This document shows positions 1 through 64,000 of a DNA stretch of 64,000 bases, piece after piece. Each line of letters opens with the position of its first letter. Within the stretch, counting starts at the first letter, position 1. The DNA lies in NCBI GenBank assembly GCA_015065165.1, contig SVQU01000002.1, positions 1 to 64,000 of the forward strand. The letters are read 5' to 3'. The position numbers and the translations under genes are program-made. The notes beneath the pieces are model-generated. The model saw nothing but the letters and a program-made list of their open reading frames with translations. It made no database searches and had not been told where the DNA came from. Source of the DNA: Oscillospiraceae bacterium. GTDB lineage: Bacteria > Bacillota > Clostridia > Oscillospirales > CAG-382.

Positions 1-247
1 GCACAGAGTGATATTTCCCTTTGGGGAAGTGGTATTGAAATCTTATGATTTCAGTGTTATTTTATTCGCCTTAAACTGCCGTAGGCAATATAACTATGCG
101 AAGCATAATATCACTGCGAAGCAATACCACTCGCTGAATAAACAACCCCGCAAAACTATGTTTTGCGGGGACCCCATGACGGCGAATAAAACTGCGAGAC
201 TTCCTTATGGGAAGTCTCGCAAAGCGTCAGCTTTTTGGTTTGTGAGA
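1..247. repeat. GTGATAT mini-hairpin array, copy 1
   Basis: No gene is present. GTGATAT-like heptamers at 8, 29 and 54 alternate with short perfect hairpins such as TTCCC/GGGAA and TGAAATC/GATTTCA. After TTATTCGCC the heptamer continues in inverted form (ATATAAC at 88, ATATCAC at 108, ATACCAC at 124) between mini-hairpins such as TATGC/GCATA. A CCCCGCAAAA hairpin follows at about 154-174, then GGCGAATA and a strong hairpin at 193-221. That last hairpin could terminate the gene ending at 248. The same architecture recurs at 26650-26900. Confidence 0.7.
193..221 (-). terminator. Candidate terminator of the dockerin gene
   Basis: A 12-bp perfect stem (TGCGAGACTTCC pairing with GGAAGTCTCGCA) lies just downstream of the minus-strand stop at 248. 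On the minus strand it is followed by a short T-rich stretch. It may also simply belong to the repeat element around it. Confidence 0.4.
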
Positions 248-3200
248 TTAGTCTTCCTTAATTTTATACTGGCTGAAGTATACTCTCTTAAGGTAGAGGT
301 AGTCCATACTGGTGATTACTCCGTCGTTGTCGATATCGCCGATTCTGATATCATCAATTCTATACTGGCTGAAGTATACTCTCTTAAGATAGAGGTAGTC
401 CATAGAGTCGATATCGCCGTCAACGTCGATGTCGCCCTTCTTGTAATCGTCGGGATCGGGATCGGTTATATCGGAGTTGTCGGATTCGTCGGAGTTATCG
501 GATTCGTCAGATTCATCGGAGGAATCAACATCGGATTCGTTAGAAGAATCAACGTCGGATTCGTTAGAAGAATCAACATCGGATTCGTTAGAAGAATCAA
601 TGTCGGATTCGTTAGAAGAATCTACGTCGGATTCGTTAGAAGAATCAATGTCGGATTCGTTAGAAGAATCGATGTCGGATTCGTTAGAAGAATCAATGTC
701 GGATTCGTTAGAGGATTCGTTGCTGCCATCGTTATAAGCGATAACTGCGTAAGAACCGTTACCTACATAAGCGGTGTGAGCAAAAGGAGGAACGATTTCG
801 TAGTGGTCGCCGTATACGTTAGCCTTGCCGGTGTGAGCAACGTTGGGGATGTATACGAGAGTATCGCCGGTAGCGTCTTCCTTAGCGATGAACTTAACCT
901 TAAATACGAGAACGCCGTCTTCGAATACGTCGGAAATGAGGTATTCACCTGCGTTATCGGGATCTTCATAACCAGCGGTGGTAGCGTCAACCTCTACCCA
1001 CCAGATGTTGCCATCGGTCTTCATTCTGGTCATATCTTCCCATTCGTTATAACCCTGGAAGGTGTTCTTAAGTTCTTGCTTATCCTTAAGAGGAACGTCG
1101 AAGCCGAGAACGTCGGTATCGAAATAGAGGTTACCGTGTACGTGCTGGAGACCCTTGGAAGCGTTAACGTTGTTAACGGTTACGGTTACGATAACTTCTT
1201 CGCCCGCCTTGAAGGATTCGGGAACTTCGATATCCATAGTGAAGTTGGGGTTAGAAACGGGTTCGCCCATAATTTCGGAGATATCGATAGAAGAATCTAC
1301 ATCGGAATCGTTAGAAGAATCGATAGAGGAATCGATGGAAGAATCGATAGAAGAATCGATAGAGGAATCGATGGAAGAATCGATAGAAGAATCGATGGAA
1401 GAATCGATGGAAGAATCGATAGAGGAATCAATAGAAGAATCAATAGAAGAATCTACGTCGGTTTCGTCAGAAGAATCAACGGGAGGTTCGGGCTCGGTCT
1501 GGTCATCGGACAAGATACCGTAAACCTCGATTTCGTTGATGAACGCGAAAGTACCGTTAAGGGTTACTTCAATCTTTACAAATCTTGCTCTGGTTTCAGC
1601 AGCATCTACAGAACCCCACTGAACTTCAGCGCCGTTGTCTTCATAAGCAAGCTCGCCGAGAGAAACATAGTCATCTGCAGAGGTAGCATAGAATGCTTCG
1701 ATCTTAGTGGGCTTGTTAATACCGGATTTGTTAGCTACGAAGGTGTTAACCTTGATGTCGCCGATGTTATAATATGCGCCCAAGTCGAAAATTACGGTAC
1801 CAACACCGTTGGGAGCATTTACATTGGAGGGATAGTTAACATGGTAATAGAAACCAAACCAGTTGTTGTCATAGGTAACTTCTTTGTGAGCCTTACCGTC
1901 GGTAAGGTCTGCGGTGTAATTGCCGTAACCGGTAACGCCGTCATCCATACCGAGAACGAGGTTTTCGGGTTTAGCAGGGAGAGGTTCGGTGTTTTCTGCG
2001 ATAGCAGCCTTAGAACCGTTACCTACGTATGCGGTGTGAGCATAAGGTTCTTCATTTTCAAAGTAGTCGCCGGATACGGTGTTGTTAGGAATGTAAACAA
2101 CGGTGTCGCCGGTTGCGTTCTGCTTAGCGATGAAGGTGATATTGAATACCAACTGACCGTCTGCGATCTGGTCGGTGATGGTGTATTCGTTGGTTGCTTC
2201 GTCGAGGTAACCGGAGGTACCTGCATCGATTTCGATCCACCAGAGGCCGTTGCCGTCAGACATAAGTCTGGTCATATCTTCCCATTCGTTAAGACCTGCA
2301 AATGCGCCTGCAATTGCCTTCTGATCTTCAAGCTCAAAATCGAAGCCGAAAATTGCGGGATCGAAGAAGAGGTCGCCGTGTACGTGCTGGAGACCGCCCT
2401 CTACGTTAACGTTGTTAACGGTTACGGTAACGGTAACTTCTTCGCCTGCTCTGTAAGATTCGGGAACGGTAACGTCCATAGTGAAAGCAGGGTTTTCGTT
2501 TGCTTCGCCGAGGAGCTCGTCAACAGGTTCTTCGGAAGAAGAAGGATCTTCGGAGGGATCGGGATCTACTTCGTCATCGGTAGGTACAGAGGGTGCGTCG
2601 GAAGAGGGTTCGTCGGAAGAGGGTTCGTCTTCAACGGGAGTTTCATAACCCCAAATTTCGATTTCGTCGAGGAGGTTGTAACCATAGTCGTTTACAAATT
2701 CAACCATAACGAAACGAACGTTGGTTGCCTCTGCAGAGAGAACAGCCCATTCGAGCTCGTTGGGGTAGGTTGAGCCGTCGTAAGCCGCAGGCATATCGGC
2801 AGTGCCGAGAGAAGTATATTCTGCGCCGTCTGCGGAAACGTATACGTTGATTGCAGCGGGACGCTTGATGCCGCTGGATTCGAACACGTAGATGTGGGAC
2901 TGAACCTTATCGATGGTGCAAATTGCGCCAAGGTCAAAGATAAAGTTACCCTTCAATTCGGTGGTGTTGGTGGGGTTCCAAGCAAATGCGGTGCTATCGT
3001 AAGCAGACCATCTGTTGGTGTAACCGTCGGTAAGAGCAAAGTTTGCGCCGGTGTAGTTGCCAACGCCTTCTGCGGAAGCGGTGTATTCCTTACCTGCAAC
3101 AAGGTTTGCAGATTCGGGCTTTACAACGGGTTCATCAGAAGAAGTTTCTTCAAAAACAGCAACTTCGTTGATGAACACGAAAGCGCCGCTGAATTTAACT

Positions 3201-3715
3201 TCGATCTTAACGAACTGACCGGAAGCTTCGGTTTCAAGCACTGCCCAAGCAACGTCGTTGGTAGCATTGAGGTATCCGAAATCGCCAAGAGAAACAAATT
3301 CGCCGTCGGCAGTATCGCTAACGTAAGCAGTCATGCTATCGGGAGCAGTGATACCGGATACGTTACCCACGAAGGTGTTAACCTTGATGGAGTTGAAGCT
3401 CTTAACTGCGCCAAGGTCGATAACTACGCTACCAACTTTGTCGGGAGCGTTGATATAACCGTTATCGCCTGAAGAAGCACAGAAGCCAAACCAGACATTG
3501 GGATCATAAGAGATTTCGCCATACGCATTACCGTCGGTAAGGTTGGCGTTGTAGGATGCGGGCCATTCGCCGTCGGAAATGATATAGCCCTTGCCTTCAT
3601 AGGAACAGCCAAGAGCGATGTTGCCCGTGGTGTCATAGTCCGCTGCTGCAGGCGCTACCACGAAAAGGGGTACGAGCATTACAGCAACGAGAAGAAATGA
3701 AATAAACTTTTTCAT
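248..3715 (-). CDS. Secreted discoidin/cohesin-like/dockerin protein
   Basis: An 1155-residue exported protein with a signal peptide (about residues 1-25). Visible order: discoidin (F5/8 C) module at 27-190, a second at 200-355, a cohesin-like beta-sandwich at 403-567, a third discoidin module at 582-735, a Ser/Asp linker of SSID repeats, a second cohesin-like module at 815-990, an SSNESD linker, and a C-terminal type I dockerin at 1090-1155. The dockerin has two calcium loops (DIDVDGDIDSMD and DIDNDGVITSMD). Discoidin modules usually bind glycans; dockerins dock onto cohesins of a scaffoldin or cell-surface partner. Carrying cohesin-like modules and a dockerin together suggests an adaptor or scaffold in a cellulosome-like assembly, but no catalytic domain is seen. 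The linkers are tandem 24-nt and 12-nt repeats likely to vary in length. A clean sigma-A promoter lies upstream. The cohesin assignment is by pattern only. Confidence 0.88.
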   Translation of the reverse strand: MKKFISFLLVAVMLVPLFVVAPAAADYDTTGNIALGCSYEGKGYIISDGEWPASYNANLTDGNAYGEISYDPNVWFGFCASSGDNGYINAPDKVGSVVIDLGAVKSFNSIKVNTFVGNVSGITAPDSMTAYVSDTADGEFVSLGDFGYLNATNDVAWAVLETEASGQFVKIEVKFSGAFVFINEVAVFEETSSDEPVVKPESANLVAGKEYTASAEGVGNYTGANFALTDGYTNRWSAYDSTAFAWNPTNTTELKGNFIFDLGAICTIDKVQSHIYVFESSGIKRPAAINVYVSADGAEYTSLGTADMPAAYDGSTYPNELEWAVLSAEATNVRFVMVEFVNDYGYNLLDEIEIWGYETPVEDEPSSDEPSSDAPSVPTDDEVDPDPSEDPSSSEEPVDELLGEANENPAFTMDVTVPESYRAGEEVTVTVTVNNVNVEGGLQHVHGDLFFDPAIFGFDFELEDQKAIAGAFAGLNEWEDMTRLMSDGNGLWWIEIDAGTSGYLDEATNEYTITDQIADGQLVFNITFIAKQNATGDTVVYIPNNTVSGDYFENEEPYAHTAYVGNGSKAAIAENTEPLPAKPENLVLGMDDGVTGYGNYTADLTDGKAHKEVTYDNNWFGFYYHVNYPSNVNAPNGVGTVIFDLGAYYNIGDIKVNTFVANKSGINKPTKIEAFYATSADDYVSLGELAYEDNGAEVQWGSVDAAETRARFVKIEVTLNGTFAFINEIEVYGILSDDQTEPEPPVDSSDETDVDSSIDSSIDSSIDSSIDSSIDSSIDSSIDSSIDSSIDSSIDSSIDSSNDSDVDSSIDISEIMGEPVSNPNFTMDIEVPESFKAGEEVIVTVTVNNVNASKGLQHVHGNLYFDTDVLGFDVPLKDKQELKNTFQGYNEWEDMTRMKTDGNIWWVEVDATTAGYEDPDNAGEYLISDVFEDGVLVFKVKFIAKEDATGDTLVYIPNVAHTGKANVYGDHYEIVPPFAHTAYVGNGSYAVIAYNDGSNESSNESDIDSSNESDIDSSNESDIDSSNESDVDSSNESDIDSSNESDVDSSNESDVDSSNESDVDSSDESDESDNSDESDNSDITDPDPDDYKKGDIDVDGDIDSMDYLYLKRVYFSQYRIDDIRIGDIDNDGVITSMDYLYLKRVYFSQYKIKED

Positions 3716-3749
3716 AGCCTATTCTCCTTTATATTAATATTCTAAAGTA

Positions 3750-3778
3750 ATGATACCACAATCACCATACATTGTCAA
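3750..3778 (-). promoter_or_regulatory. Sigma-A promoter of the dockerin gene
   Basis: On the minus strand TTGACA (3773-3778) and TATCAT (3750-3755) are separated by 17 bp. The Shine-Dalgarno AAAGGAG precedes the ATG at 3715. Confidence 0.7.
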
Positions 3779-3838
3779 CATATAACTATTTGGAAAAATA
3801 CACAAAAAACGACAGCGATTTTTGTGTCGGTGCAAAGA

Positions 3839-3870
3839 CAAAAGGGGACTTTTTGCAAAGTCCCCCTTTA
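3839..3870 (-). terminator. Terminator after the SGNH/dockerin gene
   Basis: The stem AAAGGGGACTTT/AAAGTCCCCCTTT, with a T-run on the minus strand, follows the stop at 3891. Confidence 0.7.
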
Positions 3871-3890
3871 TTTTATGCAATTATAAAATT

Positions 3891-6215
3891 TTACTGAATT
3901 TGATAAATGCCGAAATACACGCGCTTAAGCATAGAATAGTCGATAGAATCGATTTCTTCGTTGCCGTTAATGTCGCCCACGTTTGCTTCTACGTTGTAAA
4001 TGCCAAAGTAAGCGCGTTTAAGCATCGCATAGTCGATAGAATCGATTTCACCGTTGCCGTTTACGTCGCCCTTCATAACTTCGGGGTCGGGGATAACGGG
4101 AATATCGCCTTTGACTTCGCTGTAAGCTTCAACCTCGGAAATCATCATCCAGCTTTTATTGGAAGTAAATCTATACTGAATATATCTGCCCGAAACCGCG
4201 GTGTCGAGAGCGAGGGTTGCGTTGGTATCGGTTTCGCCGAGAGCAGGTGTAGCTTCGCCAACCTTTGTCCAATTGATTCCGTTGGAGGAAACGTAAAATT
4301 CCGCCTTGGAAATAACCGCAACGCCTGCGCCGGTGTTGGAAGCGTTTTCAGAGGAAACTCTTGCAACAAAGGTGCCGAGGCTTTGAGTTTTGCCCAAATC
4401 TACGGTAACGGAAGCATATCCGTTGGTTTTATAATAATCGGTCAGGCTGTTAAAGCCTACGAAGGCATAGTTATCATATCCTGCTTGGGTATCTGCTATG
4501 ATTCCGTCGGTGAGAGAATCGCCGTTTTCATCGGGGTAAAGGGCAGTACCGTTGGAGGTATAAATACCCTCGGCAGTATAAGGCTTGTAAAGTGCAAGGT
4601 TGCCGTTTTCGGGCTGGATGTCAACGGGCTCGCCCACGTTAAGGGCAACCTCCATTTCGTCAACCCAGATAAATCCGCCGTTGCGGGGAATTTCAAACTT
4701 AATTTTGTTGGTGGTAACGGGGGTTGCGGAGGTGATTGTAATTCTGTCAACACTCCAGGTGCCGTCTATATTGCTTTGTTCATCAACAAGACGTTTAATT
4801 TCAAGTTTGCCGTTAATCTTAACCCAGCTGCCGCTGTCGGAAAGGTAATAAGCCGTCATACCCGTGGGGTTTTTAACGCCCCAACCGGAGGTGCAGGCAA
4901 AATAACCGCGGAAAATATCGGCGTTAACCTTTTCGCCCAAATCGATAGTTACGGTTGCATCGCTCTGCCAAGCGGCATACAAGGAGGAGGCACCGCTGGG
5001 AGCACCCTTTGCGCCGTCGGTAAGGCGAACGCCGTCATCGGCATAGATGGGGTTGGAATAGGTGAACTCGCTGGATTCGTAGCTTGCGCCGAGAGAGAGA
5101 ACAAGCTCGCCGCTTTCGGCGGTAGCAAGAAGGTTGTTGATTTTAATAATGCTGTTCTTTATAGCGTCAAAATCCAAAACGGTTGTATTCAAAAGAGATT
5201 TTGCTGTTGCTATTTCGGAATCCAACATAGCCACAACCGATTCGGCATAATCTTCTTCGTTAATGCTTTCGGCTGTTGCGATTAATTTTTCCAAATCGCA
5301 ATCATAGGTAAAGCTGTGAACCGCGCCGTTAACAAAGGTGGTTTTAATGTCGGAGGTAACGGCGGTATATCCGTAAAGCTCGGGAGAAGGAACGGTTATT
5401 GCCGCGCCTGTAGCGCCCGAAACGGTATATTCCTTTATAACGCGGTTGTTCTTATCAACACAACGGATTGTCATTGTGGATTTAGATGCGGTACCGTAGG
5501 TTGCGTTTACGTATTCGGCAACCAATTCTGCATAGAACTGTCTGCCCTTATCGTTTTGGTGAATACCGTCGCCATAACCCATATAAGGGCCCTTTGCGGG
5601 AAGGCAGTCGAATTCGTAATTGATATCTACAAGACCGCAGCCGTATTTAACGGCAACCTCGCGCATTGCGTTACAATACAAGGGAAGCTGACCGTTGTTA
5701 TAGGTATATTCGGGACCGTCCTTATAATAACCGGGTTCATCACAAACGGGGTTGGGGGTTGCGAAAACAACGTCGATGCCTGCGCCCTCGAACACCTTAA
5801 CGAAGGTTTCAAGATTTGCGCGGTATCTTTCGATAGGAACGAGAACCGATTTTGCGCCAACTGCATAGGCTTGGTCGTTCATACCAAGACAGATAACAAC
5901 CACGTCGGCATTTTGGTTTATAACCTCGTTCTGCATACGGTGTATAGCCATATCGGTGGTGTTACCGCCGACACCTGCGTTATAAACGGTAGCGCCCAAA
6001 AGCTTTTGCAGATATTCGGGGTAAGCATTGTTGTAGATAAGGTTGCCATATTCATCGTTGGTGTTGGTGCTTGAATTACCATAGTGAGTCAAGCTGTCGC
6101 CGAAGGCAACGATTTTCATTTCGGAAATACTCTTTGCAGAGGTGCTTAAGGGCATAACCGCAAAAATCATTACCAAAGCAAGAAGCATGGCAAGATAACG
6201 AAGGGATGTTTTCAT
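3891..6215 (-). CDS. Secreted SGNH/GDSL hydrolase with discoidin modules and dockerin
   Basis: A 774-residue exported esterase-type protein. A signal peptide (1-27) is followed by an SGNH hydrolase domain (about 32-245). Its four blocks are visible: GDSLTHYG with nucleophile Ser41, the GGNTTDM block, GMND, and the catalytic GDGIH block. Next come a small beta module (about 250-310), a helical linker, two discoidin-like modules (about 370-525 and 540-695, each with the LTDG signature), and a type I dockerin (about 705-774, loops DVNGNGEIDSID and DINGNEEIDSID). SGNH enzymes of this kind often deacetylate plant polysaccharides; the substrate is not deducible. Its dockerin resembles that of the neighbouring protein, so both may dock on the same partner. 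It is 35 bp downstream of the phosphoesterase gene with no terminator between, so co-transcription is likely. The start has a good AAAGGAG site. Confidence 0.9.
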   Translation of the reverse strand: MKTSLRYLAMLLALVMIFAVMPLSTSAKSISEMKIVAFGDSLTHYGNSSTNTNDEYGNLIYNNAYPEYLQKLLGATVYNAGVGGNTTDMAIHRMQNEVINQNADVVVICLGMNDQAYAVGAKSVLVPIERYRANLETFVKVFEGAGIDVVFATPNPVCDEPGYYKDGPEYTYNNGQLPLYCNAMREVAVKYGCGLVDINYEFDCLPAKGPYMGYGDGIHQNDKGRQFYAELVAEYVNATYGTASKSTMTIRCVDKNNRVIKEYTVSGATGAAITVPSPELYGYTAVTSDIKTTFVNGAVHSFTYDCDLEKLIATAESINEEDYAESVVAMLDSEIATAKSLLNTTVLDFDAIKNSIIKINNLLATAESGELVLSLGASYESSEFTYSNPIYADDGVRLTDGAKGAPSGASSLYAAWQSDATVTIDLGEKVNADIFRGYFACTSGWGVKNPTGMTAYYLSDSGSWVKINGKLEIKRLVDEQSNIDGTWSVDRITITSATPVTTNKIKFEIPRNGGFIWVDEMEVALNVGEPVDIQPENGNLALYKPYTAEGIYTSNGTALYPDENGDSLTDGIIADTQAGYDNYAFVGFNSLTDYYKTNGYASVTVDLGKTQSLGTFVARVSSENASNTGAGVAVISKAEFYVSSNGINWTKVGEATPALGETDTNATLALDTAVSGRYIQYRFTSNKSWMMISEVEAYSEVKGDIPVIPDPEVMKGDVNGNGEIDSIDYAMLKRAYFGIYNVEANVGDINGNEEIDSIDYSMLKRVYFGIYQIQ

Positions 6216-6250
6216 CGTATTTTCTCCTTTTGTTGTCTTTATTTTCTTTT

Positions 6251-6961
6251 TTATTTTTCCTCAATAAGCATAGGCTTGAAATCAAGCCAATCGGCGGCAA
6301 CCAAGGTTGTTGTTGCCCCTGCGATTTGATAAATCAAACGGCTTTTCTGCGCCCCGTGGAGATGTCCGTAAAAAACCCGTTTTACGCCGTATTCCTGCAA
6401 AACCTCGCAAATGCGCTGACAGCGAACGCTTCCGTAAGCAGGGGGATAATGCAAAAACACAAGCATTTCCTTTTCGGGGTTGTCCTCCGAAAGCTTTTTA
6501 CCCGCAAGAATAGACATACGAAGTCTTTCTGCTTCGCGGTTGACGATTTTTTCATCAAACTCGCTGTAATTACTTTCGGGAAACCAACCGCGGGTTCCGC
6601 AAATTATAAAATTTTCGGCAACGTAGGCGTTATTGTAAAGAAAATCGATACTGAAAGCGCCCACAGAATCCCGAAGCTCGTAGAGCTTCTTCATAGTCTG
6701 CCACCAAAAATCGTGATTGCCCTTGGTTATAATCTTTTTGCCGTTTAGAGAATGGATAAATTCCAAATCGGCAACGGCATCCTCGGTACGCATTCCCCAG
6801 GAAATATCACCGGCGATAACCACCGTATCCTCGGGTTTTACCAAGCTTTGCCAATTTTCCTTTAAACGCCGGGTGTGGTTTTCCCACTTGGGCCCGAATA
6901 TGTCCATAGGTTTATCGGCAGAATGGGATAGATGCAGGTCTGCTATAGTGTAAACCGACAT
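6251..6961 (-). CDS. Calcineurin-like metallophosphoesterase
   Basis: A 236-residue cytoplasmic protein with the full set of metal-binding motifs of the calcineurin-like phosphoesterase superfamily: DLH near the N-terminus, AGD, GNHD, an H in FLHYPP, and GHLH near the C-terminus. The length and sequence style fit the small stand-alone phosphoesterases common in Firmicutes, whose substrate (phosphoester or nucleotide) is generally unassigned. It is divergent from the DUF1540 gene, with a 71-bp shared upstream region, and probably heads a two-gene unit with the SGNH gene. Confidence 0.88.
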   Translation of the reverse strand: MSVYTIADLHLSHSADKPMDIFGPKWENHTRRLKENWQSLVKPEDTVVIAGDISWGMRTEDAVADLEFIHSLNGKKIITKGNHDFWWQTMKKLYELRDSVGAFSIDFLYNNAYVAENFIICGTRGWFPESNYSEFDEKIVNREAERLRMSILAGKKLSEDNPEKEMLVFLHYPPAYGSVRCQRICEVLQEYGVKRVFYGHLHGAQKSRLIYQIAGATTTLVAADWLDFKPMLIEEK

Positions 6962-7032
6962 TTATTTTCTCCGTAAATAATTTTCGTTTTTATGTGAATA
7001 ATAATAGAAACTTTAAAGAAAGGAATAAGAAA

Positions 7033-7215
7033 ATGAACGAAATATCCTTTAACCAAATTCCCAAGCATATCCACGGAATAAGCTGTAGTGTAACAAGCTG
7101 TGCTTATCACGACGGTGTGCATTATTGCACCGCGCCCCAAATTACCGTTGGGCCCTCCACCGCGAAAAACAGCACACAAACCGTTTGCGCCACCTTTAAG
7201 CCCAAGCAGTTTTAA
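7033..7215 (+). CDS. DUF1540 small cysteine-rich protein
   Basis: A 60-residue protein. The Cys pattern CSVTSC, CAYH, YCTAPQI and TVCATF matches the DUF1540 family, small predicted metal-binding proteins found mostly in spore-forming Firmicutes; their function is not established. The ATG at 7033 is preferred over an in-frame upstream ATG at 6994 because GAAAGGA sits 8-13 nt before it and homologues start close to the first Cys. A strong terminator follows. Confidence 0.82.
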   Translation: MNEISFNQIPKHIHGISCSVTSCAYHDGVHYCTAPQITVGPSTAKNSTQTVCATFKPKQF

Positions 7216-7245
7216 AGGGTTAAGTAACACATCGGGAATATTAAG

Positions 7246-7284
7246 AACTTTCCGAATAGTTTTTTGCTATTCGGAAAGTTTTTT
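7246..7284 (+). terminator. Terminator after the DUF1540 gene
   Basis: A 15-bp stem (AACTTTCCGAATAG/CTATTCGGAAAGTT) is followed by TTTTTTG. It lies between convergent genes, so thrC may also use it. Confidence 0.8.
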
Positions 7285-7297
7285 GTAGGGTTGAATC

Positions 7298-8755
7298 TTA
7301 TAAAGTATTAATCATTTCGTCGGGGTTGATTACCTTTGTAAATCTAACCTCGGCAGAACGCAAATTCGCAAGATTTTCGGGGATAGCAACCTTTGTAACT
7401 GCGTTAAGCTTTTCCAAAGCGTCGAAATCGTCCGATGGAACCTCCTCGCCAAGGGCGGAAAGCACTGCGGGAGCGAATTTATAGGGAGAAGCGGTGGAAA
7501 CCACCAACATTTTATTTTGGCTTTCCTTTTCGAACTTCAGCGCCGCGTTTGCCGCAACGGCGGTATGAGTATCGCAAAGATAACCGTATTTTTTGAAGAA
7601 TTCGTAAATGGTAGCCTTGGTTTCTTCTTCCGAGCAAGCGTAACCCGCAAAATCCTTGCGGATTTCATCCATAACGTGGGAATCGAGATTATAAATACCC
7701 TCGGAAGCCAATTTATCCATACATTCCTTGGTTTTTTCCGCACCTGCGGTGAAATACAAAAGACGCTCTAGGTTGCTGGAAATAAGGATATCCATCGAGG
7801 GAGAAACGGTGGTGAAGAATTCACGGCGTTTATCATAAACACCCGTGTTTATAAAATCGGTGAGGATATCGTTACAGTTAGAAGCGCAAACCAATTTACC
7901 CAAGGGCAACCCCATTTTTTTGGCGATATAAGCCGCAAGAATGTTACCGAAATTGCCTGTGGGAACGGTGATATCAAGAAGGTCGCCGTAATTAAGCTCG
8001 CCCTCTGCCAAAAGGTCGCAATATGCCGAAACGTAATAAACAATCTGAGGTGCAAGTCTGCCCCAGTTTATAGAGTTCGCGCTGGAGAAGAAATAGCCGT
8101 TTTCGGCAAGCATTTCCTTTGCCGATTCGTCGGCAAAAATCTTTTTAACACCGCTTTGGGCATCGTCGAAGTTGCCCTTTATGGAAACAACGTCAACGTT
8201 ACTTCCCTTTTGAGAAGCCATTTGCTTTTTCTGTATATTGGAAACCCCATCCACGGGATAGAAGACCTTAATTTTCACACGGTCGATATCGCAATAGCCT
8301 TCCAAGGCGGCTTTGCCTGTATCGCCGCTGGTGGCAACGAGGATATACGCATCCTTTTCTTCCCCCGTTTTACCCAAGGAGAGCGAAAGAAGTCGGGGCA
8401 TTATCTGCAACGCCATATCCTTAAAGGCGCTGGTGGGGCCGTGCCAAAGCTCTAAGAAATATTTATCCGCAACCTTGGAAATAGGTGCGGCAACACCGCC
8501 AAACTTTTCTGTGCTGTATGCACCCTCGGCTGCATTTTTCAATTCCTCGCGGGTGTAATCGTCAAGGAAAAGCGAAAGTATATATTCCGCCCTCTCGGGG
8601 TAGGTCATTTTCGCAAGAGATTCTATATCCCCTTGTGTCAACGCGGGAATTTCCTCGGGCACGTAAAGGCCGCCGTCGGGGGCAAGACCTCTTTTAATTA
8701 CGTATGCGCTGTTTTGTTTTTCGCTGTTTTTTGTACGGGTGCTGATGTATTTCAT
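7298..8755 (-). CDS. thrC: Threonine synthase
   Basis: A 485-residue PLP enzyme converting O-phosphohomoserine to threonine. It begins with the threonine synthase signature (YISTR near the N-terminus, then GLAPDGGLYVPEEIP) and has the PLP lysine Lys112 in SAFKDMALQ, followed by the ATSGDTGKAA phosphate-binding block. The length suits the longer class of threonine synthases. Its ATG overlaps the stop of yraN in an ATGA arrangement, so it is the last gene of the rplS-lepB-rbgA-rnhB-yraN-thrC unit. No other threonine-pathway gene lies near. Confidence 0.95.
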   Translation of the reverse strand: MKYISTRTKNSEKQNSAYVIKRGLAPDGGLYVPEEIPALTQGDIESLAKMTYPERAEYILSLFLDDYTREELKNAAEGAYSTEKFGGVAAPISKVADKYFLELWHGPTSAFKDMALQIMPRLLSLSLGKTGEEKDAYILVATSGDTGKAALEGYCDIDRVKIKVFYPVDGVSNIQKKQMASQKGSNVDVVSIKGNFDDAQSGVKKIFADESAKEMLAENGYFFSSANSINWGRLAPQIVYYVSAYCDLLAEGELNYGDLLDITVPTGNFGNILAAYIAKKMGLPLGKLVCASNCNDILTDFINTGVYDKRREFFTTVSPSMDILISSNLERLLYFTAGAEKTKECMDKLASEGIYNLDSHVMDEIRKDFAGYACSEEETKATIYEFFKKYGYLCDTHTAVAANAALKFEKESQNKMLVVSTASPYKFAPAVLSALGEEVPSDDFDALEKLNAVTKVAIPENLANLRSAEVRFTKVINPDEMINTL

Positions 8756-9156
8756 AGCTTACTTCCCCAATTTTTTATATGATTGATTTGTTGTGGTTTT
8801 TCCTTTAGATAAACCTCTATAACGTCGATACGCTGTTTGAAAATTCTTCGTTTTAATTCTATCCCAAGGGGATAAAAAACCGAAACCTTATTTTCTTTTA
8901 TATGAAGATTTTGAAAATCCTTTATGGTTTTTTGCATATGAATTATCTTGGCTTCGTCAACCGCATCGGCAGGCTTTCCATAGCTTTCGTCCTTACGCGC
9001 CTTTACCTCGAAATAAGCCAAAACGCCAAACCGAAAGCCGATTATATCTATCTCGCCGCCGCGGATAACGTAATTTCTCGAAAGAATTCTCCATCCGCGC
9101 TTTTTAAGATATTTTTCTGCCAAATCCTCGCCGTAATCGCCGATTTGCTTTGTCAT
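8752..9156 (-). CDS. UPF0102 / YraN-family endonuclease-fold protein
   Basis: A 134-residue protein. The N-terminal GDYGEDLAEKYLKKRGWRIL and then GGEIDIIGF and FEVKAR form the PD-(D/E)XK-like nuclease-fold pattern of the YraN (UPF0102) family. The role is unproven; the gene is normally next to rnhB, as here. ATGA overlaps at both ends show tight coupling to rnhB and thrC. Confidence 0.9.
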   Translation of the reverse strand: MTKQIGDYGEDLAEKYLKKRGWRILSRNYVIRGGEIDIIGFRFGVLAYFEVKARKDESYGKPADAVDEAKIIHMQKTIKDFQNLHIKENKVSVFYPLGIELKRRIFKQRIDVIEVYLKEKPQQINHIKNWGSKL

Positions 9157-9764
9157 TTCTTTTCACCCAACAGTTTTTTAAGAAAGCTTGGGCGGTGAAG
9201 CTGGCTTGCGCCCAAATTTAAAATTGCCTCGCGGTGAAGCTTTGTGGCATATCCCTTATGCTTGGCAAAGCCATAGTTGGGATATAATTTTTCGGTTTCG
9301 TCCAAAAGCCTATCTCTCGCCACCTTTGCCAAAACAGATGCGGCGGCAATAGATGGGCAAAGCGCATCCCCTTTTATAACGGGGACAGCGCGCATTTCAA
9401 ACCCGCGAACAACGTTGCCGTCAACAAGCACAAGTTCGGGTTTAACCGAAAGCTTTTCCACCGCGCGGTTCATTGCAAGCATTGCCGCGCCGAGAATATT
9501 ATGCTTTTCTATTTCGTAGACCTCGGCATGTCCCACGGCGCAATCGATACAATTTTCTCTTATTAAGTTATAAAGCTTTTCACGCTTTTTTTCGGAAAGC
9601 TTTTTGCTGTCGTCAAGACCTTCGATAACCAAGCCCTCGGGCAAAATTACCGCGGCGGCAACAACGGGACCGCACAAAGGACCTCTGCCCGCCTCGTCGC
9701 AACCGCAAACAACGGTTTCGCCGTTAACGCGAAAGGAAATTTCAAAACCCCAATCAAGAGCCAT
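9153..9764 (-). CDS. rnhB: Ribonuclease HII
   Basis: A 203-residue enzyme that cleaves RNA of RNA-DNA hybrids, including single ribonucleotides in DNA. The hallmark CDEAGRGPLCGPV carries the first catalytic Asp-Glu pair (Asp23, Glu24). LVDGN and the later SIAAASVLAKVARD block complete the usual pattern. The gene starts 3 bp after rbgA ends and overlaps yraN, giving the standard clostridial order. Confidence 0.95.
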   Translation of the reverse strand: MALDWGFEISFRVNGETVVCGCDEAGRGPLCGPVVAAAVILPEGLVIEGLDDSKKLSEKKREKLYNLIRENCIDCAVGHAEVYEIEKHNILGAAMLAMNRAVEKLSVKPELVLVDGNVVRGFEMRAVPVIKGDALCPSIAAASVLAKVARDRLLDETEKLYPNYGFAKHKGYATKLHREAILNLGASQLHRPSFLKKLLGEKK

Positions 9765-9767
9765 TTT

Positions 9768-10649
9768 TTATTCCTCGTTTTCTGTGTTTTCCGCGTTTTT
9801 GGTTAGTCTGTCCAAGGTTATTCTGCCGATTTTGGCGGCGCGGAATTCATCGAGAATTACACCTGCGGCGCGGTCCTCATCGATAACCCCGCCCGAACGC
9901 AGAAAGCCGCGCTTTCGGGCGATTTTCTCGAAAATATCAAAATCGCTGTCTTCTTCATTAATCTCGATTTTAAAGCGTTCGCAAAGGCATTGTGAATAAT
10001 AAGGTCTTATAATTCCTATAAGACGGCAGGCAAGCTCTAGAGTATCAAGGATATCATCCTTAATCGAGCCAAGGCAGGCAAGCTTAACGCCCACCGTTTG
10101 GTCCTCGAACTTATGCCAGAGTATACCGGGGGTGTCGGTTAGTTCCAACCCCAAGGAAGGGATTGAAATTCTTGCATTTTGCCTTGTAACACCGGGGCGG
10201 TCCTGGGCAATTGCCTTTTTCGTGCCGCTTATGGTGTTTATAAGTGTAGATTTACCCACGTTGGTTATGCCCACAACCATAGCGCGTATGGGACGTTTTA
10301 TACCGCGGGCGGCATCGCGCTCTAATTTTTCCTTCATAAGAGTGCGAATACCCGTTTGAATATTTTTTATACCCTTGCCGTCCTTACAATCAATAGCGAT
10401 AACCTCTCTGCCGTCGCGCCTAAGCTTGTTTTCGAAAAACTTTGTGGCGACAGGGTCGGCAAGAGAGCTTTTTGTAAGCAAGGTTAAAATAGGCTTATTG
10501 CCGAAAAGACTTTTGAAATCGGGGTTTCGGCTGGATATGGGTGCGCGGGCATCTAAAAGCTCGATAACCATATCGATATTGGGTAACGCCTCTTTAATAA
10601 GACGCTTTGCCCTTGCCATATGTCCGGGATACCAAACGATATCTGCCAT
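9768..10649 (-). CDS. rbgA: Ribosome biogenesis GTPase RbgA/YlqF
   Basis: A 293-residue circularly permuted GTPase needed for late 50S subunit assembly in Firmicutes. It begins with the family signature WYPGHMARAKR and DMVIELLDARAPISSRNP. G1 is GITNVGKSTL (about 127-136) and G3 is DTPG (172-175). Oddly, the G4 block, normally NKxD, reads TKSS at residues 59-62, so the guanine-specifying Asp is replaced by Ser. The C-terminal domain is full length, so this is not a truncated gene. The gene lies between lepB and rnhB as in other Firmicutes. Confidence 0.93.
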   Translation of the reverse strand: MADIVWYPGHMARAKRLIKEALPNIDMVIELLDARAPISSRNPDFKSLFGNKPILTLLTKSSLADPVATKFFENKLRRDGREVIAIDCKDGKGIKNIQTGIRTLMKEKLERDAARGIKRPIRAMVVGITNVGKSTLINTISGTKKAIAQDRPGVTRQNARISIPSLGLELTDTPGILWHKFEDQTVGVKLACLGSIKDDILDTLELACRLIGIIRPYYSQCLCERFKIEINEEDSDFDIFEKIARKRGFLRSGGVIDEDRAAGVILDEFRAAKIGRITLDRLTKNAENTENEE

Positions 10650-10692
10650 AATTAAACCTCGTTTCTTTAGAATTTATATGTAAAACTTAATT

Positions 10693-11385
10693 TTAATCTA
10701 CCAATCCGAATTCGGGGCTGACACGCAAAATAACCCTGCCCAAAATGCGGTTAACGCTCATTTCGCCGTAGGATGCACTGCGGCTATCTCGGGAGTTATT
10801 GCGGTTATCACCCATAACGAACACCATTCCGTCGGAAACGGTAAATTCGCCGTTATACAAATCCACCTCGGAGGGGTGCATAATCACACCCTCGCCGAAA
10901 ATCGCCTGATATTCCTTACGCATAGCGTCGATATAAGGTTCGTCAAGCTTAACCCCGTCTACGTATACTGCCCAATTTGCGTAATCGATAAACACGGTTT
11001 GACCCTCGGTGGCGATAACGCGTTTTATAATAGGCTCTTGGTCGTTATCGTGGTTTTCGGGGTTGATAACAACGATATCCCCCGTTTTGGGGGTATAAAG
11101 CAAATTGGAAATAACCAATTTGTCCTCGTGATGAAGGGTATGCTGCATAGATGCGCCGTCCACGGTAACGGGACGGAAAACAAACAAAAGCAAAACCACC
11201 ATAAGCACCAGGGCATAAACGAAGGTTTCTAAATATTCATAAAGGTAAACCAAAATGGATTTTTTGGATTTTTCGGATTTTTCTTGGATTATTTCCGCGT
11301 TCACTTCCGACGAATCGGGGGTTTCTTCAACCGCAGATTCGCAAAGTATATCCTCGTTTTGGGTGGTGTTTTCAAATTCGTTCAT
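10693..11385 (-). CDS. lepB: Signal peptidase I
   Basis: A 230-residue type I signal peptidase. An acidic cytoplasmic N-terminus of about 40 residues is followed by one membrane segment (about 50-71). The catalytic domain outside the membrane has Ser79 in GASMQHTL and Lys121 in IIKRVIA, plus the conserved GDNRNNSRDSR block. It cleaves signal peptides of secreted proteins such as the several exported proteins in this window. It is downstream of rplS, separated by a terminator-like hairpin. Confidence 0.95.
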   Translation of the reverse strand: MNEFENTTQNEDILCESAVEETPDSSEVNAEIIQEKSEKSKKSILVYLYEYLETFVYALVLMVVLLLFVFRPVTVDGASMQHTLHHEDKLVISNLLYTPKTGDIVVINPENHDNDQEPIIKRVIATEGQTVFIDYANWAVYVDGVKLDEPYIDAMRKEYQAIFGEGVIMHPSEVDLYNGEFTVSDGMVFVMGDNRNNSRDSRSASYGEMSVNRILGRVILRVSPEFGLVD

Positions 11386-11439
11386 TAAAATCGCCTTTAA
11401 TTAAAAATTTGGTACAGCCGAAAAAAATTTTCGGCTGTG

Positions 11440-11477
11440 GATAAAAAACAAGGTGTCTGCGCAGAAACGCAGACACC
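11440..11477 (-). terminator. Terminator or attenuator after rplS
   Basis: The stem GGTGTCTGCG/CGCAGACACC is followed on the minus strand by TTGTTTTTT. It separates rplS from lepB and probably sets the higher output of rplS, with partial read-through into the operon. A second hairpin (11413-11437) sits in the lepB leader. Confidence 0.75.
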
Positions 11478-11488
11478 AAAGAGTCGAT

Positions 11489-11830
11489 TTAGATTTTTTC
11501 CTTGACCTTAGCGTTCTTGCCGACCTTATCACGAAGATAGTAAAGCTTAGCACGGCGAACCTTACCACATCTTACTACTTCAACCTGCTGTACGTTAGGA
11601 GAGTGGATCGGGAAGGTCTTTTCAGTGCCAACACCGTAGGAAACACGTCTAACGGTGAAGGTCTCGGAAATACCGCCGTTCTTTCTGGCGATGACCGTAC
11701 CCTCAAAAATCTGGGTTCTGACTCTCTGTCCCTCGACGATTCTCTGGTAAACCTTTACGGTATCACCAACGTTGAATTCGGGAACTTCAGTTTTGAGCTG
11801 CTCATTTGTAAAAGCTTTTACGAAATCCAA
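11489..11830 (-). CDS. rplS: 50S ribosomal protein L19
   Basis: A 113-residue ribosomal protein at the 30S-50S interface. The family pattern is clear: [38 protein letters not shown] and [13 protein letters not shown] longer reading from an ATG at 11845 is unlikely because the Shine-Dalgarno GGAGG lies immediately after that ATG; it is well spaced (8 nt) for the TTG at 11830, giving a normal L19 N-terminus ([18 protein letters not shown]). Confidence 0.93.
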
Positions 11831-11901
11831 AGCAATTACCTCCATTTTTCTTCAGAGCGTTCATGCTGAGCTGCAGAGGACCGCCCGATATTATTCGATT
11901 G

Positions 11902-11930
11902 ATTATAGCATACCTTTTTATAAAAATCAA
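11902..11930 (-). promoter_or_regulatory. Sigma-A promoter of rplS
   Basis: TTGATT (11925-11930) and TATAAT (11902-11907) on the minus strand have a 17-bp spacer. About 70 nt of leader precede the start codon. Confidence 0.7.
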
Positions 11931-12012
11931 GTGTTTTCGCCGATTTTCAGCACTTTTTTATTAGAAACTATATCTTGTATGCTGTTTTTCAAAAGGTATC
12001 AACAAGTTGTAT

Positions 12013-12729
12013 TTAATCTCTAGGTCTAAAGCGGGAGGCATAGTAAAACACCTGAAAAATCGAGGTAACCAACGCCGCAACGTAGGTTAACGCCGCCGCG
12101 GTTAGAACCTTTTTCGCACCACGAAGCTCATCGTTATCAAGCGTTCCGCCCATTTCCAAAGCGCGCAAGGCTCTTTTGGATGCGTTTAATTCCACAGGCA
12201 GGGTTACAAGCTGAAATACCGCCACAGTGCAGAAAAGCACCAAGCCAACGAGATACATCATTGTTCCCAATTCTGCGCTTGCCGCCATACCGCCATAGGA
12301 GATTATACAGCCGAGAACGATAAGCAACGGGCCGATTCGCGAACCTAAATTACAAACGGGAATAATCGCCATACGAAGCTTTATGGGCGAATAATCCTGC
12401 GCGTATTGCAAAGCGTGGCCCGCCTCGTGGGCGGCAACGCCGATTGCGGCAACGCTTGTGCTGTTATAAACCGAATCCGAAAGAGAAATAGAGTTGTTTT
12501 TGGGGTTGTAATGGTCGGTGAGATTTCCCGCTACCCTGCCGATTTTCACGTTATAAACGCCACCGCCGTTAAGCACAGCCTGAGCCGCTTGGGCACCTGT
12601 CATACCTCTGCGGGAGGCGATTTTTGAAAATCTGTTGAACCTTGATTTCACCATCGCCTGAGCAACAAGACCGAAAACAAGGGCAGGAAGCATAAACACA
12701 AGATAACCGAGGTATCCGTATCCGAACAT
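12013..12729 (-). CDS. Membrane zinc metallopeptidase (YugP family)
   Basis: A 238-residue integral membrane protein of the neutral zinc metallopeptidase family (YugP, Zn_peptidase_2). An N-terminal membrane segment is followed by AAQAVLNGGGVYNV and the zinc site AAHEAGHALQYA, in which the two His and the Glu of HExxH are present. Two or three hydrophobic helices follow. Substrates in bacteria are unknown. It lies 46 bp downstream of thiT in the same direction and may share its transcript. Confidence 0.9.
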   Translation of the reverse strand: MFGYGYLGYLVFMLPALVFGLVAQAMVKSRFNRFSKIASRRGMTGAQAAQAVLNGGGVYNVKIGRVAGNLTDHYNPKNNSISLSDSVYNSTSVAAIGVAAHEAGHALQYAQDYSPIKLRMAIIPVCNLGSRIGPLLIVLGCIISYGGMAASAELGTMMYLVGLVLFCTVAVFQLVTLPVELNASKRALRALEMGGTLDNDELRGAKKVLTAAALTYVAALVTSIFQVFYYASRFRPRD

Positions 12730-12775
12730 TGAAATCTCTCCTTTAAATATTACCCGAAATTAATCGGGATTGAAC

Positions 12776-13366
12776 TTAAGACCTTGGCAATTTAGAAAGA
12801 GGTTTATACAAAACCGCCGCCAAAGCCAAGCAATAAAGCATTTCGCCCAGCATATAGCTGCCGTTATAAACCAAAGAATAAAACGCCGCCATAGTGTGGT
12901 CGAAGCTGATGTTGAAAAGCTCTACGCTATCGCCGAAGGCAAGCTTATAAATGGTTACACCCGAAATAAAGTGAACCGCAAAGCGAGCCAGCGAGCCTGC
13001 CAAAATACACCAGAACAAACCGCCCTTAAGCTTACGGAAAAAGCCCGAAAAGCCTATAACACCGTATGCGAGAACGTAATCCAGCATAACGGCAAGCAAG
13101 CCGCCGTAAACCGAAATACTGTCGCCGGTTATAAGAAATTTAACCATTCCGAATATAAAGCAGGCGGGCAGGGACCATTTCATATCCAAGCGCCAGCACA
13201 TCAGGAACAAGGGAAGCATAACAAAATCGATGCTTCCTCCGAAAATCCACAAATCGATTCGGAAAGGGGGGAACTTTAAAAGGGCGAAAACTGCGGCGAT
13301 AGCGATAAACACCGCCGCTTCACATAGGCAACGAATATTTTTTGCCGTATTGGTTTTTTGAATCAT
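12776..13366 (-). CDS. thiT: ECF transporter S component, thiamine (ThiT-like)
   Basis: A 196-residue membrane protein with about six hydrophobic helices. The block beginning at EAAVFIAIA and continuing to GGSIDFVMLPLF resembles ThiT-type substrate-binding subunits, which recruit a shared ECF energising module to import thiamine. The assignment is strengthened by a TPP riboswitch in its leader. The ATG at 13366 is preferred over an upstream in-frame ATG at 13471, which would start inside the riboswitch region, and has AAAGGA 8 nt before it. No ECF ATPase or T component is in the window. Confidence 0.88.
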   Translation of the reverse strand: MIQKTNTAKNIRCLCEAAVFIAIAAVFALLKFPPFRIDLWIFGGSIDFVMLPLFLMCWRLDMKWSLPACFIFGMVKFLITGDSISVYGGLLAVMLDYVLAYGVIGFSGFFRKLKGGLFWCILAGSLARFAVHFISGVTIYKLAFGDSVELFNISFDHTMAAFYSLVYNGSYMLGEMLYCLALAAVLYKPLSKLPRS

Positions 13367-13444
13367 TCTAAATCCTTTCCGGAACCGAACGAATAACACT
13401 TCCGCGCCGAACATTTTTGATTTTACAAAAATATTATATGGCGC

Positions 13445-13473
13445 AACAGAAAAAACCATACGGCAAAGCACGT
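13445..13473 (-). terminator. Candidate riboswitch-controlled terminator
   Basis: On the minus strand, ATACG, a small loop, CGTAT and then GGTTTTTT follow directly after the riboswitch aptamer. This would serve as the expression platform. Confidence 0.5.
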
Positions 13474-13477
13474 ATAT

Positions 13478-13560
13478 ATTCTCCCTACGGCAGCATTATC
13501 TGCGTCAGGTTCCTCGGGTATAATCTCAGCCGTGTTATAAAACACAGCACCCCGTTTAAA
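13478..13560 (-). ncRNA. TPP (THI-box) riboswitch
   Basis: Read on the minus strand the conserved TPP aptamer elements occur in order: GGGGTGCT, then GGCTGAGA followed by ACCC, then GAACCTGA, then CAGATAATGCTGCCGTAGGGAG. These match the THI-box consensus closely. It precedes thiT and should shut off expression when thiamine pyrophosphate is plentiful. Confidence 0.95.
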
Positions 13561-13601
13561 ATTTTTAATTTTGTTTTTTATTTAACAGGCCTGTTAATTT
13601 A

Positions 13602-13630
13602 TAAATACCACTTTGGTTATCTTTTGTCAA
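13602..13630 (-). promoter_or_regulatory. Promoter of the riboswitch-thiT transcript
   Basis: TTGACA (13625-13630) and TATTTA (13602-13607) on the minus strand have a 17-bp spacer, about 45 bp upstream of the aptamer. Confidence 0.6.
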
Positions 13631-13633
13631 GAG

Positions 13634-14401
13634 TTATTTTTCTTCGGGCGCGCTGTAATCCTTTATACTTACGTCCTCGCCGAAGCCTTTATACTCTACC
13701 TTGGCAACAAAATGCAAATCGAGAGTATATTCGGATTCGGGGGGAGTATAATTGGCGCTGACGGTTGGGGTATCGAAAAGCTTTATATCAAATTCGTACC
13801 TTGCGGAAACAAGTCTGCCGTCCTTTTCGGTATAGGTATATTGGGCGTCGCTATACTTTGTTTTTTCGGGTTGGGGCTTTTTAATAACCGTCGCCAAGGC
13901 GTAAATATCGCCGCCCAAAATTTCCTCGCAAAGCCATTTTGCATCCGCCGTTGAAAATTTATAGCTTGTGCCCGCGGAATTGTTCCCCACCGAAATAACC
14001 GTTTCCTCCCCGCAGGAGGGTATTTTAAAATAAGGGAATTTGGAAAGCAAAACCTCGCCGTCCCTCTCTACCTTTAAAGGGTCGCCGTTTTCCAGGCTGT
14101 ACATTATGCCGTCGGAAAAATAGTTTTCCATTTTAACCGAATTTCCCAGATAGGTTTGGTCGAAAAGCGTTTCGGCTTTTAGCTTTTCTCTATCCCAAAA
14201 GGCACTGCCCTTGGCATAATAAAGCACCGCGCCGTTGCCAAAGGTTATTTCCAGCATATAATCGCAATTTAATTTTGTTTCGCTATTGACGGTTTCCAAC
14301 GCCGAATCCATTTGCTTTTTTATTTCGGGGTTTGGCTTTTCGCCGCAGCCACAGCAAAGCAGCATTGTTAAAACCAACAGCAAAGAAAGAGTTTTTTTCA
14401 T
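13634..14401 (-). CDS. Hypothetical lipoprotein
   Basis: A 255-residue predicted lipoprotein. The signal peptide ends in a lipobox at LLCCGCGEKP, so the mature protein would be anchored to the membrane outside the cell. The rest has alternating beta-type sequence with acidic and aromatic residues (for example LNCDYMLEITFGNGAVLYY), reminiscent of outer-surface sensor or LolA/LppX-like folds, but I cannot assign a family. It follows the DUF4340 gene in the same direction, separated by a terminator-like hairpin. Confidence 0.75.
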   Translation of the reverse strand: MKKTLSLLLVLTMLLCCGCGEKPNPEIKKQMDSALETVNSETKLNCDYMLEITFGNGAVLYYAKGSAFWDREKLKAETLFDQTYLGNSVKMENYFSDGIMYSLENGDPLKVERDGEVLLSKFPYFKIPSCGEETVISVGNNSAGTSYKFSTADAKWLCEEILGGDIYALATVIKKPQPEKTKYSDAQYTYTEKDGRLVSARYEFDIKLFDTPTVSANYTPPESEYTLDLHFVAKVEYKGFGEDVSIKDYSAPEEK

Positions 14402-14426
14402 TTTTCAACCTCGGTTTATGAGGAAA

Positions 14427-14456
14427 ATTTTTCGGGGGAATGATACCCCCGAAAAC
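14427..14456 (-). terminator. Terminator after the DUF4340 gene
   Basis: The stem TTTTCGGGGG/CCCCCGAAAA lies just after the minus-strand stop at 14473 and is followed by a short AATTTT tract. Confidence 0.6.
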
Positions 14457-14472
14457 ACGTATATTTTAAAGC

Positions 14473-16929
14473 TTAGCCGCGGGTTATAATTTCCCCGTTT
14501 AAATATTTTGCAAGATTGTCGCGAACCTTATTAACATCGGTAACGTGAGCATAAAATCCGCCCACTCCGTTTATCGTATAGGCGCATCTTGCGGCATCCA
14601 CGCGATAGAACACCAAATCGGTAATTTCGGTTTTGGAATGAAGCTTAATGCGCAAATATTCCTCGCTTTGTTCACCCTCGGCGGGAGTATATTCGCCCTG
14701 CATCTTTATCATCAGCATAGATTCATAGAAGTTTCTGAAATTTTTAACGTCATAATCCTTGCCGTCGCAGGTTACACTGCCCAAGGCGCCGCCGGTTTCG
14801 TCAAGACCTAATTCGAACTTATATTCCTTGCCGTCAACGGTTACGTCGATTTGGTCGATATCCGTAAGATACATAGAGATGGGAGAATGGTCGATATACT
14901 GAAGCATACCCCAATCGAGCCATTTTGCGGTTTCCTTGGAAAGCTCTACGATAACGTCGGTGGTGGCAATAATATCCTTGCCGTTTACGTTACCCGTAAA
15001 GGTGGTATAGGCATTATATTTGCCCTCTTTATTGGGGGCGGAGAGATAAAGGTGCGTAATCACGCCCTGATATTCAAAGGAAAAATGCTTTTCGGGTTTA
15101 TCCAAGCCGAATTTGGCAAGGACCTCGGTTTTAAGCTTATCGCCCGAAAGGTCGCCGTTATCCGAAAATCCGAAGCCCACAACCTTTTCGCCCTTTAAAG
15201 CAGCAATGGATTGGATAAAATCGTTGAAGTTTGTCATATCAAGGTGGGAATAGTTATATCCCGGGTTGATATATTCCGAGGGGGCAACCAGCTTCCAGGT
15301 GCCGCCAACCGCATCCATAGGCTGTAAATCCTCACCGTCGCCGTAGATACGGATTTCGTCCATTACCACGTATGCCTGTACCCTTTGGGGAACGTCAAAG
15401 GTGATTTTAACGTATTTTACAAGGGTTTCGTCGGTAAAGCTTATTTCGTAATTTTTAACCGTTTTGTCGGATTGGCTGGGGGAAGCGCTGCCGTTTTCCA
15501 CCGACGCCCAGTTAAAGCCGTCGTAGGATTTACTTACGGTAACCTTTGCAGGGAGGAACGCGCCGTTGGCTTCGTCCCTGAGCAAGCCGAAGGTAACCTT
15601 ATATTCGCCCTTTTTGGGTTGCTTTGCAAGGGCGCAAACAAAATTGGTGGCTTTTGCATCACTGCTGGTCAATCCTGCGAAAACGTTTAGGTTTTTAGTC
15701 CAACCGCCCTCGTAGGCGCTGTAATCGGATTTAGCCGAGACCTTATCCGATATGGTTTTCACAGCGTTTCCGTCTGCCGCCGCAAGGTTGCTTGCAGGCT
15801 TGAAATAGGAAATGCTTTTTGCAACCGCGCTGATACCGTCTTTATACAAATCCATACGGATGTCGCCGATGTTGTATATCTTTGTGGCATCCTCTATGGC
15901 GTTTAGGATTTCGGTGCTCATTATATCCGCCTGGGGCAGACCTATAGAACCCTCGAAGCTATCGGCGGGGATGAAATATATCAAATCCTTGGAAAGGTTG
16001 TGCATTAAGGTATCCGCAACGTCCTCTTTGCCCGAGGGCTTGAAGATACCGCCGATATATCTTGCGAAATAATATCTGGCGCTGGAGGATTTTTTGCCGA
16101 TATACACGGTGTGTATAGCGTAATTACCCTCTTTATCGTCGGTGGTCATCAATGAATAATAACCGTTTTCGGGTTCTTTTTCGTTCAAGCCGAAATCGTC
16201 CCAGCTTTGCCCGTCGGGCATTTCCATTTTGCCATAGGCAACGGCATGACGGCAGTTTGTGGTCAAAAGCGAGAACATTTCATCGTTATAGCTTATTGCG
16301 CGGGAGGTGTTGAAGTAAAATCGGTTATCCGCTTGGTAGATAGAATATTCCCCGTGTTGGTTGGAAATGGTTAAATAAGAAATACCGCTTCTTTCGATAG
16401 AGGGGAAAATAAAGGGTGCGCCGCTCGTGGTGATTCTATCACCGTCGGCATCAAAGCCTTCCAAAGGGCGAACGGATATTTCCTGTTGGTCTTTATTTGT
16501 CAGCGAGAAAATTCTGTTACAAATAAGAGATTCGCCGTCAAAGCCGTAGACAGTGCCGTCATAAAGGGTTTTGAAGAAAAGCGAAAAGGGGATTTCTCCG
16601 CTTCCGTTCTCGGTGCTGACAAGCACACCCGAAAAATCGCCCTTGGGGCTTTTATCGGTTTCCACAGAAATATTCTTACCGCTGTCGGCAACCGAGAGGG
16701 CAAAACGGTAAATCATTTCCCAATCGGGGTTTGCGGAATCATAACCGAAAAGCTCTATCTTCACCTTTTCATCGGTTTCGGCAAGAGAAGTCTTTACCGT
16801 TTCGGTAAGAGTATAAAAGGGGTCGCCCACCTCGTCTATTCCGTTGTCTCTTAAAAAGATAGCGTAAACTCCGAAAAGCAACGCCACCGCCACGGCAACC
16901 GCCGTAATTGTTATAATTTGTTTTTTCAT
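14473..16929 (-). CDS. DUF4340 protein with an inserted discoidin-like module
   Basis: An 818-residue protein with one N-terminal membrane segment, the rest predicted outside the cell. The N- and C-terminal parts have the DUF4340 character (for example TISNQHGEYSIYQADNRFYF and DIDQIDVTVDGKEYKFEL), a domain usually encoded beside Gld-type ABC systems. The middle, roughly residues 395-530, reads as a discoidin-like beta-sandwich ending in AYVVMDEIRIYG. ATG at 16929 is preferred over one at 17034 because GGCGGTGA precedes it and the hydrophobic segment follows at once. It is probably the accessory exported subunit of the adjacent ABC system, although a 325-bp repeat-rich gap separates them. Confidence 0.82.
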   Translation of the reverse strand: MKKQIITITAVAVAVALLFGVYAIFLRDNGIDEVGDPFYTLTETVKTSLAETDEKVKIELFGYDSANPDWEMIYRFALSVADSGKNISVETDKSPKGDFSGVLVSTENGSGEIPFSLFFKTLYDGTVYGFDGESLICNRIFSLTNKDQQEISVRPLEGFDADGDRITTSGAPFIFPSIERSGISYLTISNQHGEYSIYQADNRFYFNTSRAISYNDEMFSLLTTNCRHAVAYGKMEMPDGQSWDDFGLNEKEPENGYYSLMTTDDKEGNYAIHTVYIGKKSSSARYYFARYIGGIFKPSGKEDVADTLMHNLSKDLIYFIPADSFEGSIGLPQADIMSTEILNAIEDATKIYNIGDIRMDLYKDGISAVAKSISYFKPASNLAAADGNAVKTISDKVSAKSDYSAYEGGWTKNLNVFAGLTSSDAKATNFVCALAKQPKKGEYKVTFGLLRDEANGAFLPAKVTVSKSYDGFNWASVENGSASPSQSDKTVKNYEISFTDETLVKYVKITFDVPQRVQAYVVMDEIRIYGDGEDLQPMDAVGGTWKLVAPSEYINPGYNYSHLDMTNFNDFIQSIAALKGEKVVGFGFSDNGDLSGDKLKTEVLAKFGLDKPEKHFSFEYQGVITHLYLSAPNKEGKYNAYTTFTGNVNGKDIIATTDVIVELSKETAKWLDWGMLQYIDHSPISMYLTDIDQIDVTVDGKEYKFELGLDETGGALGSVTCDGKDYDVKNFRNFYESMLMIKMQGEYTPAEGEQSEEYLRIKLHSKTEITDLVFYRVDAARCAYTINGVGGFYAHVTDVNKVRDNLAKYLNGEIITRG

Positions 16930-17254
16930 TTTTTCACCGCCCACGATATAGGTTTGTTTTAGTTCATACCCTATACCCGCGAGGTACAAGGTTTTTAGAA
17001 ATTTGTGTTTAAAGCGTTCCTTATCAAATTTCAAGGTTATTTATACGTGTCTTATTGCGGGTCGTCGGGGACGCCGACCCCTACAGAACTCAAGCACCCT
17101 CGCCCTACAGTAGTAAAATATTTTTCCGAAAATGTAATTTTCGGGCACTAAAAGTTTTTTGGGGGGTTGGGGTCCCCGCAAAATATGGTTTTGCGGGGTA
17201 ATTCAGGGGGATTTTTGCAAAAATCCCCCTTTATAAAAATTATAAAAAATTCAA
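16930..17254. repeat. Intergenic repeat block (REP plus compound element)
   Basis: No gene seen. A GTAG-footed REP-like hairpin lies at 17055-17085 (reverse orientation). A compound element covers 17129-17235: a CCGAAAATG/ATTTTCGG hairpin, GTTTTTTGGGG, a GGGGTCCCCGCAAAA hairpin (17170-17200), then AGGGGGATTTTT/AAAAATCCCCCT, which can act as terminator for the upstream ABC genes. Confidence 0.75.
17055..17085 (-). repeat. REP-like hairpin, GTAG foot
   Basis: Reverse-complement copy of the GTAGGGGTCGGCGTCC type hairpin that also lies inside the RAYT gene at 30864. Confidence 0.7.
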
Positions 17255-18793
17255 TTACATATGTCTGCGCTTGAAGAACACAACAACGCCGAAAATCATA
17301 ATAATGCCGGGGAGTATTGTGCAAATAAGCCAGGTTAGGGTTTTTGCCGCACCGCTTTCGATATCAAGGGCGGTGTCACCAAAGGTTTTCGCCTCGATGT
17401 TGGGGGCAACGTTTTCCGAACCGAAAACTCTTGCCGCCGCAAGCATAACGCGACGGTTACCGTAGTTTTTAGAAAGGCTTGCGGTGTTGGCAAAATCGGT
17501 ACTGCCCACAAGGCAAACGTAGGAATACTCGGTAACGTTGTTTTCGCCGTAACCCCAACTTGCAGAAAGAAGCATCAACGGCATTTCGCCCTTGTTTTGC
17601 TCTGCGCCGAAGTTTTCGGAAACGGCAGTTTCGTTGGTGGTAAGCACCTTTTCGGAAACTACGCCCTCTTTAACCGAACCGCTTAATTCAAGCTCGACGC
17701 TTTCGGGGAAAACGGTGTTAATCGCGCCTTCAAAATCGAAAACAGTCTTGCGAATTTGATAGGATGCGGAATTGTCCTCGCTGACATTGCCCACCGAGGG
17801 GGTTTTCGCAACAACGTTTTTGCTTTCGTTGTTAACCGAATGGATACCGTCGGTGATACGGTTGGAGGGTTTATAGTTCAAGCCCCAATTTTCATTTAAG
17901 AAGGATTGAAGGGAGGGTAATTCGGGGGTTGAGGAATCCACAAACGCCATAAAGGAATGGCGGTCTGCAAGATATTTTGACAACACGTCGATTTCGGTAT
18001 AGGAAAAGTCGGTTACAGGGTCGTAGCTTATGAGAATTTTGGTGTTAGGGTTGATTTCCTCGCGGGAGATATCCGCGGTTTCAACCTTAAAGCCTGCATC
18101 GGTAAGCACCGAAACCAAGCCGGATGCGGCATCCTTAACCGTACCGTCGGTATTAACCGGCTCGCCATGGCCATAGGTAAGAGTAGCAACGGGTTGCTCG
18201 GAAACAGACGCGCGCAAAATGGCGGTGGTAAGACGGTATTCGCCCCTGAAGGCGGTGTATTTTCCGTTTTCGTCAAGGGTGTAGAAGGAGGAAAGGTCGA
18301 GAACGCGATAGTGATATTTACCCTGAACGATAACGCTGGTGCTTACAAGAGAAGCGCCCGCTTCTTCAAGGTATTTTCTCTCGAACTCGGGGTCTTTATC
18401 AAGCTCTTTATATTCAACCTTTATAACACCCTTATCGCCGCTGCCGTCAAAGGCAACCGCATAATTTTCTGCAAGGTCGCGGCAGATTGCGGTAAGGTTA
18501 ATGCCGTTATAATCGTTTGCCTCTAAATCGAAAATATCGCGGGCGGACATAAAATAAATGGTTACGTCCAAATCCTTGCCCAAATCGGTAAGAAGCTTTT
18601 GGGTTTCCTCCCCAACCGTGGTGAATTCCTCGGGGGTGAGGTCAACCGTTAATTTACCCGAAAGCGAAAGAGAGGAAAAAATAAGGTTTACTGCAAGAAT
18701 TAAAGCAAGAAAAACAAGGGTGAACGCCAAGGAAAGGGACCCGTATTTGTAACGTCTGTTGTCTCTTGCGGTTTTGTTTGTATTGTTATTCAT
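17255..18793 (-). CDS. Gld-family ABC system auxiliary protein (GldG-like)
   Basis: A 512-residue protein with an N-terminal membrane helix (about 20-42), a large extracytoplasmic region beginning LTVDLTPEEFTTVGEETQKL, which is the pattern of ABC-transport auxiliary (GldG-like) domains, and a C-terminal membrane helix ending FFKRRHM. Such proteins accompany a GldA-type ATPase and GldF-type permease. The ATG at 18793 is chosen over 18823 because AAAGGCGG precedes it and the upstream start overlaps the permease end. The order ATPase, permease, auxiliary protein, DUF4340 protein is typical of Clostridia. What the system transports is unknown. Confidence 0.85.
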   Translation of the reverse strand: MNNNTNKTARDNRRYKYGSLSLAFTLVFLALILAVNLIFSSLSLSGKLTVDLTPEEFTTVGEETQKLLTDLGKDLDVTIYFMSARDIFDLEANDYNGINLTAICRDLAENYAVAFDGSGDKGVIKVEYKELDKDPEFERKYLEEAGASLVSTSVIVQGKYHYRVLDLSSFYTLDENGKYTAFRGEYRLTTAILRASVSEQPVATLTYGHGEPVNTDGTVKDAASGLVSVLTDAGFKVETADISREEINPNTKILISYDPVTDFSYTEIDVLSKYLADRHSFMAFVDSSTPELPSLQSFLNENWGLNYKPSNRITDGIHSVNNESKNVVAKTPSVGNVSEDNSASYQIRKTVFDFEGAINTVFPESVELELSGSVKEGVVSEKVLTTNETAVSENFGAEQNKGEMPLMLLSASWGYGENNVTEYSYVCLVGSTDFANTASLSKNYGNRRVMLAAARVFGSENVAPNIEAKTFGDTALDIESGAAKTLTWLICTILPGIIMIFGVVVFFKRRHM

Positions 18794-18813
18794 AATATTA
18801 TAACCGCCTTTCC

Positions 18814-19521
18814 TTAAGACCAACGACGTTTTTCTAAAACGCGGGTGGTAAAGAAGATGCCCACTGCGGCAAGGCTTATATAATAAATAATTGCCGAAAC
18901 GTCAAGCATCTGGTTGGTGAAGGGGGTGAATCTGTCCACCACCGAGAACCATTTTAAAATGGTGCGGAAGAAGGAGGATTCAACCTCGCTTGCCAACATA
19001 CTTATAAGTATCATCGCCGCGTTAACGCCCATAGAGGAAACCGCCGCGATAAGCTGGCTTTCGGTAATGGAGGAAAGGAAAATGCCGATAGCAATAAATG
19101 CCGCGCCCAAAAGGAACACGCCGAGAATATTGATAAAAATAGAAAGCAAATTGGGTGTGCCGTAATTGAAAAGAAGCACGAAATTGAAGCTGTTTACCGC
19201 AAAAGTAACGCCGAAAACGGTTAATGCGGCAAAATATTTGCCCAAAACGATGCCTATTATAGAAACAGGGCTGGTTAGCAAAATTTGGTCGGTACGGTTG
19301 CGTTTATCGTCCGAAAACAGCTTCATTGTAAGCAAGGGGATGAGAATTGCAAAAATGATAATAAGCCAAACGAAATATTGACCTACGCTGCCCGTAGATT
19401 GAGCAAGCAAGGTGGATTGGGCAAAAGCCATACCCGAAACCACAAGGAACATTCCGCAAAAAATATATCCGATAGGCGTGAGAAAATAGGATTTCAATTC
19501 ACGCATATAAATCGCAAACAT
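18814..19521 (-). CDS. ABC transporter permease (GldF-like)
   Basis: A 235-residue integral membrane protein with about six hydrophobic helices, starting MFAIYMRELKSYFLTPIGYI, the usual beginning of ABC-2/GldF type permeases. Its start overlaps the ATPase stop in a TAATG, indicating translational coupling. It should form the membrane channel of the system. Confidence 0.9.
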   Translation of the reverse strand: MFAIYMRELKSYFLTPIGYIFCGMFLVVSGMAFAQSTLLAQSTGSVGQYFVWLIIIFAILIPLLTMKLFSDDKRNRTDQILLTSPVSIIGIVLGKYFAALTVFGVTFAVNSFNFVLLFNYGTPNLLSIFINILGVFLLGAAFIAIGIFLSSITESQLIAAVSSMGVNAAMILISMLASEVESSFFRTILKWFSVVDRFTPFTNQMLDVSAIIYYISLAAVGIFFTTRVLEKRRWS

Positions 19522-20492
19522 TATTTGCCCCCCTTTTTGGTCTTTTTATCTTCGTTTTCTTTTTCTTTACCCACCAAGCGGATAAAGATATCCTCGAGGC
19601 TTAGTTCAACACCCTCTAACCCAATCAAAGGCCAGCCCTTGCCCGCCAAAGCATAGAAAAGGGGCTTGCGGATGTCGATTCTTTCCTGAGATTCGATTAA
19701 ATAACTAACGCTGTCAGTATCTCTTTTACCCAAAACGTCGGCGGTTTTAATACCGCCCAAGCCGCGGAGAGTTTTTAAAACCTCATCCTCGGGACCGACG
19801 ATTTTGGCAACGAGCTTTCTCGAGCCGTCAACTGCGTTTATAAGGTCCTCGGTTTTTTCGTTGGCAACGATTTCGCCCTTGTTTATAACGACGATTCTGT
19901 CGCAAACCGCCTGAACCTCGGGAAGAATGTGGGTGGAGAGAATAATTGTATGCTCTCTGCCCAGCATACGGATAAGGTTTCGAATTTCGATAATCTGTCG
20001 AGGGTCAAGACCGATGGTAGGCTCGTCGAAAATAAGCACCTTGGGGTTTCCGATAAGCGCTTGGGCAATACCAACCCTTTGGCGATAACCCTTGGAAAGG
20101 TTTTTGGTAAGACGGTTTCTAACGTCCCAAATCTTAACAACCTCGCAAATTTCCTTTAAATGCTGTTTTCGGGGCAATTTACAACCCTTTAGGTCATAAA
20201 CGAAATTAAGATATTCCAAAACAGTCATTTCAAGATAAAGGGGTGGAATTTCGGGAAGGAAGCCGATATCCTTTTTTGCCTTTATAGGGTCTTGAAGTAT
20301 ATCCGTGCCGTCGATTTTAATAACACCGCTGTCGGCAGACAAATAGCCGGTTATCATATTAAGGGTTGTACTTTTTCCCGCGCCGTTCGGGCCGAGAAAG
20401 CCTAAAATTTCACCCTCGGCAACCGAAAAGGAAATACCCTTTACAGCCTGTTTATCGCCGTAGCTTTTCTTAAGCTCTGTTATTTCTACCAT
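19521..20492 (-). CDS. ABC transporter ATP-binding protein (GldA-like)
   Basis: A 323-residue ATPase subunit. Walker A is GPNGAGKST, the Q-loop and the signature LSKGYRQRVGIAQAL are present, Walker B is VLIFDEPTIGLDP, and the switch His is in ILSTHIL. A C-terminal extension of about 90 residues with low-complexity KKTKKGGK is typical of GldA/Nat-type ATPases. First gene of the operon. Confidence 0.94.
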   Translation of the reverse strand: MVEITELKKSYGDKQAVKGISFSVAEGEILGFLGPNGAGKSTTLNMITGYLSADSGVIKIDGTDILQDPIKAKKDIGFLPEIPPLYLEMTVLEYLNFVYDLKGCKLPRKQHLKEICEVVKIWDVRNRLTKNLSKGYRQRVGIAQALIGNPKVLIFDEPTIGLDPRQIIEIRNLIRMLGREHTIILSTHILPEVQAVCDRIVVINKGEIVANEKTEDLINAVDGSRKLVAKIVGPEDEVLKTLRGLGGIKTADVLGKRDTDSVSYLIESQERIDIRKPLFYALAGKGWPLIGLEGVELSLEDIFIRLVGKEKENEDKKTKKGGK

Positions 20493-20642
20493 AGTTTAAC
20501 CTCTGAAAAATGGATTTAGAGTTTACAAAAGTTTTATACACAAAAAGTGAAAAGAACGGAAATCCAAGAACTCTTTGTTGAACAAAGAATCTGAAAAACG
20601 GTTTCGCCCTTTTCTTGCTTTTTGTAATTTATGTTTTATTAA

Positions 20643-22430
20643 TTATTCGCTTTTTTCACTTTTTACAAAGGAAATACCCAATTCAGCCACAGCTTCGGCA
20701 GGAACCTCTGCGGGACAGTCTGTCATAAGCTCCTTTGCGTTTTGCATTTTGGGGAAGGCAACAACATCGCGAAGGCTGGTAACGCCCAACATCTGCATAA
20801 CCAATCTGTCAAGACCGATACCCATACCGCCGTGGGGAGGTGCGCCATATCGGAAAGCCTCTAACAAATAGCCGAACTTAACCTGCGCTTCTTCCTTGGA
20901 AAGGCCCAAAAGCTCGAAAATCTTTGCTTGAAGCTTGGGGTCGGTAATACGGATAGAACCGCTGGAAAGCTCGATACCGTTAAGAACAAGGTCGTAAGCC
21001 TTTGCACGTACTTTGCCCTTATCGCTGTCGAGATATTCAACACATTCGTCCATAGGGCTGGTGAAGGGATGGTGCATTGCAACCCATTCGCCGCTTTCGT
21101 AATCGAATTCGAAGAAGGGCATTTCAACCACCCAAAGGAAGTTAAATCCGCTTCTTTCAACACCAAGACGGTTTGCCGCCTCAACGCGAAGCTGACCAAG
21201 CTGAGTGAGAACTCTGTTATTATCGCTGTCGGCAAGGATAAGAAGAACGTCGCCTGCAACACAATCGGTGGCTTTATAAATCGCCGCCAATTCGTCCTCG
21301 GTCATATGCTTAAGGAAGGAACCGCTGTCGGTTTCACCTCTCTTAACCCAAGCCAAGCCCTTTGCGCCGCAGCCCTTGGCATATTCGCCAAGCTTGTCGA
21401 TTTCCTTACGGGACAATTTATCGCCGTAGCCCTTAAGGTTTATAGCGCGAACACTGCCGCCCGCTTCAATTGCAGAAGCGAAAACGGGGAAGCCGCAACC
21501 CGAAAGAGCATCGTTAAGATTTATAATTTCCATGCCGAAACGAAGGTCGGGTTTATCCGAGCCGAAGCGTTCCATACATTCTCTATAGGTATATCTGGGA
21601 AGGGGTGTGGGGATATCCACATCCATACAATCCTTAAATACGTGCTTAATAAGACCTTCTACCAACACCAAAACGTCATCGGTATCGACGAAGCTCATTT
21701 CCATATCTATCTGAGTAAATTCAGGCTGACGGTCGGCACGTAAATCCTCATCGCGGAAGCAACGGGCAATCTGGAAATATTTATCAAATCCCGCCACCAT
21801 AGAAAGCTGTTTATAAAGCTGGGGGGACTGAGGAAGGGCATAGAAGGAACCCTTGTGAACACGGGAGGGCACAAGATAGTCGCGGGCGCCTTCGGGAGTG
21901 CTCTTTATAAGAATAGGGGTTTCGATTTCGATAAAGCCTTTATCGCAAAGGTAATCTCTAACCGATTTTGCAACCTTTGCACGGAAAATAATATTATTCT
22001 GCAAAACGGGACGGCGGAGGTCGAGATATCTGTGGGTTAATCTCAATTCCTCGTTGGTTTTGCAATCGTCGGTGATATCAAAGGGAGGGGTTTCGCTTTC
22101 GCCCAGGATTTTAATTTCATCGGCGAAAATTTCGATATTACCCGTGGGGATATCGGGGTTTTTGCTGGAGCGTTCGCGCACGACACCCTTTGCCGAAACC
22201 ACAAATTCGGTTTTAAGCAAAAGCGCCTTTTCGAAAACCGCCTTTTCGGTATTTTCGTCAAAAGCAAGCTGAACGATACCGCTTCTGTCGCGAAGGTCTA
22301 CGAAAACCAAGCCGCCAAGGTCGCGCGCCTTTTTAACCCAGCCCATTACGCAAACTCTTTCGCCTATATTACTTTCTCTTAAATCGCCGCAATAATGTGT
22401 ACGGCGGTCTTTACCTAAAAACTCACTCAT
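20643..22430 (-). CDS. aspS: Aspartyl-tRNA synthetase
   Basis: A 595-residue class II synthetase of the bacterial type. An N-terminal OB-fold tRNA-binding domain (GWVKKARDLGGLVFVDLRDRSG) precedes motif 2 (FRDEDLRADRQPEFTQID), the bacterial GAD insertion, and motif 3 (GGMGIGLDRLVM). It charges tRNA-Asp, and possibly tRNA-Asn where the amidotransferase route is used. ATG at 22430 is preferred over 22445 because it has GAGG 10 nt upstream and gives the usual MSEF-like start. Follows hisS in the same direction, the normal pairing in Firmicutes. Confidence 0.96.
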   Translation of the reverse strand: MSEFLGKDRRTHYCGDLRESNIGERVCVMGWVKKARDLGGLVFVDLRDRSGIVQLAFDENTEKAVFEKALLLKTEFVVSAKGVVRERSSKNPDIPTGNIEIFADEIKILGESETPPFDITDDCKTNEELRLTHRYLDLRRPVLQNNIIFRAKVAKSVRDYLCDKGFIEIETPILIKSTPEGARDYLVPSRVHKGSFYALPQSPQLYKQLSMVAGFDKYFQIARCFRDEDLRADRQPEFTQIDMEMSFVDTDDVLVLVEGLIKHVFKDCMDVDIPTPLPRYTYRECMERFGSDKPDLRFGMEIINLNDALSGCGFPVFASAIEAGGSVRAINLKGYGDKLSRKEIDKLGEYAKGCGAKGLAWVKRGETDSGSFLKHMTEDELAAIYKATDCVAGDVLLILADSDNNRVLTQLGQLRVEAANRLGVERSGFNFLWVVEMPFFEFDYESGEWVAMHHPFTSPMDECVEYLDSDKGKVRAKAYDLVLNGIELSSGSIRITDPKLQAKIFELLGLSKEEAQVKFGYLLEAFRYGAPPHGGMGIGLDRLVMQMLGVTSLRDVVAFPKMQNAKELMTDCPAEVPAEAVAELGISFVKSEKSE

Positions 22431-22481
22431 TATATTATACCTCAATCCTTATGGTTTTCTTAAAAAATCCACAAGGTGTTA

Positions 22482-23741
22482 TTATTTCACTTTTTCGGCA
22501 ATAGCCTCTGCTGTTAATTCAACCTGAGTTCTTTCGCCGTTGTTCATATTTCTAAGTTCTGCTTGGTTTTGTTGGATTTCATCATCACCAACAACCAAAA
22601 CGTAAGAAGCGCCTGCCTTATCGGCATATTTCATTTGCGCCTTTAAGGACCTGCCGCAGATATCTGTTTCGGCAGAAATGCCCATTTGTTTTAACTTCTG
22701 CGCCAAAATAAAGGCGGGCAAACCTGCATTTTCCCCAAGGGGCGCGATATAAACGTCGCAACCGTTGTTAAATTCGGGAACTAAATTTTCATCCTTAAGT
22801 GCTTGAATAAGGCGGGTTATACCCATACCAAACCCAACGGCGGGCAATTCGGGACCGCCGATAGAGGAAAGCAAGCCATCGTACCTACCGCCGCCGCAAA
22901 CCGTGCTTTGCGCGCCGATGGAATCAACGGTAAATTCGAAAACCGTGCCTGTATAATAATCAAGACCGCGAACGATGGATGGGTCAACAACGTATTCCAC
23001 ACCGCAAGCGTCAAGAAGCTTTTTCAATTTTTCAAAATGGCTTTCGCAACCCTCGCAAAGATGCTCTAAGGTTTTGGGCGCATCCTTGGCTATACCCGAG
23101 CAAATGGGACTTTTACAATCCAAAACGCGCAAGGGGTTTTTCAAAAGACGTTCCTTACAGGTGTCGCAAAGCTGACTTTCATAGCCCGAGAAATATTCGA
23201 TAAGGGCTTTGCGGTAATTAGGACGGCAATCGGGACAGCCGATGGAATTTATACGCAAGGTAACCTTTGTTAATCCCAACTTTTTAAACAGACTGTCCGC
23301 AAGAAGAATAACCTGTGCGTCTGCCTCGGGGGAGGATGAGCCGTAAAGCTCTGTGCCAAACTGCCAAAATTCGCGGCTTCTGCCCGCCTGAGGCTTTTCA
23401 CGGCGGAAGAAGTTGGAAAGGTAGAACAGCTTTAAAGGCATTGCGCCGGCATAAAGACCGTTTTCGATAACCGACCTTGCAACCCCCGCCGTACCCTCGG
23501 GACGGAGAGAAAGGCTGCTGCCGTCTTTATCGGTAAAGGTGTACATTTCTTTACCCACAACGTCGGTGGTATCGCCAACACCGCGGCAGAAAAGCTCGGT
23601 ATATTCAAAGGTAGGCATTCTTATTTCGGAAAACCCGTTTATTTTTGCGGTTTCTCTAACCGCGTTTTCTATATATTGCCAAAGGCTTATATCGCTGGGT
23701 AAAATATCCAAAGTACCCTTGGGCTTTTGTATCTTGCTCAT
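22482..23741 (-). CDS. hisS: Histidyl-tRNA synthetase
   Basis: A 419-residue class II synthetase. Motif 1 region (KPKGTLDILP, EIRMPTFEYTELF), motif 2 (FRREKPQAGRSREFWQFG), the histidine-A signature GLDYYTGTVFEF, and motif 3 (GFGMGITRLI) are visible, followed by the anticodon-binding domain. An unusual feature is a four-Cys pair (residues 190-235, CDTCKERL and later CEGCESH) typical of some clostridial HisS proteins. Upstream of aspS, so likely co-transcribed. Confidence 0.96.
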   Translation of the reverse strand: MSKIQKPKGTLDILPSDISLWQYIENAVRETAKINGFSEIRMPTFEYTELFCRGVGDTTDVVGKEMYTFTDKDGSSLSLRPEGTAGVARSVIENGLYAGAMPLKLFYLSNFFRREKPQAGRSREFWQFGTELYGSSSPEADAQVILLADSLFKKLGLTKVTLRINSIGCPDCRPNYRKALIEYFSGYESQLCDTCKERLLKNPLRVLDCKSPICSGIAKDAPKTLEHLCEGCESHFEKLKKLLDACGVEYVVDPSIVRGLDYYTGTVFEFTVDSIGAQSTVCGGGRYDGLLSSIGGPELPAVGFGMGITRLIQALKDENLVPEFNNGCDVYIAPLGENAGLPAFILAQKLKQMGISAETDICGRSLKAQMKYADKAGASYVLVVGDDEIQQNQAELRNMNNGERTQVELTAEAIAEKVK

Positions 23742-23768
23742 TTTTTTAAAAGTGTTATCTCCGTAAAA

Positions 23769-24161
23769 TTATTTGTTCAAACGCCAGTCAAGGTCGCCTC
23801 TGTCAAGAGCGAGAACCAAGGCCTCGGCGGTGGCGATATTGGTAGCCACGGGAACGGGGCCTTTATCGCAAAGCTTCACCAAATTAAGCTCGGTTTCGGC
23901 ATATTCCGCATCGTTGCCCGTATCGCGAAGCAATATCAAAAGGTCAACCTCGTCATAAGAAATTTTAGATGCAATCTGCTCGCTTCCGCCGTGAGTACCC
24001 GCAAGCAATCTTTCAACCTGCAAGCCCGTTGCTTCGGAAATATATTTGCCCGTGGTGGCGGTGGCGCAAATGTTATGTTTCGAAAGAATACCGCAATATG
24101 CGATGCAAAATTCGGTAATAAGCTCTTTCTTTTTGTCATTGGCGATGATAGCAATATTCAT
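23769..24161 (-). CDS. Methylglyoxal-synthase-fold protein, catalytic residues altered
   Basis: A 130-residue protein clearly of the MgsA family (IANDKKKELITEFCIAY, ATTGKYISEATGL, PVATNIATAEAL, ERGDLDWR-like end). Methylglyoxal synthase converts dihydroxyacetone phosphate to methylglyoxal. Here key positions differ from family members: the His of AHD is Asn8, the Asp of GGDQQ is Ser60, and the His and Asp of the HxxD block are Tyr87 and Thr90; only Asp9 and Asp80 remain. Methylglyoxal synthase activity is therefore doubtful and a ligand-sensing role is possible. Its start overlaps the MinD-like stop in TAATG, so the two are translationally coupled. In many Clostridia mgsA sits at the end of the mre-min-rodA cluster, which explains the partner. 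Confidence 0.88.
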   Translation of the reverse strand: MNIAIIANDKKKELITEFCIAYCGILSKHNICATATTGKYISEATGLQVERLLAGTHGGSEQIASKISYDEVDLLILLRDTGNDAEYAETELNLVKLCDKGPVPVATNIATAEALVLALDRGDLDWRLNK

Positions 24162-24988
24162 TACAATTCCTCCCTTTTAATCCTTTGGGGTTTTACTATC
24201 CCTTTGTATGAACCGCGCCGTTTTAATTGGTCGGCGCCATCGAAAAGACGAATTCTTTGCCCGCAAAGTCTTAAAGCCATATTATAAAACGCACCCTCGG
24301 GAGCCGTCGCCTTTTTACGCAAATTACCCGAAAAGGCAAGCTCGGCAGCTTCTTGTGAAGCCTGAAGCTTTTCGCTGTAGGGAACAACCCCCAGCAGACG
24401 AACCGACGAACGGTTTATAATATCCGCAATGGATGGCAAACGCCCCTTTTCGGCGAAGCTTTCCCGATAGCCGTTAACCACCAGCGAAAGCTTTTTTATG
24501 CCCATTGCAGAAAGCCTTGCCGCGGTTTTCTCTGCGGCGCGGACAGAAGTAGATTGGTGAAGCGTAACTATAACTGCCTCGTCAGCCTGGGCGGCAAAGG
24601 CAAGATAATATTCGGTCATTTCGGCGCAGGAATCGATAATTATAAAATCGTAATCCGGACGAAGCTCGGAAATAAGCCGTGCATACGCCGAAGCGGGTAT
24701 ATTTTCTCCGCTGTAGTTCATAGGTGCGGGGATAAAGGAGAAATCCGTCATATCCCTAACCTCGGTAACAGCGGCAGTGGGCGCGCAACGACCTGCAAGA
24801 ATATCACTGCAATCGAAAAGGGTTTCGTTTTCCATACCCAAAACCATATCCATACAGCGCATACCAAAGTCGCCATCGATAACCAAAACCCGATTACCCA
24901 AAGCATGTAACGTTGCCGCAAGGTTTGCCGAAACCGTGGTTTTACCCACGCCTCCCTTAAACCCGGAGACGAATACAACTCTTCCCAC
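24161..24988 (-). CDS. MinD/ParA-family ATPase
   Basis: A 275-residue deviant Walker A ATPase: FKGGVGKTT near the N-terminus, then DGDFGMRCMDMVLGMEN, the MinD-type switch I region, and FIIIDSCAEM as Walker B. It is closest to MinD, which with MinC restricts septum placement, but neither minC nor minE is present and the basic C-terminus lacks an obvious amphipathic MinD membrane-targeting helix. The GTG at 24988 is chosen over the GTG at 25015 because GGAGG lies 7 nt upstream of it. Divergent from spoIIID. It could be a MinD homologue acting alone or in a sporulation or surface role. Confidence 0.85.
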   Translation of the reverse strand: MGRVVFVSGFKGGVGKTTVSANLAATLHALGNRVLVIDGDFGMRCMDMVLGMENETLFDCSDILAGRCAPTAAVTEVRDMTDFSFIPAPMNYSGENIPASAYARLISELRPDYDFIIIDSCAEMTEYYLAFAAQADEAVIVTLHQSTSVRAAEKTAARLSAMGIKKLSLVVNGYRESFAEKGRLPSIADIINRSSVRLLGVVPYSEKLQASQEAAELAFSGNLRKKATAPEGAFYNMALRLCGQRIRLFDGADQLKRRGSYKGIVKPQRIKREEL

Positions 24989-25256
24989 TTTTTTACCTCC
25001 GTATTTTTCTTGCACGCGTCAGACCTGCCAATATATGGCAACCCATCCAATCATACAGATTAATAATAACACTATTATTCCTTGATGTCAAGATAAAGTG
25101 TGCTAAATAAATATATTTGTCATAGATTTTTTGTTAAAATTTGTCGTATTTGTCCCCAACAGAAAAAATTTATATATAAAAAGAATTTTTCGGACTTTAT
25201 TTTTCGTTTTTCACATATACATCAACAAAACCGATTTTTACGGAGCTGATGTACTG

Positions 25257-25544
25257 TTGAAAAGGGTTGTTTTAAAGGGCGATATCCGCGAAAGAATTAT
25301 AAAAGAGGGCGAATTTGTTGCCGAATCGGGGGCGACGGTGCGCCATACCGCCGAGAAATTCGGCATAAGCAAATCCACCGTACATAAGGATTTGGCAAAA
25401 CGGCTTAAGAGCATTGACAACGAGCTTTATATTAAGGTTTCCAAGGTACTCGCCGACAACCGCGCCGAAAGGCATATAAGAGGCGGTATGGCGACGAAGG
25501 TTAAATATCTTGCCGAAAAAGAAAACAAAAAATCCAAAAGTTGA
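25257..25544 (+). CDS. spoIIID: Sporulation transcription factor SpoIIID
   Basis: A 95-residue helix-turn-helix regulator active in the mother cell during sporulation. The hallmark block AEKFGISKSTVHKDLAKRL and the C-terminal RHIRGGMATKVKYLAEK match SpoIIID closely. No ATG exists at a sensible place; TTG at 25257 has GGAG 11 nt upstream and gives a normal-length protein, whereas the longer reading from 25131 adds unrelated hydrophobic residues. Evidence that the organism makes endospores. Confidence 0.92.
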   Translation: MKRVVLKGDIRERIIKEGEFVAESGATVRHTAEKFGISKSTVHKDLAKRLKSIDNELYIKVSKVLADNRAERHIRGGMATKVKYLAEKENKKSKS

Positions 25545-25569
25545 CAATCGTGAGAATATAGTGTAAAAT
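25541..25569 (+). promoter_or_regulatory. Sigma-A promoter of the PfkB kinase gene
   Basis: TTGACA (25541-25546) overlaps the spoIIID stop codon; TAAAAT lies 17 bp further at 25564-25569. Confidence 0.65.
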
Positions 25570-25634
25570 ATAAAGTAACCGAATTGGGCTTGGCTTTTTC
25601 GGTTATAACAAGAATTTCAAAGGATGTGTTCATA

Positions 25635-26552
25635 ATGGCAAAAAGAATTTTGGTGGTCGGCAGCGCAAACATCGATTTTGTGCTTAACACCCCCTATATC
25701 CCCGCCCCCGGCGAAACCTTGATATCTCAGGGGAATTATGTCTTTACCCCCGGAGGAAAGGGCGCAAACACCGCCGTTGCCGCGGCGGCTTTCGGCGCGG
25801 ACGTCAGCTTTTGCACCCGCGTTGGGGATGATGCTTACGGCGACAGACTTATTTCGCTTTTTGCCGAAAAGGGCTTGGACACAAGATTTATAAAGGTTGA
25901 CAGGCTTGAACAGACAGGTCTTGCCGTTGTTATGCTTGAACAGAACGGCAAGAACCGTATTTTAGCCTTTAGCGGTGCAAACAAGAGAATTAACGATTCG
26001 GACGTGGAAGCGGCTATTTCCTGCTATCCCGATGCGGTTATCACCCAATTTGAGGTTCAGCCCGAGGCTGTTATTGCCGCCGCAAGAACTGCCGCCGACG
26101 AGGGCGCAAAATTCATTCTGGATGCAGGGGCGGCAACATCCGATTTCCCCCTTTCAAAATTAGAGCAGATTGAGATTTTAACCCCCAACGAGGTTGAAAC
26201 CGAAATTCTCACGGGCATTCGTCCCAACAATTTGGAAAATTGCCTGCGCGCTTCTATTGCCCTTTGCAACAAGGTTGACATTAAATACGTGGTTTTAAAG
26301 CTTGGCGCAAGAGGATGTTACGTTTACGACGGTAAATATTCCCACCTTATTTCGCCCTGCGAGGTTCCCGTTGTTGACACCACCGCGGCAGGGGACGTTT
26401 TCACCGCGGCGCTTACCACCGAATTTCTCCGCACGGGAGATATCATCGACAGCGCGAAATTTGCCAACGCGGCAGGCGGCTTGGCGGTTTCCAAAAAGGG
26501 CGCGATTACCTCTATTCCCACTCTTGAAGAAGTTAGAAATATTTGTATGTAA
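25635..26552 (+). CDS. rbsK: Ribokinase (PfkB family)
   Basis: A 305-residue sugar kinase. N-terminal VVGSANIDFVLNTPYIPAPG, the GGKGANTAVAAAAFGADV block and the C-terminal PfkB signature DTTAAGDVFTAAL with the catalytic Asp match ribokinases, which phosphorylate ribose at O5. No ribose transporter or lacI-type regulator is adjacent, so another substrate of the PfkB family is possible. ATG at 25635 has AAAGGATG upstream and matches the family N-terminus; it has its own promoter. Confidence 0.9.
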   Translation: MAKRILVVGSANIDFVLNTPYIPAPGETLISQGNYVFTPGGKGANTAVAAAAFGADVSFCTRVGDDAYGDRLISLFAEKGLDTRFIKVDRLEQTGLAVVMLEQNGKNRILAFSGANKRINDSDVEAAISCYPDAVITQFEVQPEAVIAAARTAADEGAKFILDAGAATSDFPLSKLEQIEILTPNEVETEILTGIRPNNLENCLRASIALCNKVDIKYVVLKLGARGCYVYDGKYSHLISPCEVPVVDTTAAGDVFTAALTTEFLRTGDIIDSAKFANAAGGLAVSKKGAITSIPTLEEVRNICM

Positions 26553-26982
26553 TTTCCAAACACACAGTAAAACCGTGAAGATATCTTCCGCGTTCAAATA
26601 CACAACAGAAAAGAGAAGATTCGCATTTAACGAGTCTTCTCTTTCTTTTTGTCCGTATAAGTGATATGCTGACTACCGTCAGCGTGATATTTTCGCTTCG
26701 CGAAAGTGATATAAAACCTATCGGTTTAGTGATATTCTATTCGCTTTTAACTTGCGAAGCAAATAACACTTGGCTGAAAGCCAAATATCACTGCGTAGCA
26801 ATATAACTCGCCGTATGGGGTCCCCACAAAAGATGCTTTTGTGGGGCAAATAAGGCGAATAGAGTTGGCGCAATATCCGTTAAGGATATCGCGCCATTGC
26901 CGAGAGGGATTTTTTGTTTTTCGGTTGGTGAAAAAAGGTTTTTTCGAGGGAGCCAAAAGGGCGAAAAAGCCGAGAAAAACCC
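26553..26982. repeat. GTGATAT mini-hairpin array, copy 2, and flanks
   Basis: No gene seen. GTGATAT occurs at 26661, 26684, 26706 and 26729 (period 22-23 bp); the intervening 15-16 bp are different perfect hairpins (GCTGAC/GTCAGC, TTTCGC/GCGAAA, AAACC/GGTTT). It then continues in inverted form (ATAACACT at 26763, ATATCAC at 26785, ATATAAC at 26801), followed by a GGGGTCCCCACAAAA hairpin (26818-26847), GGCGAATA and a GGCGCAATATCC/GGATATCGCGCC hairpin (26877-26895). Same plan as positions 1-247. A weak terminator-like inverted repeat at 26611-26652 ends rbsK. Confidence 0.75.
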
Positions 26983-27011
26983 TTGATTTATTGGCGGTGT
27001 TGTATTATAAT
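26983..27011 (+). promoter_or_regulatory. Sigma-A promoter of the helicase gene
   Basis: TTGATT (26983-26988) and TATAAT (27006-27011), spacer 17 bp. Confidence 0.7.
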
Positions 27012-27053
27012 AGTTCTATTAAGGATGTAAAATGAGGGAGGATGTGGAAATTT

Positions 27054-29408
27054 ATGGATTTTCGCAAATTAAAAGGTCAGCTTTTTGATAAATATTTCGG
27101 CTTTTTGAACCCTCGTCAAAGAGAAGCAGTTTACACCACCCAAGGCCCTTTGCTGGTGCTTGCAGGGGCGGGCAGCGGCAAAACCACGGTTATCGTTAAC
27201 CGTATTGCCAATATTTTGCTTTTCGGCTCGGCATACGAAAGCGACATTGTTCCCGATAACGCCGAGGATTTACTTCCCCTTATGAAATCCGCACTGGAAA
27301 AAGGCGACAGAAAAGAAATCGAGGGCGTTTTAAGACAATGCGCCGTTAACCCCGCTTTTCCCTTTAAGGTTTTGTGTATAACCTTTACCAACAAGGCGGC
27401 GAAGGAATTTAAGGCAAGGCTTGAATCGGCGTTAGGTCCCCAAGCAAACGATATTTGGGCGGGCACGTTTCACTCGGTTTGCGTTAGAATTCTTCGCAGA
27501 CATATTGACAATTTGGGTTACGATAACAGCTTTACCATTTACGACACCGACGATTCTAAAAAGCTTATCGTTAACATTCTTAAAGAGCTTGGTATCGCCG
27601 AAAGCGTGATACCTCCGAAAATGGCAATGTCCATTATCTCCCGCGCAAAGGAAAACCAACAGACCGTGGCGGAATTTGCGTTGGATGCGGGAAAAGACCA
27701 TTTTCTTATAAACATAGCGAAGATTTACAGAAACTATCAAGAGCAGTTAAAATCGGCAAACGCTTTGGATTTTGACGATATTATAATGCTTACCAACCGT
27801 CTTTTCGAGGAATATCCCGAGGTTTTGGAGAGATACCAGAATCAGTTTGAATATATTTTGGTGGACGAATATCAGGACACCAACCCCTCTCAAAGCAGGC
27901 TTGTTTCCCTTCTTTCGGGAAGCAAAAAGAACGTTTGCGTGGTTGGGGACGACGACCAATCGATTTATTCCTTCCGCGGGGCTACCGTTGATAACATTCT
28001 TGGGTTCGATTTGGAATACGGCAACGCGAGGGTTATTCGGTTAGAGCAAAACTACCGTTCCACAGGCAACATTCTTAACGCCGCCAACGGAATTATACAA
28101 AACAACCGATCCCGCAAGGGCAAGGAGCTTTGGACAGATTCGGGGGACGGCGAAAAGGTTTATATTAAACGTCTTTTTACCCAGAACGAGGAAGCAAGCT
28201 TTATCTGCGACACAATTCGACAAGAGGTGGAAAAGGGCGCGAAATATTCCGACTTTGCCATTCTTTACCGCGTGAACGCTCTTTCAAGCTCGTTGGAAAC
28301 CGCCTTTGTTAAAAAGAAGATTCCCTACCGTATTTTCGGGGGCATAAGGTTTTACGAGCGCAGAGAGATTAAGGATATTTTGGCATATCTTTCGGTTATT
28401 GCCAACCCCGCCGACAGTATAAGACTTCGCAGGATTATAAACGTACCCAAGCGTTCCATCGGCGACACCACCGTCGAAAAGATTGGTAATATTGCAGACG
28501 AAACCAACGTTTCTATGTTTACGGTTTTGTCAAGCGCTTCGGGATTTAAAGAGCTTTTAAGGGTTGCACCCAAGCTTGAAAAGTTCGGCGCGATGATAAA
28601 CGATTTGCGCGATTACGCAAAGGAAAGCTCGGTTGCGGATTTGGTTTCGAGAGTTATCGAGGTTAGCGGTTACCGACAGATGCTTGCCGAGGAGGATGAC
28701 GGCGACGAACGGGAAGAAAATATTTTAGAGCTTGTTTCTGCCGCCGCCTTGTTTGAGGAAACCGCCGAAACCCCCACCCTTTCGGAATTTTTAAACGAAA
28801 TTTCCTTGGTTAGCGATTTGGACAACTACCAAGAGGATGCCGATTCGGTGGTTTTAATGACCGTACATTCGGCAAAGGGGCTTGAATTCCCCACCGTATT
28901 TATCGCGGGGTTCGAGGAGGGGTTGTTCCCCAGCTCCCAATCCTTCTCCGAGGGCGACAGAGGGTTAGAGGAGGAGCGCAGGTTGGCATACGTTGCCGTT
29001 ACCCGCGCAAAGAAAAGGCTTTATCTTCTTCACACATCATCACGTATGCTTTACGGCAGAACCGAATCCAGACAGATTTCCCGTTTTGCCACCGAAATTC
29101 CCGAAAACGTTTGTGAAAAAACCGTAGTTAAGGACAGCTCGGGACATACGGGTGTGCCCGTAAGCGCATATTCGGCGCGAAACAAGGTTTCGAGAAATTC
29201 TTATTTAGAGAACATACACCAAGCCGCGGCGAAAACCGAAAAGGCAGATTTTATACCCGTTGGCTCTACGGTTGCCCACCCCATTTTCGGCAAGGGGGAA
29301 ATTCTTTCTGCCGAGCCTATGGGCGGCGACGTTTTATACGAAATTGAATTTGCAAACGGAAGTATAAAACGGCTTATGGGTAATTTTGCAAAGCTTAAAA
29401 AATGCTGA
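27054..29408 (+). CDS. pcrA: ATP-dependent DNA helicase UvrD/PcrA
   Basis: A 784-residue SF1A helicase. Motif I (Walker A GAGSGKT), Ia (TFTNKAA), II (VDEYQDTNPSQ), III (VVGDDDQSIYSFRGA), IV (LEQNYRS), V (MTVHSAKGLEFPTVFI) and VI (VAVTRAKKRLYL) are all visible, and the C-terminal PcrA-type tail ends GSIKRLMGNFAKLKK. It unwinds DNA in repair and removes proteins from DNA. A 40-residue acidic insertion follows motif I (SAYESDIVPDNAEDL and onwards). ATG at 27054 is favoured because GGGAGG directly abuts the earlier ATG at 27042. Confidence 0.94.
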   Translation: MDFRKLKGQLFDKYFGFLNPRQREAVYTTQGPLLVLAGAGSGKTTVIVNRIANILLFGSAYESDIVPDNAEDLLPLMKSALEKGDRKEIEGVLRQCAVNPAFPFKVLCITFTNKAAKEFKARLESALGPQANDIWAGTFHSVCVRILRRHIDNLGYDNSFTIYDTDDSKKLIVNILKELGIAESVIPPKMAMSIISRAKENQQTVAEFALDAGKDHFLINIAKIYRNYQEQLKSANALDFDDIIMLTNRLFEEYPEVLERYQNQFEYILVDEYQDTNPSQSRLVSLLSGSKKNVCVVGDDDQSIYSFRGATVDNILGFDLEYGNARVIRLEQNYRSTGNILNAANGIIQNNRSRKGKELWTDSGDGEKVYIKRLFTQNEEASFICDTIRQEVEKGAKYSDFAILYRVNALSSSLETAFVKKKIPYRIFGGIRFYERREIKDILAYLSVIANPADSIRLRRIINVPKRSIGDTTVEKIGNIADETNVSMFTVLSSASGFKELLRVAPKLEKFGAMINDLRDYAKESSVADLVSRVIEVSGYRQMLAEEDDGDEREENILELVSAAALFEETAETPTLSEFLNEISLVSDLDNYQEDADSVVLMTVHSAKGLEFPTVFIAGFEEGLFPSSQSFSEGDRGLEEERRLAYVAVTRAKKRLYLLHTSSRMLYGRTESRQISRFATEIPENVCEKTVVKDSSGHTGVPVSAYSARNKVSRNSYLENIHQAAAKTEKADFIPVGSTVAHPIFGKGEILSAEPMGGDVLYEIEFANGSIKRLMGNFAKLKKC

Positions 29409-29444
29409 TATAAATTTAAGTATTTAATTGGAGGAAAAATAAAT

Positions 29445-30707
29445 ATGGCTGTTATTAAACCTATTAAAGCCCTTGGCTTTACCGAAAAGGCGGGTAAAAT
29501 AGAAACCTGCGTTTGCCCCCCTTACGACATTATCTCTGCGGACGAAAGAGCCGCGCTTATCGCAAGAAACGAATTTAACCTTGTTCGCTTGGAGCTTCCC
29601 GAGGGAGAGGACAAATATAAGCAGGCAGGCGTTATTTTAAACGATTGGATTAACAAGGGTATTCTTAAAAGAGACGAAGCAGAAGGCATTTTCGTTTACC
29701 GCGAGGAATTTAACGTGGAAAACGTTGATTATTGCCTTACGGGTATCGTTTGCAAGGTTAAGCTTTGCGAATTTTCCGAAAAGGTGGTTCTTCCCCACGA
29801 GGAAACCCTTACAAAGGCGAAAACCGACAGATTTAACCTTATGTGCAACACCGGTTGCAACTTCTCGTCTATCTATTCTCTTTACAATGACGAAAGCGGT
29901 GTTATCGCCGAGGTTATCGCAAAGAAGGTGAACGAAGCGCCCATACATAAATTCACCGACGAAGAAGAAGTTACCCACACCCTTTGGAAGATTGATTGCC
30001 AAGAGGGTATTTCCAAAATCGTTAACGCTCTTGCCGACAAACAGTTGTTTATCGCAGACGGCCACCACAGATATGAAACCGCCCTTAACTTTAAAAAGCA
30101 TTGCTATGAAAGCGGAGTTATGCCCGAGGGTATCGACGTTGACCACGTTATGATGACCTTGGTGGATATGGACGACAAGGGCTTGGTTGTATTCCCCACC
30201 CACCGTCTTATCGTTGACAAGGCAGTTTGCAAAAAGGACATCGCCGAAAAATGCGCCGACGATTTCAACACAAGCATTAAACCCCTTTCCGACCTTAAGG
30301 ATGCACTTAAAGCGGGCGAAAACGGCAAAACCTTTGCTCTTTACACCGGCGGTGAGGATTTCCTTCTTATGGAATTCAAGCCCGAAAAGGCAAGAATTAT
30401 CGATAACCGCAGCGAGGCTTACAGCGACCTTGACGTAAGCGTGCTTCACTCGATGGTTTTGGAAAACGCATTGGGTATCGACAAGGAAAATATGGCAAAT
30501 CAGGTTAACCTTCGTTACACCCGTTCTATGGACGAGGCTATCCAATCGGTTAAGGACGGCAAAGCCACCGCGGCGTTCCTTATTAACGCAACCAAGGTTT
30601 CCCAGATTAAAGCCGTTGCATTGGCGGGCGACAAGATGCCCCAGAAGAGCACATATTTCTATCCCAAGCTTAAAACCGGTTTGGTTATGAACGTTTTGAA
30701 GAAATAA
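29445..30707 (+). CDS. DUF1015 family protein
   Basis: A 420-residue protein matching the DUF1015 family from the start (PCPPYDIIS-like CVCPPYDIIS, then LPEGED) through the IADGHHRYETALNF block and MTLVDMDDKGLVVFPTHRLI. The family is widespread and of unknown biochemical function; in several lineages it is tied to serine-phosphate metabolism (SerK-type kinases), but I cannot show that here. A good GGAGG precedes the ATG, 36 bp after pcrA. Confidence 0.88.
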   Translation: MAVIKPIKALGFTEKAGKIETCVCPPYDIISADERAALIARNEFNLVRLELPEGEDKYKQAGVILNDWINKGILKRDEAEGIFVYREEFNVENVDYCLTGIVCKVKLCEFSEKVVLPHEETLTKAKTDRFNLMCNTGCNFSSIYSLYNDESGVIAEVIAKKVNEAPIHKFTDEEEVTHTLWKIDCQEGISKIVNALADKQLFIADGHHRYETALNFKKHCYESGVMPEGIDVDHVMMTLVDMDDKGLVVFPTHRLIVDKAVCKKDIAEKCADDFNTSIKPLSDLKDALKAGENGKTFALYTGGEDFLLMEFKPEKARIIDNRSEAYSDLDVSVLHSMVLENALGIDKENMANQVNLRYTRSMDEAIQSVKDGKATAAFLINATKVSQIKAVALAGDKMPQKSTYFYPKLKTGLVMNVLKK

Positions 30708-30719
30708 TGCTCTGAGATT

Positions 30720-31352
30720 TTGGAAAATAAATTACCAAAACGGAAAAATACGCGTTTAAAGGATTTTGATTATAACACCGAGGGTGTGTATTTTATAACG
30801 ATATGCACGCAGGATAGAAGAAATATTCTTTCCCGTGTCATTACCCCTCAAAATCCAAAAAACGTAGGGGTCGGCGTCCCCGACGACCCGCAAAAAGACA
30901 ATCACGTTTATCTAAACGCCACGGTAGAATTGTTACCAAAAGGAATAATTGCGGATAAATACATAAACCAATTGGATGCATTTTACAACGATATGTCCGT
31001 AGAAAATTACGTTATAATGCCAAATCACGTTCATTTGTTGTTGTGGGTGAAATCGGAGGGTAACGGAAACGGAACGTCGAGGACGCCGTTCCCTACAATA
31101 CAAAATTCGGGGATGAACTCGGAGAGGGGCGGAACGTCGAGGACGCCGTTCCCTACAATACAAAATTCGAAGGTTTCTCGTTTTGTTTCAACCTTTAAAC
31201 GATTTTGCGATAAAGAATACGGGCGAAATATTTGGCAAAAATCCTTTTACGACCACGTGATACGAAACCAAGAGGACTACGAAAAGCATATCGATTATAT
31301 ATGCAACAACCCCGTTTGTTGGGAATTTGACAAATTATATTCGGATGAATGA
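30720..31352 (+). CDS. REP-associated tyrosine transposase (RAYT, Y1/HUH family)
   Basis: A 210-residue single-strand transposase of the IS200-like Y1 family. It has the N-terminal RLKDFDYNTEGVYFITICTQ block, the HUH metal site HVH (103-105) in MPNHVHLLLWV, and the C-terminal IWQKSFYDHVIRN and YICNNP blocks containing the candidate nucleophile Tyr. RAYTs act on REP hairpins rather than carrying their own IS ends. Three REP-like sequences lie inside the ORF and are translated in frame: one at residues about 48-59 and two copies of GTSRTPFPTIQNS (118-130, 138-150) exactly between the HUH site and the Tyr helix. The start is TTG at 30720 with a weak ribosome-binding site, so the start is uncertain. 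It sits 12 bp after the DUF1015 gene. Confidence 0.88.
   Translation: MENKLPKRKNTRLKDFDYNTEGVYFITICTQDRRNILSRVITPQNPKNVGVGVPDDPQKDNHVYLNATVELLPKGIIADKYINQLDAFYNDMSVENYVIMPNHVHLLLWVKSEGNGNGTSRTPFPTIQNSGMNSERGGTSRTPFPTIQNSKVSRFVSTFKRFCDKEYGRNIWQKSFYDHVIRNQEDYEKHIDYICNNPVCWEFDKLYSDE
30864..30895 (+). repeat. REP-like hairpin inside the RAYT gene
   Basis: GTAGGGGTCGGCGTCC followed by its partner arm; the same sequence recurs intergenically at 58478 and, inverted, at 17055. Confidence 0.8.
31071..31109 (+). repeat. REP-like hairpin inside the RAYT gene, tandem copy 1
   Basis: GGAACGTCGAGGACGCC followed by GTTCCCTAC and then ACAAAATTC. Identical to the copy 60 bp downstream. Confidence 0.85.
31131..31169 (+). 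repeat. REP-like hairpin inside the RAYT gene, tandem copy 2
   Basis: A perfect repeat of 31071-31109; the core is also present at 58295 and 61884. Confidence 0.85.
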
Positions 31353-31519
31353 TTTTGCTGCCGCGGTGTTTCGACGCAAAGGTGAAAAATCTCGCGGGTG
31401 CGAAATTTATCAAAATACAACCACTACACACCACTAAAGTAAAAAACGCGGAGAGAGGATAACAAATTTGTTAAATCAAAACTTCGCGAGAATAAAAAAG
31501 GAGAAATCCCAAAAAAGCT

Positions 31520-34141
31520 ATGAAAGAATTGGAAAAGAAATATAACCCCGCCGATTTTGAAGAACGGCTTTATACCGAATGGGAAACCAAGGGCTATTTC
31601 CAGCCCTCGGGCAACAAGGATGCGGAAGCATTCTCTATCGTTATGCCCCCTCCCAACATCACAGGTCAGCTTCATATGGGCCACGCATTGGACAACACGC
31701 TTCAGGATATTCTTGTTAGATACAAGAGAATGTGCGGTTGCGACACCCTTTGGCTTCCCGGTACAGACCACGCTTCTATCGCTACTGAAGCAAAAATCGT
31801 TGAAGCTATGCGCAAGGAAGGCATATCCAAAGAGGATTTGGGCAGAGAAGGATTTTTGGAGCGCGCTTGGGATTGGAACAACACCTATGGCAACCGCATT
31901 TGCGAACAGCTTAAAAAGTTAGGCTCCTCCTGCGATTGGTCCAGAAAGAGATTTACCCTTGACGATGGCTGTTCCGAAGCGGTTAAAGAGGTTTTCGTTA
32001 AGCTTTATAACGACGGACTAATTTACAGAGGCACAAGAATTATAAACTGGTGCCCTCACTGCAAGACCTCTATTTCCGACGCTGAGGTTGAATATAAGGA
32101 TATGGACGGCAACTTCTGGCACATCCGTTATCCCGTTAAGGACAGCGACGAATTTGTTTACCTTGCCACCACCAGACCCGAAACCCTGCTTGGCGACACC
32201 GCTGTTGCGGTTAACCCCAAGGACGAAAGATATGCGCATCTTATCGGCAAAACCCTTATTCTTCCCCTTGTGGGCAGAGAAATTCCCGTTGTTGCCGACG
32301 AATACGTTGAAATGGATTTCGGTACGGGTTGTGTTAAGATTACCCCCGCCCACGACCCCAACGACTTCGAGGTTGGTATGCGCCACGACCTTCCCTTGGA
32401 AAATATGCTTACCGACGACGCGAAGGTTACCGAAAACTACCCCAAATATGCGGGTATGGACAGATACGAAGCAAGAAAGGCTATTGTTAAGGACCTTGAA
32501 GAAGGCGGTTTCTTAGTTCGTATTGAGCCCATTAAGCACAACGTTGGTACCTGCTACCGTTGCGGTACCGTTATCGAGCCCAGAGCTTCGCTTCAGTGGT
32601 TCGTTTCGATGAAGCCTCTTGCTGTTCCCGCTATTGACGCGGTTAAAACCGGCGAAATCCGTTTTATCCCCGACAGATTCTCCAAGAACTACCTCCACTG
32701 GATGGAAAACATCCGCGATTGGTGTATTTCCCGTCAGCTTTGGTGGGGCCACAGAATTCCCGCTTTCTATTGCGACGATTGCGGTGAATTGGTTGTTACC
32801 AAAGACGAAAGCGCGGTTTGTCCCAAGTGCGGCAAGGCTATGCGCCAAGACCCCGACACCCTGGACACCTGGTTCTCCAGCGCACTTTGGCCCTTCTCCA
32901 CAATGGGTTGGCCCAACGTTGATGCCGAGGACCTCAAGCGTTACTACCCCACCAACACTCTCGTTACGGGTTATGACATTATAACCTTCTGGGTTTCCAG
33001 AATGATTTTCTCGGGCTATGCTCACACCGACAAAAAGCCCTTCACCGACGTATTCATTCACGGTCTTGTGCGCGACGCGTTGGGCAGAAAGATGTCCAAA
33101 TCCTTGGGCAACGGTATTGACCCCCTTGAGGTTATCAAGACCTACGGCGCGGATGCGTTGCGCTTTACCCTTGCAACGGGTAACAGCCCCGGAAACGATA
33201 TGCGTATTTCCGACGAACGTTTTGAGGCTTCGAGAAACTTCGCAAACAAGATTTGGAACGCCGCAAGATTCGTTATGATGAATCTCGACCGCGATTTTGA
33301 TACCGACAGCATCAACACCGCAAACCTTGCCGAGGAGGACAAATGGGTTATTTCCCTCTACAACCGTCTTGTAGGCGAAGTTAGGGACAACCTTGAAAAA
33401 TACGAGCTTGGCATGGCTGTTTCCAAGCTTTACGATTTTATTTGGGACATCTTCTGCGATTGGTATATCGAGCTTGTTAAGCCCAGACTTGCCGAAAAGG
33501 AAACCGAAACAAACCTTGCGGCTCAGGCTACACTTACCTATGTTCTTTCCAACACCTTAAAGCTTTTGCATCCCTTTATGCCCTTTATCACCGAGGAAAT
33601 TTGGCTTTCTCTTCCCCACAAGGGCGAAAGCATTATGGTTTCGGATTATCCCAACGTTAAACCCGAGCTTGACTTCCCCGAAGCGGAAAGAAATATGGAA
33701 ATTATGCTTTCTGCTATCCGCGCTATCCGTAACAGACGCGCAGAAATGAACGTTCCCCCCAAGAGAACGGCAAAGGTTATTATCGTTACCGCAGAACCCA
33801 GCCTTTTTGCGGACAAGGAGCCTTATTTCAAACGTCTTGCTTCGGCTTCCGAGATTGTTGTTACCGATAAGTGCGACGATGAAGGCACCGTTCGTATCGT
33901 TACCGATGCTTGCGAAATCTTCCTCCCCTTGGCGGATATTGTAGACACCGATGCCGAAAGACAGCGCCTTACCAAGGAGCTTCAGACGGTTGAAAGCGAA
34001 ATTAAGCGCGCAGAGGGCAAGCTTTCTAACGCAGAATTCGTTGCGAAGGCGCCCGAAAAGCTTGTTAACGCCGAAAAGGAAAAGCTAGAGAAGTTTAAAG
34101 CTCTTGCCGAAAAGCTTAAGGCTTCTATTGCTTCTCTTTAA
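31520..34141 (+). CDS. valS: Valyl-tRNA synthetase
   Basis: An 873-residue class I synthetase. The HIGH motif is HMGHALDN in [17 protein letters not shown]; the KMSKS motif is [10 protein letters not shown]. The editing domain contains [17 protein letters not shown], a zinc-type Cys set lies at CYRCG and CPKCG, and the C-terminal coiled coil ([17 protein letters not shown]-like) is typical of ValRS. It charges tRNA-Val and edits threonyl errors. AAAAGGAG lies rather far (about 15 nt) before the ATG. I see no clear T-box in the 167-bp leader. Confidence 0.96.
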
Positions 34142-34160
34142 GATTACACGTTTATAGCAC

Positions 34161-34190
34161 AAAACACCGCAGACCTCTGCGGTGTTTTTG
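34161..34190 (+). terminator. Terminator after valS
   Basis: AACACCGCAGA/TCTGCGGTGTT stem followed by TTTGTTTT. Confidence 0.85.
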
Positions 34191-34320
34191 TTTTATGGTG
34201 ATGAAGTTGTTTATAGGGGGATTTTTGAAAAAATCCCCCTATAACCCCAAAAACTTTTACCTCCAAAAACTCCGTTTTTGGAAATCAATACATAACAAAG
34301 GATGTCAAGACAGTTTTTAT

Positions 34321-34347
34321 CGTAGGGCGGGGGTTCTACTCCCGCCG
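34321..34347 (+). repeat. REP-like hairpin, GTAG foot
   Basis: GTAGGGCGGGGGTTC followed by TACTCCCGCC. Near-identical copies at 34463 and 62156. Confidence 0.75.
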
Positions 34348-34405
34348 TTGTTTGTAACGCGATGTACTTTAAGTTGTATTTGTTTTCTATTCCCCGCGAC
34401 TTTTT

Positions 34406-34433
34406 GCGGGACGTCGAGGACGCCATCCCCTAC
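34406..34433 (-). repeat. REP-like hairpin, GTAG foot
   Basis: Inverted copy of the GTAGGGAACGGCGTCC class with base changes (GCGGGACGTCGAGGACGCC on plus). Confidence 0.7.
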
Positions 34434-34462
34434 TATAAAAACGTGTAGGCGGTTTTTATTGC

Positions 34463-34489
34463 CGTAGGGCGGGGGTTCTACTCCCGCCG
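34463..34489 (+). repeat. REP-like hairpin, GTAG foot
   Basis: Second copy of the GTAGGGCGGGGG class, only 5 bp before the next REP. Confidence 0.75.
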
Positions 34490-34494
34490 TTTTT

Positions 34495-34565
34495 GCGGGA
34501 CGTCAAGGAAGTGGGGTTCCCTGAAAATGCTTGCATTTTTAGGGTTAAAACGCCGTCCCCTACAA
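34495..34565 (-). repeat. REP with nested hairpin module
   Basis: REP arms GCGGGACGTC and CGCCGTCCCCTAC are separated by GGGGTTCCCTGAAAATGC/GCATTTTTAGGGTTAA instead of the usual 2-4 bp loop. Same arrangement at 58163 and 62078. Confidence 0.75.
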
Positions 34566-34705
34566 TATTAAAACCGTTGCAATATACAAAAAACGTTGCA
34601 TATTTCTAACCGTCCGCGGGAAAGAGGCAACAATAATGAACCGAACCCGCATCGCGACAACAAAATAAACCGAAACCACATCGCGACAACAAAATAAACA
34701 CGTTT

Positions 34706-34729
34706 GTAGGGGCGATTCACGAATCGCCC
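34706..34729 (+). repeat. REP-like hairpin, GTAG foot
   Basis: GTAGGGGCGATTC followed by ACGAATCGCCC. Identical copy at 56956 and an inverted near copy at 61962. Confidence 0.75.
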
Positions 34730-34893
34730 GTTATGTCCGCGGGAATCCGAGGGGAATAACCGTTCGCGCGCCGATAAATAGCAAATTCGAACGAACCCGC
34801 ATCGCGACAACAAAATGAACAACGTTATTCAAACTGTCCGCGGGAAAGAGGCAACAATTTTGAACGAACCCGCATCGCGACAACAAAAGAGAA

Positions 34894-34926
34894 AAAAAGG
34901 ACAGAGATTCTTCTCTGTCCTTTTTA
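34894..34926 (-). terminator. Terminator of the giant gene
   Basis: AAAAGGACAGAGA/TCTCTGTCCTTTT stem with A/T tracts on both sides, 30 bp after the last in-frame stop at 34956. Confidence 0.75.
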
Positions 34927-34955
34927 TTTAATCACTTGTGATGATTATAACGGGT

Positions 34956-36473
34956 TTATTGGAAAATCAAACCGCCGTTATCAGCCGCAACCTTATGAAG
35001 AGCTATACCGTAAGCATCAAGTATAGACTTAGCTGTGGTGTAAGCTGCGGAAGAAGTATTGTTAAATGCTGTTGCAACATCTTCTGCGGTCTTCTTTGTA
35101 CCAATGGTATCGGTAAACGTACCATCATAGTTGTAATACGCATTGCCGTTTTTGATAACATTGTTATTTGTCATGGCATGCTTTGAATTACCGGTGAGAG
35201 AACCGGTTGCATATACGTTGTAAATGTTACCGTTTGCTGCCGCACCCTTAGAAACACCGAATGTTTCGTTTGCGGTAAGATCAAGATCGAAATAACAGTT
35301 AACAACGTTTGCACCATCGCGTACACGTGCAATAGGCATTGCCGCACCACCGGAGTTTGCATGCATTGTACCGGTAATGCTACCCTCGATCTTAAGGTTT
35401 GCAACCGTACCGTAGAGATAGGGGAATACGGAGCGAGAGTCCGACCCGTCTATATCTACAGTTAGAGTATAACCGTTACCGTTATAGATACCGGAGAAGG
35501 CAGGCTGGTGAGCGTTAAGAACTGTGTCCTTAGCAGAACCTGCATAGGTGCCCATGTAAGCATCGATATCGGAAAGGTCGATATTCGCAGTTTGCAAGAA
35601 GTATTTACCTGCGCCGTAACCATCTGATGCGCCCTTGCCGTCGTATGCGTCATTGCTGAAGCCGCTGGTAAGAAGGAGGAAGTCCTGAGCGTCCTGAATG
35701 AGGTAAGGATCGTCTTTAGTACCCGAGCCTTCAAATACATCATCGGGAGTAGGAGCTTCGCCGCGGTCGGTGGGGATGATGATACATGCGGCAGGAATAA
35801 TCTTTCCGGTGGAAAGGTTATAGCCCACGTATACGATATAATCATCGAATACTCTTACAAGATATGCTTCGCTGCCGTAGGTTGCGGTGTCAGCGGAATA
35901 TCTGCCGTCGGTACCTGCGGGACAGCTGGAGCCGTCAGCAGTGTAAGCGCGAGGCCAGGTTACGGAAGGAACGTGAACGGTGTGTGCAAATTCGTTATTT
36001 ACGTCGGAGTAGTTAGCACCTTCGTAAAGAGTGAGGTGGGTATGACCCGACATAACGATTACGTCCTTGTGCTGCTGCAACAAGTATTTGAGTTCACTGT
36101 TCTGGGGGTAAACCGTAGGCTGATCTGCATCGATAAGGTTGGTATATCCGCCGCCCTTATATCTATCGCCCGCACCGTAGTTAAGGAAGGGCGAATGGCA
36201 GATAACGAAAACGTTGGTTTGGTCATTATCATAGGTGTTAAGCAAGCCTTCCAACCAATCGATCTGATCTGCGGAGAACACATTCTTGGTGGAAATAGCG
36301 GCAGTATCGCCCATTTCCATCCACATAAAGATGAAGAGGTTGTCTTTTTCGCCGTTTTCGCCCTCTTTAAGAACGTGATAGTAGGGAGAATTTGTATAGG
36401 GGTGAACTTCGTCTGCACCGAAGGTTCGAGCAAATTGGCTTAAACCTGCGGAGGTGTTACCATGGTTACCCAT
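34956..36473 (-). CDS. 3-prime part of the interrupted giant gene (phosphoesterase C-half, beta-helix-like tail)
   Basis: This open frame continues the 9.1-kb ORF upstream in the same reading frame after one TAG codon (36540-36542). The intervening 22 codons also read sensibly (QYDDYFNVINNS, then ATDVYEAM). The start shown is only the first ATG, which lies at the GNH motif inside a phosphoesterase domain and has no Shine-Dalgarno, so it is not a true independent start. It contains the second half of the domain: GNHG, VICHSPFLNYG and MSGHTHLTLY. After that come a beta-rich segment and a GLUG/beta-helix-like tail (AFSGIYNGNGYTL, VANLKIEGSITG, NIYNVYATGSLTG). Read-through would give a protein of about 3560 residues; otherwise this part is untranslated. 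All motifs are intact, so any nonsense mutation is recent. Confidence 0.75.
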   Translation of the reverse strand: MGNHGNTSAGLSQFARTFGADEVHPYTNSPYYHVLKEGENGEKDNLFIFMWMEMGDTAAISTKNVFSADQIDWLEGLLNTYDNDQTNVFVICHSPFLNYGAGDRYKGGGYTNLIDADQPTVYPQNSELKYLLQQHKDVIVMSGHTHLTLYEGANYSDVNNEFAHTVHVPSVTWPRAYTADGSSCPAGTDGRYSADTATYGSEAYLVRVFDDYIVYVGYNLSTGKIIPAACIIIPTDRGEAPTPDDVFEGSGTKDDPYLIQDAQDFLLLTSGFSNDAYDGKGASDGYGAGKYFLQTANIDLSDIDAYMGTYAGSAKDTVLNAHQPAFSGIYNGNGYTLTVDIDGSDSRSVFPYLYGTVANLKIEGSITGTMHANSGGAAMPIARVRDGANVVNCYFDLDLTANETFGVSKGAAANGNIYNVYATGSLTGNSKHAMTNNNVIKNGNAYYNYDGTFTDTIGTKKTAEDVATAFNNTSSAAYTTAKSILDAYGIALHKVAADNGGLIFQ

Positions 36474-36539
36474 AGCTTCATAAACGTCTGTTGCGCTTAC
36501 GTTAGAGTTGTTGATAACATTAAAGTAATCGTCATACTG

Positions 36540-39500
36540 CTATTTAAGAGTTTTTCCCTGTTCAGCCTCGTCGCCGGTCATATCGCCGGTAACGATAACG
36601 TATTCTGCACCCTTGCCGTCCAAGAAGTTAAGAGCGTTCTTCCACTTTGCCTGTGCACTGCGGTTTCCGTAATATTCATAGTTCATATGCATATCGGAAG
36701 CCACGCCGAAGGTAGCTTCGGGTGCGCCCAAATCGCCCGTCTGCTTATTAGCGGGGATTTCTGCAACTGCAACTGCACGGGACATATCGGGAGCAGTGTC
36801 CTCGAAAGCTTTATCGCTTTCGAAGACTGCTATACCGGTTGCACCGTAAGGAAGCAAGGTTCCGTCGGGAATCTCGTAGGAAACGGTGCGACCTGTCATG
36901 GGAATAGATGCCAAAGCATCATATTCCGCAAGAGGTCCGTTGTTGTCAACGTAGTAAACGTGATAGTATCCGTTATTTTTTGTGGAGGTAGGTGTTATGG
37001 TTACCATACCCTGAGCGAAGCCTGCATCGGAAGCATGATCGCCTATAAACTGATAGTCAACCGAAGCGCCGTCAATCGAAACGCGATAGTTCGCGTTTCT
37101 ACCGATAACCTGGATACCTGCGAGCACTTCTGCGCCCATGTTCTGTCGGTAGATGCTGATTCTCAACTTCTTGCCGTTGGGCAATACCAAACCGTCTTTG
37201 ATTTCAACAACGCAACGGTTACCGTCGAACCTAGTACCATACTTGGATTTATCAATATACTTGATAATGAAGAGGTTTGTATCAAGTTCAACAAATTTGC
37301 CGTTTTCGTCCTCGTAAGAAAGCTTGATGTCGGCGGGAGTGTTCCAACCTTCGTGGTTGGTGGGCTTAAGTACCGCAATCTGAGTAATAAAGACATTCAT
37401 CGGAACGGTGATGTCGATATTCATAGGTTTACCGCTTGCGCAGTTCCAACCGGAATGATATTCCTTACTGTACTCTGTATAGAGTGCGGTAGGATTATAC
37501 ATGTTTGCGGATCTGCCGGTATCGTATTTGTACCAACGCAATCTTGCACCATCGTCGGCAGTCATATATTCCTTATAGTTGCTGCTTCCGGGAGTACCGT
37601 CTGTTCTTATATAGGTGGTGTTGCCGTCGGGAATGGTGTAGGAGAAGTAAAGACCATCGCTGTCAACGTACTCGGGACGGTTGGAATCCAAACCGAGGAC
37701 GGTAATTTCAGCAGGCATTACCCAGCCGCCTGCATTTGCAAAACGAAGTTTTACATATCTTGCCTTAACAGAGGTCATGTTTGTGCCAAGGTATACTGTA
37801 GGCGAAGCTCCTGTTAAACCGGAGGTCTGAATAGTACGCTGAAGTGTAAAGTTTTCGTTATCAATAGAGGTGTAAAGCTGTACATACTTAGGAACTCTTA
37901 CACCGCCGTCGCCTGTATTAAGAAGCTGTGCGGATGCCTGATATACGTCGTATCTTGCACCAAGGTCAATAACAACATCAACATACTTGTTGCCTGCAGC
38001 ATCAGTGCCGCCTTTGTGTGTATCGTAACCAACCCAAGCGGGATGTGAATAAGAAACCTTACCGGGTTCGTTCTGATAATATACAATTCCGTCGGTTAAT
38101 TCTTCGCCGGAATCGGCATATCTATCGTCGGGGGTAACAGTAGCGGTGTAGCTTCTGCCCAACGCAAGATTTACAACCTTGTAATCATCGTAATTTACAG
38201 GAGTGAATTCTGTCTTGGGAACTACGTCGATATCGAAGTTAGCCTCGAAACGTCTATCCCAACGCCACCAGAGGTTGGAAACGGAGGATTGATATGCGTT
38301 TTCAGTAGGTATATTAAGCGAACCGTCAGCCTTAACACCTGTAGCAACAGAGGAGGCATTAATCTTCGCCATAATATACTTATTGATTTCCCAGAAATTG
38401 TTATAGGTTGTAGCGAAATCGGATTCGCCGTTGAAGGGCTTAGTACGGCTGAGGTTACTGTTACCAATCTCGCTCGACTGATAACCGTAATCCTTAACCC
38501 AAGCCTTAACGTTAACCTTATTTGCAGCTATATGGCTGGCTTCGGTTATACCTTCGGGTGCGCAATTCTTAAGATATGCATATCTGGATACACCATTGGA
38601 AATTGCGGTACCCAAGGAGTTAGCAGTGGTGTTCCACTGGCTGTATGCCAAAAGCTGGTTCAAACGGTTACTTACGTCGGCTGTGTGATAGCTTGTAGCA
38701 TATCTCTGCATAAGCATAGCTGCGAGATAGTCATCCTTAAATGCGCAGTCTACAACAACTGTAGGCTTACCTGCCTTAAGGTTTGCATCTACACGGTCGA
38801 TAAGCTGACCTGCGTAAATTCTCAACTGTTCAAGGTCAGTGGAAGAATATTTAGCCTCGGTCTTAAAGGAATCGTGGTCGTAGTGGTCGGATCTGGTAAG
38901 AATAAGAACGTCGATATCACCGGTGTTATCATAAGAATATTTAGCACCAATGCCGTTGATGTGAACCATAACGTTATCGTAAAGTGTGCCGATGTCATAA
39001 GCATCACCGGGTTCATCCTTACCGATACCGAAGAATACTGCATTTGCGCTTACTTCGCCGTAAAGACCGGTGGTAAGCTTAGCAACAGCCATCATACCCA
39101 GCTCGTCAGTACCGCTGAATACGTAGGAGTTGTCGCAACCTGCGATGAGTTTTTCTTCGATATATCTGCCGTCGTTGGTTTGCATGGTTACTACGGGCTT
39201 AGAGTCGTCGTAACCGATATAAAGTGCATCTGCAGTCTTTGCGATAGACGCATAAGTTGCATCGTCGCTGTAAAGCGCATTGGCAATCTTAAGCTTACGC
39301 TCGCGGGCTGCCATATACATCTTATAGCCATCTACATCAAGACCTGCATATTTAAGTGTAAGACCTGTCTTATCTGCGGGAACGTCGTGGGTAATTTCGT
39401 CGCCCGAGGAGTTCACGTAATAGGTGAAGTAATAGTCGGTATTTACATTAAAGCTGCCGCTTAATGCATCCTTCGCTGCCTGAGGTGCGCTGCTTAAAGG

Positions 39501-42500
39501 CTGTGCGATAGGAGTACCGTCGGAATTCTTATTATAACCCTTAATAATGTTATCTACAGTAAGCTCGCTGCCGTAGAGCTGAGGACGTGCGAAGGTACCG
39601 TACATACGGAATGCGCCGTAGTTGGTAGAGTTCATTGCGAAGTAGTCCTGAGTGGAGGCGAGACGCTTGATGGTATCGAAGAAGATCGCAGTGCTTGCAT
39701 CGGAAGCAGCGATTTTCTTAAGCAATGCAACCATCTTGGTTTCATCTGCAGAAAGGGTATAACCGCCGGTTTCGGTGTTATAACCGGAAAGGATAGATGT
39801 GTTTGCGATAGTATCGCCGGTATCATAGAAGGGTTCGCGGGAACCTACGAGACCGCCGGAGAACATCTGGTCTACAGAGATGATATAGTAGCTATATTCA
39901 CCGCTGTTGAACTGATTTTCAAGCCAGGTATAAAGGTCCTTGGGGTTACCCTGGTCGGACTTACCTTCCTTATAGGTATCAATCTTGGTGGTGATGTATT
40001 CGGCAGGAGGAGTAACAATGGTAAATCCTGCTGCTTCTGCCTGATACTGAACTCTTTCAAGGTTGATAGGTCTGTCGTCGATAGGAACGTAGAGAATCTT
40101 AGAGCCCTGTGCATTAGGCTTTTCAATCTGCACGCTTTCTTCTTCTCTGATGCCGGGTAATTCTTCTTTCAAGGAATCGTCAGCATATTTGATCATGTTA
40201 ACGTTACGTGTAACAGGATCGCTATAGAAGGTGGGACGGTAGGTGTAAGTCTGGGGGATCTTTGTGGGATCGCCGTTTACACCCGCCAAGGTAAGAGGCT
40301 TACCAAGGTACTTACCGTTGCTTTCGGGAGTAGTGTAGGTCCAAGGATAATCCTTACTGAAGGTCTTCCAAGCCATATTGTAATAGATATGGTCGGAAGG
40401 ATAGTAGTCTACAAAGCCACGGTAGGTAAGCTTTACATCGGTATCATCGGGCCACAAAAGCATTGTCGCATAGAAGATATAGCTTTCGTAGTCAGCCATA
40501 TTAGTATCCTTAACGTGGTTAAGGATAACGTCGGATTCGATACGGTAGATGTTGTAATCGTCAGCGCAGTCGCTGGTGAGATTTTCAACGTTTGCATCGA
40601 GATAATCGGTGTAACCGACCATCATACCGATTTCCTTAAGGTCCCAATATTTAGCGTTTTGATAAATATCGGTAGAAAGATTTGCAGGCTGACGCATATA
40701 GTCCGCATCGTAAAGAACACCGAACTTCATACCTAAATATTCATCGCTGCCATAACCCGGGAAGGTGCCCAATTTATACTGTACACCGATAGGAGTTACG
40801 GGTTCGAAGTTGTTGCGAAGTCTGATTCTTTCTCTTTCAGCATCGTCAACAAGCTTACCTGTGGTAGCCCAATACCAATAAGGTCTACCGGAGGTCTTTT
40901 CAGCCTCGTATGCAGTTTGTTTACTGAAGCCGTAGCTTATGGGAGGATAGAAGAGAACGTAACCGGTGTCGGTTCTTGCTCCGTCGTCGCCGCCCTGAAT
41001 GAAGTATTCGAAATCGTCGCCGTCTTCACAACCGAAATCAGCAAAAGGAACTCTGAATTCTACGATAGTCTTGGTACCGGTTGCGTCAGAGGTCATAACC
41101 GCGTGTTCGTTTGCATAAACGTACTTCTTAATTTCGGGCTTTGCATACCAGTCTTTATCGGTATAAGCGTTTTCGCCCTGTGCGGTAACGGTATTTTCCT
41201 CGATAACCTCGGTTACACCGTAGAAATCGGTAGCGCCATAGTCATAGTAGTTATGAACGGTAACGTATTTACCGCCGCTCAGGGGGGTGTCTACGAAATC
41301 GTCGTTTACATCCTTAATCTTATAAGACAATACACTTACAGGGTCGTTTGCCTTTCTTGCGTTACCGCCGTAAGGCGCGAAGAAGCCGGTATGGTTAGCC
41401 GCATAACGCAAGGTAGAGCCTGTAATGGTAAGTGCCGAAGGCTTTAAGGAATCGTTAAGCTTTGTAAGCTTATCGGCAGTAACGTGAGGAACGTTGTTAT
41501 CCTGCCAGGTTACGTAGGTTTCGGGGTTGTAAACCTCGGGAGTAACTGTCAACTGTTGGTTGCTCAATTCACCCGTTTTGCTGTCGTAACCCAAGGTTAC
41601 GTCATAGAGGTGGGTGAAGGAATACAAGTCTTCTTCAGTATACTTATAGGTTGCCTGAGTAGAGCCGTTAACCTTAAGACCGTTATGGTTAACGGTGATT
41701 TCGTAATCCTCGTCCTTAGACTGGATCCAAAGTCTTACACGGGGAACGCTATAGTGAACGCCATTATTGGAAACGTTATAACGAATAGGAGATGCGGGAT
41801 GGTCAACAACAGCCGCAACGTAAATATATTCGTCATCGGCACGCATCTGGAATTTATATTCGGCGATGCTGGCGCCTTCCATATCTATAACGGGGTTTTG
41901 AAGGTTACCGTTAATACCCTGTTTTACGTCAACCCACATATCATCTCTCCAACCGCTGTCGGAAAGATCGCCGTCGATAGTAACGGTTTCGGGGAGGAAG
42001 TAATCAAGAGCGGTGATAACGTGATCGTTATCTGCATCCCATCTGGAAACGCTGTTATAAGAGCTGTTATCTGCGAGATGGCAGAATTTGTCGGTTGCTG
42101 TGATAGCAGTAGGAGCATCTATCTTAGGTGCGGGATAATAAAGAGTGTTGTTATGTCCGCAGTCGTTATCCATTTTGGTAACGCTTACGAAATATTCAAA
42201 TCCGTTCTGCTTATTAAGAGCAAAATTAGTGCCGCTGGTTCTCGTATAGTAGAATTTATCACTTGCAGGAAGCCAAGGATCTACTCCGCCATATCCGTTA
42301 GACATAAACTGAGTGAATGCATTGGGATCGTTATTTACGTGAGTTGTAACACCCATGCCCTCAAGGCTGAGCATAAATTCAACGTAGGTGATACCGTTGG
42401 CATTGGTCATAGCTACCATACCGTCGGTATATCTTAAAGTGAAGGTTTTTTCATGTGTGGAATCCCACGTTTCAACATCGTGGGTAAGGGCAAGCTCGTT

Positions 42501-45500
42501 ACCATCCATATCGTAACAAACGGCATGATCGCCCTTTTGAACGATACTGAACTTCTTGGAAGCCTTATTACCGCCGTTGTTATTTATCCAAAGGGTATAA
42601 ATAAGGTCTTCATTTTCGCCGGCGGCAGTATTTATCTGAGCTGCGCCGTAGATATATTCTCTACCGGTATAAACAACGTTTTGGTAATCGAACATATGAG
42701 GAACGTCGGGTTCGTTACCCCAGGAACCGGTGGAAGAGTTAACCCAAATACGTTCTTCTTCGTCATTCCAGATAACTTCGTCAAGAATGCCGTCGATAAC
42801 AAATTGGTTGGTGCGGTTCTTAGTTTTAATAATTTTCGCACCGTTAACACCGTCTATGCCGCCGGCTGTCCAACCGCCTTCGGAAGCGTTGTTATTCAAA
42901 TGGTCTTTAAAGGAAAGCAAGAGCTCCTTTTCAATACCATAGTTCAGCGTTGTGGAGCTACCGCGGTTGAGGTTTCTGTTGTCGGGGATAGGCGCATAAA
43001 TACCGTCGCTGCCGGAGGTGGTACCGTTTGCGGAAACGTAATAGGTAAGCGCTATATCATCGCCTTTTGCGTTAATTTTTTCGGTATATTTTTCGGTAAT
43101 ACCCAAAAGTTCAAGAGGAATCTTAAATTCCACAATCGCGATGTCTCCGCCGGGGTCCTTGTTATCCGGATACAAGCTACTGTTAGAGCCTATGCCGGTA
43201 TATTCGGACGAAGACAGAATCTGGCTTTTATACACGATGCCGTCAATAGAAGTACCAAAGGTTTCGGTACCTTTTTCCATGTTCGTTCCGTCATAATTAT
43301 TCGTACCGTTGGAAACATAGTCGCTTAAAGCAGCGTTTCTGCTGATAGAAATAGGATCACTGCTAGTGGGGTCAAGGCGGAAGTTAACTACATAGTCATA
43401 CTGATCGCGCCATTGAGCTGTTCCGTTGTTTATCCAGATACGGAACATATCATTATCGTCAATAGCGGTCTCTTTGGTGGTAGACGTACCGGTATAACCG
43501 TTCTTTTTAACTATTGCGGCACCATAGAGATATTCGCTGGACATGAAAATTTCATAATCGAAAAATTCCATGGGACCGGGAGCGCTGAAATATTTACCGC
43601 CCTCACCGTAATAGAGCTGGTTGCTGGCATCGGCAGTCAATACGTTACGCTGTGCAGAGTTGATAAATCTGTCGTGAGCGCGGAGACCGTTGAAGATACC
43701 TTCATCAAGGGTACCGTTCGCCGAACCGACGCTGAATTTGGGATCATTAGCGCCGAGAATATATCTGTGGTTGCTTTCTCTGCCCAAAACGTCATAGTTA
43801 CCGGCGTGGCCGAACCAGTTTGCATTGGATGCATGAACTGCATGGGAATTGCTATTCACGTTGGCAGGACCTGTAGCAGAATTGGGAGAAGTATCGTTAC
43901 CAACTGTTAAAATAACCGAAACTTCATCGCCGTTTTTAAATTGATAGCCATTCGCATCTTGGCCCTTCACGTTAGCGTTCAATTGGTCATAGGAAATACA
44001 GAATTCGAAAACCATGGTGTTGGTATTTATACGTCTTGCATAAGCACCAACGCCGGAGGGAAGAATTGTGTTGCCGTAGTTATCGGTTTTATCATTCTTA
44101 CCGATATTGGAGTTAGCAGTAATAACTCTGTGGTTCTTGCTGCCGTCAGTGAAAGCATCGTTAGCCTTGCTGTCCAAGGTGTGCTTAAGTTCCAACTGGG
44201 TAAACGCAGTCCAAGGGTTGGATGCGGTAGGTTTACCCTTACCGGCAATCATAACCTTAAAGTAGGTATCCAGCTTGCCGGTGTTATAGAAGGTGGTGTC
44301 ATACATATTCAAGTTGACAACAACAGCACCGTAAATGTTGCTGCCGTCGGACTTGAAGTTATACTTAAACTTAACGGGAACGTTGTTAAGATAGTTCAAC
44401 TGACACTGAGCTGTACAAACGTGTTCACTTTGAGCACCGTAAGTGCCTTTAGAGCCGGGCCAGATAACACCACTCCAACAGCCGGGTGTGTAAAGAACGT
44501 TACCGTCCGCCTTATTGGGGTGTTCTTTAAAGTTTACGTTATTAACGTGATAGTGAATCCACTTATCGTAATAGTCGTTGGGTATAGGTTCGTTGTACTC
44601 GTAGTTGGGGTCATCTGCGTTCGCACGTCTGTTTTCGCCGTCATGGTACATATATTCGGTACTGTACTCGACGTCATAGTTGCCGATTTTATGGCCGCCT
44701 TCGGTGAAACGGGTATAATCCTTATAGGTTTCAAAGCCCGAACCGCCGTAGTTGGTGAATTCCTTCCAAGCTTCTTCATCCAAGTGGCCGTCAACGGTGA
44801 TATAGTCAACCTTGTCAACATCAAGTTTGTTAGAGGTTTCGGGGTTACCGTTAACGTCGTAAAGCATGGTTTGCGTAATTTCTTCCGCGCCTTCGGGCCA
44901 TGCATCTTTAAGGTTGATCTTCTTAGCATCCTGTTCTGCGTCAACACGGGGGTGATAGAAATACTGAGCACCCGCAGAGGTGTTGATGTTTGCAGAAACA
45001 AAAGAGGTAAGATTTACCTTTGTCTTTTCTTCTGTCTTCTTGCCTAAAATCGCAGAAATAAGACCCTTGAATTCAAGCGTCAAAATTCCGTTATTTTCGG
45101 TAGACTCAACGGTGGCATATTCATATTTATAAGACGCAAACTTAGTAGTAACGTCTTCGCCGCCGTAACGGTACATAGCGATTTTATAATCGTTGCCGTT
45201 AGGAGTAATTACCATTTTGGCGGTGTAATGGTTTTGATAACCTTCGCTGACACCGTCGTTAAGCCAAACTGTCATATCTGTTAACGTGCCGTCAACAAGA
45301 CTGTTTGCCTTTTTATCAACCTCAATAATACCATAGACAAATTCATAGTCTATGTGCAATTGATAGCGATATGCAAAATTGGGGTTTTTGGCGCCGACAA
45401 CATCCCAAATACCCTCCTGGGCATCAGCAAGCTGCCATTTGTCATTTACCCATGCGGTGTCGTTATTCTCGCCGTCGAGAGTAACCGTCGCAGGTATCTT

Positions 45501-45644
45501 TTGATTAGGCGCGTTATCGATGGAAAGGTTTTCGACATTGTCGATACCAACACCGATACCGTGCGCCAACACGGGCAGTAAGGTTGCGGGTATCATACCG
45601 ATACACATAACCACCGCCAACAAGAAAGCAAGTGTTCTTTTCAT
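36540..45644 (-). CDS. Giant secreted CBM9-like/DUF4127/discoidin protein, ends at an in-frame TAG
   Basis: A 3034-residue exported protein up to the TAG. After a signal peptide (1-27) come at least four CBM9-like sugar-binding modules, recognisable by DG.LD..W at about 55, 285 (VDGHLDEEAW), 948 (IDGILDEVIW) and 1220 (IDGDLSDSGW), with further similar segments between. A DUF4127 domain starts at about 1848 (ILYVPIDDRPINLERVQYQ) and runs to about 2360; its biochemical role is unknown to me. A discoidin module (about 2488-2648, LALGRSYTATV) and a second beta-sandwich (about 2665-2855) follow. From about 2976 a calcineurin-like phosphoesterase begins (DMHMN, then VTGDMTGD), and is cut by the TAG after residue 3034. 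The rest continues in frame to 34956. A strong sigma-A promoter and AAAGGAG indicate real expression. Probably cell-surface glycan binding; no anchor or dockerin is seen. Confidence 0.88.
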   Translation of the reverse strand: MKRTLAFLLAVVMCIGMIPATLLPVLAHGIGVGIDNVENLSIDNAPNQKIPATVTLDGENNDTAWVNDKWQLADAQEGIWDVVGAKNPNFAYRYQLHIDYEFVYGIIEVDKKANSLVDGTLTDMTVWLNDGVSEGYQNHYTAKMVITPNGNDYKIAMYRYGGEDVTTKFASYKYEYATVESTENNGILTLEFKGLISAILGKKTEEKTKVNLTSFVSANINTSAGAQYFYHPRVDAEQDAKKINLKDAWPEGAEEITQTMLYDVNGNPETSNKLDVDKVDYITVDGHLDEEAWKEFTNYGGSGFETYKDYTRFTEGGHKIGNYDVEYSTEYMYHDGENRRANADDPNYEYNEPIPNDYYDKWIHYHVNNVNFKEHPNKADGNVLYTPGCWSGVIWPGSKGTYGAQSEHVCTAQCQLNYLNNVPVKFKYNFKSDGSNIYGAVVVNLNMYDTTFYNTGKLDTYFKVMIAGKGKPTASNPWTAFTQLELKHTLDSKANDAFTDGSKNHRVITANSNIGKNDKTDNYGNTILPSGVGAYARRINTNTMVFEFCISYDQLNANVKGQDANGYQFKNGDEVSVILTVGNDTSPNSATGPANVNSNSHAVHASNANWFGHAGNYDVLGRESNHRYILGANDPKFSVGSANGTLDEGIFNGLRAHDRFINSAQRNVLTADASNQLYYGEGGKYFSAPGPMEFFDYEIFMSSEYLYGAAIVKKNGYTGTSTTKETAIDDNDMFRIWINNGTAQWRDQYDYVVNFRLDPTSSDPISISRNAALSDYVSNGTNNYDGTNMEKGTETFGTSIDGIVYKSQILSSSEYTGIGSNSSLYPDNKDPGGDIAIVEFKIPLELLGITEKYTEKINAKGDDIALTYYVSANGTTSGSDGIYAPIPDNRNLNRGSSTTLNYGIEKELLLSFKDHLNNNASEGGWTAGGIDGVNGAKIIKTKNRTNQFVIDGILDEVIWNDEEERIWVNSSTGSWGNEPDVPHMFDYQNVVYTGREYIYGAAQINTAAGENEDLIYTLWINNNGGNKASKKFSIVQKGDHAVCYDMDGNELALTHDVETWDSTHEKTFTLRYTDGMVAMTNANGITYVEFMLSLEGMGVTTHVNNDPNAFTQFMSNGYGGVDPWLPASDKFYYTRTSGTNFALNKQNGFEYFVSVTKMDNDCGHNNTLYYPAPKIDAPTAITATDKFCHLADNSSYNSVSRWDADNDHVITALDYFLPETVTIDGDLSDSGWRDDMWVDVKQGINGNLQNPVIDMEGASIAEYKFQMRADDEYIYVAAVVDHPASPIRYNVSNNGVHYSVPRVRLWIQSKDEDYEITVNHNGLKVNGSTQATYKYTEEDLYSFTHLYDVTLGYDSKTGELSNQQLTVTPEVYNPETYVTWQDNNVPHVTADKLTKLNDSLKPSALTITGSTLRYAANHTGFFAPYGGNARKANDPVSVLSYKIKDVNDDFVDTPLSGGKYVTVHNYYDYGATDFYGVTEVIEENTVTAQGENAYTDKDWYAKPEIKKYVYANEHAVMTSDATGTKTIVEFRVPFADFGCEDGDDFEYFIQGGDDGARTDTGYVLFYPPISYGFSKQTAYEAEKTSGRPYWYWATTGKLVDDAERERIRLRNNFEPVTPIGVQYKLGTFPGYGSDEYLGMKFGVLYDADYMRQPANLSTDIYQNAKYWDLKEIGMMVGYTDYLDANVENLTSDCADDYNIYRIESDVILNHVKDTNMADYESYIFYATMLLWPDDTDVKLTYRGFVDYYPSDHIYYNMAWKTFSKDYPWTYTTPESNGKYLGKPLTLAGVNGDPTKIPQTYTYRPTFYSDPVTRNVNMIKYADDSLKEELPGIREEESVQIEKPNAQGSKILYVPIDDRPINLERVQYQAEAAGFTIVTPPAEYITTKIDTYKEGKSDQGNPKDLYTWLENQFNSGEYSYYIISVDQMFSGGLVGSREPFYDTGDTIANTSILSGYNTETGGYTLSADETKMVALLKKIAASDASTAIFFDTIKRLASTQDYFAMNSTNYGAFRMYGTFARPQLYGSELTVDNIIKGYNKNSDGTPIAQPLSSAPQAAKDALSGSFNVNTDYYFTYYVNSSGDEITHDVPADKTGLTLKYAGLDVDGYKMYMAARERKLKIANALYSDDATYASIAKTADALYIGYDDSKPVVTMQTNDGRYIEEKLIAGCDNSYVFSGTDELGMMAVAKLTTGLYGEVSANAVFFGIGKDEPGDAYDIGTLYDNVMVHINGIGAKYSYDNTGDIDVLILTRSDHYDHDSFKTEAKYSSTDLEQLRIYAGQLIDRVDANLKAGKPTVVVDCAFKDDYLAAMLMQRYATSYHTADVSNRLNQLLAYSQWNTTANSLGTAISNGVSRYAYLKNCAPEGITEASHIAANKVNVKAWVKDYGYQSSEIGNSNLSRTKPFNGESDFATTYNNFWEINKYIMAKINASSVATGVKADGSLNIPTENAYQSSVSNLWWRWDRRFEANFDIDVVPKTEFTPVNYDDYKVVNLALGRSYTATVTPDDRYADSGEELTDGIVYYQNEPGKVSYSHPAWVGYDTHKGGTDAAGNKYVDVVIDLGARYDVYQASAQLLNTGDGGVRVPKYVQLYTSIDNENFTLQRTIQTSGLTGASPTVYLGTNMTSVKARYVKLRFANAGGWVMPAEITVLGLDSNRPEYVDSDGLYFSYTIPDGNTTYIRTDGTPGSSNYKEYMTADDGARLRWYKYDTGRSANMYNPTALYTEYSKEYHSGWNCASGKPMNIDITVPMNVFITQIAVLKPTNHEGWNTPADIKLSYEDENGKFVELDTNLFIIKYIDKSKYGTRFDGNRCVVEIKDGLVLPNGKKLRISIYRQNMGAEVLAGIQVIGRNANYRVSIDGASVDYQFIGDHASDAGFAQGMVTITPTSTKNNGYYHVYYVDNNGPLAEYDALASIPMTGRTVSYEIPDGTLLPYGATGIAVFESDKAFEDTAPDMSRAVAVAEIPANKQTGDLGAPEATFGVASDMHMNYEYYGNRSAQAKWKNALNFLDGKGAEYVIVTGDMTGDEAEQGKTLK

Positions 45645-45707
45645 GTTGTTTTCTCCTTTTATGTATATGAATTATATATCATCACCAGGATATATTTATA
45701 CACCGTT

Positions 45708-45736
45708 AGTATACACTGCGTTTTTTTGTTTGTCAA
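45708..45736 (-). promoter_or_regulatory. Sigma-A promoter of the giant gene
   Basis: TTGACA (45731-45736) and TATACT (45708-45713) on the minus strand with a 17-bp spacer. Confidence 0.75.
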
Positions 45737-45984
45737 TAGCAAAATTCCCTTTTGTCATCTGCCGATTTTTACCTTTTTTCTTTATTTTACTTCATATAGT
45801 ATGTTTTAGCACTGTAAAGCACTAATATATACATTATGTATGGTTTTATTTTCATAATTTTTTCAAACACCGAAAAATCTCTGCCGTTTTGCTTTTAAAA
45901 ACGAAGGAAAACGCCGTTTTTTTGCAATTTCCCTTCCTTAATATATATAATATATACATAATTAATCCAACAAGCGGTTTTTCC

Positions 45985-46013
45985 TTGACAAAATAGATAT
46001 ATCGCGGTAAAAT
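45985..46013 (+). promoter_or_regulatory. Sigma-A promoter of the CBM9-like lipoprotein
   Basis: TTGACA (45985-45990) and TAAAAT (46008-46013), 17-bp spacer; GGAGG follows at 46031. Confidence 0.75.
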
Positions 46014-46042
46014 ATTAACACAAACCTTACGGAGGTATAATT

Positions 46043-47323
46043 ATGAAACGATTTTTTGCATTATTGTTAATTGCCGTTATGGCTTTATCTGCCGCTGCCT
46101 GCGGTTCGGACAGCGACCAAAGCGCGCCCGCCTTCTCCAACCATGCAAACAGCGAAATCAACTCTAAAGAGCCGCCCAAGGAGCCATCCAAGGAGGAATC
46201 CTCCAAGGCGGAATCATCCGCACCCGAAACCGAAACGCCCAAGCAGGAATTTATCGCCAACTTTATCTCTATCGGCGCGGTTGACACCAAGGTTAACGCA
46301 TCCTCCCCCAACTCTATCCCTCTTACAGGCATCGAAACCGAGCTTAAAGAGGGCGGAATTGTGCTGTTTTACGAGGATTTCGATGCTCTTAAAACCGATT
46401 TGACCGATTTTACCGTTGCGGTTTTTGAATATAACAAGATTCGTTTCGGCTATATCCTTGAAACCCTTTATACCGGCAGCGCAGATTTGAAAATCGAATT
46501 CCCCGAGGACGGATTTGTACTTGCAATCCACTCCTCGCAGGAAAATTACGTTAAAAAGGTTAAAAACCTCACCCCCGAGCAAACCGTTTTCGTTCACGGC
46601 TTGCACCTTTACGACGGCGCGGATTACACCGTTGAAAAGACCGAAAAACCCTTTGAAATCGACGGTTTTGTTAAAAAAGAGGGCGAAACAGAGAGCGAAT
46701 GGGAGGATTATCTCATCGACACCGTTAACGCCGAAAACCCCTCTTGGTCCTATGCCCAGTTCGAGGTTAACAACTATTATTCCACCGCCAATTATTACAC
46801 CGCTTATGACGATGAATATTTATATTTGTGCGTTGTAGTGGATTCGCCCTATCACTACTGCCCCATCACCACCGCAAAACCCAACGATATGTACCAATAC
46901 GAGTGTATTCAGGTTAAAGTCAGCGCCGAAAACCCCGCAGGGGACTATATTTCGGCAAACTTCGACCACGTGGCAAACAACAAAGCGGTTACCGAGGGCG
47001 TGGTGCGTTCCTACGGATTTGCGGTTAACGATAACGGCGAAACCTGCTTCTATGAAAGCGGTTTCACCACCCAATTTACAGGAAAAGCCGCTTGTACCCG
47101 CGATGACGATAACCAAACCACCGTTTATGAGGTTGCAATCCCCTTTGCGGAATTCGGCATTAAGCCCGAATCGGGTATGAGCCTTGGTCTTACCTTCTCT
47201 ATCAACTCCACCAACGAAGCCGACGTTTCCAACGGCGTGTGGAAGAACATCACCTATCGCGACGGCGGCGGTGTTATCGGCAGAAACGATTGGTCGAAAA
47301 TCCCCACAATCACTCTGGGATAA
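46043..47323 (+). CDS. Lipoprotein with a CBM9-like C-terminal domain
   Basis: A 426-residue predicted lipoprotein. The signal peptide ends in ALSAAACGSD (lipobox). A Pro/Glu/Ser/Lys-rich linker (about 35-70) is followed by a beta-rich region (70-205) and, from about 210, a domain with FEIDGFVKKEGETESEW, YDDEYLYLCVVVDSP and YEVAIPFAEFGIKPESG, the layout of CBM9-like modules (substrate-binding surface with internal DDEYLY strand). The giant protein on the other strand carries the same module type, so both probably address glycans at the cell surface. Followed by a bidirectional terminator. Confidence 0.82.
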   Translation: MKRFFALLLIAVMALSAAACGSDSDQSAPAFSNHANSEINSKEPPKEPSKEESSKAESSAPETETPKQEFIANFISIGAVDTKVNASSPNSIPLTGIETELKEGGIVLFYEDFDALKTDLTDFTVAVFEYNKIRFGYILETLYTGSADLKIEFPEDGFVLAIHSSQENYVKKVKNLTPEQTVFVHGLHLYDGADYTVEKTEKPFEIDGFVKKEGETESEWEDYLIDTVNAENPSWSYAQFEVNNYYSTANYYTAYDDEYLYLCVVVDSPYHYCPITTAKPNDMYQYECIQVKVSAENPAGDYISANFDHVANNKAVTEGVVRSYGFAVNDNGETCFYESGFTTQFTGKAACTRDDDNQTTVYEVAIPFAEFGIKPESGMSLGLTFSINSTNEADVSNGVWKNITYRDGGGVIGRNDWSKIPTITLG

Positions 47324-47351
47324 GGCTTTTCGCGATTTTATATAATTAAGA

Positions 47352-47395
47352 AAAAACCGATTTGGCAGGGTAACTTCCCTTTCAAATCGGTTTTA
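47352..47395. terminator. Bidirectional terminator
   Basis: AAAACCGATTTG/CAAATCGGTTTT stem with A and T tracts on either side, between convergent genes. Confidence 0.75.
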
Positions 47396-47605
47396 TTTAT
47401 TGTCGGAAAATAAAATATAATCGGCGCTGACACCGTAATATTCGCAAAGCTTTATAAGGTGGTGTATGGGCAACTCGTTTGCGCCCCGTTCATAACGGGC
47501 GTACATGGTTTGGGACGTGCCCAAAACCTCGGCAATTTCCTGCTGGGTTTTATCGTGGTCCTCCCGCAAATCCCGAAGCCGCTTTATATATCCCGAAGAA
47601 ACCAT
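47393..47605 (-). CDS. XRE-family helix-turn-helix regulator
   Basis: A 70-residue DNA-binding protein that is almost entirely one HTH_3 domain: RLRDLREDHDKTQQEIAEVL, then TSQTMYARYERGANELPIHHLIKLCEYYGVSADYIL-type helices. It is divergent from the Cys-repeat lipoprotein, and a palindrome with AGTAAA half-sites lies between them, over both promoters. It is therefore a probable repressor of that gene and of itself. No toxin or phage genes accompany it. Confidence 0.9.
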   Translation of the reverse strand: MVSSGYIKRLRDLREDHDKTQQEIAEVLGTSQTMYARYERGANELPIHHLIKLCEYYGVSADYILFSDNK

Positions 47606-47641
47606 AAAATCACTCCTTTTCTTGATACTATTATTATACCA

Positions 47642-47672
47642 AGTAAAGAAATTTACTATTGACTTTAGTAAA
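47642..47672. promoter_or_regulatory. Candidate operator, three AGTAAA half-sites
   Basis: AGTAAA-GAAA-TTTACT forms a perfect palindrome (47642-47657), and a third half-site AGTAAA lies at 47667-47672, inside the spacer of the lipoprotein promoter. Placement fits autoregulation by the divergent XRE protein. Confidence 0.55.
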
Positions 47673-47687
47673 TATTTGTACTATAAT
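47659..47687 (+). promoter_or_regulatory. Sigma-A promoter of the Cys-repeat lipoprotein
   Basis: TTGACT (47659-47664) and TATAAT (47682-47687), 17-bp spacer, overlapping the candidate operator. Confidence 0.75.
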
Positions 47688-47715
47688 CGTGGTAAATCAT
47701 TAACAAAGGAGAAAT

Positions 47716-49509
47716 ATGATGAAAAAAGTCATTCTTTTGCTTTTAGCCGTATGTATGTGCATTTCCATGTGTGCTTGCGGCGGCGAAAGCTCAACAAACA
47801 GTTCTTCTTCGGTTTCTTCCGAAGCAGAATCTTCCGCGGTTTCTTCTAAGGTTGAATCCTCTGCGGTTTCTTCCAAGGTTGAATCCTCCGCAGTTTCTTC
47901 CGAGGTTGAATCCTCTGCGGTTTCCTCCGAGGTTGAATCCTCTGCGGTTTCCTCCGAGGTTGAATCCTCTGCAGTTTCTTCCGAGGTTGAATCCTCTGCG
48001 GTTTCCTCCGAGGTTGAATCCTCTGCAGTTTCTTCCGAGGTTGAATCCTCTGCAGTTTCTTCCGAGGTTGAATCCTCTGAACCCGAATGCACCAATCACG
48101 ATTTTGAGGACGCTACCTGCACCTCTCCCAAAACCTGCAAAATCTGTGGCAAAACCGAAGGCAAAGCCAAGGACCACGATTGGAAAGACGCAGACTGCTC
48201 TAACCCCAAAACCTGCAAAGATTGCGGCAAAACCGAGGGCGAAGCAAAGGGCCACGATTGGAAAAAAGCAACCTGCACCGAACCCAAAACCTGCAAGGTT
48301 TGCGGCAAAACAAGAGGCGACGTTGAACACGACTGGCAGGAAGCAACCTGCAAGGCTCCCAAGACTTGTAAGGATTGCGGCAAAACCGAGGGTACAACCG
48401 CAAGCCACAGCTGGAAGAACGCAGATTGCACCAAGGCAAAAACCTGTAGGGTTTGCGGAGTAACCGAGGGCGCGGCTCTTGGCCACAGCTGGAAAAATGC
48501 CACCTGTACCGATGCAAAAACCTGCAAAACCTGCGGCAAAACCGAAGGTAGTGCTTTAGGACACGATTGGAAAGCCGCTACCTGCCAGGAATCCAAAACC
48601 TGCAAAACCTGCGGTAAAACCGACGGTTCCAAGGGTGCGCACAAATATTCCGACGGCATTTGCTCGGTTTGCGGCGCAAAGGACCCCAACTACGTAAAGG
48701 TTTATAAGGCCGGCGAAACCTGGACAGTTCCCGGCGAATGGGAGCTTACCATTAATAACGTTACTGAACACCCCTTGTGTAGTAGTCACCGCACCGAAAA
48801 TTATGGTTTTACGGGTATGTATGGCGTAATGCTTAATTACACCTACAAGAACTTATCCACTTCCGAACTAGATATCGGTTACAGCGACACCTTCGGTTCT
48901 ATAACAGTTTATGACAGCGAATCCGAAAAAGCCGAGGAATACGGCATCGGTATTTGGTGCGACCACGAAAAGGATGCCACAAATTGTATGCCCGGAATGA
49001 AGGCCACTGCCAAACATTCTTACGCTACAAACAACAAGAGCACTACCGTTACTGTCTACATAACAAAAGAAGACTCAAAAGGAACTTCCCACACAGCAAC
49101 ATTTAAAGTTAACGTAACTCCCGCACCCCAAGAACCCGAGGAAGACAAGATGCAGGGATATAAGGTTACCTGCGACACCTCCCTCCCCGAAACCATTAGT
49201 TATTATGGATATGGCTCTAGCATTCAATCCTCCTGCCAGGTAACCGCGGTTTCCTTTGAAGTTTCCGGCGATGACCTTAAAATCTTTATGACAGGTAAGA
49301 AAACCTACGATTCCAAGGGTTCGGGACAGAGCGCAAGCTGTAAAATCGGCTGGAAGCTTTATAATTCCCAGAACTACGTTGTAGATGACGGTACCTTGTA
49401 CACCAATTCTTTGGCAGTTGGCGAAGGATTCTTAAATGCCGATGATACCGCCTATGACGTTCTTGTTCCCGGCGAATCCTACCGTCTTGTAATAATGAAC
49501 GTTAACTGA
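47716..49509 (+). CDS. Lipoprotein with SSAVSSEVE linker and CxxC repeats
   Basis: A 597-residue predicted lipoprotein (lipobox in CISMCACGGE). Residues about 30-123 are about ten copies of the nine-residue unit SSAVSSEVE, encoded by a 27-bp tandem repeat (47810-48080). Residues about 124-325 are seven to eight copies of a 23-residue module of the form HDWKxATCxxxKTCKxCGKTEG, each with a CxxCG pair plus one more Cys, suggesting metal binding or disulfide-linked knobs. A beta-sandwich follows (from YKAGETWTVPGEWELTINNV to about 470, DUF4352-like in character), and a second C-terminal beta domain ends the protein. No enzyme motif seen. It has AAAGGAG and its own regulated promoter; the 27-bp repeats should change copy number easily. 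Confidence 0.85.
   Translation: MMKKVILLLLAVCMCISMCACGGESSTNSSSSVSSEAESSAVSSKVESSAVSSKVESSAVSSEVESSAVSSEVESSAVSSEVESSAVSSEVESSAVSSEVESSAVSSEVESSAVSSEVESSEPECTNHDFEDATCTSPKTCKICGKTEGKAKDHDWKDADCSNPKTCKDCGKTEGEAKGHDWKKATCTEPKTCKVCGKTRGDVEHDWQEATCKAPKTCKDCGKTEGTTASHSWKNADCTKAKTCRVCGVTEGAALGHSWKNATCTDAKTCKTCGKTEGSALGHDWKAATCQESKTCKTCGKTDGSKGAHKYSDGICSVCGAKDPNYVKVYKAGETWTVPGEWELTINNVTEHPLCSSHRTENYGFTGMYGVMLNYTYKNLSTSELDIGYSDTFGSITVYDSESEKAEEYGIGIWCDHEKDATNCMPGMKATAKHSYATNNKSTTVTVYITKEDSKGTSHTATFKVNVTPAPQEPEEDKMQGYKVTCDTSLPETISYYGYGSSIQSSCQVTAVSFEVSGDDLKIFMTGKKTYDSKGSGQSASCKIGWKLYNSQNYVVDDGTLYTNSLAVGEGFLNADDTAYDVLVPGESYRLVIMNVN
47810..48080 (+). repeat. 27-bp coding tandem repeat
   Basis: About ten copies of a unit beginning TCCTCTGCGGTTTC, encoding SSAVSSEVE; copies differ mainly at third codon positions. 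Confidence 0.85.
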
Positions 49510-49530
49510 TTTCGTTTCATTTTATAACCC

Positions 49531-49566
49531 ACAAAAAACACACCCTTATCGGGTGTGTTTTTTGTT
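49531..49566 (+). terminator. Terminator after the Cys-repeat lipoprotein
   Basis: ACAAAAAACACACCC/GGGTGTGTTTTTTGT stem-loop. Confidence 0.85.
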
Positions 49567-49656
49567 GTCTCCCCTATTTCTTCCCTCTTGCATATACTTT
49601 TATAAAGAACCCTTTGGCGGTTCTTGTAAAAAGATGTAAAGAAAGGATATTTTCCG

Positions 49657-49878
49657 ATGAATCAACAAGAATACGGGCTGTTTTGTATGGATATGGCTCC
49701 CGACGTGCCCGAAATGACCGAAAGCACCTTCCCGCCCCACGTTTCGTTGGGTATGATGTACGTGCCCTTTCAGCGGTTTGAAAACCTTTACGACGGCGAA
49801 AAAGCCCTTGAGCGCGGAACGCTTTTTGCCGATTTGGATTTGCCCTTTTACGGCAGAAAGGCAGGTAACGGCAGATGA
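49657..49878 (+). CDS. cotJA: Spore coat protein CotJA
   Basis: A 73-residue protein. The YVPFQRFENLYDGEKALERGTLFADLDLPF run is the CotJA signature. CotJA with CotJB and CotJC forms part of the inner spore coat in Bacillus and Clostridia. First gene of cotJABC; its TGA overlaps the cotJB ATG. A possible mother-cell sigma -10 (CATATACTT, about 49590) is upstream, but I cannot confirm it. Confidence 0.93.
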   Translation: MNQQEYGLFCMDMAPDVPEMTESTFPPHVSLGMMYVPFQRFENLYDGEKALERGTLFADLDLPFYGRKAGNGR

Positions 49879-50147
49879 ACACCGACAGAAAACGTGAAAC
49901 ACTTATGCGCAAGGTGCAAATGTATGCCTTTGTTGCCCACGAATGCGCCCTTTATCTGGATTGTCATCCCGAAAACCGCAAAGCCTTGGAAAAACACGGC
50001 GAAGCGGTTAAGGCTCTTAACAAAGCCGTGGAGGAATACGAGAATATGTACGGCCCTCTTACCGCAAACGCCGCAAAAGGCAACGGTGGCTGGAGCTGGG
50101 TTGCAGGCAAATGGCCTTGGCAAAACTATGACGAGGAGGCAAAATAA
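49875..50147 (+). CDS. cotJB: Spore coat protein CotJB
   Basis: A 90-residue protein. LMRKVQMYAFVAHECALYLDCHPENRKAL and the aromatic tail GGWSWVAGKWPWQNYDEEA fit CotJB. Overlaps cotJA by four bases and is followed immediately by cotJC. Confidence 0.93.
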   Translation: MNTDRKRETLMRKVQMYAFVAHECALYLDCHPENRKALEKHGEAVKALNKAVEEYENMYGPLTANAAKGNGGWSWVAGKWPWQNYDEEAK

Positions 50148-50149
50148 CA

Positions 50150-50749
50150 ATGTGGACCTATGACAAGAAGCTTCAATACCCCGTGAACATTAAAAATACC
50201 AACCCCGCGTTGGCAAAAATGGTAATTTCTCAGTTTGGCGGACCCGATGGCGAGCTGGGCGCCGCCATGCGCTATCTCTCCCAGCGTTATACCATGCCCT
50301 ATAACGAGGCGATTGGTATATTAACCGATATCGGTACGGAAGAGCTCGCCCATATGGAGATGATTTGCGCCATTGTGCATCAGCTGACGCGGGATTTAAC
50401 GCCGGAGCAAATTAAGGAGGGCGGCTTTGCCGATTACTACACCGACCACACCCTTGGTCTCTACCCTGTTGCGGCAAGCGGAACCCCTTGGTCCGCCACC
50501 ACCTTCCAATCTACGGGCGACCCTATCGCTGACCTTTCCGAAGACCTCGCCGCCGAGCAGAAGGCGCGCAAGACCTACGACAACATTCTTCGTTTCTGCG
50601 ATGACCCCGACGTGCGCGACCCCATAAAGTTCCTTCGTGAGCGCGAAATCGTGCATTTCCAACGATTTGGCGACGCGTTGCGTATTGTTCAGGACAATTT
50701 GGACTACAAGAATTTCTATGCTTATAACCCGAGCTTTGATAAGAGGTAA
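50150..50749 (+). CDS. cotJC: CotJC, manganese-catalase-type spore coat protein
   Basis: A 199-residue ferritin-like protein of the manganese catalase family. Two Glu/His metal pairs are visible: IGTEELAHMEM and EREIVHFQRFGDALR, with LAAEQKARKTYDNI between. In spore formers it is a coat component that may detoxify peroxide. The 3-prime end is duplicated as a scar at 51098-51181, identical in protein sequence but with many synonymous changes. Confidence 0.95.
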   Translation: MWTYDKKLQYPVNIKNTNPALAKMVISQFGGPDGELGAAMRYLSQRYTMPYNEAIGILTDIGTEELAHMEMICAIVHQLTRDLTPEQIKEGGFADYYTDHTLGLYPVAASGTPWSATTFQSTGDPIADLSEDLAAEQKARKTYDNILRFCDDPDVRDPIKFLREREIVHFQRFGDALRIVQDNLDYKNFYAYNPSFDKR

Positions 50750-50766
50750 AGATAAATAGGCATAAT

Positions 50767-50800
50767 AAAAGCAGATGAGTTGTTACTCATCTGCTTTTTG
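50767..50800 (+). terminator. Terminator after cotJC
   Basis: AAAAGCAGATGAGT/ACTCATCTGCTTTTT stem-loop. Confidence 0.85.
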
Positions 50801-50863
50801 TTGCTATTTGTATCAGATTGTGATAATATTTATACAGTACATGTAAAAAAGCAGGAGATTGCT

Positions 50864-51067
50864 ATGGACCTTAAAAAGATTTTCGAAAAATTCGTCGATA
50901 AAAAAGTAATTATAACCGACATAGATGAAAAACGTTTCATGGGGATAATAGACGACTATATTGATGCAGAAGATAATTATTCGAACAAAGAAGGTATTAT
51001 TCTAAATACAAAATCCGGTTTATACGAATTTACAAAAGATGACATCAAAAAAATCGAATTGATTTGA
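50864..51067 (+). CDS. Small hypothetical protein
   Basis: A 67-residue acidic protein (MDLKKIFEKFVDKKVIITDI, then GIIDDYIDAEDN and a KSGLYEFTKDDIKKIEL end). It has a beta-strand-rich pattern that resembles a small Sm-like or SH3-like fold, but no family is certain. A good AGGAGA site precedes ATG 50864, and TTGCTA/TAATAT elements (about 50800-50830) could be a promoter. It lies between intact cotJC and the duplicated cotJC tail, so it probably arrived with that rearrangement; its base composition is more AT-rich than its neighbours. Confidence 0.7.
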   Translation: MDLKKIFEKFVDKKVIITDIDEKRFMGIIDDYIDAEDNYSNKEGIILNTKSGLYEFTKDDIKKIELI

Positions 51068-51097
51068 AGGTAATTTTACACATCTGTTTGAATTAGT

Positions 51098-51181
51098 CGC
51101 TTCGGTGATGCGTTGCGTATCGTTCAGGATAACCTTGATTATAAGAACTTTTATGCTTATAACCCCAGCTTTGATAAGAGG
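51098..51181 (+). pseudogene. Remnant 3-prime end of a second cotJC
   Basis: Twenty-eight codons read RFGDALRIVQDNLDYKNFYA and onward to PSFDKR, the same amino acids as the end of cotJC (50663-50746). Thirteen codons differ from that gene, all synonymously. No start or upstream cotJC part is present. It is followed by its own terminator. It looks like the tail of an original or diverged cotJC left after a replacement or deletion. Confidence 0.85.
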
Positions 51182-51193
51182 AAAACGAATAAC

Positions 51194-51221
51194 AAAAGGG
51201 ACTTCGGTTGAAGTCCCTTTT
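51194..51221 (+). terminator. Terminator after the cotJC remnant
   Basis: AAAAGGGACTTC/GAAGTCCCTTTT stem-loop; probably the original terminator of a cotJ operon. Confidence 0.8.
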
Positions 51222-51289
51222 ATATAGCCCCACAAAACGCACGATTTTGTGGGGACCCCGAATCCCTCAAAAACTTTTGTGTTAAAATA

Positions 51290-51973
51290 TTATTTTTTTA
51301 TCCACATGGCGGGGCGGATTCCCAAATGATTATATTCGGGTGAATATGCAGGACCTATTTCACCATCCTCTTTTATAACGTGGTCTGCGTTTTTTGCCGA
51401 ACGCAAAATCCAGCTTGTTGCCCAGCGAATTTCATTTGTTTCTTGCTCATAAGCATCCGCTTTTAATGCCAGTTTTGCGGTATATCTCCCCGCGCTAATC
51501 CAATAAGATTGATTTTCGTCAAATACAATAGGCCAAAGACAGCATCCTTTTTCGTAAGCGAAATTTGTTGGTATTGCAATTCTTTTTTGTTCAATGACGA
51601 TATCGCCATCGGTGTCACCGCCAAAAAACAAAATCATCTCTGATTTGCTTGGTAAAAATATTTTATCTTGTACTCCTGTACCGCCATCGAGTTTACCGTT
51701 CCAACTAAAAACAGAGCTTGTTTTGATGTTACTAAGAACAATTTGTTCTTGTTCTTCTACGGAAAAAGCGTTGTTGATAAAATCTTCGTTTAACCACGTT
51801 CTTATAGAAGAATTTTTCCACCCCTTATCGCTAACATCATACGGAAGGCACTCTAAAATGTATTTACTTAACAAATAAATTTTGTCCTCGTCTTCTTTAA
51901 GAACAAGCCATTCTATCGGTTCTTTTTCTTTACTGTTTGATTGCCAATAGTTACCGAAAAATATAGTTTTCAT
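51290..51973 (-). CDS. DUF6273-type protein
   Basis: A 227-residue cytoplasmic protein. The pattern EPIEWLVLKEDEDKIYLLSKYILE, WKNSSIRTWLNEDFINNAFS, IFLPSKSEMILFF and RPAMWIKK is that of the DUF6273 domain, common in Clostridia as a stand-alone or C-terminal domain of unknown function (the fold is related to formylglycine-generating-type/C-type lectin-like modules). ATG 51973 has GGAGG upstream; a longer reading from 52030 lacks one. Confidence 0.82.
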   Translation of the reverse strand: MKTIFFGNYWQSNSKEKEPIEWLVLKEDEDKIYLLSKYILECLPYDVSDKGWKNSSIRTWLNEDFINNAFSVEEQEQIVLSNIKTSSVFSWNGKLDGGTGVQDKIFLPSKSEMILFFGGDTDGDIVIEQKRIAIPTNFAYEKGCCLWPIVFDENQSYWISAGRYTAKLALKADAYEQETNEIRWATSWILRSAKNADHVIKEDGEIGPAYSPEYNHLGIRPAMWIKK

Positions 51974-52454
51974 AAATTTTCCTCCATAAAGAACTAAATT
52001 CATTTTACGAATTATCCCGAAAAAAGTCAACTAATTTCGTCAAAAAACTATCAAGAGAAAAATAACCCTAAACCCCTTATATTCGTTTGATAAGAGGAGG
52101 TTTTATGAGGGGAAGCTTTTGGAAAAGTTTCCCCTCGACTTTGCCCCACGAAAATACATTTTCGTGGGGACCCCAACACTCCCTTTTAAAACTTTTTTAC
52201 CGCAGAAAACATAGATTATCGGAAGGATAAATTTGCAGATATACCCTTCGATTTCGATAAGAATAGTGAAATTCCCAGACCGCAATCGCAAAAATACAGA
52301 ACATATGTTCTTTAGGGTGGTGTATTTCCCGCTATTTTGGCGGGATGCACTTCCCTTTTTTATATGGCGGTAATTGGGCATCACTTCCCTGTTATTTTGC
52401 CGTCAAATTACCGTAAATTCGGCTATTTTTGACGATTTGTTCACATAATAAACC
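51974..52454. repeat. Repeat-bearing gap with an orphan SOS-type palindrome
   Basis: No gene seen. TTTGATAAGAGG at 52086 repeats the last 12 bp of cotJC. A compound hairpin element lies at about 52118-52205 (GGGGAAGCTTT/AAAGTTTCCCC, then CCCCACGAAAA/TTTTCGTGGGG). GAACATATGTTC at 52299-52310 matches the Gram-positive LexA box, but no SOS gene is adjacent. A TCCCGC/GCGGGA hairpin is at about 52328-52345. Confidence 0.65.
52299..52310. promoter_or_regulatory. LexA/DinR-like palindrome
   Basis: GAACATATGTTC, a perfect match to the core GAAC-N4-GTTC of Firmicutes SOS boxes. The nearest downstream gene (RNB protein) starts 256 bp away and has its own promoter between, so function is uncertain. Confidence 0.4.
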
Positions 52455-52483
52455 TTGACAGCGGTGGATATATGGGGTAAAAT
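52455..52483 (+). promoter_or_regulatory. Sigma-A promoter of the RNB gene
   Basis: TTGACA (52455-52460) and TAAAAT (52478-52483), 17-bp spacer. Confidence 0.75.
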
Positions 52484-52565
52484 TATTATGTATATTTATA
52501 TCAACGCCTTGAATGGGATTTGATATACAAACAAGGAAATCCAAACCGAAAGGATGGATAAATTT

Positions 52566-53996
52566 ATGAGTTTTACAGAAAATATTTTATTCGGAGAATT
52601 TCCGAAAAACGTTATAGACCAAGCAAACGCCGCCGCGAGGATACGAACCTCGGCGTTTGTGTCCAATAGATTGGACCTTCGCGGCAAAACCGTGTTTGCC
52701 TTTTCCGATACACCCGATACACCCACCGAAAGTGCTTATTCGCTTTACCGAAAGGGAAGCGGTTGGCAATTGGGCATACACATCGCCGACGTATGCGAAT
52801 ATGTTTGCGAGGGTTCGCCCTTGGATATCGAGGCGCGAAAGAGAAAAGCCACTATCCGAGGAATCAACACCAAAATCGAGATGTTACCCGAAACCATTGT
52901 TAAAGAGCTTTGCAACTTTACCAAAAACGGCGACAAGCTTGCAATTTCGGTTCTTATCGACCTTGACGGGGAGGGGAACGTAGAGAATATCGAGCTTGAC
53001 GAAAGCGTTATACGTATTTCGGGGATGTGCGTTTATAACGAAATCGACCAGCTTCAAACCGTCAGCGACGATTCGGCAGTTATGGTTTTAAGAGAGAAAT
53101 ATTCGCCCTTTAAAACCATTTTGGACGATATGTACGAGCTTGCGGCAAAATTCTGCATACGCCGTATTCAACGCGGAGGGTTGGACTGCACACGCTTTTA
53201 CAGAACTTACATTCGCGATGAGCAGGGAAGTATCGTTGATTTTAAACGTTTGGAAGAACCGGACAGCCGCGCGATGCTTCGTGAAATTGGATATTTCGCC
53301 GCGGAATGTCTTGGGGAATATATGTTAAAGAAGAAATTACCCTGCATTTTCAACGGAAGAAGCTCTATAGCGAAAGAAACCTTGGATTATCTTGCGGAAT
53401 TGGTTGGGGCAGGGGACTCTGCCGACAATTCGGCTTACCGTGTGGCGCAGATTGCGAATTTGGCAAAGGGTACTCCTTATTACGGCTTTGTTTGCGATGC
53501 TATTGCATATTGGATTCCTTGTGCAAGCTTTTCCAACCAGCCGATTGACAACTTTTTCTGTGCCTGCGACCACGTGGTTTCCTTTTTCAACCCCGTTACC
53601 CATTATACCGATTTACTTATACAGCGCACCTTGAAAACCGCCATAAAGGCAGGCTCTGCCCAAAATCTTAACCTTAACAAGGAAAAGAAGATTGTTTCCG
53701 AAACAACCGACGAGGCAAACAGCGCAGAAAGGTTTATTTGCAAGGCGCGGAAGCAATTTTCTTCCGCCTGCGCCATTGAATATATATCTAACAATATGGC
53801 GAATAATTTTCTCGGCTTTCCCATAGACACCGACAAAAACGGGGAAGTGGCTGTTATGTTGGAATGTGGAATTATCGGAAAAGTTCCGTTAGAGTATGCC
53901 GTAGATTTCAAATATAAAAAGGCGCAACCCTTGGAATTTGAGGTTATTTCTATAAACAGCGGGGAAAACACCGCACTTTTGAAGCCTGTTATATAA
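52566..53996 (+). CDS. RNB-domain protein with degenerate active site
   Basis: A 476-residue protein of the RNase II/R (RNB) family without the cold-shock N-terminal domains of RNase R. Recognisable landmarks: LGIHIADVCEYVCEGSPLD, EARKRKATI, RGGLDCTRFYR and YAVDFKYKKAQPLEFEVI, a short remnant S1-like end. The Asp cluster that binds metal in active RNB enzymes (consensus D-x5-DxDD before AxSL) here reads SDTPDTPTESAYSL (residues 47-60): the three trailing Asp are Pro53, Glu55 and Ser56. 3-to-5 exonuclease activity is therefore unlikely; RNA binding could remain. ATG 52566 is favoured because AAAGG abuts the earlier ATG at 52554. The gene is directly followed by parS sites. Confidence 0.85.
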   Translation: MSFTENILFGEFPKNVIDQANAAARIRTSAFVSNRLDLRGKTVFAFSDTPDTPTESAYSLYRKGSGWQLGIHIADVCEYVCEGSPLDIEARKRKATIRGINTKIEMLPETIVKELCNFTKNGDKLAISVLIDLDGEGNVENIELDESVIRISGMCVYNEIDQLQTVSDDSAVMVLREKYSPFKTILDDMYELAAKFCIRRIQRGGLDCTRFYRTYIRDEQGSIVDFKRLEEPDSRAMLREIGYFAAECLGEYMLKKKLPCIFNGRSSIAKETLDYLAELVGAGDSADNSAYRVAQIANLAKGTPYYGFVCDAIAYWIPCASFSNQPIDNFFCACDHVVSFFNPVTHYTDLLIQRTLKTAIKAGSAQNLNLNKEKKIVSETTDEANSAERFICKARKQFSSACAIEYISNNMANNFLGFPIDTDKNGEVAVMLECGIIGKVPLEYAVDFKYKKAQPLEFEVISINSGENTALLKPVI

Positions 53997-53998
53997 AA

Positions 53999-54014
53999 CG
54001 TTTCACGTGAAACA
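53999..54014. promoter_or_regulatory. parS site 1
   Basis: CGTTTCACGTGAAACA, matching the ParB (Spo0J) parS consensus TGTTTCACGTGAAACA at 15 of 16 positions. Confidence 0.85.
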
Positions 54015-54024
54015 AAAGCAAGAA

Positions 54025-54040
54025 TGTTTCACGTGGAACA
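54025..54040. promoter_or_regulatory. parS site 2
   Basis: TGTTTCACGTGGAACA, a parS consensus variant, 26 bp from site 1. Confidence 0.87.
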
Positions 54041-54051
54041 AAAGCAGAAAA

Positions 54052-54067
54052 TGTTTCACGTGGAACA
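54052..54067. promoter_or_regulatory. parS site 3
   Basis: Identical to site 2 and 27 bp further on; it abuts the AAAGGAG of the next gene. Confidence 0.87.
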
Positions 54068-54082
54068 AAGGAGTTAACGTTA

Positions 54083-55555
54083 ATGAGAAAATTAATGTCA
54101 TTTATATCAATTTTGCTTGTTTTGGCTCTTGCAGGGTGCGAAAACGTAAGTTATCACGAAGATTCCTCCCAAGAGGAGTTGGACAGAAACCAACAGCTGG
54201 AATCACAGCTTCCTGATATCGAATTTGACAACGAACGGGATTTTGTAATCTTTACCGATTCTCCCGCCACCTTTTTAGAGGACGAAACAACTCCCGAAGC
54301 CATAAATACCGCAATTATAGAAAGAAATGCCTTTTTACGTGCCAAATACGGAGCAAACGTGGTGGTTCAGGAGAAGGACACAGAAACGCTTATTAACGAG
54401 CTGGACGCCGCCCAAAAGGCGGGAAAGGTCGTTTGCGATATGATTTCGGTTTCCGCAAAGGACAGCGTTAAGCTTTATACCTTGGGTTTGTTGGGGGATA
54501 TGAACCTTTTGCCCGAATTTAACCTTGAGAACGGATTTTTTGATAAAAGCCTTTTTATGCCCTTGGCAACCAACAACTCCCTTTATCTTCTTGCCGACCC
54601 CTGCACTTTGGTTTATGACAGCACAAACGTGATATATTTTAACCGAAATCTGGTTAAATCTCCCGAAATTAAAGAAGAAAGCGGGGAAGTGAGCGAGGGT
54701 GAGGAACCGAAATTTGCCCCCGACGTAGAAACACTTGCCATGCAAGGGAAGTGGACTTGGGATAAGTTTAACGAATACGCCCGCGCTTCCGCACCTAATT
54801 CCTATTCCAGCTCGGGCAGTAATATGAACACCGACAATTTCGGCTTCGGCGCGGAAAAGACGGGTTTCGAATTCCCTGCGGCGATGTGGGTTTCCGCCAA
54901 CAAGCCCTTTGTTTCGAACAGCTACAAAACATCACTTGAGCTTAGCATGGATATTGAAGAAACCAAGGAAATCGCCCAATATTTCCGCAAATTATACAGC
55001 GCCCGCGGAAGATTCCCCTTGGGGGACAATTCTGCAAAAAAGGCCTTTGAAGAGGGAAGAATAGCCTTTTATTGCAACGATTTAAACTATTTATACACCC
55101 TGAGAGACGGCTCGAGCAAGGGTGAGGAATATGGCATTTTGCCCATACCTAAATACAGCGAGGAACAGGAAAATTACCGTTGTCTTATCAATACGGATGC
55201 CCACGTGATATCCGTTCCCAAAACCTTGGAAACCGCCGATGAAGAACGAAAAGCCTTTGTTTCTGCGGTAATCAGCGCAACCTGTGGGGCAGGGGGCGAG
55301 ACCGCCAAGGATGCTTATCTTAAATCTATGCTGGGTATGTACCTTAACAACAACGCCGAGGTTGTCCTTACAAAAACCATCGTAGACAGCGCGGTTTTCG
55401 ATTTTACCGTAACCTACGGTTCGGAAATTTATGATATTGCAAGAGGCACCATTAATGCCGTTACCAACCATATCACCGAGGGTGTTCACTTGGATAACTA
55501 TCTGAAAATCGCAGATAAATATTTTAAAGGATATTGCGACACTAATTTCCAATAA
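54083..55555 (+). CDS. Lipoprotein resembling an extracellular solute-binding protein
   Basis: A 490-residue predicted lipoprotein (lipobox in LLVLALAGCEN). The fold-level layout (FVIFTDSP early, then periplasmic-binding-type blocks TWDKFNEYARAS, FGFGAEKTGFEFPAAMWVSA, EEGRIAFYCNDLNYLYTLRD and YGILPIPKYSEEQENYRCL) resembles family 1 substrate-binding proteins of sugar ABC importers. No permease or ATPase lies beside it, so its ligand and partners are unknown. Its translation start lies directly after three parS sites; if ParB spreads here it may affect expression. Confidence 0.83.
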   Translation: MRKLMSFISILLVLALAGCENVSYHEDSSQEELDRNQQLESQLPDIEFDNERDFVIFTDSPATFLEDETTPEAINTAIIERNAFLRAKYGANVVVQEKDTETLINELDAAQKAGKVVCDMISVSAKDSVKLYTLGLLGDMNLLPEFNLENGFFDKSLFMPLATNNSLYLLADPCTLVYDSTNVIYFNRNLVKSPEIKEESGEVSEGEEPKFAPDVETLAMQGKWTWDKFNEYARASAPNSYSSSGSNMNTDNFGFGAEKTGFEFPAAMWVSANKPFVSNSYKTSLELSMDIEETKEIAQYFRKLYSARGRFPLGDNSAKKAFEEGRIAFYCNDLNYLYTLRDGSSKGEEYGILPIPKYSEEQENYRCLINTDAHVISVPKTLETADEERKAFVSAVISATCGAGGETAKDAYLKSMLGMYLNNNAEVVLTKTIVDSAVFDFTVTYGSEIYDIARGTINAVTNHITEGVHLDNYLKIADKYFKGYCDTNFQ

Positions 55556-55559
55556 ACCC

Positions 55560-55588
55560 TTGATTTATGGGATTAATTGGTATATAAT
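55560..55588 (+). promoter_or_regulatory. Sigma-A promoter of pgk
   Basis: TTGATT (55560-55565) and TATAAT (55583-55588), 17-bp spacer. Confidence 0.7.
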
Positions 55589-55666
55589 CATTGTGATATG
55601 GTGTAATAAAATCATATCTTGCTTTATGTAAAAAATAAAATTTATAAAAACTTAGGAGAAACAAAA

Positions 55667-56872
55667 ATGAACGCAAAAAAGTCTGTTGAAGATCTTAAGG
55701 TTGCCGGCAAGCGTGTTCTTGTTCGTTGCGACTTCAACGTTCCCCTTAAGGAAGGCGTAATCACCGATGAAAACCGTATAGTTGCGGCGCTTCCTACCAT
55801 CAAATACCTTCTTTCTCAGGGCGCAAAGGTTATTCTTTGCTCTCACCTCGGCAAGCCCAAGGGCGAACCCAAGCCTGAATTTTCCTTGGCTCCCGTTGCA
55901 ACCCGTCTTTCCGAAAAGCTCGGCTTGAACGTTGTTTTTGCCGCTGACGATTGCGTTGTTGGCGAAAATGCAAAGAAGGCTATTGCCGAAATGAAGGATG
56001 GCGACGTTGTTCTTCTTCAGAACACCCGTTACCGCGCAGAAGAAACCAAAAACGGCGAAGTATTCTCTAAGGAACTCGCTTCTCTCTGCGACCTCTTTGT
56101 AAACGATGCTTTCGGTGCTGCTCACAGAGCTCACTGTTCTACCGTTGGTGTGGCTTCCTACGTTGAAGAATCCGCAAACGGTTATCTTATGGCTAAGGAA
56201 ATTAAGTTCCTTGGCGATGCTGTTAACAACCCCGTTAGACCTTTCGTTACCATTCTCGGCGGCGCTAAGGTTGCCGATAAGCTCGCTGTTATCGAAAACC
56301 TCCTTAACAAGGCAGATGCTCTTATCATCGGCGGCGGTATGGCTTATACCTTCCTTAAGGCTCAGGGCTATGAGGTTGGTTTGTCCCTTGTTGACAACGA
56401 AAAGATTGATTACTGCAAGGAAATGCTTGAACGCGCAAAGGCAAAGGGCGTTGAAATTCTTCTTCCCGTTGACTGCGTTATCACCAAATCCTTCCCTTCG
56501 CCTATCGATGCTGAAATCGAAGTTGAAGTTGTAGACGTTGACAAGATTCCCGCAGATATGGAATCTCTCGATATCGGTCCCAAGACCCGTGAACTTTACG
56601 CTTCCAAGGTTAAGACCGCTAAAACCGTTGTTTGGAACGGTCCTATGGGCGTTTTCGAAAACCCCATTCTTGCGGCAGGTACTATTGCAGTTGCTAAAGC
56701 ACTTGCAGAAACCGATGCTACCACCATCATCGGCGGTGGCGACTCTGCAGCAGCAGTTAACACCCTTGGCTTCGGCGACAAGATGAGCCACATCTCTACC
56801 GGCGGCGGCGCTTCTCTCGAATACCTCGAAGGCAAAGAGCTTCCCGGTATCGTTGCGATGACCGACAAATAA
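55667..56872 (+). CDS. pgk: Phosphoglycerate kinase
   Basis: A 401-residue glycolytic kinase making ATP from 1,3-bisphosphoglycerate. The N-terminal block [12 protein letters not shown], the substrate block [37 protein letters not shown] and the C-terminal [34 protein letters not shown] are all present. ATG 55667 has AGGAG at the right distance; the longer reading from 55619 has none. Codon use is more biased than that of its neighbours, as expected for high expression. Followed by tpiA. Confidence 0.97.
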
Positions 56873-56955
56873 TCGCTACGCTCTCAATTAAAAACGCCTG
56901 TTTTTGATTGGTTTTATAGGCGTTTGTAGGTATATTTCGTGATACACGTGGTACC

Positions 56956-56979
56956 GTAGGGGCGATTCACGAATCGCCC
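56956..56979 (+). repeat. REP-like hairpin, GTAG foot
   Basis: Identical core to 34706-34729. Confidence 0.75.
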
Positions 56980-57020
56980 GAAAACCACATATGTAAAATT
57001 TCATTGTATGAATTTACGTG

Positions 57021-57048
57021 GCGGGGCGTCGGGAACGCCGCCCCCTAC
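57021..57048 (-). repeat. REP-like hairpin, GTAG foot
   Basis: Inverted; GCGGGGCGTCGGGAACGCC then GCCCCCTAC on plus. Confidence 0.65.
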
Positions 57049-57100
57049 ATTTAGTTACGATATATTCGTAAACAATACTTTAACAAAGGATGAATAAATT

Positions 57101-57874
57101 ATGAACAAGGAATTCAGAAAAGCAGTTATCGCAGGTAACTGGAAAATGAACAAAACTCCTGCAGAAGCAGTTGAACTTATCGAAGCTATCAAGGCTGAAT
57201 TGGCAGGCAAGGACACCTCCGGTTGCGGCATTATCGCTTGCGTACCCTACGTTGACATCGATGCTGCTGTTAAGGCTGCAGCAGGCAGCCCCATTGAAAT
57301 CGGCGCAGAAAACTGCCACTGGGAAAAGAGTGGCGCTTACACCGGCGAAATCAGCGCAGATATGCTCGTTGCTTGCGGTGTTAAGTACGTAATCATCGGC
57401 CACAGCGAACGCAGACAGTACTTCGGCGAAACCGACGTTACCGTTAACAAGCGCGTTCTCGCTGCTTTGGAAGCAGGTCTTAAGGTTATTCTCTGCGTTG
57501 GCGAGCTTCTTGAAGAACGCGAACAGGGCATCACCGGCGAAGTTGTTGCTATCCAGACCAAGATTGCTCTTATGGGCGTTACCGCAGAGCAGATGAAGGA
57601 CATCATCATCGCTTACGAACCCGTTTGGGCTATCGGTACCGGCAAAACCGCTACCTCTGACCAGGCAGACGAGGTTTGCGGCATTATCCGTAACGTTGTT
57701 GCAGGTCTTTACTGCGATTGCGTAGCTAAGGCTACCACCATTCAGTACGGCGGCTCTATGAACGCTAAGAACTGCGAAGAGCTCCTTTCCAAGGAAAACG
57801 TTGACGGCGGTCTTATCGGCGGCGCGGCTCTCAAGTCTGCTGATTTCGCAACCATTATCAACGCGGCTCTTTAA
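57101..57874 (+). CDS. tpiA: Triosephosphate isomerase
   Basis: A 257-residue TIM-barrel enzyme interconverting dihydroxyacetone phosphate and glyceraldehyde 3-phosphate. VIAGNWKMNKTPAE carries the catalytic Lys, IIGHSERRQYFGETD the catalytic His, and IIAYEPVWAIGTGKTAT the catalytic Glu; the phosphate loop is IQYGGSMNAKN and GLIGGAALKS. Normal length. Downstream of pgk in the usual glycolytic pair. Confidence 0.97.
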   Translation: MNKEFRKAVIAGNWKMNKTPAEAVELIEAIKAELAGKDTSGCGIIACVPYVDIDAAVKAAAGSPIEIGAENCHWEKSGAYTGEISADMLVACGVKYVIIGHSERRQYFGETDVTVNKRVLAALEAGLKVILCVGELLEEREQGITGEVVAIQTKIALMGVTAEQMKDIIIAYEPVWAIGTGKTATSDQADEVCGIIRNVVAGLYCDCVAKATTIQYGGSMNAKNCEELLSKENVDGGLIGGAALKSADFATIINAAL

Positions 57875-57903
57875 TTTCGTTTACCGTTTTAAGTTGAATA
57901 TGC

Positions 57904-57937
57904 AAAAAGGGGTGTTTTTGAAAAAACACCTCTTTTT
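57904..57937 (+). terminator. Terminator after tpiA
   Basis: AAAAAGGGGTGTTTTT/AAAAACACCTCTTTTTT stem-loop. Confidence 0.8.
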
Positions 57938-58162
57938 TATTTAGTGTGTTCTTTATTAGGGGGTAGGTTCTTTATTAGGGTAGGCTCTTTATTAGGGGGA
58001 TTTTTGAAAAAATCCCCCTAACAACCCCGCAAAACCATATTTTGCGGGGACCCCAAACCCCAAAAACTTTTCATCGCCCGAAAATTAAATTTTAGGGAAA
58101 ATCAAAATAACCCCACGGTTTGGTTTCCTTGGGGTTTGTTGCAAAAATATTGGTTTGTATTG

Positions 58163-58230
58163 CGGAACGTCGAGAAAATGGGGTTCCCTGAAAATGCTTG
58201 CATTTTTAGGGTTAATACGCCGTTCCCTAC
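58163..58230 (-). repeat. REP with nested hairpin module
   Basis: Arms CGGAACGTCGAG and CGCCGTTCCCTAC enclose GGGGTTCCCTGAAAATGC/GCATTTTTAGGGTTAA. Near-identical to 62078-62145. Confidence 0.8.
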
Positions 58231-58294
58231 GGTGTTAACAATTGTTGAAAACGTTGAACCACGCGGGAGAGGTTATTAATTAAGTTTTGTATTA

Positions 58295-58321
58295 CGGAAC
58301 GTCGAGGACGCCGTTCCCTAC
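58295..58321 (-). repeat. REP-like hairpin, GTAG foot
   Basis: Same core as the two copies inside the RAYT gene. It is the uninterrupted counterpart of 58163. Confidence 0.8.
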
Positions 58322-58477
58322 GGTGTTCGCAATTATTGAGAACGTTAAACCACGCGGGGAGGGAATTTCGATTAGGCTTGAACCCACACCGCGGAGGTAA
58401 AAAAGAACCCCGAAGATTAATTTCCTTGGGGTTGGTTTTGTTATACGGGTGGGTTAAGTCCCGTAAACGTTATAATT

Positions 58478-58509
58478 GTAGGGGTCGGCGTCCTCGACGA
58501 CCCGCAAAA
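58478..58509 (+). repeat. REP-like hairpin, GTAG foot
   Basis: GTAGGGGTCGGCGTCC class, one base from 30864-30895. Confidence 0.8.
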
Positions 58510-58580
58510 ACAAACCTGTTTATATTTCCTTCGGTTTGCTCAGCATGACGGCAGAGCGAGGAAAAAAGACCGAAGGGAAC

Positions 58581-58614
58581 AAAAAACCGAAGGCGGTATG
58601 CCTTCGGTTTTTTA
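58581..58614. terminator. Bidirectional terminator
   Basis: AAAAAACCGAAGGC/GCCTTCGGTTTTTT stem-loop between convergent tpiA and jag; probably ends the jag operon. Confidence 0.7.
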
Positions 58615-58722
58615 TTTAAAGAACGTAGATTTGAATTTTAACGGGGTCCCCGAAAATCGTAGATTTTTGGGGTAACAAACGGGGTCCCCGAAAATCGGAG
58701 ATTTTTGGGGGTAGTAAAAAAG

Positions 58723-59349
58723 TTATTTCTTTTCGGGGGAGATGATGATTTTACGGTCTGCGCCTTCGCCGATGGAACGGGTGGTTACACCGGGGATATC
58801 CTGACAGGCAGAATGGATTATACGGCGTTCGTAAGCATTCATAGGCTCTAAAGCGAAGCTACGCTTGTATTTAAGCACCTTTTCGCTCATACGCTTTGCC
58901 ACGCCACGCAAGGTTTCAGCGCGCTTTTCGCGGTAGCCCTGAACGTCAACGGTGATACGATAGAAGCCGTTTTTATTAATATTTGCGGCGAGAGTAGCGA
59001 GATATTGGAGAGAATCCAAAACGTCGCCTCTTCTGCCGATAAGAATACCCAATTTGTCGCCGTTAATAGCGATTGTTGCGCCTTCGTCGTCCTGCTCGGT
59101 GATTTCAACGGTAGCATCAAGGCTCATATTTTTAACAAGGTTTTCTACAAATTCTAAACCGCGGAGTGCGGGTGTGCTTTTAAGGGTTACGCTAACCTTT
59201 GCATCAACTGCGCCCAAGCCGAGGATGCCTTTTTTGCCCTCTTCGAGAACCTCTACTTCAACAGCATCGGCAGAAACGCCAAGCTCTGCACAAGCGGCTT
59301 CGATTGCAAGGTCAACAGTTTTTGCCGTTGCAACGGTTTGTTTCAACAT
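58723..59349 (-). CDS. jag: Jag / KhpB RNA-binding protein
   Basis: A 208-residue protein. The N-terminal Jag-N domain (TVDLAIEAACAELGVSADAV, EVLEEGKKGILGLGAVDAKV) is followed by a KH domain (residues about 75-145, GILIGRRGDVLDSLQYLA) and an R3H domain (GVAKRMSEKVLKYKRSFALEPMNAYERRIIH). It binds RNA, acts with KhpA in other Firmicutes, and lies immediately after yidC as usual. Confidence 0.95.
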   Translation of the reverse strand: MLKQTVATAKTVDLAIEAACAELGVSADAVEVEVLEEGKKGILGLGAVDAKVSVTLKSTPALRGLEFVENLVKNMSLDATVEITEQDDEGATIAINGDKLGILIGRRGDVLDSLQYLATLAANINKNGFYRITVDVQGYREKRAETLRGVAKRMSEKVLKYKRSFALEPMNAYERRIIHSACQDIPGVTTRSIGEGADRKIIISPEKK

Positions 59350-59381
59350 ATTATTTACCTTTCGATTTATTACAAATTAAA

Positions 59382-60635
59382 TTAGTCTTCATCCTCGTCG
59401 TCTGCGGTGAGCATTTCGATTCTGCGAGGAGCGTTTCTGATAGAATCAGAGGAGTTGTTCTTTTGGTTGCCGTTTCCGACAATCATATTGTCATAGGAAG
59501 TGTCGTCTTCATCCACCTCGATGGTGATAACCTTCTTTTTCTTGGTGTTGGACTTCATTTCGCGCTTTGCTTCGGCGATTTGCTCGGCAGTAACCTGAGG
59601 GATAGGCATTACCTTGCCCAAAATAACCGTCTGTACCATACTTATAAGGGTACGCCATACCCAATATGCGCCGATTGCCGCAGGGAAGCTATAAGCGAAA
59701 ATAGCCGACATAAGGGGCATACCGACCTCCATAAAGAAGCCGCCGCCAACAGGGTTGCCGTTAGCATCTGTCTGGGTATTGCCCGAAAATGCGCGCATAA
59801 GCTTTGTGGAGAAATAAGAAGTAAGGAAAACGAGCACGGGGATAATCATAAGCCAGATATTGGCTTCGAAATCAGGCTCGTTAAGAAGGTTTAAAGGACC
59901 AACGCGGTAATCTGCAAGGTCATCCTTGTATTCTTCAAGTTTGGTTTCCTCGTAAATACCGATAATATCTTCGGAAATCTTGCCTTCTTCAACAAGTGCT
60001 TCCAAATCCTCTCTGCCGTCGATTATAAGACGGGAAAGAGCCATTTCGTGTTCGCTAACCTTAACGCCTGAGGAATATTCATAAACGTAAACGCCGTTGG
60101 ATTCCTCCTCGGTCTTTTTACCACCGAGAGCCGTCTGATAACCCTCTAAAAGCATAACGTATTCGTTATATTGGGTTTCGGTTTCAAATGCTTCTTTATC
60201 AAGCATTTCTTTTTTGGTCTGATAAAATTCTATGGCGGTTGCATAGGTATCGCTGTTAACTGTTGCGTTGGAAGCGTAGGTAATGGGTTCTCTTACGATA
60301 GTGAAAAGAATTAAAATAATGGGAAGCTGAATTAACAAAGGAAGACAGCCGGAAAACTGGTTGTAACCGTTTTTCTGGTACATTTCCTGAATTTCCATTG
60401 TCATCTTCTGGCGGGTAACTTGGTCGTTTCTGCCCTTATACTTTTCACGGATAGCCATTTCCTTAGGTCTTACCTTAGCCATAAGGATCTGGGATTTCTG
60501 CTGTTTAATAGCAAGGGGGAGAAGAACTATCTGCATTACCAATGCAAAGAAGAAAAGGGCGATAAGATAGGAGTTGCCCGAGATGGAAAGGCACAATTTC
60601 ATTATCCATGAAAAAGGCTGGTAGATTAAACTCAT
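59382..60635 (-). CDS. yidC: Membrane protein insertase YidC/SpoIIIJ
   Basis: A 417-residue Oxa1-family insertase. Hydrophobic segments at about 20-40, 95-115, 270-290 and 300-345 are present; FFFALVMQIVLLPLAIKQQKS and SGCLPLLIQLPIILILF are typical. Between them lies an unusually long, charged loop (about 120-255) rich in Glu. The C-terminus is basic then acidic. It inserts membrane proteins alone or with SecYEG. It has no lipoprotein signal, unlike some Bacillus paralogues. Confidence 0.94.
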   Translation of the reverse strand: MSLIYQPFSWIMKLCLSISGNSYLIALFFFALVMQIVLLPLAIKQQKSQILMAKVRPKEMAIREKYKGRNDQVTRQKMTMEIQEMYQKNGYNQFSGCLPLLIQLPIILILFTIVREPITYASNATVNSDTYATAIEFYQTKKEMLDKEAFETETQYNEYVMLLEGYQTALGGKKTEEESNGVYVYEYSSGVKVSEHEMALSRLIIDGREDLEALVEEGKISEDIIGIYEETKLEEYKDDLADYRVGPLNLLNEPDFEANIWLMIIPVLVFLTSYFSTKLMRAFSGNTQTDANGNPVGGGFFMEVGMPLMSAIFAYSFPAAIGAYWVWRTLISMVQTVILGKVMPIPQVTAEQIAEAKREMKSNTKKKKVITIEVDEDDTSYDNMIVGNGNQKNNSSDSIRNAPRRIEMLTADDEDED

Positions 60636-60716
60636 TTAAATTCTCCTTTTCGTTGGGGCAAAAAGCAAATGTTTTTTGCCGAGGGAACGGGTTGAAGCCC
60701 TTTGGATTATTTAATT

Positions 60717-60962
60717 TTAACCCCGCGGCTTCTTCTTTTTTGGTTTTTTCTCCGGCACAGGGTCGAACCCACAATGCTTGTTAAAGGGGTTGCAACGCAA
60801 AATACGCCACAACGCAAGGAAAAGCCCTATTACTACGCCGCGCTTTTGAATTGCTTCTATGGCATAAGCCGAGCAGGTTGGTTCAAAGCGGCAGGAACGG
60901 GGCCGTGTCGAAGAAATTTGGGTTTGGTAGAACCGTATCAAAGAAATTAAAAGCTTTTTCAT
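60717..60962 (-). CDS. yidD: Membrane protein insertion efficiency factor YidD
   Basis: An 81-residue protein: [34 protein letters not shown] and [15 protein letters not shown] are the YidD signature, including three conserved Cys. Small amphipathic factor that assists YidC. It follows rnpA by 31 bp. Confidence 0.96.
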
Positions 60963-60993
60963 ACTTTATCCGTAACGGGAAAGCCCGTCTGAA

Positions 60994-61338
60994 TTATAAA
61001 AGCGCCGCCTTTGCCAATAAATATTCAAGCTCACTGGTTACCACGGAAACGTGAGCGTCAACACAAGGTTGTCTTGCGACGATAACGATAATATTTCCTT
61101 CTTTTATAAACGGATGAAACACACGGTATGCCTCACGGATAACACGCTTAATGCGGTTTCGTTTAACGGCGTTACCGCGGTTTTTAGATACGGTGATTCC
61201 TAACTTGTTTTCTGTTTTTATTTGGTTTTTCAAGGTATACAGAGCAATATACCTGCCGGAAAAGCACCTGCCCTTGCGGTATGCTCTGCTGAACAGGTGG
61301 TTTTCCTTAAGCGATTGTACCCTACGTGTTTTGTTCAT
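60994..61338 (-). CDS. rnpA: Ribonuclease P protein component
   Basis: A 114-residue basic protein: FSRAYRKGRCFSGRYIALYTLKN, LGITVSKNRGNAVKRNRIKRVIREAYR. It is the protein cofactor of RNase P, which matures tRNA 5-prime ends. Standard position after rpmH; only 11 bp separate them. Confidence 0.95.
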   Translation of the reverse strand: MNKTRRVQSLKENHLFSRAYRKGRCFSGRYIALYTLKNQIKTENKLGITVSKNRGNAVKRNRIKRVIREAYRVFHPFIKEGNIIVIVARQPCVDAHVSVVTSELEYLLAKAALL

Positions 61339-61349
61339 AGGTTTTGTAA

Positions 61350-61484
61350 TTAATAGGTAAGTCTTGCTCTGCCCTTAGCGCGTCTTCTCTTGAGAACTTT
61401 TCTGCCGTTAGTGGTAGCCATTCTCTTTCTGAAGCCATGTTCTTTCTTTCTGTGTCTTTTCTTAGGCTGGTATGTTCTAAGCAT
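61350..61484 (-). CDS. rpmH: 50S ribosomal protein L34
   Basis: A 44-residue protein read on the minus strand: [20 protein letters not shown] then [20 protein letters not shown] and RLTY. A complete, standard L34 with CAGGAGGTG upstream. It heads the rpmH-rnpA-yidD-yidC-jag operon that flanks dnaA in most Firmicutes. Confidence 0.97.
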
Positions 61485-61600
61485 GGTATTGCACCTCCTG
61501 TTGAGATTAAAAGCATTTTTTATTTCATTGCTCTACGCCGTGGAAAGGTATGAAAAACCCAGGATAGTTTTTAATACCCACGCAGGGCAATGCAACCTAC

Positions 61601-61629
61601 ATTATACAGTCCCTTACCCCGTTTGTCAA
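61601..61629 (-). promoter_or_regulatory. Sigma-A promoter of rpmH
   Basis: TTGACA (61624-61629) and TATAAT (61601-61606) on the minus strand, 17-bp spacer. Confidence 0.8.
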
Positions 61630-61883
61630 CCTTTTTTTAGTTACGCAGGGTTATTTTTTTGAATTTTTTTATTTTGAATAATTAGGGCGGATAGGGTTGA
61701 AAATAAAGGATTTTTTAACGAAATACAAGTTGTTGTGTTTTGTATTTTTTTATGTCTAAATGTTGTTGTTTTTTGCTGTCGCGATGCGGTTTGGGTTTGT
61801 AATTTGTTGCCACGTTTCCGCGTATTTTTTACTATCGCGATGTAGATTTATTTAAATTTGTTACCTTTTCTCCGCGGACAGAA

Positions 61884-61910
61884 CGGAACGTCGAGGACGC
61901 CGTCCCCTAC
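61884..61910 (-). repeat. REP-like hairpin, GTAG foot
   Basis: Same class as the RAYT internal copies, one change in the lower arm. Confidence 0.8.
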
Positions 61911-61961
61911 AATATTACGAAATTTGTAGATTGTAGAGAAAAGCGGGGATTACTGCTTTTT

Positions 61962-61985
61962 CGGGCGATTCGTGAATCGCCCCTA
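61962..61985 (-). repeat. REP-like hairpin, GTAG foot
   Basis: Inverted GTAGGGGCGATTC class. Confidence 0.75.
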
Positions 61986-62042
61986 CGGTATAATGAAAAT
62001 TTGTTGCCTATATCCTTCGGCTTCGCGCAGGATGACAGGACA

Positions 62043-62067
62043 GAGAGGTGCAGAACCTCCGTCCTAC
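62043..62067 (-). repeat. REP-like hairpin, GTAG foot variant
   Basis: Minus strand: GTAGGACGGAGGTTC followed by TGCACCTC. Confidence 0.55.
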
Positions 62068-62077
62068 GGTGGGAAAA

Positions 62078-62145
62078 CGGAACGTCGAGAAAATGGGGTT
62101 CCCTGAAAATGCTTGAATTTTTAGGGTTAATACGCCGTTCCCTAC
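62078..62145 (-). repeat. REP with nested hairpin module
   Basis: Arms CGGAACGTCGAG and CGCCGTTCCCTAC enclose GGGGTTCCCTGAAAATGC/GAATTTTTAGGGTTAA. Confidence 0.8.
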
Positions 62146-62155
62146 AATAAAATTT

Positions 62156-62182
62156 CGTAGGGCGGGGGTTCTACTCCCGCCG
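62156..62182 (+). repeat. REP-like hairpin, GTAG foot
   Basis: GTAGGGCGGGGGTTC class, copy of 34321 and 34463. Confidence 0.75.
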
Positions 62183-62480
62183 TTTTTTTTGTAACGCGAT
62201 GTGGATTTATTTAAATTTGTTGCCTTTTCTCCGCGGACAGAACGGACAGTCGGGGAAATGTGTTCCCTGAAAATCGAAGATTTTTAGGGTTAAAATGCCT
62301 GTCCCTAAAATTGTTTACCGTATAACAAAACAACCCCGAGGAAACATATCTTGTTTATTTTATTTTTCCCGAAAATGTAATTTTCGGACAATAAAAAGTT
62401 TTTTGGGGTTATAGGGGTGTTTTTTTCAAAAAACATCCCTAATATTTTCCACCAAAAGGTGAAAAATACTCCTAAAAGAC

Positions 62481-62509
62481 TTGTAAATTAAATAAATATA
62501 TGCTATAAT
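62481..62509 (+). promoter_or_regulatory. Sigma-A promoter of dnaA
   Basis: TTGTAA (62481-62486) and TATAAT (62504-62509), 17-bp spacer. Confidence 0.65.
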
Positions 62510-62550
62510 TGTATGAATATATTTATATATGTAAAAAAGGCAGAAATGCA

Positions 62551-63900
62551 ATGACAGATAAAGACTATAAACAGATAAAAAACTTCGTTCTGGACGAGCT
62601 TCGAACCCTTTACGTTCCAACAACCATTTCTTTGTGGTTTGAGGATATGCGGGTAGTTGCTTTAGAGAGTAACGAAATTACGGTTTCACTGCCGTTAAAC
62701 AAAAAATCCTTTGTGGAAATGAAATATTACGACGTGTTAAAGGAGAAATTTTCGGAGGTTTTGGGTTTTAACGTTGATTTAACCCTTATTACCGACACCG
62801 AGGAAGCAGAAATGCGTCTTTCCGAATCTATGACCGAGGAAGAAAAGGTAAAGGAAGAAAAACAGCTTTCGGCTTATAAAATTAAGTTTAACCCCGATTA
62901 TACCTTTGAAAACTTTGTTGTGGGCAAGGCAAACGAGCTTGCCTATAAATCGGCGGTGGCGGTGGCAAACAACCCTGCAGAGCTTAATAACCCTTTGTAT
63001 TTTTACGGTCCGTCGGGGTTGGGTAAAACCCACCTTATGTTTGCAATAGTTAACGCTATAAGAGATAAACACCCCGAATATAACATACTTTACGTTACGG
63101 GTGAGGAATTTACCACCGAGCTTATCGAGGCACTTTCTAACAAAAAGCCTATGATTTTCCGCGAAAAATATAGAAACGTGGATGTTTTCTTGGTGGATGA
63201 TATTCAGTTTATTGCAGGCAAGATGATGATTCAGGAGGAATTTTTCCATACCTTCAACACCTTGTTTGAAAATAATAAGCAAATTATTTTGGCGGCAGAT
63301 TCACCTCCCAGAGATATCGCAGGGTTAGAGGACAGGCTTATCACAAGATTCTCTATGGGCTTGATGGCGGACATTCAACCGCCGGATTTAGAGCTTAGAA
63401 TTGCCATTTTCCAAAGAAAAGCCATTGATTACGGCTTTAAATTGGAAATGGACGTGCTTTATTACCTTGCAAAGAGCATTACAAACAATATCCGTGAAAT
63501 CGAGGGCGCGTTAAAGAAATTGAGAGCGCGTATGATGATTTCGGGTGAAAAAATCGATTATTTTTCTGCCAAAGAGGTTCTTAAGGACTTTTTCGTTGAA
63601 AACGTTACGCAGGACGCTATGATTAAACGCATTTTCGAATACGTCGGTCAAAGGTTCAGCGTTACCGAGGCAGAGCTTAAAAGCTCGAAAAGAAATGCGG
63701 ACATTATTGCGGCAAGGCATTGCGCGATATATTTAATCCGCGAAACAACAAACCTTTCACAAAAGGCTATTGCAAAGCTTTTTAACAAAAAGGACCACAC
63801 AACAGTTATGAATTCTCTTTCCGTAATGACAAAGAAGATGCGGGAAGAACCCGGCTTTGAAAAAGAAATGCAGAGAATTATATCCGAAATCCGCAGCTGA
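62551..63900 (+). CDS. dnaA: Chromosomal replication initiator DnaA
   Basis: A 449-residue initiator. Domain I (about 1-85) is followed by a short acidic linker. The AAA+ domain III has Walker A GPSGLGKTH, Walker B VFLVDDIQFI and sensor/box VII LITRFSMGLM. Domain IV ends with the DnaA-box-binding signature KAIAKLFNKKDHTTVMNSL. It opens oriC and loads the helicase. ATG 62551 has AAAAGG 10 nt upstream; the earlier ATG at 62509 overlaps the -10 box. Confidence 0.96.
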   Translation: MTDKDYKQIKNFVLDELRTLYVPTTISLWFEDMRVVALESNEITVSLPLNKKSFVEMKYYDVLKEKFSEVLGFNVDLTLITDTEEAEMRLSESMTEEEKVKEEKQLSAYKIKFNPDYTFENFVVGKANELAYKSAVAVANNPAELNNPLYFYGPSGLGKTHLMFAIVNAIRDKHPEYNILYVTGEEFTTELIEALSNKKPMIFREKYRNVDVFLVDDIQFIAGKMMIQEEFFHTFNTLFENNKQIILAADSPPRDIAGLEDRLITRFSMGLMADIQPPDLELRIAIFQRKAIDYGFKLEMDVLYYLAKSITNNIREIEGALKKLRARMMISGEKIDYFSAKEVLKDFFVENVTQDAMIKRIFEYVGQRFSVTEAELKSSKRNADIIAARHCAIYLIRETTNLSQKAIAKLFNKKDHTTVMNSLSVMTKKMREEPGFEKEMQRIISEIRS

Positions 63901-64000
63901 TTTTAAAAGAGCTACCCCCACCGCGGAAGAAGAAAAGAAACTATTTTTTATAGTATTTATTAGTAGTATTAGTTGTAGTAGTGTGCGGTGGATTTGTGGA
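63901..64000 (+). other. Start of the dnaA-dnaN intergenic region, candidate oriC unwinding element
   Basis: Directly after dnaA an AT-rich stretch (63940-63980) contains consecutive TAG/TAT/TTA trinucleotides, resembling the DnaA-trio element of Firmicutes origins. A TTGTGGA at the very end may be a truncated DnaA box. The window ends before any complete box can be seen. Confidence 0.35.

Follow-up and report, generated by a model that had tools for sequence, protein, structure and literature searches.

Clostridial RAYT genes with a matched inverted pair of REP sequences inside the coding region

A clade of clostridial RAYT genes probably carries the REP substrate of its own enzyme within the coding region, in the form of a matched inverted pair, an arrangement by which enzyme and substrate would be inherited together. 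We assign this reading, which is drawn from comparison of sequences, a probability of about 0.6. In this layout, loop 1 holds the REP in direct and loop 2 in inverted orientation, with the HUH codons between the two and the GTAG ends facing outward as in a REPIN. The RAYT protein would bind these in-gene hairpins in single-stranded DNA, as with dispersed REPs, and the pair would stand in for the flanking REPs of other RAYT genes, with the result that enzyme and substrate would be co-inherited. The two copies would be kept matched by conversion or template switching, together with selection for a hairpin that the enzyme still recognizes. A counterpoint to this reading is that the two loops of the RAYT gene in the window (the whole 64,000-nucleotide stretch of DNA analyzed, from an Oscillospiraceae bacterium) carry different stem types.

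The window gene and its three REPs

The window gene (30720..31352, + strand) is an ORF with a TTG start that encodes 210 amino acids and has a DUF1015 gene on one side and valS on the other. The sole NCBIfam match of its product is NF047646 (REP-associated tyrosine transposase; E=5e-19), with a score of 68.6 bits that lies below the curated cutoff of 80; the same profile is matched by 21/21 members of the homologue alignment. The match to PF01797 is weak (E=0.0072). H103, H105, Y193, and N197 are invariant across the 21 aligned homologues, which covers both histidines of the HUH motif (codons H103-V104-H105, 31026..31034, +) and the putative catalytic tyrosine of the YIxNNP motif (codon Y193, 31296..31298, +). 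The protein reads NHVH, WQ, and YICNNP at the key motifs that the main text of PMC6006769 gives for subclass 2.4 (NH[IFV]H, WQ, and YIxNNP), matches by which the gene, a RAYT (TnpA-REP) of the Y1 HUH kind, resembles subclass 2.4 / RAYT group 4. Profile comparison to solved structures pointed to 4ER8 (TnpA-REP; E=4.5e-12), a RAYT bound to a REP hairpin and the nearest solved-structure relative, which was also the top Foldseek match (E=1.8e-4) of an AlphaFold model of the window protein. This model was built from two sequences only, has low confidence (mean pLDDT of 60.6), and was used for the coarse fold and the disordered loop alone. The expected core is present, and loop-2 residues 115-147 (pLDDT <50) appear disordered, in agreement with the proposal of the sequence-only reading that the hairpins occupy a tolerated loop.

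That reading had described a RAYT with three in-frame REPs; the coordinates it gave for the gene hold, and all three REPs are there. REP 1 (GTAGGGGTCGGCGTCCCCGACGACCC; 30864..30889, +) is direct, lies in loop 1 after beta1 and before the HUH strand, and encodes V49-G-V-G-V-P-D-D-P57; its position and frame are common to most homologues. Two identical inverted REPs, copy a (31071..31096, −) and copy b (31131..31156, −), occupy loop 2, where the gene strand codes for GTSRTPFPT. These two sit between HUH and Tyr, as had been claimed, and REP 1 belongs to another loop, upstream of HUH. The tandem arrangement in loop 2 (31070..31169, +) consists of an exact unit of 40 bp, rather than the 39 bp first reported, at 31070-31109 and 31130-31169, and its 60-bp start-to-start period does preserve the reading frame. 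Because this unit contains RAYT-specific TIQNS codons, the second loop-2 copy is attributed to local tandem duplication, and a fresh REP insertion as its source is ruled out. The stems of the two loops (GTC/GAC in loop 1, AAC/GTT in loop 2) are different yet compensated. No REP closely flanks the gene.

A direct/inverted pair flanking HUH in related genes

Homologous RAYT genes were gathered from the same order and phylum (n=113 in the fuller set). In 77 of them HUH is flanked by the pair, loop 1 holding the direct REP and loop 2 its inverted match, with dozens of REP types represented; this proportion describes this clade and not all RAYTs since the same alignment steered the homologue search. 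Seven further genes carry a REP in loop 2 only, two in loop 1 only, and 27 in neither. The pair is thus not essential to the fold, as 27/113 homologues are free of REPs and 9 have a REP in just one of the loops. With the pair shared by 77/113 homologues, for the most part at one position and in one frame, the window gene does not represent a recent self-insertion in this genome, and the earlier idea that the transposase had inserted its substrate into its own gene is wrong or incomplete in this respect. Pair-bearing genes are spread over the homologue tree, the support of which is low (18/110 branches starred).

For the pair test, we compared, gene by gene, the DNA from beta1 to HUH with the reverse complement of the DNA from HUH to WQ, using 100 codon shuffles as reference. 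The loop-1/loop-2 match beat all 100 shuffles in 72/102 genes, and it typically extends over 24-30 bp at >85% identity. The frame is constant in 57/61 genes for the GTAG start of loop 1 and in 59/72 for the CTAC end of loop 2, and the in-gene pair has an outer span of 194 bp (median). No own-type REP was found within 400 bp on either side of 65 of the 76 pair-bearing genes, and the REPs are therefore internal, not flanking as in a classical REPtron. The pair is absent from the non-clostridial plasmid homologues of Leptolinea, Spirosoma, and Chloroflexota. A scan of viral contigs found no relatives, and the scan of genome contigs for relatives returned just one.

An artefact of metagenome-assembled genomes is unlikely, as many genomes share the pair and a named isolate, Monoglobus pectinilyticus (NZ_OY725736.1), has it too, with 28/28 matching positions. 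The Monoglobus RAYT (L180; NZ_OY725736.1 155300-155797) lies between two genes for site-specific DNA-methyltransferases, and its annotated CDS begins downstream of the loop-1 REP.

DNA-level constraint, type switching, and dispersed REPs

The constraint on the pair acts at the DNA level. GTA is the Val codon of loop 1 in 75/76 genes and GGG the Gly codon in 73/76, while the Pro of the loop-2 PT is CCT in 68/69; elsewhere in the same genes these codons account for 26% (GTA), 21% (GGG), and 23% (CCT) of choices and third positions are mixed. As the genes are related, binomial values for this fixation are not independent. REP copies are 94% identical within a gene vs 55% on average between genes, and mismatches between loop 1 and loop 2 of the same gene (4.6%, 8.4%, and 4.4% at the first, second, and third codon positions) show no wobble concentration. 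Among stem pairs that differ between the two copies, 21 carry changes in both bases and remain paired, a further 5 became G-T through a one-sided change, and in 9 a one-sided change abolished pairing, with 5 of the 9 in a single gene that has an indel. These counts were made in a fixed register, since minimum-free-energy folding settled on an alternative helix for the GGCGTCC type. The refuting result named by the sequence-only reading was an insert with conserved amino acids and diverged nucleotides, and the codon test gave the opposite. The coding sequence in these loops thus obeys a DNA-hairpin constraint and the reading frame at once. As derived from the frames, the wobble positions of the direct and the inverted REP coincide on the same hairpin bases.

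Sister genes can switch REP type in both loops together. The near-sisters L007 and L009 (89% core identity) have REPs that differ at 7 of 24 sites in loop 1 and at 9 of 24 in loop 2, and each gene's own pair matches at 23/24. Extra in-gene copies, gained for instance in L009, L121, and L176, originate as local duplications whose periods are multiples of 3: tandem gains were found in loops 1 and 2 only, and they have such periods in 14/14 cases vs 11/31 in flanking DNA. Variation in copy number with the frame kept was among the outcomes that the sequence-only reading had proposed to look for in homologues; for its further suggestion that insert length tunes activity, we found no evidence. The clade would supply natural enzyme-substrate pairs by the dozen, some of them in near-sisters that have switched type; these can be read from sequence alone, making specificity determinants directly testable by swaps. 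RAYT-REP coevolution is an open question, for which each gene here would record its own substrate in writing. Downstream of one gene (L004), 599-720 bases from the ORF start, lies a tandem array of 22-bp REP fragments whose period is not a multiple of 3, unlike the in-frame periods inside genes.

Related sequences also occur outside the gene, as had been noted. The window holds 9 REP sites vs 0.01 expected, and the 1.67-Mb genome holds 45 sites of the window REP family vs 0 for a reversed control pattern. Dispersed copies in the window include one with a GTC stem outside coding-like ORFs (17061..17084, −), one with an AAC stem of the same type as the loop-2 copies (58298..58321, −), one with a GTC stem of the same type as the loop-1 copy (58478..58501, +), and a further one at 61887..61910 (−). 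The stem triplet differs among related genomes in a compensated manner (e.g., ACA/TGT, GTC/GAC, and AAC/GTT). The in-gene REP type predicts the genomic REPs, as established over 295 genomes of the order. All four genomes with the GCGCGCATTGCGCG type in their RAYT have at least 13 copies, and 11/291 of the others have any copy (p=4e-6); likewise, copies of the window REP family outside the RAYT occur in 9/10 genomes with that in-gene type vs 33/285 others (p=1e-7). One genome (G120) is an exception, where the in-gene type is not dispersed even if 3 mismatches are allowed, and the internal pair is therefore not dependent on an abundant resident REP family.

Some dispersed elements of the window are nested hairpins, in which the REP apex is swapped for another palindrome (CCCTGAAAATGC..GCATTTTTAGGG; 58164-58230, −), with a second site at 62124-62145 (−); the GTAGGGAACGGCGTATTAACCC end of the nested-hairpin REP has two occurrences in the window. 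The same genome (G000) contains a copy of another REP type, GTAGGGGCGATTCACGAATCGCCC (C8, ~79925), which is the in-gene type of L012 and L160, and it has a single RAYT despite this copy.

Competing explanations

Homogenization without function would yield much the same pattern as an embedded substrate. An ancient REP/inverted-REP pair in two tolerant loops would have been matched, with no benefit, by template switching between inverted repeats (quasi-palindrome correction) and by gene conversion involving genomic REPs. As expected of such a process, correction extends to the hairpin arms as well as to the distant inverted copies; the apparent disorder of the loop-2 stretch in the model and the loss of the pair in scattered lineages also fit. 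However, GTA and GGG are fixed in nearly all genes across divergent types, for which mutation alone is insufficient, and the genomic REP families follow the in-gene type. On balance, we regard homogenization as a distinct possibility, albeit not a likely one.

A stronger form of the embedded-substrate reading would make the in-gene pair the master copy of each REP family, that is, an obligate internal REPIN where new types arise, switch along with enzyme specificity, and then spread, with RAYT action on its own gene (e.g., single-strand excision of the HUH-coding segment) limiting its activity. We put this extension forward tentatively and hold it to be unlikely, although self-targeting by the window RAYT, which had also been suggested earlier, is plausible.

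The pair might alternatively serve autoregulation, the RAYT protein repressing itself by binding to the hairpins of its mRNA or of its unwound gene. Nearly all pair-bearing homologues do have the substrate within the gene, flanking REPs are rare, and the hairpins are stable (median of −9.5 kcal/mol vs −2.9 kcal/mol for shuffled sequences). However, the GTAG strand is the message strand in loop 1 only, whereas in loop 2 the recognized strand is the template, and the G-T pairs of some types (e.g., GCGCGCATTGCGCGTCC) turn into A-C mismatches in the loop-2 message. This possibility seems quite unlikely.

Repeated chance landing, the view closest to the sequence-only reading, is very doubtful. It would have REPs insert frequently and survive only in frame in tolerant loops, for which the extra copies of L009, L121, and L176 and the known occurrence of REPs within unrelated genes (PMC3733652) might speak. 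The position, orientation, and frame of the pair are nonetheless mostly constant over dozens of types, which largely refutes this view for the conserved pair; moreover, G120 has in-gene copies without dispersed ones, and the tandem copy in the window duplicates RAYT-specific sequence. Nor was a coding-like ORF found over the dispersed REPs examined in the window's genome, an observation against frequent landing in genes generally that is a weak test for foreign genes, as these could escape it (the RAYT itself falls below the codon-score threshold).

Finally, a protein-level element, whereby the loops would encode conserved peptides (VG..VPD.P and G.SRTP.PT) and resemble each other in DNA only secondarily, is hardly tenable: these peptides recur in close homologues but are wholly different between types while the hairpin architecture persists, and the codon test rules this explanation out (fixation extends to synonymous sites, and the differences within a gene show no wobble bias).

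Relation to known REP systems

In-frame REPs in RAYT genes are already known. In 2018, Quentin et al. reported them for genes of subclass 2.4, as a rule in the interval from HuH to Y, and proposed that they lie in a peripheral region of the protein (PMC6006769); the main text also mentions an 8-amino-acid insertion at the end of alphaB, which it does not call a REP, and its sample stressed Cyanobacteria and Bacteroidetes. As far as that account goes, the clostridial genes resemble subclass 2.4 / RAYT group 4 in the HUH, W, and Y motifs, the variable beta3-alphaC insert with in-frame REPs, and the GTAG REPs with a GGG/CCC stem foot. They differ from its main-text description in the matched direct/inverted pair that flanks HUH and switches type in concert. 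In the literature consulted, including the main text of PMC6006769, we found no description of the matched direct/inverted pair flanking HUH, its concerted switching, or the codon evidence, although Figures S6 and S10 of that paper may show part of this.

The classical REPtron, exemplified by E. coli TnpA-REP (4ER8), has a related HUH-Y1 enzyme, GTAG-tagged hairpins, and dispersed cognate REPs, as here, but its REPs flank the gene instead of lying inside it. Intragenic GTAG/CGTC REPs and Rickettsia palindromic elements are likewise palindromes translated in frame within genes, in their case assorted housekeeping genes (PMC3733652). Unlike the Rickettsia elements, the repeats described here reside in the gene of an enzyme whose family acts on them, and no other coding-like ORF of the window's genome was found to contain them. 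The recurrent peptides VGTGVLDCP and GQSRTPVPT in these Clostridia proteins are accounted for as REP-encoded.

The likeness to a REPIN concerns orientation only, as known here from sequence: the REPs are inverted with their GTAG ends outward. Unlike in a REPIN, the spacer of the in-gene pair is protein-coding. Several dispersed inverted pairs in another genome (G090) do resemble a REPIN family; all are spaced 57 bp start-to-start (e.g., C1:43748/43805, C5:36716/36773, and C7:41767/41824), compared with the 194-bp median span of the in-gene pair, and they have mixed stems, GCT and GAC. In the window's own genome (G000), several neighboring dispersed REPs have GTAG ends that face inward at 100-200 bp, opposite to the in-gene pair (e.g., C21:21993/22124, C18:12625/12788, and C42:58300/58478).
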